A stretch of 35,497 bases of DNA. Source: Myxococcales bacterium (GTDB lineage Bacteria > Myxococcota_A > UBA9042). The position numbers and the translations under genes were made by a program. This document shows positions 1 through 35,497 of the stretch, piece after piece. The notes beneath the pieces were generated by a model that ran no database searches, was not told the DNA's origin, and saw only the letters and a list, made by a program, of their open reading frames with translations. Positions within the stretch are counted from its first letter, which is position 1. Each line of letters begins with the position of its first letter. The DNA is taken from contig JAGSHB010000053.1 in assembly GCA_023954815.1 (NCBI GenBank), positions 1-35,497 of the forward strand, written 5' to 3'.

Positions 1-1226
1 CGCAGCAGGCGGACGATGCCGCCATTGTCGAGTAGGAGATCCTCTTCGACCAAGTTCGTCGGCGCGAAGGGTTTGCCCAGTTTGGCTTGCTCAGTCAGCG
101 CTTTCGGCACCGCAAAACCAGCGTGATTGTCCGCGTACGCCTGCACCAACGTCAGCGCCTTGTCGACGCCGAGCTTGTTGGCCATGGCGCACGGACCGGT
201 CAGATCCAACGCCACGCTCAGGGCCAGCTCCAGATCTTCCAAGCTCACCAGGCCTGCGTCCAAGATCTCGAACGCCAGCCCCAAGTAGCCGCCGCGGAGG
301 GTATCGAGTACCTGCTGTTTGCGGGCCGGATCAGCGATGTCGGCAGATTCGCCGCGACCACAGACCTCCCACTTGCCAGCGGCGCCGTGGGCATCGAGCA
401 GCTCCGTCAGCATCTTCGGCGGTTGGTACCAGGGCTGAATCTTGGCGGTCATCTCCGCGAGGCCGTGGGCCGTGATCGGGTTACCGCCCGTCAGGTTCAT
501 CGCGGTGAAGGGCCCGACGGTCATGCCGAGCGCCTCACGGGCGACAAAGTCCACCTCTTTGACGGTGCCAAGCCCCGCCTCCACCGCCAGACAAGCGACC
601 GCGAAGATGCCCTCAAAAATCGGATCACAGGCGTAGCCATAGCGGGACTGCACCTCAACTGGGATCTTGCCGATGCCCTCATACAGCCGCATCAACCACT
701 CGGTCGTCGCCGCGTCGGTGCCCGCGCCCGGCACGATCTCCACCACCGGATTGCGCTCCGCTGGGAAGAAGTAATGCGCCACCGCCGTACGGCCCTGATT
801 CGGCGTCTCCGCGAAAATACGCTCCGGCTCCAGGTGACTCGAGTTGCTCAGTAGCACCGCATCATCGGCTGCCAATGCCGCGACTTGCCCGAAAATCCGA
901 CCTTTTAGCGCAACATTCTCGCTCGCAGCTTCCACGACCAACTGGGCGCCGCGCAAGGCCTCGTAGTCGGTCGTGAACAGGACGCCATCCCGCATCGCTT
1001 GGGCGTGGTCGGGCTTGAAGGCGCGGCTCTTCTCGCCGCGGGCAATCTTCTTTTCGAACTTGGTCTTGCCCCGGCCGAGCGCGTCCTCGCTGACATCGAC
1101 CACCACCACACGACCGCCGCTCTGGGCGATGACCTTGGCGAAGTGCAGCGCGATATCCGGACCGATTTGGCCTGAGCCAATGACGCCGATGAGGTCGAGG
1201 TTTCGTCCAGCGATGGATAGGGACAT
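1..1226 (-). CDS. 3-hydroxyacyl-CoA dehydrogenase (partial, C-terminus beyond window)
   Basis: Reads off the left edge, so only about 408 N-terminal residues are present. It should oxidise 3-hydroxyacyl-CoA to 3-oxoacyl-CoA with NAD+ in beta-oxidation. The Rossmann motif GSGQIG is at residues 17-22 and the acidic strand end is VVVVDVSE. The SNSS and AHYFFPAERNPVVEIVPG stretches correspond to the catalytic-His region (usually HFFNP). A first C-terminal 3HCDH domain is followed by a second one around GGYLGLAFEILDAG. The last visible residues (DNGGIVRLL) resemble the first strand of an enoyl-CoA hydratase domain, so the whole protein may be a 3HCDH/hydratase fusion (inference). The start at 1226 is chosen because GGAG lies 6 nt upstream. 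It diverges from the E1 gene. Confidence 0.88.
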   Translation of the reverse strand, partial: MSLSIAGRNLDLIGVIGSGQIGPDIALHFAKVIAQSGGRVVVVDVSEDALGRGKTKFEKKIARGEKSRAFKPDHAQAMRDGVLFTTDYEALRGAQLVVEAASENVALKGRIFGQVAALAADDAVLLSNSSHLEPERIFAETPNQGRTAVAHYFFPAERNPVVEIVPGAGTDAATTEWLMRLYEGIGKIPVEVQSRYGYACDPIFEGIFAVACLAVEAGLGTVKEVDFVAREALGMTVGPFTAMNLTGGNPITAHGLAEMTAKIQPWYQPPKMLTELLDAHGAAGKWEVCGRGESADIADPARKQQVLDTLRGGYLGLAFEILDAGLVSLEDLELALSVALDLTGPCAMANKLGVDKALTLVQAYADNHAGFAVPKALTEQAKLGKPFAPTNLVEEDLLLDNGGIVRLL

Positions 1227-1428
1227 GAGGGGCTCCACACAGCTGCCCAACGAGAGGGTTCCAAGTGCCTGAGGGCTCGTTCCTGGGCGGGGACCGAGCC
1301 CGTATGCGGCGTGCCAGCGTGACCGGCTTCGGCAAATGCGTACCAGCGGGCAACAGTGGATGCAACCGGCCCGGTGGGGTATGTCAGGTCACCAGCGGGA
1401 TGCGGGTCGAATGCAGCCAGGAGCCCTG

Positions 1429-3954
1429 ATGACGGAGCATAAGACAATCGAGCCATCAGAGGCTGCCCCGGTGCGGCTTCCGATCCCAGACGCGGCGCGG
1501 ATCTCTGCCATCGAGACCGCCCGCCATTTTGCGGCGAAGGGCACGTTGGAGATGATCGATTTCGCTAACAATAAACCCGAAAATCGGGGCAGAAAGCCCA
1601 AAGTCGGCGGCCATCAAGCCTCGTCGATGAGTCTGCTCGATGTGCTCAGCTGTCTGTACCTGCACGCCAAGCGGCCCCAGGACCGGATCGCCGTCAAACC
1701 GCACGCGGCGCCAGCGCTCTACAGCTTGATGCACCTGATGGGGGTGATGCCCGCAGATCAGCTCGACCGGCTGCGTGAACGCGGCGGCCCTCAGCCCTAT
1801 CCCACCAAGTTGAAGGACCCGCTTTTTGTCGACTACACCACCTCGTCCGAGGCGCTGGGCGTCTGTGCCGCGGTCTACGATGCGTACGGCGCCAAGGTGC
1901 AAAATCGCGCGCTGCGTGGCCACGGTGCGCCGCAGGTCGACGCCCTGTACTACGGGCTCTCCGGTGATGGAGAGCTGACGGAAGGGCAGATCGACGAGTC
2001 GCTGTATGATGCGGGGCGTTGGGGGCTCGAGAACTTGGTTTGGGTGGTCGACCTCAACCGGCAGAGTCTCGATCGGGTGATGGACGACACCACCGCCTTC
2101 GCTCCCGGTCAGACCGACATCTCCCGACGGCTCGATGCCTGGGTGGAGGCCAAGTTCCGCGGGCAGGGCTGGCACGTGGCGCAGCTGCGTTGGGGAGCCA
2201 AGGCGCTCTCGCTCTTTGACCGGCCCGGCGGCACCGACCTGCAGGCCGCCCTCGAGCGCGCTGACGACGCGACGCTGCATCCGATTGTGAGGTTGCCAGG
2301 CGCGATCACCCGCTCGCTGCTTTTGGGCGAAGAGCCTGAATCTGCGGGGGTATTTGCGCCAATGCTGCAACGCGCGGCGCAGATGTGGCCGCGGACGGAG
2401 CAGGAGCGCCAGGGCATCGCCAAGGCGATTGAGAACCTGCCCGACGCCGACCTGTCCGCCGCCGTGGGCGACCTCGGTGGGCACGACGCTACGCAGATCT
2501 GCCAGGCTCTGTCCTCCGCCGCGGCCCATCAGGGTCAGCCGACGGTGATCATCGCGCACACCATCAAGGGCTTCGATACCTCGGCAGCTGCCCACCCCGA
2601 AAACCACGGCATGCTGCTGCCCAGTGATGAGGTTCACGCGTGGGGGCACGACAAAGGGCTGCCCGAGGGCGTGCGGTATCCAAGGCCGGATGCGAGTAGC
2701 GCCGCAGGAGAGCTGCTCGCTGAACGCAGTCGTGTGCTGTTTAGCCAGCCCGATCACAGCTACCACCCTGGCGGTCATGACGCGCCCAAGACAGCGCTCG
2801 CTGGCGTGCGTCTCGCCAAGCGGACGGTGACCAGCACCGGCGAGGCCTTCCAGAGTCTTAACATGGCCCTGCTGCGAACCGAGCTCGCCCCTTGGATGCA
2901 TTTCGGCGCGCCCGATGTCGGCCAGACCACTCACCTCGGCCCGATCATCAAGTCGACGGGCGTGTTCGCGCCGCGGGATTTGCCCAATACCCTTGATTTC
3001 ATGCGCGATGAGCTGGCTTTCGACTGGCGCCCATCGGAGACGGGGCAGTTTCACGCTATGGGGATCGCCGAGGGCAACGCCATGCTCTGGGCCTACGCCT
3101 TCGGTCGGCAGAAGAAGCAGGTCGAGGGCAAGCTGCCGCTGCTGCCCGTGGTGACGGTGTACGACAAGTTCTTCGAGCGCGGCTTCAACCAGCTCGACTA
3201 TGCCGCCTACTCCGGCGGCCGTTTTATCGCAGTGGGTGTGCCCAGCGGCACCGGGCTATCGCGCGAGACGGGTACCCACCAGAGCGTGCAGACCCCGCGC
3301 ATGATCATGGATCTGCCCCAAATCGTCGCCTACGAGCCGGCCTTTGCTGCCGATGTGCACGCCATCTATCGGTGGGCCCTGGGCCAGCTGTGGGATGAGG
3401 ACGGCGAGGCGGTCTACCTGCGCTTGTCGACCCAGCCCTTCGCCCAGCCGAAGGCGTTGCCCGAAGACCACGAAGCGCAGGCCATCTCGGGCGGTTATTG
3501 GCTAGGCGAGGCGCCGGCGCAGACCGACGCCGTGATCGTCGCGTCCGGTCGCATGGTCGCCCGTGCGCAGGAAGCTGCGGACCAGCTCGCCGCGGCAGAC
3601 AACCTCGGCGTGCGCGTGCTCAACGTCACGAGCTACGAGCAGCTCTGGCGGCAGTGGGATGCGTGGAATAATGACCCCGACGCTTGGAACGATCCGGAGC
3701 GCAGCTATCGCCTGCACGAGCTCTTCGGCGACGTCGAGGTCAATGCGCCCTTGGTGCTGATCGGCGACCACCACCCCAGCGTGTGCGAGTGGCTGCCGGG
3801 CGCCCTGCAGCGGCTTGGCGGTTATCGGATTTTGGCCCCTAGACGTAACAGTGAGGCCGGCGACTTGGACGACATCGACCGGCTGCACGGCACCCACACC
3901 GATGATGTCGTGGCTGCGATTCGGGCGGAGCTACGCTGGCGTAAGACGCGCTAA
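1429..3954 (+). CDS. AceE/transketolase-like thiamine-diphosphate 2-oxoacid dehydrogenase E1
   Basis: An 842-residue protein resembling the homodimeric pyruvate dehydrogenase E1 (AceE, about 887 residues) and transketolases. It has the ThDP/Mg motif GDG at residues 179-181 with the metal-ligand Asn at 210 (GDG-x28-N, DLNRQSLD). GGHQASS near residue 60 and VKPHAAPALYS match the AceE pyrophosphate-binding region. The pyrimidine-binding half contains the Glu in GQFHAMGIAEGNAM, followed by GTGLSRETGTHQS and a transketolase C-terminal domain. The start at 1429 follows AGGAG by 5 nt; the longer reading from 1336 has no such site and adds an unconserved tail. No E2 or E3 gene is adjacent, so the acceptor and exact 2-oxoacid or ketose substrate are unknown. 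Confidence 0.85.
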   Translation: MTEHKTIEPSEAAPVRLPIPDAARISAIETARHFAAKGTLEMIDFANNKPENRGRKPKVGGHQASSMSLLDVLSCLYLHAKRPQDRIAVKPHAAPALYSLMHLMGVMPADQLDRLRERGGPQPYPTKLKDPLFVDYTTSSEALGVCAAVYDAYGAKVQNRALRGHGAPQVDALYYGLSGDGELTEGQIDESLYDAGRWGLENLVWVVDLNRQSLDRVMDDTTAFAPGQTDISRRLDAWVEAKFRGQGWHVAQLRWGAKALSLFDRPGGTDLQAALERADDATLHPIVRLPGAITRSLLLGEEPESAGVFAPMLQRAAQMWPRTEQERQGIAKAIENLPDADLSAAVGDLGGHDATQICQALSSAAAHQGQPTVIIAHTIKGFDTSAAAHPENHGMLLPSDEVHAWGHDKGLPEGVRYPRPDASSAAGELLAERSRVLFSQPDHSYHPGGHDAPKTALAGVRLAKRTVTSTGEAFQSLNMALLRTELAPWMHFGAPDVGQTTHLGPIIKSTGVFAPRDLPNTLDFMRDELAFDWRPSETGQFHAMGIAEGNAMLWAYAFGRQKKQVEGKLPLLPVVTVYDKFFERGFNQLDYAAYSGGRFIAVGVPSGTGLSRETGTHQSVQTPRMIMDLPQIVAYEPAFAADVHAIYRWALGQLWDEDGEAVYLRLSTQPFAQPKALPEDHEAQAISGGYWLGEAPAQTDAVIVASGRMVARAQEAADQLAAADNLGVRVLNVTSYEQLWRQWDAWNNDPDAWNDPERSYRLHELFGDVEVNAPLVLIGDHHPSVCEWLPGALQRLGGYRILAPRRNSEAGDLDDIDRLHGTHTDDVVAAIRAELRWRKTR

Positions 3955-3962
3955 ACGACTGA

Positions 3963-3977
3963 TTTTATCGGATAAAA
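3963..3977. other. AT-rich 15-bp palindrome between convergent genes
   Basis: TTTTATC and GATAAAA are perfectly complementary around a single central G, 9 bp after the E1 stop, in otherwise GC-rich DNA. As RNA it could fold as a short TTTTA/TAAAA hairpin, but with few GC pairs it would be a poor terminator. A protein-binding site or weak bidirectional terminator are both possible. The next gene converges from the other strand. Confidence 0.3.
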
Positions 3978-4005
3978 GTGCCAGATCAGCTTGCTCGCAC
4001 ACAGG

Positions 4006-4779
4006 CTACCGGCCGGGGCGTATCACTCTCGGCCGAGACGGCGGACGCGAGCGACGGGCCCGCTTGGAAGGCCGACGTACCGGTCGCCTGGCTCTTCGCT
4101 GCTTGCTTGGCCTAGCAGCCGGTTTCGGCGCCGCACGGGCACGGCGCGACTCTGGCTCGGTCGGTTCATTCGGCTTATTCAGCTCGGTCGCCGCAGCTTC
4201 GCCGCCAGTCTCACCGCCAGTCTCACCGCCAGCCTCATCGACTCGCTCAGCCATCGGGGTCGACTCTGGTGCTGCCGCCTCCTCTTCGTGGCGCTCGACG
4301 CTCGTAATGGTCAGCCGTTGCATGAACTGCCGGGTGCTAATTGCGCCGTCGAGCATCCCCCGAATGTCGTGGCTAGATGCGGACACCTCCGCCACCGGCT
4401 TGCCGCCGACCGTGTTGACGATGGTCACCTTCCGCTTTGCCAGCCGCCCCAACGCGCCAAAGGTCGTCGCCCAGACCACCAACAGCTCGTCGTCGTACTT
4501 GGTCGCATTCGAGGTCTCGTAGGAAAAGCGCAGATCGCCCTCGACATTGCGCACCCCGCCTCGCGTGTCGATACCTCGCTCTCTCAGGGTCTGCATGGCT
4601 CGAACCAGCGGAGATGTCGTCGTCGTACCCGCCGAAGCGTTCAGCTCTTTCACGCCGTTTCCGGTCTTTGCGTCCTTGTCGCCGCAACCCATGAGACTCA
4701 GACTCACGAGCACACACAGTCCACGCCGCATCGTGGCAGGCCAGCTCGCGCTTCGGTCGGGCTTCGCTCGTGTCATCAT
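4006..4779 (-). CDS. Putative lipoprotein with basic Pro/Arg-rich C-terminal tail
   Basis: Not recognised as a named family. The N-terminus carries a basic region, a hydrophobic stretch (RRGLCVLVSLSLMGC) and a lipobox, so the mature protein should be lipid-anchored. The middle, about 120 residues with RFSYETSNATKYDDELLVVW, looks like a compact alpha/beta domain. It is followed by a Glu/Gly repeat (GGETGGETGGEA), and the last 60 or so residues are extremely Arg/Pro/Lys-rich and probably disordered, possibly binding an anionic polymer (inference). The start at 4779 follows GGAGG by 5 nt; the ATG at 4731 would give a tighter signal peptide but has no ribosome-binding site. It is the last gene of the minus-strand cluster, 38 bp after the basic secreted protein. 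Confidence 0.72.
   Translation of the reverse strand: MMTRAKPDRSASWPATMRRGLCVLVSLSLMGCGDKDAKTGNGVKELNASAGTTTTSPLVRAMQTLRERGIDTRGGVRNVEGDLRFSYETSNATKYDDELLVVWATTFGALGRLAKRKVTIVNTVGGKPVAEVSASSHDIRGMLDGAISTRQFMQRLTITSVERHEEEAAAPESTPMAERVDEAGGETGGETGGEAAATELNKPNEPTEPESRRARAAPKPAARPSKQRRARRPVRRPSKRARRSRPPSRPRVIRPGR
4204..4239. repeat. 12-bp tandem repeat, about 3 copies, in-frame
   Basis: Unit GCCAGTCTCACC at 4204-4215 and 4216-4227 is exact, with a diverged third copy at 4228-4239. It encodes the GGET-type repeat of the lipoprotein on the minus strand, so copy-number changes would keep the frame. Confidence 0.8.
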
Positions 4780-4817
4780 CCGTCCCTCCAAGCGCCCGCG
4801 TGCGCCCTATCGCAGGG

Positions 4818-6215
4818 TCAACCGCAGCAGTCCGCTTCGGGTCGATCAGTGCAACAGTCCGTCGTCGTGTAGTAGGTGCTCAAGAGGTTTCCAATCTTCA
4901 GCGCCGCAGCGAAGGTCATGTCGGTCACCTTGCTAGCTGCTTTGCCGACGACCGGCACAAACGCGGTTACCTTAGACAGGGCCTTGCCCAGAATAGTCCC
5001 TCCTTTCAAAACCTTGCCGCGACCCTTCGAGATGGCACCACTCTTCACCTTGGCGTTGATGCCGTCGATCGTCTTCTTGACCTTCTTGACCTCGTCGTAG
5101 ACCTCTTTCGCCTTGTCGAACTTCTCCTTGACCTTGCCAGCAAATTTGGCGCCCTTTCCCAGTTTCGAGTCGGACAGCCGTTTGGCTCCTCGGTCGAGCT
5201 TGCGCGCCGTCTTGCTGTTCTTCTTCACCCAACCCCAACCTTTCTTCTGCATCTGGTCGACGATCTTCTTCTTGCCTTCGTCGAGCTTTCCCTTGATGTC
5301 GTCGCCGAGCTGATTGGCTGATTTATCGAGCTCCTTGTTGAAATCGCGCTTGTCCTTGGCGTCCTTCAAACGGCGGTCGAGCTTGCTGACTTTCTTGTCG
5401 GTTTTGCGCTTCTTGTTGGAGAGGAAGTCCTTGACGATCTTCTTCTTTTCCGCGGGACTCGCCGCGTCTTTCAGGCGGTCACCGAGTTTGCGCTGCTCCT
5501 TCCGCTTCGCCTGGTTCCTGCGCTTCTTTCGATGCTTCTTGTCGCGTCTTTCCGTTTGCTGCCTGCTCTTTTCGGCGGCCTTTTGATTGCGTCGTCTGGC
5601 TTCGTCGGCTCGGTGCTGCTCCGGCGTCTTGCCCGTCAGTTTGCGTTTGGTGGGTTTGGGCGGCGGCGGGTCCATGGCGCGCCGTGGCTCCTCGATACGT
5701 TGACCGGCAGCGCTCACACGCCACTGCCAAACCTCACGCTCGTCGTCGACGATGGTTCCCGAACCCCCGCTGTTGAGTGAGACGAGCCCATCAATCTTGG
5801 CGATGAAGGGTTTGTTGATGCGCATCACCTTGCGTTTGGTCCGCAATACACCCCCCACTGGCACCTTCACGGTGTAGGTGGCTTTGCCTTTGTGCGTGAA
5901 TCGGAGCTTTCCGCGCAATCGTCCGTCAACGATACGGCCGCTACACCGCGTGGCATTCACCCTTGAGCGGCCCTTGACGTGAACCTTGTGGCCCTCGATC
6001 CGTGTATTGCCGACCACGGTGGAGTTGCCGCTGCAAAAACAGGTGAAGGTTCCCGCGTGTTCGTTGATTCTCAGCTTGAGGGGACCCGATGCACGCAGGC
6101 GCAGTCCACGTTTGTTGCCGCGATACGTGAACGAACCACGCAGCGTGACTGCGTTGGCTTCAGCTGCCACCAAAGTTAGGCAGAGGGCCAGTGGTACGAG
6201 CGCGATGTGACGCAT
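4818..6215 (-). CDS. Secreted, very basic coiled protein with N-terminal beta domain
   Basis: Function unknown. A clear signal peptide (MRHIALVPLALCLTLVAAEANA) is cleaved after about residue 22. Residues 23-190 form a beta-rich domain with alternating strands such as GSFTYRG, RINEHAGTFTC and GKLRFTHKGKATYTV. Residues about 205-400 are dominated by Lys, Arg and Glu in long helix- or coiled-coil-like stretches. The C-terminus has a hydrophobic segment (KVTAFVPVVGKAASKVTD) and ends in a Cys-rich tail with two CC pairs. Such charge suggests binding to nucleic acid or an anionic polysaccharide outside the inner membrane (inference). The start at 6215 follows GGAGGA by 5 nt; upstream in-frame codons lack one. 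Co-directional with its neighbours at short spacing, so probably in one operon. Confidence 0.75.
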   Translation of the reverse strand: MRHIALVPLALCLTLVAAEANAVTLRGSFTYRGNKRGLRLRASGPLKLRINEHAGTFTCFCSGNSTVVGNTRIEGHKVHVKGRSRVNATRCSGRIVDGRLRGKLRFTHKGKATYTVKVPVGGVLRTKRKVMRINKPFIAKIDGLVSLNSGGSGTIVDDEREVWQWRVSAAGQRIEEPRRAMDPPPPKPTKRKLTGKTPEQHRADEARRRNQKAAEKSRQQTERRDKKHRKKRRNQAKRKEQRKLGDRLKDAASPAEKKKIVKDFLSNKKRKTDKKVSKLDRRLKDAKDKRDFNKELDKSANQLGDDIKGKLDEGKKKIVDQMQKKGWGWVKKNSKTARKLDRGAKRLSDSKLGKGAKFAGKVKEKFDKAKEVYDEVKKVKKTIDGINAKVKSGAISKGRGKVLKGGTILGKALSKVTAFVPVVGKAASKVTDMTFAAALKIGNLLSTYYTTTDCCTDRPEADCCG

Positions 6216-6268
6216 CTGAGTCCTCCGGGATCTCGCCCAAGATAGACTCATGTCCGCACTCTGCTCAA

Positions 6269-7525
6269 CTATTTGGCTTGGAGAGACACGCCAGCGTAGT
6301 CCTGCCATACGCGTACACTCACCCGTGCTGAGCCCCGCCTGATCGCCGCGCGAACCGCGTCAGGGAGCCGCCTGGCACGAATCAGCTTGCCCAGCTGCGC
6401 TCTCGCTTTGGCGCTCCGGTATCGGCCGTCTTTCTCGTCGCCAGCATCACCGCGCCCGCTGTGTACGCGTTCTCTGTCTCGCACGACGATTTGCCAGTGA
6501 TGTTTGAGCTTTCGGCCCTTTTTTCCGCGCTTATCGGCCGCGCTCAGCGTCGTGACGTACGTCACCAACGGGCTATCCGCACCATCTACAGCGACAGGTT
6601 TGGCGCCGCCCTGCTCAGCCAATGGGTCGGGTCCATCCGGTGCGGGCGCCTGCGCGCCTCCCTCATCCTCTTTGGCACCAATTGGCCCGGGCAACTGCAG
6701 TGGCGCAGGCTCATTTGTCTCCATGCTGGTGGCTGGCTGTTGCAGCTTTTCGAAGGCGATTGTGCCGCCGACATAGAGCGCGCCACAAACGACAGCGACC
6801 ACGAGCAAAGTTGACACGAGGCTGCGACGGTCTGGCTCGTCATCGGACACTGCAGCAGGCTGTGCAGTCGGAGGCGTGGTCATGCGCGGGACCACGGGCG
6901 CGTCGGGGATGGCGTGTGGGCGCGGCTGAGAGGTCACGGCGACAGGACCGGATTGGCCTTTTCGTTCTTCCGGCTTGCCCAGGTCGCCAAAAAGGTCATC
7001 GCCCCAGCCGCCAGAAGCGCGCGACATGGCACGCTGCCCACCTGTGATTTGCCTCGTCGCCGACGGCGTGACCGCGCGGCTGCTGCCACCCACGCCCACC
7101 AAATTCGGGTCGGCCGCAGCAAACGGTGCTTGGCTGACTGCGTGCCGATGCGGGTTGGGCGGCGCAGGCGCGGGCCGCGGGGCAAATGGGAGCTCACTCA
7201 GCGCGTGCCGGTGGGTGCCGACCGGCGCTGGCGCAGGAGCCGCAGTCGGGAGCTGCACATCGGGAAGCTGCCACAGAATATCGCCCGGATTTACGCCGTT
7301 TTTCGTTGGGGACGGCGGTCGGTCATCAACGCCGATCTCTGCTGGATCGGTCCGGTAGTTGCTATCGCGGGCGGGACTCGCTGCATGCCAAGCATGGGGT
7401 TGCGAGAAATGGCCGGATGTATCGCTCCATGGATCCGGCGCCGCCGCCACTTCGTCCGTGGGCGCGCCGTCCAGGGGGCAAAACGGGGTATCTCTCTGCT
7501 CACCGCATGCAGGACACACACGCAT
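6269..7525 (-). CDS. Zinc-ribbon, Pro/Ala-rich single-TM protein
   Basis: No named family recognised. The N-terminus starts with a zinc-ribbon-like knuckle (CPACG at residues 4-8, Cys16 in FCPLDG); the usual fourth Cys is Asp, so metal binding may be incomplete. Residues 20-230 are low-complexity Pro/Ala with two similar blocks (HRHALSELPFAP and HRHAVSQAPFAA). A single membrane helix spans about 235-257 (SLVSTLLVVAVVCGALYVGG). The C-terminal 160 residues, probably periplasmic, end in a basic domain with a WQIVVRDRE strand. This layout (cytoplasmic ribbon, linker, TM, outer domain) is common for myxobacterial envelope sensors of unknown role. The start at 7525 follows GGAGG by 5 nt and is preferred to the ATG at 7537, which contains that site. 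The upstream YbjN-like gene is 121 bp away. Confidence 0.75.
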   Translation of the reverse strand: MRVCPACGEQRDTPFCPLDGAPTDEVAAAPDPWSDTSGHFSQPHAWHAASPARDSNYRTDPAEIGVDDRPPSPTKNGVNPGDILWQLPDVQLPTAAPAPAPVGTHRHALSELPFAPRPAPAPPNPHRHAVSQAPFAAADPNLVGVGGSSRAVTPSATRQITGGQRAMSRASGGWGDDLFGDLGKPEERKGQSGPVAVTSQPRPHAIPDAPVVPRMTTPPTAQPAAVSDDEPDRRSLVSTLLVVAVVCGALYVGGTIAFEKLQQPATSMETNEPAPLQLPGPIGAKEDEGGAQAPAPDGPDPLAEQGGAKPVAVDGADSPLVTYVTTLSAADKRGKKGRKLKHHWQIVVRDRERVHSGRGDAGDEKDGRYRSAKARAQLGKLIRARRLPDAVRAAIRRGSARVSVRVWQDYAGVSLQAK

Positions 7526-7646
7526 CGGACCTCCCATCGGTTCGAACTCTCAGGGTAGCAGAGCAAACGTCGAAACACAGCCCATCTTCGACCGTAAATG
7601 CAATGGTGGGGTGCGAGGCTGAGGCGACCAGATCGCGGGCGGCGGG

Positions 7647-8111
7647 CTAACGCAATGCGCCGGGGTCGACGTTGGTGCCTTGCCCCAACGCGACCCGCAG
7701 GTCGGGGAGGAACGCATCTGCTGTGCCCAGGGTGGTGTCGACCAGCCATCGCAATGCGTCATCGTTGTAGTGGGCGCCGCGCAGGGGCACGCTCAGGCGC
7801 AGATACAGTTGCCCAATCTCAGCGTTGAGGACCCACGCGCCGGCGAACATCCGGGCATTGGCCCTGCCGCAGACGTCTTGCACCGCAGCGTGACGTTCTG
7901 GCGGCAGCCCGCGGGCGACTACCAACGCGAAGGTCACGACCCCCCGCTCCGGTCGCCCGATGATGCGCAGCGGCGCGGCGTCTCCACGCGGTAGGGCGAC
8001 CTGCTGACCATCGTCTGTCACCGCGAATTGGATACCGTTGCGGCGACACCAGGCGATGATGCGCTCGGCATCGAACGGTGCGAGGTCTGGCTGCGCGTTG
8101 GGCTCGTTCAT
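7647..8111 (-). CDS. YbjN/type III secretion chaperone-like protein
   Basis: A 154-residue soluble protein with the alternating helix-strand pattern of the YbjN/T3SS-chaperone-like superfamily: an N-terminal helix (FDAERIIAWCRRNG), strands (IQFAVTD, QVALPRG, LRIIGR, VVTFALVVARG), a helix (ERHAAVQDVCGRANAR), strands (AWVLNAEIGQLYLRLSVPL) and a C-terminal helix (NDDALRWLVDTTLG). Family assignment is by fold pattern only. Proteins of this fold often act as partner-binding or chaperone-like proteins. It starts 24 bp after the end of the giant repeat protein on the same strand, so that protein is an obvious candidate partner (inference). AGGA lies about 7 nt before the ATG. Confidence 0.68.
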   Translation of the reverse strand: MNEPNAQPDLAPFDAERIIAWCRRNGIQFAVTDDGQQVALPRGDAAPLRIIGRPERGVVTFALVVARGLPPERHAAVQDVCGRANARMFAGAWVLNAEIGQLYLRLSVPLRGAHYNDDALRWLVDTTLGTADAFLPDLRVALGQGTNVDPGALR

Positions 8112-8135
8112 CCGCTCATCCTGCAGCGCTTGAGG

Positions 8136-10187
8136 CTACGCCGCGTATCGTTTCAATCGGGACGCGGTGCGAATGTCGTCTTTCATCCGCGGAACGGCGC
8201 GCTTGAGACCACGGATGGCCTCTCGACCCTGCTGGATCTCGGCACCACTCGCCTTTTCGGCTTTTCCCCCGCCAAATAGGCCTTTCAGCCGCCCCCAGAA
8301 CTTGCCAACGGCGCCGTCTACGTCGATTTCGTGGCCACCGATGTTGAGGTTCAACTCGCCAGCAGACAGGTCGATGTCGACACCGAGCTGCGCCTCTTCA
8401 GGCAAGGTCACGGTCGTGTCGCCAATGCGAATCTCGGTGCCGGAGAGGTCCAAGCCGAGGTCCAACTCGCCATCGGAGACATCCACTTCTGCGTGGGCGT
8501 CAGCTTCGACGTGCAACGCCAATTCGGGGATCTCGATCTCCTCGCCGAGCACATTGAGGGTGGCGTTGGACAGGCTCCGGTCGTGGGTATAGCCAGCCAC
8601 AGACGCGCTGGCCTGGCCCTTGCGAAAGTCCCACGCTGCCCGCGCTTCGTCGACGGAATGACTGGCGTGCAAGTCGCCTTGCGCGCCGAGCAGCGTCTGG
8701 CCACCGGCGCCGATTTGCGCCCGTGCACCCTTGAGGTCGTGCTCCACCACGTGGCCGTTGTCGATGGCAGCCTGGCCAGAGATGAGGTTGGTATCGAGGG
8801 CCACCCGATCCGCACCGACCGCGCCGATCGTGGCTTGGTCGACGCCCGCCGAGAGCTGCGTTCCGCCAGCTGTTTGGTGGCTTACATCCAGGCCAGATAG
8901 GGCCGCATGGGTGTAATCAACTCCGCCGCTGGCCGATACGCCATCCTTGCCGAGGGAAAATGATCCGTCCTTGACGGCGAGCTCGTGTACGCGCAGCGCG
9001 TCCAAGCTGGCGTTGCCCTGGGCACCACCTGAGCCGCTCCAATTTGCCTGGGCGTTTTCCAGCCCGGTGTTGAGCCAGTTGACCTCGGCAGCCTTGGCGT
9101 CGATGCCGCCGAGACCCATGTTGAACGCGGCATCACGGACGCCGACCTCGTGTACGTTGAGGTTGTCGACGCCGCCAGCGAACTTTGCGCTGTCGCCGAT
9201 GCCGACGCTGCCGCCCACATGGTCTGCCTGCAGGTTGTTGAAGTCGACGCTGCCCGCGCTGGCGTGCATACCCTGGCCATCGACCGACCAGTCCGCGTTG
9301 CCGACATGGGTATCGTGGATGCTGAGCTGCTCCGCTGCGAGCGCCGCCTGGGCATGCTTGCCTTTGACGCCCATGGCGAGGTGGTCGGCGCCGAGGTTTT
9401 CAAAGTGCACATTGTCGGCGTGGGCCCGTGCGCCGCTTTTGTCGGCCTGGAAAGAGGCGCCGTCTACATCGAGGTCGTGAATCTGCAGGCCGCTGGCATT
9501 GAGCCCCGCGCTGCGGCCCGAATCGCTGCTGGCGGAGAGATCCACCTGGTCGGCGGCGACGTTGGTGAACCCGACGTGACCGGCCTTGGCGTCCAAGCCG
9601 CGGTTGCCCAGGTGGAAGCTCGCGTCATTGACCTCCGTGGCGTGCACCGCGAGGTTTTGGGCACCCACCCCGGCGCGCCTGGTCTTGGCGTGTGCGGAGG
9701 CTTGTAGGTCGCTCGCCCCAGCGTTGAGCCAGGACACCTTCTCGGCGTTGGCGTTGAGCCCAGACCGGCCCAGGGAGACGTCTGCGTTGTGGACGTCTGC
9801 GTGATGGATCTTTGCGTCCGAGGCGGCCATTCCGGCGCCCAATCCGCTGGGTTTGTGCGCGACGCTCGCGCTGACTTGCTCGGCCGCTGCCTTGTGGACA
9901 CCGACGTGCCCGGCATGCAGCCCGACACCCCCGTCGGCGCTGCGCCCGGCCTTGGCTCCGCCCACGCCAACGTGCAGGGCCTCCGGCGTCTTGACCGCGG
10001 CGTGGCCTTGCACATCGCCTGTCCGTTTGGCGACGGCGCCGCCCTCCGGTGACAGCATCGCGCGCCCGGCGTCATAGCTTTGGCCCCTGAGCATGCTCCG
10101 CAAACGCGAGAAGAGCCCACCACCGCTTGGCTTCGGCTGCTGCCGCTGTTGGCGGCCTCTGCGGCTTGCGCGGCGGGAAAAGTCCAA
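8136..10187 (-). CDS. Giant repeat protein with seven 54/55-residue units, no signal peptide
   Basis: A 683-residue protein not matching any family I can name. The first 60 residues are basic and include GQSYDAGRAMLSPEGG. Repeat units begin near residues 71, 127, 181, 236, 290, 345 and 400. Each starts with a [VIL]H-[DEAH] element, then [DN]-x-[SA]-F-x-[LA]-G, a G[LIV]xAxA segment, an aromatic-x-N motif (WLNAG, FTNV, FENL, FNNL, WLNTG) and ADxV/L. The regular period and Ala/Gly/His/Asn/Asp bias suggest a beta-solenoid or adhesin-like rod (inference). The C-terminal 200 residues carry further beta-rich repeats (EIEIPELALHVEAD, LDLGLDLSGTEIRI), a GKFWGRLKGLFGGG segment and a basic end. There is no signal peptide; export would need a dedicated system. 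The start is TTG, supported by GGAG 6 nt upstream. First gene of its cluster. Confidence 0.75.
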   Translation of the reverse strand: MDFSRRASRRGRQQRQQPKPSGGGLFSRLRSMLRGQSYDAGRAMLSPEGGAVAKRTGDVQGHAAVKTPEALHVGVGGAKAGRSADGGVGLHAGHVGVHKAAAEQVSASVAHKPSGLGAGMAASDAKIHHADVHNADVSLGRSGLNANAEKVSWLNAGASDLQASAHAKTRRAGVGAQNLAVHATEVNDASFHLGNRGLDAKAGHVGFTNVAADQVDLSASSDSGRSAGLNASGLQIHDLDVDGASFQADKSGARAHADNVHFENLGADHLAMGVKGKHAQAALAAEQLSIHDTHVGNADWSVDGQGMHASAGSVDFNNLQADHVGGSVGIGDSAKFAGGVDNLNVHEVGVRDAAFNMGLGGIDAKAAEVNWLNTGLENAQANWSGSGGAQGNASLDALRVHELAVKDGSFSLGKDGVSASGGVDYTHAALSGLDVSHQTAGGTQLSAGVDQATIGAVGADRVALDTNLISGQAAIDNGHVVEHDLKGARAQIGAGGQTLLGAQGDLHASHSVDEARAAWDFRKGQASASVAGYTHDRSLSNATLNVLGEEIEIPELALHVEADAHAEVDVSDGELDLGLDLSGTEIRIGDTTVTLPEEAQLGVDIDLSAGELNLNIGGHEIDVDGAVGKFWGRLKGLFGGGKAEKASGAEIQQGREAIRGLKRAVPRMKDDIRTASRLKRYAA
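8823..9977 (-). repeat. Seven protein-level tandem units of about 162-165 bp
   Basis: Seven units in the giant repeat protein, each 54, 55 or 56 codons. They are diverged at the DNA level but aligned by the H-[DEAH] start and the aromatic-x-N motif. The constant spacing shows ancient tandem duplication rather than recent DNA amplification. Confidence 0.7.
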
Positions 10188-10290
10188 GGGATGCTCCGGT
10201 CTGGCGCAGGGTGGCTGTTAGGCGAGGCGGGGTTCGGCAAAGAAGCTGCGCGACAATCGTACGGGGAGCCCATTTAAGCGGGCATGACCG

Positions 10291-10321
10291 ATAGAGCATC
10301 CGAACCCTAACACCCTGTCAA
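10291..10321 (-). promoter_or_regulatory. Possible sigma-70 promoter for the repeat-protein cluster
   Basis: A perfect TTGACA at 10316-10321 (minus strand) is followed 17-19 nt later by only a weak -10 (TGCTCT, GCTCTA or CTCTAT). It lies about 105 bp before the TTG start at 10187. Only the -35 is convincing. Confidence 0.3.
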
Positions 10322-10407
10322 TTGATGTTGTTTGGCAGCCGGCCTATCCCGGGGCATCGAGACCGGATCTGGGGCCGTACGCAAAGCTCAATCGGCGCGA
10401 AATGCCC

Positions 10408-10458
10408 GAAGAAATCGACCATCGCACATCATAACGACTTGTTTAGATGGTCGGCTTC
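10408..10458 (-). terminator. Hairpin, possible terminator of the SDR operon
   Basis: CGACCATC (10416-10423) pairs perfectly with GATGGTCG (10446-10453) across a 22-nt loop, extended by GAAG/CTTC beyond an internal loop. Read on the minus strand it is followed by ATTTCTTC, a poor U-tract, 88 nt after the SDR stop. A terminator or mRNA-stabilising hairpin is plausible; the large loop is against a strong intrinsic terminator. Confidence 0.35.
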
Positions 10459-10545
10459 CTGACGTCATTCGATCTCAAATGACTATCCCGTGCGGGGACC
10501 AGATACCCGGGACGAACGACGATCAGCTTCGCATCAACGCCGCGC

Positions 10546-11361
10546 CTACTGCGCATCGAATTCGGCCTGCTGACTGCGCACCATCATGCGCTCGTACAGC
10601 CGCGGGGTGAACCGCCACAGCCAACGGGAGGCCTTGGCCACCGGGCTCAGCAGCAGCTCCCGCCGATCCGCTTCTGCCGCGGCCAGGATGGCCTTCGCCA
10701 CAAATTCCGGAGTCATCTGTTTGCCGACCGGTTTGCGGTCGCTGTTCATGGCCTCGCCGCTCTTGTCGAGCGCGCTCTTGTCGAGCCCCGTGTCGGTGAA
10801 CGCCGGATAGACCATCAGCACCGAGACGCCGTGGGGGGCCAACTCGGCCCGCAGCGTCGAGAAGAAGCCGCTCATGGCATGTTTGCTGGCCGCGTAGGCC
10901 GTGCGCCCGAGCAGCGGCGCGAAGCCGGCAACCGAGGAGATCGCGATAATCTGGCCCTTGCGTGCGATGAGATCAGACCAGGCCGCCCGGGTGCACCCGA
11001 TTGCGCCGAATAGGTTGACCTCGATGACCTTGGCCAGGACGCGATCTTCTGTGTCGGCGAATAGGCTGCGGTGGGTGATACCGGCGTTGTTGATGAGCAC
11101 GTCGACCCCGCCCCAGCGCTCCTGCACCGCCGAGATGGCCGCAACTCTGGAGTCCGCGTCGCAGACGTTGCAGCTCAGCGCCATGGCCTCGTGCCCGGCC
11201 GCCGTCACCTTGTCAGCTGCCGCTTGGGCCGCCTCCAGATTGAGGTCGAGCAGCGCGACCTTGGCGCCTTTGGCCGCCCACACCTCGCCCAGGGCAGCGC
11301 CAATTCCGCCGCCGCCCCCGGTGATCACCACGACTTTTCCTGAGACGGACCGTTTAGACAC
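10546..11361 (-). CDS. Short-chain dehydrogenase/reductase (SDR)
   Basis: A 271-residue classical SDR catalysing NAD(P)-dependent alcohol/ketone interconversion. It shows the TGGGGGIG cofactor motif (residues 14-21), an Asp at the end of strand 2 (LLDLN, favouring NAD over NADP), NNAG, the catalytic Ser in AISSVAG, and YAASK. The C-terminal RFTPRLYERMMVR resembles membrane-associated SDRs acting on lipophilic substrates (inference). It starts with GTG at 11361, with AGGAG 6 nt upstream, and overlaps the end of the preceding epimerase-like gene by 8 bp, so the two are translated together. Substrate unknown; the ThDP enzyme at the head of the operon suggests a hydroxy-ketone. Confidence 0.88.
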   Translation of the reverse strand: MSKRSVSGKVVVITGGGGGIGAALGEVWAAKGAKVALLDLNLEAAQAAADKVTAAGHEAMALSCNVCDADSRVAAISAVQERWGGVDVLINNAGITHRSLFADTEDRVLAKVIEVNLFGAIGCTRAAWSDLIARKGQIIAISSVAGFAPLLGRTAYAASKHAMSGFFSTLRAELAPHGVSVLMVYPAFTDTGLDKSALDKSGEAMNSDRKPVGKQMTPEFVAKAILAAAEADRRELLLSPVAKASRWLWRFTPRLYERMMVRSQQAEFDAQ

Positions 11362-12454
11362 GACTGCTCCTGTAGCGTTCGAATACCTGCCGCGAAGACC
11401 GAGCAGGACGATAACCGAAGTCGCACTTGAGCGCGGCGTTGTCCAGCACCGGGCGATGCTTCAGGAAGATGATCTGCTCCGGCCCGAGGCCCGTCAGTTG
11501 GCGATCCGACAGCACCTTCAACGCGCGCCGCAGCATGGGCTCGGGGACGGCGACGTAGCGCTTGCCCATCCGAACCGCGACCTCGCGCAGGGTCATGACG
11601 CCGTCGCCGGTCAGGTTAAACGTCCCCACCGCGCCACTGTCGACCCCGTGGAGGATGCTGCCGACCACATCCTCGTCCGCCACGAAGCAGAAGGGGGTGT
11701 CCGAGCCTTTGACGCCGACGACGACCGGCCGCTCAAACATGGCGGTGATCTGGTTATTGACCGTCGGGCCGAGCACGGTTGAGACGCGGAAGACCAGCTG
11801 GCCCAGCGCCGGATGCGCCGTGCGGTAGCGGGCCAACATCTCTTCGACCAAGCGCTTGTGGTAGCTGTAGGCAAACACCTGATTGCCGCGCAGGGGCGCG
11901 TCCTCGTCGAGCAAAGCGGCGTTGTCTGCGTGATAGCCATAGGCCGCGCCGCTGCTGGTGTAGACGAACTGCTTAACGCCGGCTTTCACACAGGCGCTGA
12001 GGACATTTTCGGTGCCGTCGACGTCGATCTCATAGAGCAGCTGCCGACTGTCATCCGGCTTGGGTGTGACCACGGCAGCGAGGTGAATCACCGTGTCGAT
12101 CTGCTCGTCGATGAGCCGCTGAACGAGACCGTTGTCGCGGATGTCCCCCACCTCGTATTGCACGGTCGACAGTCGCTGGTCGGGGAGCCGCAGATCGGTC
12201 GAAATGACCTGCGCCACATTCGCCATTTCCGCCAATGCACTGACCACTTGCCGGCCGACGTAGCCGCCGCCCCCTGTCACCCAAACGCGTCTGCCGGCTT
12301 GCTTTTTCGGGGTTTTGGCGGGTTTTTCGCTTGGCACATCGCGCACTGATGCGAGCTGCACCACCGCCTTCGCTGTCTTTGCCTTCGCTGTCTTTGCCTT
12401 CGCCGTCTTTGCCTTCGCCGTCTTGGCCTTCGCCGTCTTGTCTGTGCTCGCCAT
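11354..12454 (-). CDS. NAD-dependent epimerase/dehydratase-family (extended SDR) protein
   Basis: An extended SDR of 366 residues. The first 55 are a tail with five KTAKA repeats, then a second short basic patch; the tail is likely disordered. The enzyme domain opens with TGGGGYVG (residues 60-67). D-rich STDLRLPD follows strand 2, and DIRD, HLAAV and YTSSGAAYG follow as expected; the catalytic pair is Tyr and Lys in YSYHK. The C-terminal substrate domain has GPTVNNQITAMFERPVVVGVKG. It could be a 3-beta-HSD, sugar epimerase or aldehyde/ketone reductase; context gives no sugar genes, so a small or lipid-like carbonyl substrate seems more likely. GGAGG lies 5 nt before the start. Its stop overlaps the SDR start. 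Confidence 0.82.
   Translation of the reverse strand: MASTDKTAKAKTAKAKTAKAKTAKAKTAKAVVQLASVRDVPSEKPAKTPKKQAGRRVWVTGGGGYVGRQVVSALAEMANVAQVISTDLRLPDQRLSTVQYEVGDIRDNGLVQRLIDEQIDTVIHLAAVVTPKPDDSRQLLYEIDVDGTENVLSACVKAGVKQFVYTSSGAAYGYHADNAALLDEDAPLRGNQVFAYSYHKRLVEEMLARYRTAHPALGQLVFRVSTVLGPTVNNQITAMFERPVVVGVKGSDTPFCFVADEDVVGSILHGVDSGAVGTFNLTGDGVMTLREVAVRMGKRYVAVPEPMLRRALKVLSDRQLTGLGPEQIIFLKHRPVLDNAALKCDFGYRPARSSRQVFERYRSSRV
12366..12440. repeat. Five 15-bp tandem repeats encoding KTAKA
   Basis: Five head-to-tail 15-bp copies of GCCTTCGCYGTCTTK (plus strand), in frame with the N-terminal tail of the epimerase-like protein. The unit is a multiple of three, so slippage alters only tail length. Confidence 0.9.
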
Positions 12455-12494
12455 GGTGTCCTCCGAACGTCAGAGATTGTCTCGCCCTGTGGCC

Positions 12495-14294
12495 TCAGCC
12501 AGCTGGTTCGGCATGCATCGCCTGGAAGGTCCGCAGCTCCGGCGCCCACATATGCGCGACGGGGTCGACGTCCACATGAATCACGGCTGGCTTGCGGGCG
12601 AGCACCGAGCGCACGATGGCGCTGCGCAATCCCGCCGCATCGGCAACGCGCTCACCGTGAGCGCCCATGGCCCGACCCAGCTGGTCGAACTCGATCTCGT
12701 GCAGGTCGGCGTTGATGGTCTCCTCGGGCGAGAGGCTCTTGTTCACCAGGGTCTTGAGCGGCTTGAGCATGAACTGCTGATTCATCTTCACCATGCCCCA
12801 CTGCTTGTCACAGAGGACCACCCAGATGACGTTGGTTTCATTGCGAACGGCCGTCTCGACCTCTTGCTGATGGAAAGCCATAGCGCCGTCGCCGATAACG
12901 CAGACCACTGGGGCGTCCGGCCGTGCGATCTTGGCAGCGACCGCCTGGGAAACCCCCGCGCCGAGCATGCCCATCTTCGGCGTTGTGAGGATGGTGTTGG
13001 GCTTGCGCACCTGCCAGAAGAAGTTGGCCCACACCGCCGTGTTGCCGCCGTCGATGACCAGCACCGCGTCGTCCCCCAGCTCGTCTTGGCAAGTGCCAGC
13101 GACCCTAGATGAGTGCAGCGGCAACGTGTCTTTCTTCAAGTGTTTATCGAGCTGCGCGCGCCGTTTGGCCTTGGCTTTTTCGAGCTTGTCCATCCACTTT
13201 AGCCGGCTGGTCTTGCGCGGGGTCGGGCCCTTGAGCGCCGCGGTCATCGCTTTCATGAACAGCTTGACGTCGGCCTGCACCGCGAGGTCTGCGGGGCGGT
13301 TGTTGCCGAGCACGGCGTCGTCGATGTCCACCTGGATGAGCTGCTGATCTTCGGGCTTGGCCCAGTACGGCGCCTTGCCCCAGAAGTCCGTCTCACCCAG
13401 CCGAGAGCCGAGCACGATGACGAGGTCGGCCTCATTGCGGGCCTGCGTCAGCGGACCGACCAGGCACATGGGCAGGGCATTTGGATGACGCTCATCGACC
13501 ACCGCGCGAGCCGCCCAACTGGTGGTGATCGGCGCGTGCAGGGTCTCCGATAGCGCGACCAACTCGGCGAAGGCACCGGCGTGCAGCACCCCAGAACCGG
13601 CGTGAATCAAGGGCCGCTTGGCCTCCTTGAGCATCTGCACCGCCGTCAAGATCTGCGATGGCGGCACGGCCATGGGTGTCGTCGCGCGGCTCATCCCGGG
13701 GGAACGGAACCACCGCTCGTCGACTTGCACCGAGCCGTTCATCACGCTCTCGGGCACGTCGAGATGCACCAGACCCGGGCGACCGGAAAAGCACGCGCGC
13801 AGGGCACGGCGGGTGAGCTCGGCGAGGCGGTTGACCGAGGGAACCGCGATGGACAGCTTGCTCATCTGGCCGATGACCTGCGTCTGCGGGAAGTACTGAA
13901 ACGTGCCGCCGCGCTCTGGATAGCTGATGCCCGTGCGCCGCGAGCTCGTCACCAGCAGGACACGGTTGCCCTCGGCGTGCTCGACCGCCACACCGGGCAG
14001 CGCGTTGGCGACACCGGGGCCGTTCGACGCCATGCAGACGCCGAGTTTGCCTGTCAGCCGCGCGTAGGCGCCCGCCATGTGCACCGCGCACGTCTCGTGA
14101 CGCGGCGTGGTAAGCGCGATGCCGTTGCGCTCAAACGCCTCGTAAAATCCAAAGTAGGTGCCATCGATGATGCCGAAGACCTGCGCCACGCCCTCCTGTG
14201 CGAGTAGGCGGGTGATGATCTCGCCGCCGTTGATGGTCGGGGTACGGCCCAACTTGGCGCTGAGGTTGGAGAGCTGGCTGGTGTTGGTCGGCAT
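12495..14294 (-). CDS. Acetolactate-synthase-like thiamine-diphosphate enzyme
   Basis: A 599-residue three-domain ThDP enzyme of the acetolactate synthase/2-hydroxyacyl-CoA lyase type, joining or cleaving 2-keto acids and aldehydes. The pyrimidine-binding Glu is E67 in RHETCAVHMAGAYAR, followed by SNGPGVANALPGV. The central domain has PLIHAGSGVLHAGA, and the ThDP motif GDGAM is at 468-472. The position of the second Mg ligand (normally Asn) is Asp496 in LCDKQWG, so the metal site deviates from acetolactate synthase. FAD-binding cannot be judged. The start at 14294 follows AAGGAG by 6 nt; the longer open frame up to 14693 overlaps the TetR gene and is not used. Head of a three-gene operon, divergent from the TetR gene; substrate unknown. 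Confidence 0.82.
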   Translation of the reverse strand: MPTNTSQLSNLSAKLGRTPTINGGEIITRLLAQEGVAQVFGIIDGTYFGFYEAFERNGIALTTPRHETCAVHMAGAYARLTGKLGVCMASNGPGVANALPGVAVEHAEGNRVLLVTSSRRTGISYPERGGTFQYFPQTQVIGQMSKLSIAVPSVNRLAELTRRALRACFSGRPGLVHLDVPESVMNGSVQVDERWFRSPGMSRATTPMAVPPSQILTAVQMLKEAKRPLIHAGSGVLHAGAFAELVALSETLHAPITTSWAARAVVDERHPNALPMCLVGPLTQARNEADLVIVLGSRLGETDFWGKAPYWAKPEDQQLIQVDIDDAVLGNNRPADLAVQADVKLFMKAMTAALKGPTPRKTSRLKWMDKLEKAKAKRRAQLDKHLKKDTLPLHSSRVAGTCQDELGDDAVLVIDGGNTAVWANFFWQVRKPNTILTTPKMGMLGAGVSQAVAAKIARPDAPVVCVIGDGAMAFHQQEVETAVRNETNVIWVVLCDKQWGMVKMNQQFMLKPLKTLVNKSLSPEETINADLHEIEFDQLGRAMGAHGERVADAAGLRSAIVRSVLARKPAVIHVDVDPVAHMWAPELRTFQAMHAEPAG

Positions 14295-14373
14295 GGTGTG
14301 CTCCTTGCGGGTGATTATCCCGTGCGAGGACTCGCCCCGCGTCTCGATGATGTGGGCGTTGTAGCGAAGTTTT

Positions 14374-14425
14374 ACCGATCGGTCAAACCATTTGGTTAAA
14401 CCATGCGGTAAAACCATCTGGTCAA
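14374..14425. promoter_or_regulatory. Tandem operator array: four 13-bp ACC-N4-GGT units
   Basis: ACC-N4-GGT inverted units begin at 14374, 14387, 14400 and 14413, exactly 13 bp apart, and are joined by NAA spacers, so GGT-N3-ACC inverted pairs alternate with them. A degraded fifth copy follows at 14426. ACC-N4-GGT is the core of many TetR-family operators. It sits 80 bp before the ThDP-enzyme ATG and 120 bp before the TetR ATG, consistent with control of both and autoregulation. Confidence 0.72.
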
Positions 14426-14544
14426 ATTGGTTGCGGATGGGGTAGATCCCACGCAGGCTGGCGTTGACGGGGCGCACAGATGTCGCGATCTCCCTGCCGC
14501 CGCTTTTCAAAATCAGCCCGCAAATCCGCGGCTGGAGCGCAAAA

Positions 14545-15186
14545 ATGGCTGTACAATCGAAGACCAACAGGAAGGCCGTCGACCATGAAGGCCGGCAAGC
14601 GCGCATCCTCGACGCGGCTGATGCGGTCTTCGGTGAGCAGGGGTTCGACGGCGCGAGCGCCCGTGACGTTGCCGAGCGTGCAGGCGTCAACAAGGCGCTG
14701 ATCTTCTACTACTTCCGCAGCAAGGACGGTCTCTTCGAGAAGGTCCTCGAGCGCTACTACGACGCCCACGCCATCGCCTTGCAGCACGCATTTTCTGGTG
14801 GCGGATCGGTCGCTGAGCGTCTGCATCGGCTCATCGATGCCTACGTGGACTACATCGACGCCAACCGTCGCTGGCCGCGGCTGGTTCAGGGCCAGGTCTG
14901 TGGGTCAGGTGGCCATCTGGAGCTCATCGCTCGCAATCTCGCGCCGATGTATTCCTGGGTCGAAGCGGCCCTCGGCGAGGTCGCGCCCGCGTCGGGACCG
15001 TTAGCGGCGCGGCAGTTCTTCCTGACGTTCTCGGGGGCGGTGATCAACTACTTCACCTACGCGCCCGTGCTCGCCGAGCTGTGGCCCGAAGATCCGGTCT
15101 CTGCCGAAGCTGTGCAAGAGCGCCGCGCTCACCTGCACTGGCTGATCGACGTGATCTTGGCCGAGTTGGGGCGCACCGGAGATTAG
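14545..15186 (+). CDS. TetR-family transcriptional regulator
   Basis: A 213-residue regulator. The N-terminal helix-turn-helix (residues about 18-63) reads ILDAADAVFGEQGF, then ASARDVAERAGVNKALIFYYFRSKDGLF, the diagnostic TetR_N pattern. The C-terminal all-helical ligand domain has YDAHAIALQHAFSGGG and QFFLTFSGAVINYFTYAPVLAELW, similar to AcrR/FadR-type regulators that sense hydrophobic ligands (inference). The ATG at 14545 is preceded by GGAG at a 7-nt gap; an upstream TTG at 14464 gives an unconserved tail and was rejected. It is divergent from the operon it probably represses, with a repeated operator between them. Its end overlaps the selD end by 4 bp on opposite strands. Confidence 0.9.
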   Translation: MAVQSKTNRKAVDHEGRQARILDAADAVFGEQGFDGASARDVAERAGVNKALIFYYFRSKDGLFEKVLERYYDAHAIALQHAFSGGGSVAERLHRLIDAYVDYIDANRRWPRLVQGQVCGSGGHLELIARNLAPMYSWVEAALGEVAPASGPLAARQFFLTFSGAVINYFTYAPVLAELWPEDPVSAEAVQERRAHLHWLIDVILAELGRTGD

Positions 15187-16232
15187 CGAATGACGATACC
15201 CCGGTCGACGCTCACAACAGTGCCGATCACGGCAGCTGCGGGCGTTCCTGCGGCGGTCAGGGCGCTGACAATGGCGTCGCAGGCTTCGGGCGAGACAGCG
15301 GCGAGCAGCCCGCCTGAGGTTTGCGCATCCGCCAACAGCAGCTGCCTAGTCGCGTCATCTGACATGGCGCCAGCAAACCGCACACGCTCGCTGGCAAAGG
15401 TCAGATTGGCCTTGCTCCCGCCGGGGATGGCACCCGCCGTGGCGCAGCGAATCGCCGCATCGATGAGCGGCACCCCGTCGGCCTGAATCTCCGCGCCCAC
15501 ACCGGTCGCGTCGAGCATCTCCAATAAATGCCCGAGCAGACCGAATCCAGTGACATCGGTCAGGGCGGAGACGTCCTTGTGGTGGGCGGCGAAGACCTCG
15601 CCCGCGGTTCGGTTGAGCGTCGCCATCAGCGCGGTCGCGTCGGCGATCTCGTCTGGGGTGGCCAGCTCGCGCTTGATTGCCGTGGTCAGGACGCCGATAC
15701 CCAGCGGCTTGGTCAGGATGAGCTTGTCCCCGGGCTTGGCACCTGAATTGCCCAGGATGCGATCAGGGTGCACATGGCCGACCACCGCCAGCCCATAGAT
15801 GGGCTCTGGTGAGTCGATCGAGTGGCCACCACCGATGACGATCCCGGCCTCGCGCGCGACACGATCGCCGCCCTTCAAAATGTCCGTCAGCACGCTCAGT
15901 GGCAGCTTTTCGCGCGGAAAACCAACGATATTGAGCGCAAGTAGCGGCTTGGCGCCCATGGCCCACACATCGCTCAACGCGTTGGCAGCGGCGATGCGAC
16001 CAAAGTCGAAGGGGTCGTCCACCACCGGCATAAAAAAGTCGGTCGTCACCACGAGCGCAGTGTCATCGCTGGTGCGATAGACCGCCGCATCGTCACGGGT
16101 GGCCGCGCCGATGAGCAGGTTGGGATCGGTAGGTACCGGAAGCTGAGAGAGGACTTGTGCGAGGTCTCCGACCCGCAACTTGCACGCTCAGCCGGCTCCG
16201 TGGCTGTACTGTGTCAGGCGAATCGGTTTCAA
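15183..16232 (-). CDS. selD: Selenide, water dikinase, selenoprotein form (Sec15)
   Basis: SelD makes selenophosphate, the Se donor for selenocysteine and selenouridine, from selenide and ATP. Reading upstream through an in-frame TGA (16188-16190) restores the full family N-terminus MKPIRLTQYSHGAG-U-ACK, with U at the position of the catalytic Cys (Cys17 of E. coli) and K18 corresponding to the essential Lys20. Downstream are DDAAVY, TTDFFMPVVDDPFDFGRIAAANALSDVWAMG, GGGHSIDSPEPIYGL and TDVTGFGLLGH. Total 349 residues, as in E. coli (347). The start is TTG at 16232, preceded by GAAGG and overlapping the RCC1 gene stop (TTGA). A gene caller that treats TGA as stop would start at 16178 and lose the active site. 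No selA, selB or selC in the window. Confidence 0.92.
16158..16190 (-). promoter_or_regulatory. Sec UGA codon and SECIS-like hairpin in selD
   Basis: The UGA occupies 16188-16190. Beginning 10 nt after it, TGCGGGTC pairs with GACC-T-CGCA (8 bp, one bulged U) around a GGA loop; the loop begins 18 nt after UGA. Stem, loop distance and an apical G fit the general bacterial SECIS pattern recognised by SelB. Predicted by eye. Confidence 0.7.
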
Positions 16233-17614
16233 AATAGGACCTTCGTGGGTTTGGGGTTGTCGGTTGTGGTGCCGTTGCCGTGTTGGCCGTGGTTGTTGCC
16301 GCCCCAGCAGTAGACGTCGCCGCCGGTCGTCGCGGCGCAACCGTGATATGAGCCGGCCGCCACGCTCACCATCTTGGTAGGTAGTGGGACCTCCGTCGGC
16401 GTGGGGACTTCTTTGGAGGTCGGTTTGGTCGTTGTCTGCCCGACGTCGTTCTTACCCCAGCAATACACCTTGCCACCATTGGCAATCGCACAGCTGTTCT
16501 GACGACTCGGAGCGACAAGCGAGACCTGGTCGAGTCCAATGACCTGCACCGCCGCCGCGATGTTGGCGATGCCGCCGTTGCCCAGCTGACCGTTGAGGTT
16601 CTTGCCCCAGCAGTAGGCCTTTCCGCCCTGAATCCAAGCGCAGCTGTGCCACGAGCCGCAAGCGAGGTGGTCAACTTGGGGGAGAGCCTTCACTTCAGCC
16701 GCCGCCACGAATGCGCCGCTCGTTACGATGGTGCCATGACCGAGCTCGCCCCATTCATTGGAGCCCCAACAGTAGACTTTCTTGTTCTTGCCCAAGACAC
16801 ACATGTGATGGTCGCCGACGCAGACCTCCAGCGCCGGGCTGGCGTCCGCAGGTGGTTTAACGAGGAGCGGGGTTGGTTTTGAGGTGTAATTGCCGGCCTG
16901 AAACTTGTCGCCCGTGTTGTTACCCCAACCCCAGACACCCTTTTCGGAGAGGGCTGCGCTGGAATAAACATTTGCGCTCACCTCAAAAGCTGTGCCTTCG
17001 ACCTTGGTGGCCACCGGAACTAGATGCTCCACATGTTTGACGCCGTTGCCGATTTGACCATGGAAACTATCGCCCCAGCAGCTGACTTTACCGGAGCCGT
17101 GCACTGCGCAGCCGTGTTGTTCGGCCAGCCCAATTCGAGCGATCTGACTGATTCCTGCGATGGCCATTGGCTTGCTGAGCTTTGTTGCGCCGGCGCCGGT
17201 ACCCGTTTGTCCAACGGCGTTGCGCCCCCAACAAACGGCGGTGCCGTCGGTTTTGCGAAAGCACGTCGCGCTGCCACCTGCGTAGAGAGCCAGGGGCCAC
17301 GTCTTCGGTCCCGTATCGGGCGGTCCTGCGTCGGTCGGGCTCGTATCGGCCTTCCCGGCGTCCCCGGCGAATGTGTCCTTGGGGGAGCTCGAGGTGTCCT
17401 TGACCTCGGAGGTATCGGGCGACGTGACGGCGTCGCTGACGTCTGTTGGTGTCGTACCGCCGTCGTTGTCTCCTGTCGTGTCTGCGGTGACGCTGCTGTC
17501 GGAGCCACTACCATTGGCGAATGCTGACGAATCCACCTTGTCGTCGGGACAGCCAGCGAGCAGCGTCAGCGCCAGCAGACATGCGATCTTCGTGCTGTTG
17601 CGTGTCGCGCTCAT
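16229..17614 (-). CDS. RCC1-repeat lipoprotein
   Basis: A 461-residue secreted lipoprotein. The signal peptide MSATRNSTKIACLLALTLLAGC has a lipobox (LAGC), then an Asp/Ser/Thr-rich linker (about residues 25-105) typical of myxobacteria-like surface lipoproteins. The rest is a set of RCC1-type repeats with the signature CWGxNxxGQ.GNG (for example CWGRNAVGQTGTG, CWGSNEWGELGHG, CWGKNLNGQLGNG, CWGGNNHGQHGNG), giving a beta-propeller of about seven blades. Each blade has a CAxxxGGxxYCW Cys pair, likely disulfide-linked. Ligand unknown. The ATG at 17614 follows GGAG by 6 nt. The stop overlaps the selD TTG start by three bases, so selD may depend on translation of this gene. Confidence 0.87.
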   Translation of the reverse strand: MSATRNSTKIACLLALTLLAGCPDDKVDSSAFANGSGSDSSVTADTTGDNDGGTTPTDVSDAVTSPDTSEVKDTSSSPKDTFAGDAGKADTSPTDAGPPDTGPKTWPLALYAGGSATCFRKTDGTAVCWGRNAVGQTGTGAGATKLSKPMAIAGISQIARIGLAEQHGCAVHGSGKVSCWGDSFHGQIGNGVKHVEHLVPVATKVEGTAFEVSANVYSSAALSEKGVWGWGNNTGDKFQAGNYTSKPTPLLVKPPADASPALEVCVGDHHMCVLGKNKKVYCWGSNEWGELGHGTIVTSGAFVAAAEVKALPQVDHLACGSWHSCAWIQGGKAYCWGKNLNGQLGNGGIANIAAAVQVIGLDQVSLVAPSRQNSCAIANGGKVYCWGKNDVGQTTTKPTSKEVPTPTEVPLPTKMVSVAAGSYHGCAATTGGDVYCWGGNNHGQHGNGTTTDNPKPTKVLF

Positions 17615-17703
17615 GGTCGTCTCCACGGGCCCCAGCCCTTTCGCTGATGTTGCGATGTAACGGCGACAATGCAAGCCCTCATGCGCAAAAATTGCCGCGT
17701 TCA

Positions 17704-18882
17704 CTAGGCCTTGGTAGGCGCGAGCAGCAGGCAGGCCGAGGGCTTGCACTTGCCGGCGACAGGGCCGTCCGCGCACTTGAGTCCCTTGGCGCAACCACCG
17801 TCGCATGGCTTGCCGAGGCCTGCGCCGCCTTCCTTTCCGTCGTCGGCCGATCCCAGCATGCACACCTTGCCAATGGTCACGTCGCCGCAGCTCAGTCCCT
17901 CACCGCACGCGCTGTGTTGGTAGCAGGGCGCGCCTTTGGTTTTGACCGGGGCGCACTTTTCGGCCATTGGATCGCAGTGTAGCCCAGCCGAGCAGTGCAG
18001 CGCCTTGGTGCATTTGTCGCCTGACTTTCCGCGGGGTGCGCACGATCCCGCGCTGCACCAGTGGGCGCTGTTGCAGTGGACAGTCGCCTTACACGGGGCG
18101 CCAGCGCCACGAGGAACATCGCAGATGTCACCACTGCCGGTTAGCGGCGGCATACACAACTTCAGTGAGCCTTGGTGGTAACCCGTACACACGGCGTCTT
18201 TGCAGGTTTGGCCAAGCTTGGCGACGGGGCGGCAGCGCGTCTCGGTCGGCGTCGGGAAACACAGACCGCCATCTCCCTCTCCGCACCGCAGGCTGTCCGT
18301 TCCCTTGGGGCACAGGTCGCCGACGTTTGCCTTTGCCGTGATCGCGAGGGCACAGCGTGTGGCCGTGACTTCGCTGCTTGGCGTTGTGCACGAGGTGGCC
18401 ACCGCTTTGAAGTGGTTGGCGCAAGCCGTGGCGTGCGCGCTGTTGAAGACCGCGTCGCCAGCGGCCACCAAGGCCACTTGTTTTGCAGCGCCCGCTGTGC
18501 ACTTGTCGCCGATCTCGGTTTCACACGCCGATTGCGACGAAAACCTTGATTTCTCGGCCTTACAGCAGGTTCCCATGGGCCTGCAGGTCTCCTTCGCGAT
18601 CACCGCGCACAGAGCTGCCATGGAGGAGACGTCACTCCCAGATCCAGCGGCATCGCTGCTGGCCCCAACGTCATCAGAGACATCTTGTTGGCTGGCTGCG
18701 CCGTCGACGTCACCAGAGTCGACGTCACCAGAGTCGACGTCCTCACCACCCCCATCGCTGGAGCTGTCACCCGCGGCCACAACGTCTGCCTGCGATGTGG
18801 ATTGGGAATCGTCGCTGCAACCACAGGTCGTGAGTGCCGCGATGAGCGCGGGGAGCAGGAGGCGGCGGGTTCGAGAATGCAT
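17704..18882 (-). CDS. Cys-rich Dickkopf-like lipoprotein
   Basis: A 392-residue lipoprotein of unknown function. The signal peptide MHSRTRRLLLPALIAALTTCGC ends in a lipobox-like CGC, followed by an Asp/Ser-rich linker with DVDSG repeats. A helical segment (MAALCAVIAKETCRPMGTCC, then ACANHFKAVATSC) precedes about 180 residues of Cys-rich repeats (CNSAHWCSAGSCAPRGKSGD, then CSAGLHCDP and CGEGLSCGD), resembling the short disulfide-rich modules called Dickkopf-like in delta-proteobacterial secretomes. The ATG at 18882 follows GGAG by 5 nt. The RCC1 lipoprotein gene starts 89 bp downstream on the same strand, so co-transcription is likely. Divergent from the sirtuin gene. Confidence 0.82.
   Translation of the reverse strand: MHSRTRRLLLPALIAALTTCGCSDDSQSTSQADVVAAGDSSSDGGGEDVDSGDVDSGDVDGAASQQDVSDDVGASSDAAGSGSDVSSMAALCAVIAKETCRPMGTCCKAEKSRFSSQSACETEIGDKCTAGAAKQVALVAAGDAVFNSAHATACANHFKAVATSCTTPSSEVTATRCALAITAKANVGDLCPKGTDSLRCGEGDGGLCFPTPTETRCRPVAKLGQTCKDAVCTGYHQGSLKLCMPPLTGSGDICDVPRGAGAPCKATVHCNSAHWCSAGSCAPRGKSGDKCTKALHCSAGLHCDPMAEKCAPVKTKGAPCYQHSACGEGLSCGDVTIGKVCMLGSADDGKEGGAGLGKPCDGGCAKGLKCADGPVAGKCKPSACLLLAPTKA
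18703..18747. repeat. 15-bp tandem repeat (2 exact + 1 partial)
   Basis: GTCGACGTCACCAGA occurs at 18703-18717 and 18718-18732, with a diverged third copy to 18747. It encodes the DVDSG linker of the Cys-rich lipoprotein and is in frame. Confidence 0.85.
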
Positions 18883-19094
18883 CGGGACTCCATGAGCGTT
18901 GGTGAGCGACACCGGCAAGCTGGGTGTTGACGGTTCGTGTCGCCCGGTCGCCACACTGCTGGTACCGAATCCTCGGGTGCAACACCAGGCCGTAATCGAA
19001 CGAGCGCCGGTGTGACCGTGGGGGTCGAACGGACTGCCCAGCCCTGTACGTTCGGGACCCGGCGGGTATGGTGAGCACAGCGGAGGACATGATC

Positions 19095-19922
19095 ATGGTG
19101 GAGTTGTTTGAGCGCATCGCCCAGCGTATCGGCGATGGCGGCGAGCTTGTCGCCTTGACAGGCGCGGGGATTTCGGCCGAGAGCGGCATCCCGACGTTTC
19201 GTGGCGACGACGGATTCTGGACCCGCGGCTCGACCAACTATCGACCCGAGGAGTTGGCCACGTGGCGCACGTTCGCTTCCGATCCTGAGCTGGTTTGGCC
19301 GTGGTACCTGTGGCGCTTGGCGCGATGTAGAGACGCTCAGCCTAACCCGGGTCACACTGCCTTGGTCGACATGGACGAGGCGCTGGGCAATCGCTTCACG
19401 CTGGTGACGCAGAACGTCGATGGACTTCACAGCCGCGCTGGCAGCCCGGAGCATCGGAGCTATCACATCCACGGCAACCTGGAGAGAATGCGCTGTTCGG
19501 CCGAATGCAACGCCAACACGTGGCCCGTTCCAGATGCGCTGCGGGTCTTTGCAAAGGGCGATGCCATCACCCCCGCCGACGAGCCTTTGCTGCGCTGCCC
19601 GTCATGCGATGCCTGGGCGCGGCCTCACGTACTTTGGTTTGACGAGTGCTACGACGAGAAGTGGTTTCGCTATCGCAGCTCCATGAGTGCGGCCATGGCG
19701 GCCGATGTGCTCTTGGTCGTGGGCACCTCGGGCTCCACCAATCTACCGATGCAGATGGCGAGTCAGGCGCTTCGGAGCAAGGCGCTCATCGTTGAGATCA
19801 ATTTGCGGGAATCCGCTTTTTCGGACTACGCGGTACAGTCCGGTGGCGGCTTGGTCACTGGCCCGGCGGGCACGCTCCTGCCCAAATTGGCCCGACGGTT
19901 GGCGTCTGGGAGTTCCGCGTAG
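19095..19922 (+). CDS. Sirtuin (SIR2-family NAD-dependent protein deacylase)
   Basis: A 275-residue class III (SIRT5/CobB-like) sirtuin that removes acyl groups from lysines using NAD+. Motifs: GAGISAESGIPTFRG (residues 23-37), TQNVDGLH, the catalytic His in YHIHGN, a structural zinc site C-x3-C plus CPSC, RPHVLWFDE, and VVGTSGST. The Y71-L-W-R74 pair aligns with Tyr102/Arg105 of SIRT5 and Tyr92/Arg95 of CobB, which bind acidic acyl groups, so desuccinylase or demalonylase activity is expected. The ATG at 19095 has GGAGG 8 nt upstream and is preferred to 19068 and 19089. It stands alone between divergent lipoprotein genes and a secreted protein. Confidence 0.9.
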   Translation: MVELFERIAQRIGDGGELVALTGAGISAESGIPTFRGDDGFWTRGSTNYRPEELATWRTFASDPELVWPWYLWRLARCRDAQPNPGHTALVDMDEALGNRFTLVTQNVDGLHSRAGSPEHRSYHIHGNLERMRCSAECNANTWPVPDALRVFAKGDAITPADEPLLRCPSCDAWARPHVLWFDECYDEKWFRYRSSMSAAMAADVLLVVGTSGSTNLPMQMASQALRSKALIVEINLRESAFSDYAVQSGGGLVTGPAGTLLPKLARRLASGSSA

Positions 19923-19924
19923 AG

Positions 19925-19969
19925 CAGACGGCCACAACGGTGGTAATCTACGAAAGCCACCATCGTCTG
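19925..19969 (+). terminator. Hairpin after the sirtuin gene
   Basis: CAGACG (19925-19930) pairs with CGTCTG (19964-19969) and GGTGG (19939-19943) with CCACC (19957-19961), forming a bipartite hairpin two bases after the stop codon. There is no U-tract, so it may mark the 3' end by another mechanism. Confidence 0.35.
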
Positions 19970-20069
19970 TATGTGCGCGCTCTAGCCATCGGCACGGCCC
20001 GAATGGCGCTGGGCCAGCAGCGTGCGGTCGACGTTTGGCATCATCGCAATGGCACGCTGGAGGGCCATC

Positions 20070-21305
20070 ATGAGCGCAACCATCGAACAAAGGTCTAGCT
20101 GTATTGGCGCGAAACGCCCGAGAACCTGGGCCATCGGCGCGGTCTTGGCCTGCGTATTCGTCTGTGGGCAGCACCCAGCCCACGCTGCTCGCCAGGTGAA
20201 GGCCGCGAAGCCAATCGCGCGACTTGACCTCAAGAGTGGGCCGCAGGCGGTGCGGTTGAGTTCATACGTCCACGCGGTCGCAGGCGGTACCCTCGCCTGG
20301 CTGGGCAACAGCGGCCCTGCCCGAGCAACCCAGCAGCTGGTCTCACTTTCGTCGGGTGAGCGCTCGCAGTTGATCATCCCGTTGGCCCAGTGGACCCCGC
20401 AGCTTCGCCAGCGACTGGCCGCACCCGCGGGCAGCAGGCTCGTCGCCTATGTCGAGGACCTCCCATGCTTGCTGACGGATGGGTCGCGGGCGGTCGCCCT
20501 GGTGCACACGCGCCTGCTGCTGCCGCGCGACCCGCAGACGCGTAGGCGGCCTAAGAGCCAACAGGCCGACTGGCTGGTGTGGTGGTCGCCGAAAGCGCGC
20601 AACCCCAAACCAAGCTGGCGCCGCTTGCCCGCCCGTACCGCCACGCAACGAACCCACACGGTGCGAGGTGTGAAAGCCGACGCGACTTGCGATGCCATCA
20701 CGCTCGTGAGCTACGGCCTGCTTCCTGATCGCAGCACCCGCACGCAGCTGCTCCATGCCACGCCGACCCAGGTGCGGGTGTTGGCCACGGTGCCGACCAA
20801 GGGCTCCTTTAATGGGCGGATCTTTGTTGCAAATTCCTTGGCGGTGCTGGCGGAGTACGGCGTCAAAGGGCGAAAAGGTCCGAAGCCGCGGGCCTACTTG
20901 CTCGATTTGCGCTCGGGCAACGTGCTGATGACGACGCCCGCACCCAACGCCTGCTACGGCGCTGCAATCGACTCCGCCGGCCATCGCATTTGGCTGTACG
21001 GTGCGCAGAATGGCGTTCTGTGGGCCGTGGACGCAAAGACGGGACGCAAGTTGAGATCACGAAGGGTCGGCGGTACGGGTCATGGCTTGTTTCGCTTACC
21101 CAGCGGAAAATTGTTGCTGAGTCGCAACACCGGGCTGCAATGGCACGACGCCAAGAGCTTGAAGCGCGTGGGGCGCCTGGAGAGCCGCACCCTCTTTCCC
21201 GCCGCCAAGTCGCTGCACTCCGAAGGGGCGCGTCTGATGGGGCATACGTTGCTGCTGCCCAACTGGCGGGATCGCGCGATTTTACTGAATCTCCGGGGTA
21301 AATAG
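20070..21305 (+). CDS. Secreted protein, probable beta-propeller, function unknown
   Basis: A 411-residue protein with an N-terminal signal segment (GAVLACVFVCGQHPAHA, cleaved near residue 40 after a basic Arg-rich region). The mature part alternates short beta strands and turns: RLSSYVHAVAGGTLAWLG, AVALVHTRLLLPRD, VRVLATVPTKGSFNGRIFVANSLAVLAEYG, RAYLLDLRSGNVLMTTPAP, GHRIWLYGAQNGVLWAVDAKTGRKL. These are WD40/PQQ-like blade features (AVDAKTGRKL), suggesting a periplasmic propeller, but I recognise no family. It is Arg-rich. The ATG at 20070 follows GGAGG by 6 nt; the upstream ATG at 20022 lacks one. No operon partner visible. Confidence 0.72.
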   Translation: MSATIEQRSSCIGAKRPRTWAIGAVLACVFVCGQHPAHAARQVKAAKPIARLDLKSGPQAVRLSSYVHAVAGGTLAWLGNSGPARATQQLVSLSSGERSQLIIPLAQWTPQLRQRLAAPAGSRLVAYVEDLPCLLTDGSRAVALVHTRLLLPRDPQTRRRPKSQQADWLVWWSPKARNPKPSWRRLPARTATQRTHTVRGVKADATCDAITLVSYGLLPDRSTRTQLLHATPTQVRVLATVPTKGSFNGRIFVANSLAVLAEYGVKGRKGPKPRAYLLDLRSGNVLMTTPAPNACYGAAIDSAGHRIWLYGAQNGVLWAVDAKTGRKLRSRRVGGTGHGLFRLPSGKLLLSRNTGLQWHDAKSLKRVGRLESRTLFPAAKSLHSEGARLMGHTLLLPNWRDRAILLNLRGK

Positions 21306-21450
21306 CTGCTTTCTGGCCGCTCTTCACCCGAATTTGAATCACGCGCTGCCGGTCAGTTTTTGCCCAGTTCGTCGGTGTTCTTGAGACACCTGAGCCGCGC
21401 CCGTACCATGGCAACCGCGCCATTGGTTTGGGCGCTCGCTTGGAGCTCAA

Positions 21451-24400
21451 ATGCACCGCCGGATCTCGCCCCTTTTTATCATTGTCCTCACCGCCGTCCT
21501 GACACTCGCAGCGTGTAGCGATACGCAGACGACTGAAGAGGATGTCAGCAGCGACGCGGGCACCTCCTCGGATGCGGAGGCGCCAGGGGATACGACAACG
21601 ACGACCACCGACGTCGCCGTGCGCAAGCCCATCGATGTTTTTGCCTGTCCCGGCGGGCACAACTGCGAGTGCGCGCAACACAGTGACTGTCTCAGCGGCC
21701 TCTGTTTCGATTCTGGTGATGGAAAGCGCTGCGCAGAACCCTGTGAGCACGTTGACTGCCAAGGAGCGCGCGTGTGTCGGCGCGTGGTGCTCGGTGGCAA
21801 GGGCGGATTTGTCTGCGTGCCGCCTCGGGTCAACCTGTGCAACCCGTGCAAGACCTCTACTGCGTGTGAAGCCATCGGACTAAAGGACTCTGCTTGCGTC
21901 GACTACGGCGAGCGCGGCGCCTTCTGTGGCGCGGCTTGCTTGGGCGATGCCGATTGCGGCGAGGGCTACACCTGCCAGATGACCACCGCAATCGAAGGCA
22001 CAGCCAGCTTGCAGTGCGTGCGAGTCGACAAAAGCGGGCTGCTAGCGGACTGCGAGTGCAGCGAGGACGCGATTAAGGGCGAATTGGAGACGCTGTGTAC
22101 AAATACCGGCGATGGAACGGGCGGCGCGTGCAAGGGCAAGCGGAAGTGCGGTGCGGCTGGGCTCACGAAATGCACCGCTCCCGCACCCACCGCTGAAAAG
22201 TGCGATGGCGCCGACAATGACTGCGATGGTCAGACAGATGAGGACACGTGCAGCGACAACAATCCTTGCACTGACGACAGCTGCGACATTCAACTCGGAT
22301 GCGCCAACGCCAACAACAACCGTGGATGTGATGCCGATGGCAGCGTGTGTACGGCTGACGACAAGTGTGATGGTGGTGCATGCAAGGCTGGCAAGCCCGT
22401 GACTTGCGACGATGGCGACATCTGTACGAAGGACGCTTGCGACAAGACCAAGGGCTGCGTATTTGAGGGCGAAACCGGAGCGGCCTGTGACGCGGACGGC
22501 AGTCTTTGCACTGCCAGCGACAAGTGTGTCGCGGGCGTCTGCACCGCGGGCGCGCTCAAGGATTGCGATGACAAGAAGGCTTGCACCATCGACGCTTGTG
22601 ACGGCAAGACGGGCAAGTGCAGCAACACCCTCGTGCCACACCTGTCCTGTGATGATGGCAACCCCTGCACCCACACTGATCTGTGCGACGAAAAGGGCGG
22701 ATGTGCGGGCAAAAAGGTGAGTTGCGACGACGGCAATCCGTGCACACAGGGTGCTTGCACAAAAGATCTCGGATGCACGTCCACCGCTGTCCCGGATGGC
22801 GCGAGCTGCGACGATGGCAACTTGTGCACGGCAGCGGGCACCTGCGTTTCTGGTCAGTGCGCGGGCGCCAAGGCGAAGGTTTGCACATCCAACAAGACGT
22901 GCGTTGCGAGTCTTTGCGACGGCAGCACTGGTACATGTAAGGAACAGGCAGCAAAGGTTGGCGCGCTGTGCACCGATGGAAATGCCTGTACCAGCTTTGA
23001 CGGATGCGATGCCCAGGGCGTCTGCAAGGGCTCAGCCACGAAATGCAACGACTTCAATGCGTGCACCAAAGACAGCTGCGACAAGACGAAGGGGGGCTGC
23101 CAAAATGTGGCGATCTCCGGTGCGTGCGACGACGGCGACGCCTGTACCGTAGGCGAAACGTGCAGCGGAAAGGCTGGGGCTGTGACCTGCGGCGGCGGCA
23201 AACCGAAAGACTGCGACGATGGCGAGCCCTGCACGACGGATAGCTGCAAAGGCGGATGCGTCAATACAGCGCTGAAGGACGGCGCGGCGTGCTCGGACGG
23301 CAAGGAATGTACGAAGCCCGACAGCTGCAAGGCCGGCAAGTGCAAAGCTGGGCCGGATACCTGTTCCTGCTCCAAATCGGCTGACTGCGACGACAGCGAC
23401 CCATGCACGACGGACACCTGCGGTTCGGACAGCAAATGTAGCTCAACGCCCGGAAAATCAGGCGATTCGTGCGATGACGGCAACCCGTGCACCACCGCTG
23501 ATACTTGCCAATCGGCGGATGGCAAGCTCACTTGCGCCGGCGGCAAGCCAAAGGTCTGCGACGACAAGAACCAGTGCACAACCGACAGCTGCGACCCCAA
23601 GACGGGATGCACCAGCAAGCCCAAGGCAAACGGCGCGACCTGCGACGACGGCGAGCCCTGCACCGATAGCGATGCGTGCGCGTCGGGCAAGTGCGTCGGT
23701 AAGCCCAAAACGGCTGCGGTGGGTACCTTGGCGGGCAGTGGTCAGGGCTTCAAAGATGGCACGGGCGCGTCGGCGCAGTTCAACGTGCCCACAGGTCTGG
23801 CGTTGGCCGCTGACGGGGCTGTCTACGTCGCCGATACGTTCAACCACCGGATCCGCAAGATCACCAAAGATGGCAAAGCGACGGTGCTGGCCGGAGGTCC
23901 GCTGGCCGGGCAGAAAAACGGCGCGGCGCTCAGCGCTTCGTTCAACAAACCGACTGGTATCGCCATCGACGGCGCGGGTAACCTGTACATCGCCGACCGC
24001 GACAATCACCTCATCCGCAAGATCGCCAAAGATGGCACCGTGTCGACGGTGGCCGGTAGCAATGAGCCAGGTGGCTTCGGCCAACCCTTGAAGGGCGGCT
24101 ACAAGGACGACAAGGGCACTGCGGCGAAGTTCAACAGCCCGTCAGCCTTGTTCTTGGCCGGTGGTGCGCTGTACGTGGCCGACACCGGCAACAACCGGGT
24201 CCGCAAAGTGACCCTCGCTGGCGTGGTGACGACCGTCGCTGGCAGCGGCGCGGCTGGGTTCGCCGATGGCAAAGGCACCGCGGCGAAGTTTAATGCTCCC
24301 GCCGGTATCGTGAGCAGCGGCGGCGTGCTTTACGTGGGTGATACGGGCAACCACCGCGTGCGCAAGATCGCCGCCGACGGCACGGTGACAACCCTGGCGG

Positions 24401-24738
24401 GCAGCGGCACAGGTGGGTTCAAGGACGGCAAAGGCACGGCGGCGCAGTTCAATGAGCCCATGGGTCTCTGGGTCGATGGCCTCGGTGCGCTGCTGGTCTG
24501 CGACAACAAGAACCATCGCATCCGCACCCTCAAGATGGACGGCACGGTGACCAGCTACGCGGGTGCGGGCGACCAGGACTATAAAGAGGGTGACCTCGGC
24601 AAGGCCAAGTTCGACCAGCCGTCAGCGATTGTGACCGACGGGAAGGGCAAGTCGTGGATCGCTGACCGCGGCAACCATCGCGTGCGCAGCATCAACGACG
24701 GACCCAAGACCTGCGCCATCGCAAACCAGGGCGACTAG
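21451..24738 (+). CDS. Large Cys-rich lipoprotein with MopE motif and NHL propeller
   Basis: A 1095-residue lipid-anchored surface protein. The signal peptide ends in a lipobox at Cys22 (LAAC), followed by an Asp/Thr-rich linker. Residues about 65-245 are irregular Cys-rich. EKCDGADNDCDGQTDEDTC (around 250-268) is the MopE-type putative metal-binding motif. Residues 268-750 carry many CDDGNPCT-DxCD repeats, each likely Ca-binding and disulfide-linked. From about 752 to the end there are six NHL repeats (each AGSG..G..FKDGxGxxAxFNxPxGIA...LYVADTxNHRIRKI), enough for a complete six-bladed propeller. It probably binds a partner or polymer outside the cell (inference). GGAG lies 5 nt before the ATG. 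Confidence 0.88.
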   Translation: MHRRISPLFIIVLTAVLTLAACSDTQTTEEDVSSDAGTSSDAEAPGDTTTTTTDVAVRKPIDVFACPGGHNCECAQHSDCLSGLCFDSGDGKRCAEPCEHVDCQGARVCRRVVLGGKGGFVCVPPRVNLCNPCKTSTACEAIGLKDSACVDYGERGAFCGAACLGDADCGEGYTCQMTTAIEGTASLQCVRVDKSGLLADCECSEDAIKGELETLCTNTGDGTGGACKGKRKCGAAGLTKCTAPAPTAEKCDGADNDCDGQTDEDTCSDNNPCTDDSCDIQLGCANANNNRGCDADGSVCTADDKCDGGACKAGKPVTCDDGDICTKDACDKTKGCVFEGETGAACDADGSLCTASDKCVAGVCTAGALKDCDDKKACTIDACDGKTGKCSNTLVPHLSCDDGNPCTHTDLCDEKGGCAGKKVSCDDGNPCTQGACTKDLGCTSTAVPDGASCDDGNLCTAAGTCVSGQCAGAKAKVCTSNKTCVASLCDGSTGTCKEQAAKVGALCTDGNACTSFDGCDAQGVCKGSATKCNDFNACTKDSCDKTKGGCQNVAISGACDDGDACTVGETCSGKAGAVTCGGGKPKDCDDGEPCTTDSCKGGCVNTALKDGAACSDGKECTKPDSCKAGKCKAGPDTCSCSKSADCDDSDPCTTDTCGSDSKCSSTPGKSGDSCDDGNPCTTADTCQSADGKLTCAGGKPKVCDDKNQCTTDSCDPKTGCTSKPKANGATCDDGEPCTDSDACASGKCVGKPKTAAVGTLAGSGQGFKDGTGASAQFNVPTGLALAADGAVYVADTFNHRIRKITKDGKATVLAGGPLAGQKNGAALSASFNKPTGIAIDGAGNLYIADRDNHLIRKIAKDGTVSTVAGSNEPGGFGQPLKGGYKDDKGTAAKFNSPSALFLAGGALYVADTGNNRVRKVTLAGVVTTVAGSGAAGFADGKGTAAKFNAPAGIVSSGGVLYVGDTGNHRVRKIAADGTVTTLAGSGTGGFKDGKGTAAQFNEPMGLWVDGLGALLVCDNKNHRIRTLKMDGTVTSYAGAGDQDYKEGDLGKAKFDQPSAIVTDGKGKSWIADRGNHRVRSINDGPKTCAIANQGD

Positions 24739-24752
24739 GGACAAGCCGAAAA

Positions 24753-24778
24753 CCTGGAAAACACACCGCAAATCCAGG
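24753..24778. terminator. Weak bidirectional terminator between convergent genes
   Basis: CCTGGA (24753-24758) and TCCAGG (24773-24778) form a 6-bp stem with a 14-nt loop, flanked by ATTTT on the plus strand and GTTTTC on the minus strand. It lies between the convergent ends of the NHL lipoprotein and the acyl-CoA synthetase gene. Confidence 0.4.
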
Positions 24779-24791
24779 ATTTTAGCGCCGA

Positions 24792-26585
24792 TCAGTCTTT
24801 CGGGTACATCGCGTCGATGGTGTCTGCGTAGGCCTCGTTGACGACCTTGCGCTTCACTTTCAGCGTGGGCGTCAGCTCGCCTGCTTCAACCGACAGCGGT
24901 CTGGGCAACACGGTGAATTTTCGCACGTGTTCGACCCGAGCAAAGAGCACGTTGGTCGCGTCGACGACTTCTTGTACCGCAGCGATGAGGGCTGGCGCTT
25001 CGTGCACCGTCGCCGCATCAAGGCCATTGTCTTGGGCAAACTTGGCCGCCACATCGGGGTCGAGGCAAATGAGCGCGCTGATGAACTTCCGGCGGTCGCC
25101 GATGACCACAGCCTCGGTGATGAGGTCGTCGTTTTTCAGGGACGCTTCGATGTTTTTCGGCGCGATGTTCTTGCCGCCGGCGGTGATGATGATGTCTTTC
25201 TTGCGACCCGTGATGTGCAGGAAGCCTTCGTCGTCGATCTTTCCGAGGTCGCCCGAATGCAGCCAGCCGTCCTTGAGTGCATCTGCCGTTGCCGCCTCGT
25301 TCTTGTAGTAGCCGAGATAGACGTTGGGGCCTTTGACACAAATCTCGCCGTCGTCCGCGATGCGCACATCCACGCCCGGTACAGCGGGGCCAACGGAGCC
25401 AAAACGCGTGCGGCCCGGCCGGTTGAAGCTGGTCGGCCCGGAGTCCTCACTCTGACCATAAACCTCGCGCACCGGCACGCCGATTCCGCCCAAAAACGTG
25501 AGAATCTCGGGGCTGATCGGTGCTGCGCCGCTCACCGCAAAGCGCAGATTCCCCAGCCCCAAAGCGGCTCGCACCTTGCTCAAAACGAGCTTGTCTGCCA
25601 GCCGATTTTGCAGCTGCAGGACACCCGGGATGCTCTCTCCACGGTTTTCCAAATCGACGATCTGCTCGCCCACCCCCATCGCCCAGGCGGCCAAGGTGCG
25701 CTTGAGCGGCGGGGCCTCTTTCAGCTTGGCGCGGATGCCGGCGTAGAACTTCTCCCAGATCCGCGGCACAGCGAAGACGATGGTGGGTCGCACTTCTTTG
25801 AGGTTGTCGGCGACCTTGTCCAGGCTCTCGGCATAGTAGATCTGATGGCCGTACGTCGCCGGGCCGTGGAGGGTGAACAGCTGCTCGGCGATATGGCTCA
25901 GGGGCAGGTAGGACAGCGAACTGTCGCGATCGTCGATCTCCACCATCACACCGGCGATCTGGGCCGTCCACGCGAGGTTTTGGTGGGACAACATGACACC
26001 TTTCGGCGGACCGGTTGTGCCCGATGTGTAGATCAGGGTCGCGAGTTGATCGGGTTGCAATGCATCGATGCGTTCGCCAACCACCTCAGCCGGAACCGCG
26101 CTGGCGGTCGCCATGAAGTCTTCCCAGGAATGAATCGTGACGCGGCCGGAGTCGTCTGTGAGCGTTGGAGCGCCTTTCATCATCACGACGTGCTTGAGCA
26201 GAGGCAGGTTATCGAGCTCGGCCTGCACTTTGCCCCACTGTCCTTCGTCTTCGAGCAACACCACGGCGGCACCTGCATGCGAGATGACGTAAGCCACCTC
26301 GGGAGCCGAGCAGGTGGTGTAGATGCCCGCTGGCGCACCGCCGGCGCTCATGGCCCCCATGCTGAAGATCGACCACTCCGGCCGGTTGAAGCCGAGGACA
26401 CCCACCGTGCCACCGGGCTCAAGTCCCAGCCCAATCAGCGCTCGGGCGGCGTCATGCACTTCTTTGGCGTAGGTGCCCCACGACGTGCCGTGCCACTGGC
26501 CATCACGCTTGATGTGATAGGCGCCCTGTTCAGCACGAACGCGCCCTTGCTCTTGTAGTCTGGCGGGGATGGTGTCGTGACTCAT
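24792..26585 (-). CDS. Long-chain acyl-CoA synthetase (AMP-forming)
   Basis: A 597-residue ANL-superfamily ligase close to FadD15/long-chain fatty acid-CoA ligases: it activates fatty acids through an acyl-AMP. Motifs: LIYTSGTTGPPKGVMLSH (P-loop), VYGQSEDSG (the usual YGxTE with Ser for Thr), and DGWLHSGDLGKIDDEGFLHITGRKK ending in DIIITAGGKNIAP, which includes the hinge and adenylation Lys region. The C-terminal Lys-rich VKRKVVNEAYADTI is typical of the family. The ATG at 26585 follows GGAG by 6 nt. Beta-oxidation context is suggested by the 3HCDH gene at the left edge, though distant. Convergent with the NHL lipoprotein gene, divergent from the TSUP gene. Confidence 0.92.
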   Translation of the reverse strand: MSHDTIPARLQEQGRVRAEQGAYHIKRDGQWHGTSWGTYAKEVHDAARALIGLGLEPGGTVGVLGFNRPEWSIFSMGAMSAGGAPAGIYTTCSAPEVAYVISHAGAAVVLLEDEGQWGKVQAELDNLPLLKHVVMMKGAPTLTDDSGRVTIHSWEDFMATASAVPAEVVGERIDALQPDQLATLIYTSGTTGPPKGVMLSHQNLAWTAQIAGVMVEIDDRDSSLSYLPLSHIAEQLFTLHGPATYGHQIYYAESLDKVADNLKEVRPTIVFAVPRIWEKFYAGIRAKLKEAPPLKRTLAAWAMGVGEQIVDLENRGESIPGVLQLQNRLADKLVLSKVRAALGLGNLRFAVSGAAPISPEILTFLGGIGVPVREVYGQSEDSGPTSFNRPGRTRFGSVGPAVPGVDVRIADDGEICVKGPNVYLGYYKNEAATADALKDGWLHSGDLGKIDDEGFLHITGRKKDIIITAGGKNIAPKNIEASLKNDDLITEAVVIGDRRKFISALICLDPDVAAKFAQDNGLDAATVHEAPALIAAVQEVVDATNVLFARVEHVRKFTVLPRPLSVEAGELTPTLKVKRKVVNEAYADTIDAMYPKD

Positions 26586-26792
26586 ATGGGCTCCACGGCG
26601 TGGTAAGCGCCCGACAGCTTTGGGGGATCGGTAGCGCGGTGCTCCCCAACGAAAAGGGAGCGCATCCTGCGCGTGTGGCCCGCCAAATCGGCCTTCCAGC
26701 GGGTTTGAAGCTGTCGTCGTCGCCAGCGTGTCGCGTCACCGCCTGTGAGTCAACGCAGGGGCGCATACAGGACTGCCACTCTCTTCGAAGTT

Positions 26793-26853
26793 GCTTGTCA
26801 GCAAGCTGTTTGCCATGAAGCCTGGGCGCGGCGCAGGCTTCCGCGCTCCCAGG
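26793..26853 (+). promoter_or_regulatory. Structured leader with mutually exclusive hairpins before TSUP
   Basis: Hairpin 1 is GCTTG/CAAGC (26793-26806). Hairpin A is GAAGCCTG/CAGGCTTC (26817-26824 with 26834-26841, perfect 8 bp, 9-nt loop). Hairpin B is CCTGGG-CGCG pairing with CGCG-(CT)-CCCAGG (26821-26830 with 26842-26853). A and B share bases, so they exclude each other, and the 3' arm of B covers the first part of AGGAG (26851-26855). This could tune translation of the exporter. Confidence 0.4.
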
Positions 26854-26869
26854 AGAGACGACCCACGCC

Positions 26870-27592
26870 ATGTCACCTGTCGATCTGCAATTTGTGGCGG
26901 TAGCGGCCCTGGCTGGCTTCACCCAAACCGTCGCCGGCTTTGGTTTCATGTTGGTCGCTAGCACCCTCGGCGCGCTGGTGGTGCCGGTCAGCGAGATCGT
27001 GCCGCTCGCGTTGCCTATGTCGATGATGAGCTCGAGTTGGGTGGCCTTCGATCAGCGGCGACTCATCGACAAGCGCTTGCTCGGTTACGTCATCTTGCCA
27101 GCCATGGCCGTGGGGGCCGCGGTTGGTTTTGTACTGAGCGGCGTGCTGCCAGCGGACTTCATGCGAAAGCTGCTCGGCGTTTTGGTGCTGGGTTTTGTGG
27201 CGATGCGCGTACTGCGACGCGGGCGCGTACCCTCCGCGTGGCCAGCCTGGCTGCGTTCGGGCGTTATCGTCATCGCTGGCGTGGTGCAGGGGCTCTTCGG
27301 CACCGGCGGGCCCCTGTTGGTGCTGGCGATGGAGGGCAGTCGTCTGCCGCCGCAAATTTTTCGGGCCACGTTGATCTCCGTGTGGGCGCTGATGAACTCG
27401 GCGCTTGTGACCGCGCTGTTTATCGATGGTCGTTACGATATGACTGTGGTGATGCGCATCGCTCAAGCGATCCCGGCATTGGCCCTGGGCGTCTGGGCGG
27501 GGCAGCGATTGCACGCGCGCCTGTCGCCGAAGCGCTTTCAGGCCAGCGTCTACGTGATGTTGACCGCTGCCGCGCTGTCGCTGCTCCTGTGA
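26870..27592 (+). CDS. TSUP-family (TauE/SafE) membrane exporter
   Basis: A 240-residue inner-membrane protein with about eight hydrophobic segments, of the sulfite exporter TauE/SafE family (TSUP), which move sulfur-containing or small organic anions. Both inverted halves show the family signature: GFTQTVAGFGFMLVAS in half one, GVVQGLFGTGGPLLVLAME in half two. Length is typical (240-270). The ATG is 14 nt after AGGAG, unusually far, and that site is in the structured leader. Divergent from the acyl-CoA synthetase gene. The last 43 bp overlap the 3' end of wecB on the opposite strand. Substrate not predictable; it need not be sulfite. Confidence 0.87.
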   Translation: MSPVDLQFVAVAALAGFTQTVAGFGFMLVASTLGALVVPVSEIVPLALPMSMMSSSWVAFDQRRLIDKRLLGYVILPAMAVGAAVGFVLSGVLPADFMRKLLGVLVLGFVAMRVLRRGRVPSAWPAWLRSGVIVIAGVVQGLFGTGGPLLVLAMEGSRLPPQIFRATLISVWALMNSALVTALFIDGRYDMTVVMRIAQAIPALALGVWAGQRLHARLSPKRFQASVYVMLTAAALSLLL

Positions 27593-28749
27593 CCGCTGAC
27601 CGGCGCCCCTGGGTGCTGTTGGCGCCACAACCCCGCTTCAAGTGAGGCCGCGATCCGCTCTCCGGCCTGTCCATCGCCATAGGGGTTGTGCGCGATCGCC
27701 ATGGCCCGCCACTTCGCCTCGTCCGTCAGCAGCTCGCTCACGGCTTCCACGATCGCTGCGCGCTCACTTCCGACCAGCATCGCGCAGCCGGCTTCCACGC
27801 CCTCCGGCCGCTCCGTCCGCGCGCGCATGACGACCACCGGCACACCAAACGAAGGCGCCTCCTCTTGCACGCCGCCGGAATCGGTCAGCACCAGATGCGC
27901 ATGGGCTAGCAGCGACACAAACGCGCCGTACCCCACCGGCTCGATGAGGACCACATTGTCGTGTGTACCTAGCGCTGCATGCATCGGCCCCTTGACGTTC
28001 GGGTTGAGATGCACCGGATAGACGAAGTTCACGTCGGGAAATCTGTCCGCGAGCGCGCCAATGGCCTGACCGATCTGCGCGATGCCAGCACCGAATGACT
28101 CGCGCCGATGACAGGTGATCAGCACCAAGCGCTGGCCGTTTTCAAGAAAACCAGCTGGTAAATCAGGAATAACGGGCGGATTGAGTGAGACAAAGTCTCT
28201 AGCTAGTCGCAGGGCATCGACGACCGTGTTGCCCGTTACGGAGATCCTTTGCTCGTCCACTCCTTCAGCCCGTAGGAACCGCGCAGCCTGTTCGGTAGGT
28301 GTCCATAGCCACTGGGCGATCAGATCTACCACGCGCCGATTGGCCTCCTCGGGGAAGGGTTCCGTCATGCTGTGCGAACGCAGGCCCGCTTCGACGTGGC
28401 CGACCGGAATGTGGCGGTAAAAGGCAGCGAGCCCTGCTGCCATAGCCGTGGTCGTATCGCCCTGCACGATGACCGCGTCGGGTTGCAGGCGCTCGAGCTC
28501 GGCATCCACTGCACCGAGACAGCGCGCGGTGAGGTCCGCCAAGGTCTGGTTCGGCCGCATCAGATCGAGGTCGATATCAGGCTCAAACCCGAGCACGGGT
28601 AGCATCTGGCGCAGCATTTCGCGGTGCTGGCCGGTGCTGATGACCGTGACCCGAAACCGGTCGCCACGGCGACGGAGCGCGTGGATCACCGGCGCTTGTT
28701 TGATGGACTCCGGGCGCGTGCCCAAGACGACGACGATGTGCTGCTTCAT
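27550..28749 (-). CDS. wecB: UDP-N-acetylglucosamine 2-epimerase (non-hydrolysing)
   Basis: A 399-residue WecB converting UDP-GlcNAc to UDP-ManNAc. Motifs: GTRPESIKQAPVI at the N-terminus, QGDTTT (Asp95 position in E. coli), HVEAGLRS (Glu117), PEEANRR (Glu131), TCHRRES (His213), NPNVKG, and TDSGGVQEEAPSFG for the nucleotide. E. coli WecB is about 376 residues; this one has a 20-residue C-terminal extension that overlaps the TSUP gene end. The ATG at 28749 follows GGGGGTGAG, a fair ribosome-binding site. It diverges from the NfrA-like gene 147 bp away. In E. coli the N4 glycan receptor pathway needs WecB-made UDP-ManNAc with NfrB and NfrA, exactly the gene set placed here. Confidence 0.93.
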   Translation of the reverse strand: MKQHIVVVLGTRPESIKQAPVIHALRRRGDRFRVTVISTGQHREMLRQMLPVLGFEPDIDLDLMRPNQTLADLTARCLGAVDAELERLQPDAVIVQGDTTTAMAAGLAAFYRHIPVGHVEAGLRSHSMTEPFPEEANRRVVDLIAQWLWTPTEQAARFLRAEGVDEQRISVTGNTVVDALRLARDFVSLNPPVIPDLPAGFLENGQRLVLITCHRRESFGAGIAQIGQAIGALADRFPDVNFVYPVHLNPNVKGPMHAALGTHDNVVLIEPVGYGAFVSLLAHAHLVLTDSGGVQEEAPSFGVPVVVMRARTERPEGVEAGCAMLVGSERAAIVEAVSELLTDEAKWRAMAIAHNPYGDGQAGERIAASLEAGLWRQQHPGAPVSGHRSSDSAAAVNIT

Positions 28750-28896
28750 GCTCACCCCCCGATGCTGTGGGGCACCTGCAAATATAGCGCTCGTCGCGGT
28801 CATTACGAGGGTTCGATTGGTCTTGCAGTCTGTAATTCGAGGTCTTTATTGAAGGGCGAAGGCGGAGCGTTGCCGTGCCCCGCCGGGGAGGTCGCC

Positions 28897-30102
28897 ATGG
28901 CACATGGAGACTCGCAGGCCGCCGTAATCCGCAGCCCCAACCCGCCGATCCCTCTCCCGCCACCCAGCCGGCATCCAGCGCTGGGTCACATCGCGCTGGG
29001 TCACATCGCGCTCGTCATGGTCCTCGCTGCGGTCCTTACCGTAGGTGTGGTGCCAGTGGTGCAGGCGGCCCCGAACCCGGCTGTCGCATCGCTCAACACC
29101 GGATTTGCCAAGCAGCGCGCCGGAGACGGTCCAGCGGCCAAAGTGGCGTTCGAACGCGCCCTGAAAGATCCCGCCACAGCCCAGCGCGCTCACATGGCCC
29201 TCGGTTACCTCAACCTTCGCCAGGGTGACGCTGCCGCGGCGAGGCAGCACTTCGTCGCAGCCAAGCTCGGGGACGACGCGGCATTGGCTGGCCAGGCGCG
29301 TGCAGCGCTGCGCACCATGCCGCGTCACCTGTGGGCCGACCTCTACTTTGAGGGCTATGGCTGGCACCGGTTGACGGACCCATCGACCACAAACCTCGTT
29401 CCCCTGCTTCGCGGCCGGCTGTTCTATCGGCCCTCGCTCGATCACGACGTCCACCTGTACGGGTTCGCGCAAGTCTCCCGGGACACGCACTCCCGGGCGA
29501 GCGGACCCAATGGCTACCCACTCATCTACGCAGATAACACCGCCTTGGTTGGCGCAGGAGCCCTGTGGCGACTTTGGGACGGTAAAATCGGGCTTTTCGC
29601 GCGAACTGGGCCAGCGATGAGCCTGCTGAAGAGCGGCGCACCTACTTGGGCGTGGGATGGTCGCGCTGGGGTGTTTAGCGGCGCCCAATCCGACCTGTGC
29701 ACAGCGCGCTCGACGGGCTTGTGCTTGCAGGGATACGGCGAGGCTGTCTGGGTCAATCGCTTCGATGTCTTTGACGACCCCGAGTGGCGCAATGGCTTCG
29801 ACAACAACGTCGTCGTCATGGCGAGGCTGCGCGCGGACTACGGTGTCCTGATGACCGGCCCCGTGCGCTGGTCCCCCTACGTGGAAGCGCGCGGTCTCGT
29901 CGACCGCAACGGCAACTATTACAACAACCTCATCGACGCTGGTGTTGGCCACAGATGGCGGCTGTTGGGGCGGGTGCCCTTGGACCTGCTCATCGGTGTG
30001 CACGCCGGGACCTACACGGGTCGCACCAAGGACCAAACGGAGACGCTCCCCGACCCCTACATCGAGCTGCGGACGCAGTTCGGTACGTACCTTCAATTTT
30101 AG
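28897..30102 (+). CDS. NfrA-like outer-membrane barrel with TPR
   Basis: A 401-residue exported protein. The N-terminus is long and Pro-rich, with a hydrophobic segment at about 32-55 (HIALVMVLAAVLTVGVVPVVQA) ending in AQA-like cleavage. Two TPR-like helical pairs follow (residues 60-120: AVASLNTGFAKQRAGDGPAAKVAFERAL, then AHMALGYLNLRQGD). The rest alternates short amphipathic beta strands (RGRLFYRPSL, HLYGFAQVSRD, VVVMARLRADYGVLM, YVEARGLVDRNGNYYNN) and ends with Phe (TYLQF), the outer-membrane beta-barrel C-terminal signature. The domain order matches E. coli NfrA (about 990 residues, more TPRs) but is much shorter. It should export the polysaccharide. The ATG follows GGGGAG by 6 nt. NfrB begins 9 bp after its stop. 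Confidence 0.76.
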   Translation: MAHGDSQAAVIRSPNPPIPLPPPSRHPALGHIALGHIALVMVLAAVLTVGVVPVVQAAPNPAVASLNTGFAKQRAGDGPAAKVAFERALKDPATAQRAHMALGYLNLRQGDAAAARQHFVAAKLGDDAALAGQARAALRTMPRHLWADLYFEGYGWHRLTDPSTTNLVPLLRGRLFYRPSLDHDVHLYGFAQVSRDTHSRASGPNGYPLIYADNTALVGAGALWRLWDGKIGLFARTGPAMSLLKSGAPTWAWDGRAGVFSGAQSDLCTARSTGLCLQGYGEAVWVNRFDVFDDPEWRNGFDNNVVVMARLRADYGVLMTGPVRWSPYVEARGLVDRNGNYYNNLIDAGVGHRWRLLGRVPLDLLIGVHAGTYTGRTKDQTETLPDPYIELRTQFGTYLQF

Positions 30103-30111
30103 GAGGGCGCC

Positions 30112-32919
30112 ATGAGTCATCAACTCGACACCATCATCTTCGTGGTGGCTTGGATCGCGGCAGCCATCATCCTGTTCAACAGCTTCGATGACCTCTTCAT
30201 CGACATCGTCTACTTCATGCGCGGTCTCGGGCGGAGTCGGCATCGCGACCTGACCGTTCAATCCCTGCGTGACCTCACCCAGCAGCGGGCGGCGATCATG
30301 GTGCCGGCTTGGCAGGAAGCACCGGTCATCGCGAGCATGCTGGAAAACACCATCACCACCCTCGATTACGACGCGGCGAACTACGACATCTTCGTCGGGA
30401 CCTACGCCAATGATCCGGAGACCCAAGCGCAGGTCGACGCTCTCGCCGACCGCATCGCTCAGGTTCATAAGGTGGTGGTGCCCCACGACGGGCCGACTTC
30501 GAAAGCGGACTGCCTCAACTGGATCTACCAGGGCATCGTGCAGACCGAGCAGGCCCGGGGTGTGCGCTTTGATTTTCTGGTGATGCACGACGCCGAAGAT
30601 GTGGTTCATCCGCTGGCGCTGCGGCTGTACAACGCCCTGATCCCGCAGCATGACTTCGTGCAGACCCCGGTGCTGCCGCTCGAGGTGCCCCACACGGCGT
30701 GGGTGGGCGGCACGTACATGGATGAGTTCGTCGAGCAACACCTGAAAGATCTGCTGGTTCGCGGCTCCATTGGCGGTCTGGTGCCGTCGGCTGGTGTGGG
30801 TAGCGCATTTGCACGGGACGCCTTCGAAGCTATCGCGCTGGCAGATCGCCAGCAGGCCTTTGATCCGGCCTCTTTGACGGAGGATTACGATATCGGCCTG
30901 AAATTCCGGCTCGCAGGGCGCGATACCTACTTTGCAGCCCACGCCATCGCCCGGGACGACGTCGGCGCTGACCATGGTGAGCTGGCTGACGGCGACGGCG
31001 CCGGTGAAGCCGCAGAGCGAGGCGACGGACCGCGGCACGAGTTCATCGCCACACGCGAGTACTTCCCCATCAAGTTCTGGAATGCGGTGCGACAGCGCAG
31101 TCGTTGGATCTTGGGTATCACCCTGCAGGAGTGGGCCAAGATGGGCTGGAAGGGCGACCGCGCGGTCATCTACACCTTGTTCCGCGATCGCAAGGCGCTC
31201 TTGATTCACGTGGGCGTGTTCCTGGGCTACGTCGCCTTCGCGTACGCCCTGGTACGCATGGCCATCGCTTGGTGGACCGGGGCGGCTTGGTCGATTGCGC
31301 AGATCATCCCGCCGACGTCGCTGCTGTGGTGGGTGGTGTGGATCAACCTCGGATTCCTGACCTGGCGCGCTGTGATGAAGTTTAAGGTGGTGCGACGGAT
31401 TTACGGTGCCAAGCACGCTCTGCTCAGTTTTCCGAGGTTCGTCGTTGGCAACGTCATCAACTTCTTCGCCGCCGTGCTGGCGGTTCGCCAATTCGTCGCA
31501 TCGAAGATTACCGGCGAGCCCCTGCGGTGGATCAAGACCGATCACGACTATCCTAGCGCCGCCGCTTTGGCCGTGTTCCGCCGCAAGCTGGGTCGCCTGC
31601 TAGTGGACCGTGAGGGGTTGAGTCGGGCGCACATCCAAGCCGCGCTGGCCGTGCAGAGAAACAGCGGTGTGCGGCTCGGTGATGTGCTGCTGGCCGAGGG
31701 CGAGCTCTCCGAGCGGCAGCTGGCGCGGACATTGGGCGCGCAGCATGCGATGGATGTGCTGCAGCTCGCTGACCACACGCTCGTCGATACGCTGGTATCT
31801 CGCGTGCCAGAAGCGCTCGCGGCCAAAATGGGGGTGTTGCCGGTCTCCGTGGACGCTGATGGCGCCGTGCGGGTGGCTACGAGTCGGCCGTTGTCAGAGG
31901 CAGAACGACGTGAACTCGAGACCCTGCTCGCTGCGCCAGTTCGGACCAGCATCGCCGCCGCCGACACCATCGCAGAGCGCAGAGAGCGGATGTGGCGCCA
32001 GATGCGGTTGGGGGATACCGCAGTTCCCCACGCTCGCCTGGGCGCTAGGCTGGTCGCCACCGGCGTGCTGACGTCCGAAGAGCTCGACGAAGCGCTTGCG
32101 CGGCAGCGGGCCACTGAGCAGCACCTAGGTGAATTACTGGTGGCTGAGGGGCGCATCAGCCCAGAAGAGTTGACCCGCGTGGCGTCCGGGCAATTGCACG
32201 ATGGATTCGTCGCCGTCACTCCGGCAGATGTGGACGAAACGGCGCTAGAAAGCCTTGGATACGGGGTTTGCGCGCTCAACACGCTGGTCCCGATGCGGCG
32301 CGATCAGCAGCTTGAGATCGCCTCGGCTCACCCGGTTCACCGGGATGTGCGGCGTCGCCTTCGTGACCGGTTGGGCGTGCAGGTACCGTTCCGCTTGGCG
32401 CCTGAGTTGGATGTGCGGCTAGCGCTCGCGGTGGTCAGCAGAAAGGTCTGGCCGACCCATCGCCTGGTCGGTAGTCCGACGATGGATGGTGCTGAGCTCG
32501 CCCTGCTTCACAGCGAGCTGAACTGGAGCTCGGACCGTTGCAACGCCCTGGCCGCCACAAGTCGCGTACGCAATCTGGCCCCGCTGGATTGTCTGCTCAC
32601 TGAGGGGCGGGTCACGGCAACAGAGGTCGCTAGGCTTCGCGCCTTGTCCCTCGGGTTGGACCCCGACACAGCGGTGGTCGGTGGTACCGACCTGCCGACA
32701 GAGGCCACCGACTGGCTGCCGCCGCGCATGGCCCACGAAGACGTGCAGCTCATCAGCGCTGAGGTAGGAGCGTTGGTGGTGACCTCGCCGAGGCCGACGC
32801 CAGCGCTGGCACGCCGCGTGGCGCGTATGTTCCCCGACCGCGCCATTCGCTGGTGCGTGACGCCCATGGCGCCGGACACATCCGCTGCGCCGCGCTTGTC
32901 GGGAAGGAGGGCATCATGA
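30112..32919 (+). CDS. nfrB: NfrB-like GT2 synthase with c-di-GMP-binding MshEN domains
   Basis: A 935-residue inner-membrane processive glycosyltransferase. N-terminal TM at about 7-30, then a GT2 domain: HDAED (160-163) and EDYDIGLKFRLAG, and QRSRW (Gln328-Arg331-Trp332), the processive-synthase QxxRW motif. Further TMs lie around 363-390, 397-421 and 440-465. The C-terminus is MshEN/GspE_N-like: pairs of RLGxxLxxxGxxxxxxLxxxLxxQ motifs at 492/520 (K-type first copy), 642/671 (R then H), and a degenerate third module from about 805. MshEN binds c-di-GMP, as reported for NfrB of E. coli. It should polymerise a ManNAc-like sugar from the WecB product. Stop overlaps the receiver start (ATGA). 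Confidence 0.9.
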   Translation: MSHQLDTIIFVVAWIAAAIILFNSFDDLFIDIVYFMRGLGRSRHRDLTVQSLRDLTQQRAAIMVPAWQEAPVIASMLENTITTLDYDAANYDIFVGTYANDPETQAQVDALADRIAQVHKVVVPHDGPTSKADCLNWIYQGIVQTEQARGVRFDFLVMHDAEDVVHPLALRLYNALIPQHDFVQTPVLPLEVPHTAWVGGTYMDEFVEQHLKDLLVRGSIGGLVPSAGVGSAFARDAFEAIALADRQQAFDPASLTEDYDIGLKFRLAGRDTYFAAHAIARDDVGADHGELADGDGAGEAAERGDGPRHEFIATREYFPIKFWNAVRQRSRWILGITLQEWAKMGWKGDRAVIYTLFRDRKALLIHVGVFLGYVAFAYALVRMAIAWWTGAAWSIAQIIPPTSLLWWVVWINLGFLTWRAVMKFKVVRRIYGAKHALLSFPRFVVGNVINFFAAVLAVRQFVASKITGEPLRWIKTDHDYPSAAALAVFRRKLGRLLVDREGLSRAHIQAALAVQRNSGVRLGDVLLAEGELSERQLARTLGAQHAMDVLQLADHTLVDTLVSRVPEALAAKMGVLPVSVDADGAVRVATSRPLSEAERRELETLLAAPVRTSIAAADTIAERRERMWRQMRLGDTAVPHARLGARLVATGVLTSEELDEALARQRATEQHLGELLVAEGRISPEELTRVASGQLHDGFVAVTPADVDETALESLGYGVCALNTLVPMRRDQQLEIASAHPVHRDVRRRLRDRLGVQVPFRLAPELDVRLALAVVSRKVWPTHRLVGSPTMDGAELALLHSELNWSSDRCNALAATSRVRNLAPLDCLLTEGRVTATEVARLRALSLGLDPDTAVVGGTDLPTEATDWLPPRMAHEDVQLISAEVGALVVTSPRPTPALARRVARMFPDRAIRWCVTPMAPDTSAAPRLSGRRAS

Positions 32920-33392
32920 CCATCGTCAATCCACAGGCACCGTCTACCAACAACCCGGCCGATGTTCCGGTTGTGAACGCGACGTCACCCCAAGGCGTGT
33001 CGCCTGGCCCAGCCCAAAAGGCGCTTTCGGTTCTGATTATCGGCCAGGAGCGCGTATTCGAGCGAATCCTAGCGGCTTGGCTCGAGGAGGCTGGCTGGCG
33101 CGTTCACGTGGCCCAGAGCTATCGCGCGGCGCTCACCCTGCGTCACGATCCACCAGTCGATGTGATCGTTGGAGATCTGGATGGCGAGGACCTCGATGGG
33201 CTCGAGTTTGCGACTCGGCTGGCAGACCGACCGTCGGCGCCGCCGGTGGTGTTGACGACCCACGCGCCAAGCGTCGCTCACTGGCGCCCAGCAGACCTCC
33301 GTCAAGTGGGCGTGTCCCGCATCATCCTGCGGCCGTGTCACCTCTCTGATGCAGGCGCGACCCTGTCGGCCGTCGCGCAGGAGGGCAGCTAG
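32916..33392 (+). CDS. Receiver-like (REC) domain protein, atypical
   Basis: A 158-residue protein with a Pro/Ala-rich N-tail (residues 1-35) and a CheY-like domain: strand ALSVLIIGQE, helix VFERILAAWLEEAG, VHVAQSYRAALTLR, then DVIVGDLDGEDLDGLEFATRL with the phospho-acceptor Asp, the conserved Thr in VVLTTHAPS, and IILRPCHLSD in place of the usual (K)P. The conserved Lys is Arg, so phosphorylation may be lost or altered. The N-terminal acid pair is also reduced (IGQERVF). No output domain or kinase is in the window. Start ATG at 32916 follows AAGGAGG and overlaps the NfrB stop by 4 bp. Probably an accessory regulator or protein-interaction module of the polysaccharide system. Confidence 0.8.
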   Translation: MTIVNPQAPSTNNPADVPVVNATSPQGVSPGPAQKALSVLIIGQERVFERILAAWLEEAGWRVHVAQSYRAALTLRHDPPVDVIVGDLDGEDLDGLEFATRLADRPSAPPVVLTTHAPSVAHWRPADLRQVGVSRIILRPCHLSDAGATLSAVAQEGS

Positions 33393-33425
33393 GACACCCA
33401 GCCAACCTTCCCAGGTGGCCGGTCC

Positions 33426-34022
33426 ATCCCGCGATCCCCGTGGCGTGGTGCCGCGGTTTGGCTTTGCCTGCTGATGCTGTCCGGCGCCGGGTGCGCCAGT
33501 GAGGTCGTCGCGCCACCGGCCACCGACGCAGGTCCTGGCGCACACTGGCGAGCAGACGCCGCCTGTGACGGGTGGTGTCTCCCGCCGCTCGAACAGGCCT
33601 GCGACCGGGTCATCAGCTGCACGGTCGCGCGCTGTGACGACTGGGGATGGCGGGCAGCCGGGGCCCGCCACGTCGATTGCGCGGGGCAGCTCACATCCAA
33701 GCCCGATCTGCAGCAGGCCGTCCTTCTCGCCGCCGATTGTACCGCGGTTCACAGCATCGTGACGGGCGCAACGCTTCCCATCGTGACCACCTGCGGCCTG
33801 CCGAGCTGTGCCCGTGCCTGTGCGCGGGTGGCGGGCTGCATCATCTCCGGCTGTCGGGGCTTCGCATCGTCCATGAGACAAACCCTCGTCAGCAACTGCG
33901 AAGCGAGCTGCAGTGCACAGGGTGCTGCCTGGGTCTTCGAGACCTCTTGCGCGGAACAGCTCGCGCAAATGGCCGAGTCCGATTCCAGCTTTTTGCCCAG
34001 ATGCAGGGGGCCGTCACCATGA
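33426..34022 (+). CDS. Cys-rich lipoprotein; start unclear (ATG at 33474 lies inside the signal peptide)
   Basis: The only in-frame ATG (33474) leaves just MLSGAGC before the lipobox, too short for export. In-frame codons upstream encode a proper signal peptide (PRSPWRGAAVWLCLLMLSGAGC), but from the TAG at 33390 up to there no ATG, GTG or TTG exists in frame. The ATC at 33426, 7 nt after AGGTGG, is the best candidate; a sequencing error is the alternative. The mature part is helical with about 17 Cys, including C-x3-C pairs (CDGWC, CTVARC, CARAC), stabilised by disulfides in the periplasm or surface. No family recognised. Its stop overlaps the CotH start by ATGA, so it belongs to the Nfr operon. 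Confidence 0.65.
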   Translation: MPRSPWRGAAVWLCLLMLSGAGCASEVVAPPATDAGPGAHWRADAACDGWCLPPLEQACDRVISCTVARCDDWGWRAAGARHVDCAGQLTSKPDLQQAVLLAADCTAVHSIVTGATLPIVTTCGLPSCARACARVAGCIISGCRGFASSMRQTLVSNCEASCSAQGAAWVFETSCAEQLAQMAESDSSFLPRCRGPSP

Positions 34023-35446
34023 ACAGCGCTGCAAAAAAACCGCTGTCCTTTGGCCATCACCGTGTGGGGATTTGTCTGCTGCTGATGCTCGCGATGGGCG
34101 CCACGGCCGCCTGCACATCGGAGCCATCTCCGCCCCCTCAAGCAGCGCCGCCGCGTAGCCTGGGGCCTGTGGATGAAACGTGCGCGCAGCTCGGGGCAGC
34201 AGATCCCGTCGACGGGTCGGGCGCTGTACGGCGGTGTCTCTTTGATGACCACGCGGCACCGCGCCACTTTCAAATCGACGTCGACCCTGGGCACCTGTCC
34301 TGGTTGCAGAAACACGCTCGACAGGAAGCCTATGTACCCGCTCAGTTGACGTTTGGTGGTCGGAAAGTTGCCGCTGAGGTTCGATTCAAAGGCGGCGACA
34401 GCACCCTGCATGGATGCTTCGATGACAGTGGCGCGCTGGTGTGCCCGCGGCTGTCGATCAAGGTGCGCGTAGCGGGCGGTGGCCGCTTTATGGGGCTGCG
34501 CCGCTTCATCTTCAACAGCAGCGTGCGTGATCCGACCTACCTGCGAGAGCGGCTGTCGTATCGCCTCTTTCGTGATGCGCAGGTGCTGGCGCCGCGGGCC
34601 GTCCATGCCTGGGTGCGGCTCGGTCAGCGTCCCCCGGCTCTGTATCTGCTGGTGGAGGACATCGATGCCCCCTTTCTCAACGCCCGCTTTTCCTTCGCGA
34701 CCGGCAACCTCAGCAAGCACGTTTGGTTTTCGGACTCCAAGCCCGACCACTGGCACAGTCACCAGATCACAGGGCCTGCCAGCTCTGCCGCTCGGCCCGT
34801 GGCGTTTGCGACCCTCCTCGATCAGCTGAAAAGCCTTGAGTTTACCGAGTTTTCCAAGGATTTTGTGAAAAAGTCGCTCGGCTGGGTGGATCTTGATGTG
34901 CTCGCCCGGTGGTTGGCCGTGGACGTCTTCATCGGCAATTGGGACGGCCCACGTGGTCGCTACTGTGGCGAGCAGACGGGGCCGGATGCGGCCTGCAAAG
35001 CGCACAACTTCTACGTCTACGATGACCCGGGCTCCAAGCTGCTGGTCCTGATTCCCTGGGACCTGGACCTGACCTGGCCCCGCGTCGACACCGACATGGG
35101 CCGTGACTGGTGGCTGGACGACGCCTGCGAGGTCTACTCATTCGGCGGTCACACACCCATGCAGCGGGTGCAGTGCGATCCCATGTGGCTCGGGCTGACC
35201 CGGGTCCGGTGGCAGGCCTACACCGGCGCGCTGTCGACGATGCTGGCGACCGATTCCGTACTTGACCCCCATCGTATCCACCGGCTGATCGACCGCTACC
35301 GCGCGATGGTCGCGCCGCTGCTGCTGCAAGATCCAACGGCGCCAAGTGTGAGCGAGTGGCAGGCTGAGGTCGCGCGACTTCGGGCCCTGGTGACAGCTCA
35401 GGCGGGTCAGGCTTGGTCCGTCGCACATTGGAAACCGCCGCAGTGA
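34019..35446 (+). CDS. CotH-kinase family lipoprotein
   Basis: A 475-residue exported kinase-like protein. The signal peptide ends at a lipobox Cys32 (GATAAC). The CotH domain shows VRFKGGDS (Lys124 region), LSIKVRV, LYLLVEDIDAPFL, the Asp-rich active site IGNWDG (Asp309), and the closing IPWDLDL (Asp348/Asp350), with NFYVYDD between. CotH proteins are secreted protein kinases (spore-coat CotH of Bacillus) or are linked to polymer modification. Here it sits in a polysaccharide export operon, so a cell-surface phosphorylation role on a coat or glycan-associated protein is possible (inference). The ATG at 34019 overlaps the lipoprotein stop; AGGGGG precedes it. The last gene of the window, with 51 bp of no visible content after it. 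Confidence 0.84.
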   Translation: MNSAAKKPLSFGHHRVGICLLLMLAMGATAACTSEPSPPPQAAPPRSLGPVDETCAQLGAADPVDGSGAVRRCLFDDHAAPRHFQIDVDPGHLSWLQKHARQEAYVPAQLTFGGRKVAAEVRFKGGDSTLHGCFDDSGALVCPRLSIKVRVAGGGRFMGLRRFIFNSSVRDPTYLRERLSYRLFRDAQVLAPRAVHAWVRLGQRPPALYLLVEDIDAPFLNARFSFATGNLSKHVWFSDSKPDHWHSHQITGPASSAARPVAFATLLDQLKSLEFTEFSKDFVKKSLGWVDLDVLARWLAVDVFIGNWDGPRGRYCGEQTGPDAACKAHNFYVYDDPGSKLLVLIPWDLDLTWPRVDTDMGRDWWLDDACEVYSFGGHTPMQRVQCDPMWLGLTRVRWQAYTGALSTMLATDSVLDPHRIHRLIDRYRAMVAPLLLQDPTAPSVSEWQAEVARLRALVTAQAGQAWSVAHWKPPQ

Positions 35447-35497
35447 AACGATCAGCATTAAAAGCCGATGACATCGAATGATTGGCCTTGAAAACCA

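Follow-up and report, generated by a model that had tools for sequence, protein, structure and literature searches.

An NfrB-type synthase locus with a stand-alone receiver, and a neighbouring, probably separate lipoprotein-CotH gene pair

Gene content of the locus

The window, by which we mean the whole 35,497-nucleotide stretch analysed here, is one complete contig of a draft assembly of 314 contigs in total, and the view of the locus ends with it at position 35497. Six genes lie towards this end, at the positions given to them by an earlier reading of the sequence (the first-pass annotation), which gene calls and family profiles bore out. The genes, and the two motif regions within the synthase, are as follows.

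27550..28803, minus strand: wecB, a UDP-GlcNAc 2-epimerase of the non-hydrolysing kind; TIGR00236 445 bits (cut-off 210), PF02350 387 bits; likely start 28749, MKQHIVVVLGTRPE
28897..30102, plus strand: NfrA-like protein, with a signal region, a short TPR stretch and a probable C-terminal outer-membrane barrel; shortened form
30112..32919, plus strand: NfrB-like GT2 synthase, 935 aa, with C-terminal MshEN repeats; NF012033, PF13641, PF05157 (two stretches)
31588..31743, plus strand: first MshEN pair, LGRLLVDREGLSRAHIQAALAVQ and LGDVLLAEGELSERQLARTLGAQ; motif scan, PDB match to MshE 5htl (E 1e-10)
32038..32193, plus strand: second MshEN pair, LGARLVATGVLTSEELDEALARQ and LGELLVAEGRISPEELTRVASGQ; motif scan, NF053729 c-di-GMP motif 89 bits (cut-off 38)
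32916..33392, plus strand: stand-alone receiver; PF00072 43 bits
33426..34022, plus strand: Cys-rich probable lipoprotein; first ATG at 33474, the ATC start at 33426 being a guess; no family match
34019..35446, plus strand: CotH-family kinase-like protein with a lipoprotein-like signal; PF08757 112 bits

WecB, the NfrA-like protein and NfrB had been described as contiguous, and all three are present and adjoin one another, but wecB runs divergently from nfrA-like and the other plus-strand genes and is not co-directional with them. Both reported ATGA overlaps, nfrB/receiver at 32916-32919 and Cys-rich lipoprotein/CotH at 34019-34022, can be read directly in the sequence. The plus-strand genes are all closely spaced, receiver and lipoprotein being ~34-82 bases apart. 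Every reading frame is open, and Shine-Dalgarno-like sequences precede nfrA-like, nfrB and the receiver. Promoter and terminator scans of the window gave nothing above chance, including the sole terminator-like site (33438-33456), and the close spacing leaves room for co-transcription of the plus-strand genes in the window. The CotH gene stops 51 bases short of the contig end. Further upstream, positions 21451-24738 encode a 1095-aa protein that resembles a lipoprotein, with numerous Cys-rich repeats of the CDDGNPCT type (PF00526) and with NHL repeats at its C-terminus.

The synthase falls in a long-form NfrB clade

The NfrB-like protein shares 34% identity with E. coli NfrB over 725 aa (E 6e-118) and scores 619 bits on NCBIfam NF012033 (cut-off 537) and 520 bits on the NfrB equivalog NF008411, under its strict 1170-bit cut-off. 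The GT2 signatures TED (TEDYD) and QxxRW (QRSRW) are intact in the translation, and a motif scan, with NF053729 and PF05157 also matching, places four MshEN half-motifs at residues 493, 522, 643 and 672. These matches support the prediction of an NfrB-type synthase with c-di-GMP-binding motifs and an adjoining wecB, and, going by E. coli NfrB and the conservation of the motifs, the synthase would be gated by c-di-GMP.

The nearest relatives of the window NfrB are 54-57% identical, mostly long-form, and come from other families of the phylum, those of its own family being 37-43% identical over most of their length; no NfrB was found in the three genomes of the same genus (G003 among them). A maximum-likelihood tree places the window NfrB inside the long-form clade together with loci from other families (support 100/99), and the own-family NfrBs with E. 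coli NfrB (support 97/98), and on this placement we reject descent of the window NfrB from the family's own Nfr loci. The closest NfrB in the tree, at locus L217, has 500 residues and no MshEN, and a Rieske-like gene comes after it.

Partners of the synthase

At 401 aa, the NfrA-like protein is short against the 800-900 aa proteins at related loci, to whose C-terminal parts it is 38-42% identical. A Pfam scan returned only a weak TPR_16 match and no match to PF13283 (NfrA_C), which the same scan finds in E. coli, at L034 and at the own-family locus L117. Profile comparison with true NfrA was likewise weak (25-52% probability), whereas a comparison between E. coli-type and family-type NfrAs gives 99.9% probability, and a profile of the NfrA-like group recovered TPRs only when compared against the PDB. 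AlphaFold of the single sequence gave a pLDDT of 36 and nothing was drawn from the model, so that we infer the putative barrel; position and architecture make an export role likely. The scan which finds DUF4434 in E. coli and at L034 found no DUF4434/YbcH gene after nfrB up to the contig end.

The first-pass annotation had seen here the same parts list as in E. coli, which is too strong, as PF13283 and DUF4434/YbcH are both missing and the NfrB clade differs. The homology of NfrB and WecB would fit a plain E. coli-type Nfr/NGR system to which further genes have been added; this we consider highly improbable, given an NfrB clade that is distinct in the tree and tied to BcsB, the weak match to true NfrA, the lack of YbcH within the contig, and a PF13283 domain that is absent here yet present at a locus of the organism's own family.

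The related loci L212, L215 and L218 (by Pfam, PF03170) and L216 (by homology) carry BcsB beside the synthase. It is absent from the window, and a search of the window's own genome, run without a positive control, was also empty. These absences, together with the short NfrA-like protein and the 500-residue closest NfrB at L217, could be taken as signs of a decayed or incomplete locus that lost bcsB and most of the nfrA TPRs and no longer functions. We think this unlikely, though somewhat less so than the E. coli-type reading: the frames are open, neither the catalytic nor the MshEN motifs are disrupted, Shine-Dalgarno-like sequences stand before nfrA, nfrB and the receiver, and NfrB of E. coli functions although its operon has no BcsB (PMC8669469).

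The link to wecB recurs, as it adjoins the module at L212 and L213 (TIGR00236 above cut-off). From this linkage and by analogy with E. coli, UDP-ManNAc would be the substrate of NfrB. A second wecB elsewhere in the genome is 39% identical to that of the window, and the local wecB therefore need not be the sole source of UDP-ManNAc.

An atypical receiver linked to the synthase

The order nfrB-bcsB-receiver was found at all three long-form loci with a readable downstream side (L212, L216 and L218), with a bcsB/receiver start-stop overlap in L212; the window has no bcsB, and there the overlap of the receiver is with nfrB itself. The receivers at these loci are recovered by BLAST against the window receiver at 69-71 bits (L212, L218) and 51 bits (L216), compared with 43 bits for the top-scoring receiver across 21 further genomes from the order. 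A profile, itself built from those orthologues, scores them at 179-241 bits, with the next best among 89 other neighbourhoods at 74. Since the orthologues come after nfrB-bcsB in the nearest loci, gene order supports the assignment of the receiver to the synthase module, and to this extent the earlier claim that the extra genes are part of the unit holds. Judged from sequence, the long-form NfrB branch is thus a receiver-linked and normally BcsB-containing one, which widens the known make-up of Nfr-type loci.

In the pocket of the window receiver Asp87 and Thr115 are kept, the acidic pair is replaced by Gly43-Gln44 and the switch Lys by Arg139, leaving the canonical residue set of a phosphorylated receiver (acidic pair, phospho-Asp, Thr/Ser, Lys) incomplete. 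Arg139-Pro140 is invariant in the window receiver and its three orthologues, two of which have Glu in place of the phospho-Asp, and because the pocket is atypical in all four, canonical phosphorylation is doubtful. The receiver has no output domain and most likely would act by protein contact on the synthase complex, by analogy with EpsW and EpsZ of Myxococcus, where a single-domain response regulator contacts an exopolysaccharide enzyme directly (PMC12802240). The likeness has its bounds, as EpsZ belongs to a Wzx/Wzy pathway, in which it is a phosphoglycosyl transferase (PMC12802240), whereas the window receiver has an atypical pocket and a putative target.

A synthase branch that combines bcsB with an atypical receiver encoded in the operon suggests that a glycan synthase gated by c-di-GMP may also be controlled directly by a receiver. 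We tentatively propose, with rather more doubt than confidence, that long-form NfrB may be a two-input synthase which takes c-di-GMP through its duplicated MshEN and a second signal from an atypical receiver acting directly on the synthase or on BcsB, the window copy being a minimal version without BcsB. If true, exopolysaccharide would here be made by a synthase-dependent pathway under receiver control. Large receiver-like proteins, possibly c-di-GMP enzymes, also adjoin Nfr genes at L036, L037, L040, L043 and L048, on contigs of Verrucomicrobia, the PVC group and Kiritimatiellae.

The lipoprotein-CotH pair

The Cys-rich protein matched no family, and PHROGs returned nothing either. Translated from the ATG at 33474 it has no signal peptide, and an upstream start is needed for one: the frame, which is also that of the receiver, is open back to the receiver stop (33393-33474) and, ahead of its first ATG, encodes the lipoprotein-like signal RSPWRGAAVWLCLLMLSGAGC. 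No ATG, GTG or TTG occurs in this open part of the frame, the ATC at 33426 being the only plausible start seen. Its neighbour aligns with B. subtilis CotH (5jd9; E 6e-15) through the NxDG, HN and PWDxD stretches, which are invariant in three CotH homologues. The pair probably comprises a cell-envelope kinase-like enzyme, its activity predicted from homology, and a partner; both members look like envelope lipoproteins, a location in which the supply of ATP would be doubtful.

The same pair is present in the same-genus genome G003, on C116, with CotH 50% and the lipoprotein 45-50% identical and with the mature part and most Cys positions of the latter conserved. The G003 lipoprotein homologue (L220:9423-10184) lies before CotH and the ATGA overlap is kept. 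A second G003 pair, on C68, is more distant (lipoprotein 27-28%, CotH 38% identical). By its conservation in gene order and sequence, lipoprotein-CotH is an independent two-gene unit of the genus.

CotH domains are strongly expanded in this lineage, with 13 in the window's own genome, 9 in each of two genomes from the same genus and as many as 15 within the class. From the 13 domains, simple proportion predicts ~0.02 CotH genes at a distance of up to 5 kb from any one gene; a CotH beside nfrB is unusual for one named family, but with so many families that might have seemed meaningful it is unremarkable. Conservation of the neighbourhood in relatives had been named beforehand as the test of an Nfr-CotH system, and for CotH it is not conserved: a profile search of 97 other NfrB neighbourhoods (the 89 and eight more from the phylum, some on truncated contigs) found CotH at none. 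The seeds of this CotH profile included some antisense open reading frames, and it still recovered CotH at the 30 seed loci, in the window and at L220, L207 and L221.

Two adjoining modules

Because the Cys-rich lipoprotein and CotH recur as a pair in G003 without NfrB, and CotH is absent at the 97 other NfrB loci, we separate them from the synthase. The locus would then consist of two adjoining but separate modules, module A with wecB, nfrA-like, nfrB and the receiver, an NfrB-type system for synthase-dependent exopolysaccharide, and module B with the Cys-rich lipoprotein and CotH, a reading to which we assign a probability of roughly 0.83. The first-pass annotation had included the lipoprotein and CotH in the synthase unit and considered an Nfr-CotH combination undescribed; the pairing was indeed not found in the literature searched, and the comparative evidence stands against a system.

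A single system, in which NfrB makes a c-di-GMP-controlled ManNAc polymer, with CotH, in the same unit, phosphorylating either the glycan or proteins of the surface, could draw on the close spacing and common strand of the plus-strand genes and on two precedents, the CotH genes beside Gram-positive pel loci (PMC7112168) and the CotH-domain protein Sfz6 linked to the sfz stalk cluster, whose synthase is of GT2/EpsE-N type and which also has a BcsB-like protein (PMC8250860). Against it stand the neighbourhood counts, the existence of the pair without NfrB in a same-genus genome, the doubtful ATP supply for envelope lipoproteins, and the fact that NfrB and CotH are not named together in the literature searched. 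An Nfr-CotH system is not supported by these comparisons, and we regard it as very improbable.

Under the two-module reading, WecB would supply UDP-ManNAc, and NfrB, once its MshEN repeats have bound c-di-GMP, would polymerise the sugar and move the chain across the inner membrane. The NfrA-like protein would release the chain through the outer membrane, whilst the receiver would act on the synthase complex by protein contact. Module B may have been placed here by chance rearrangement, or may represent a local association not found elsewhere. The attractive Nfr-CotH system is thereby replaced by two testable units, and the lipoprotein-CotH pair, in a CotH-rich lineage, may offer a compact handle on CotH roles outside spores.

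Relation to known systems

NfrB homologues accompanied by wecB, a diguanylate cyclase, acetyltransferases or BcsB have already been described (PMC8669469, PMC8669472). The window shares with the E. coli NfrBA-YbcH/NGR system (PMC8669469, PMC8669472) a GT2 synthase with C-terminal MshEN, the link to WecB and a TPR/outer-membrane partner. It differs in its NfrB clade, in an NfrA-like protein outside PF13283, in the absence of YbcH, in a receiver gene in the operon, in a second MshEN pair with clean half-motifs and in its divergent wecB. The Achromobacter nfr cluster (PMC8669472) and the zetaproteobacterial sfz cluster (PMC8250860) combine a GT2 synthase of MshEN/EpsE-N type with a BcsB-like partner, as do the nearest relatives of the window. 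Compared by description, sfz has the BcsB-like Sfz1 and an EpsE-N/GT2 protein, Sfz2, with an N-terminal regulatory domain (PMC8250860), whereas the window is without BcsB; the CotH protein Sfz6 is loosely linked to sfz (PMC8250860). In Gram-positive pel loci, as in the window, a CotH-family gene adjoins an exopolysaccharide synthase locus, but there it is recurrent and accompanied by a polyphosphate polymerase and DUF4956 (PMC7112168), whereas the window CotH has a Cys-rich lipoprotein as its partner and forms with it a pair that does not depend on the synthase.

The Nfr loci of the organism's own family, in contrast to the window locus, resemble the E. coli system, with NfrB beside an NfrA (a PF13283 match at L117, the locus tested) and with a DUF2334 protein; some also have wecB close by. 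At L113 and L117 the DUF2334 protein is ~600 aa long, has a lipoprotein-like start and lies directly before NfrB, and at most other own-family loci NfrB comes after a protein of about this size.
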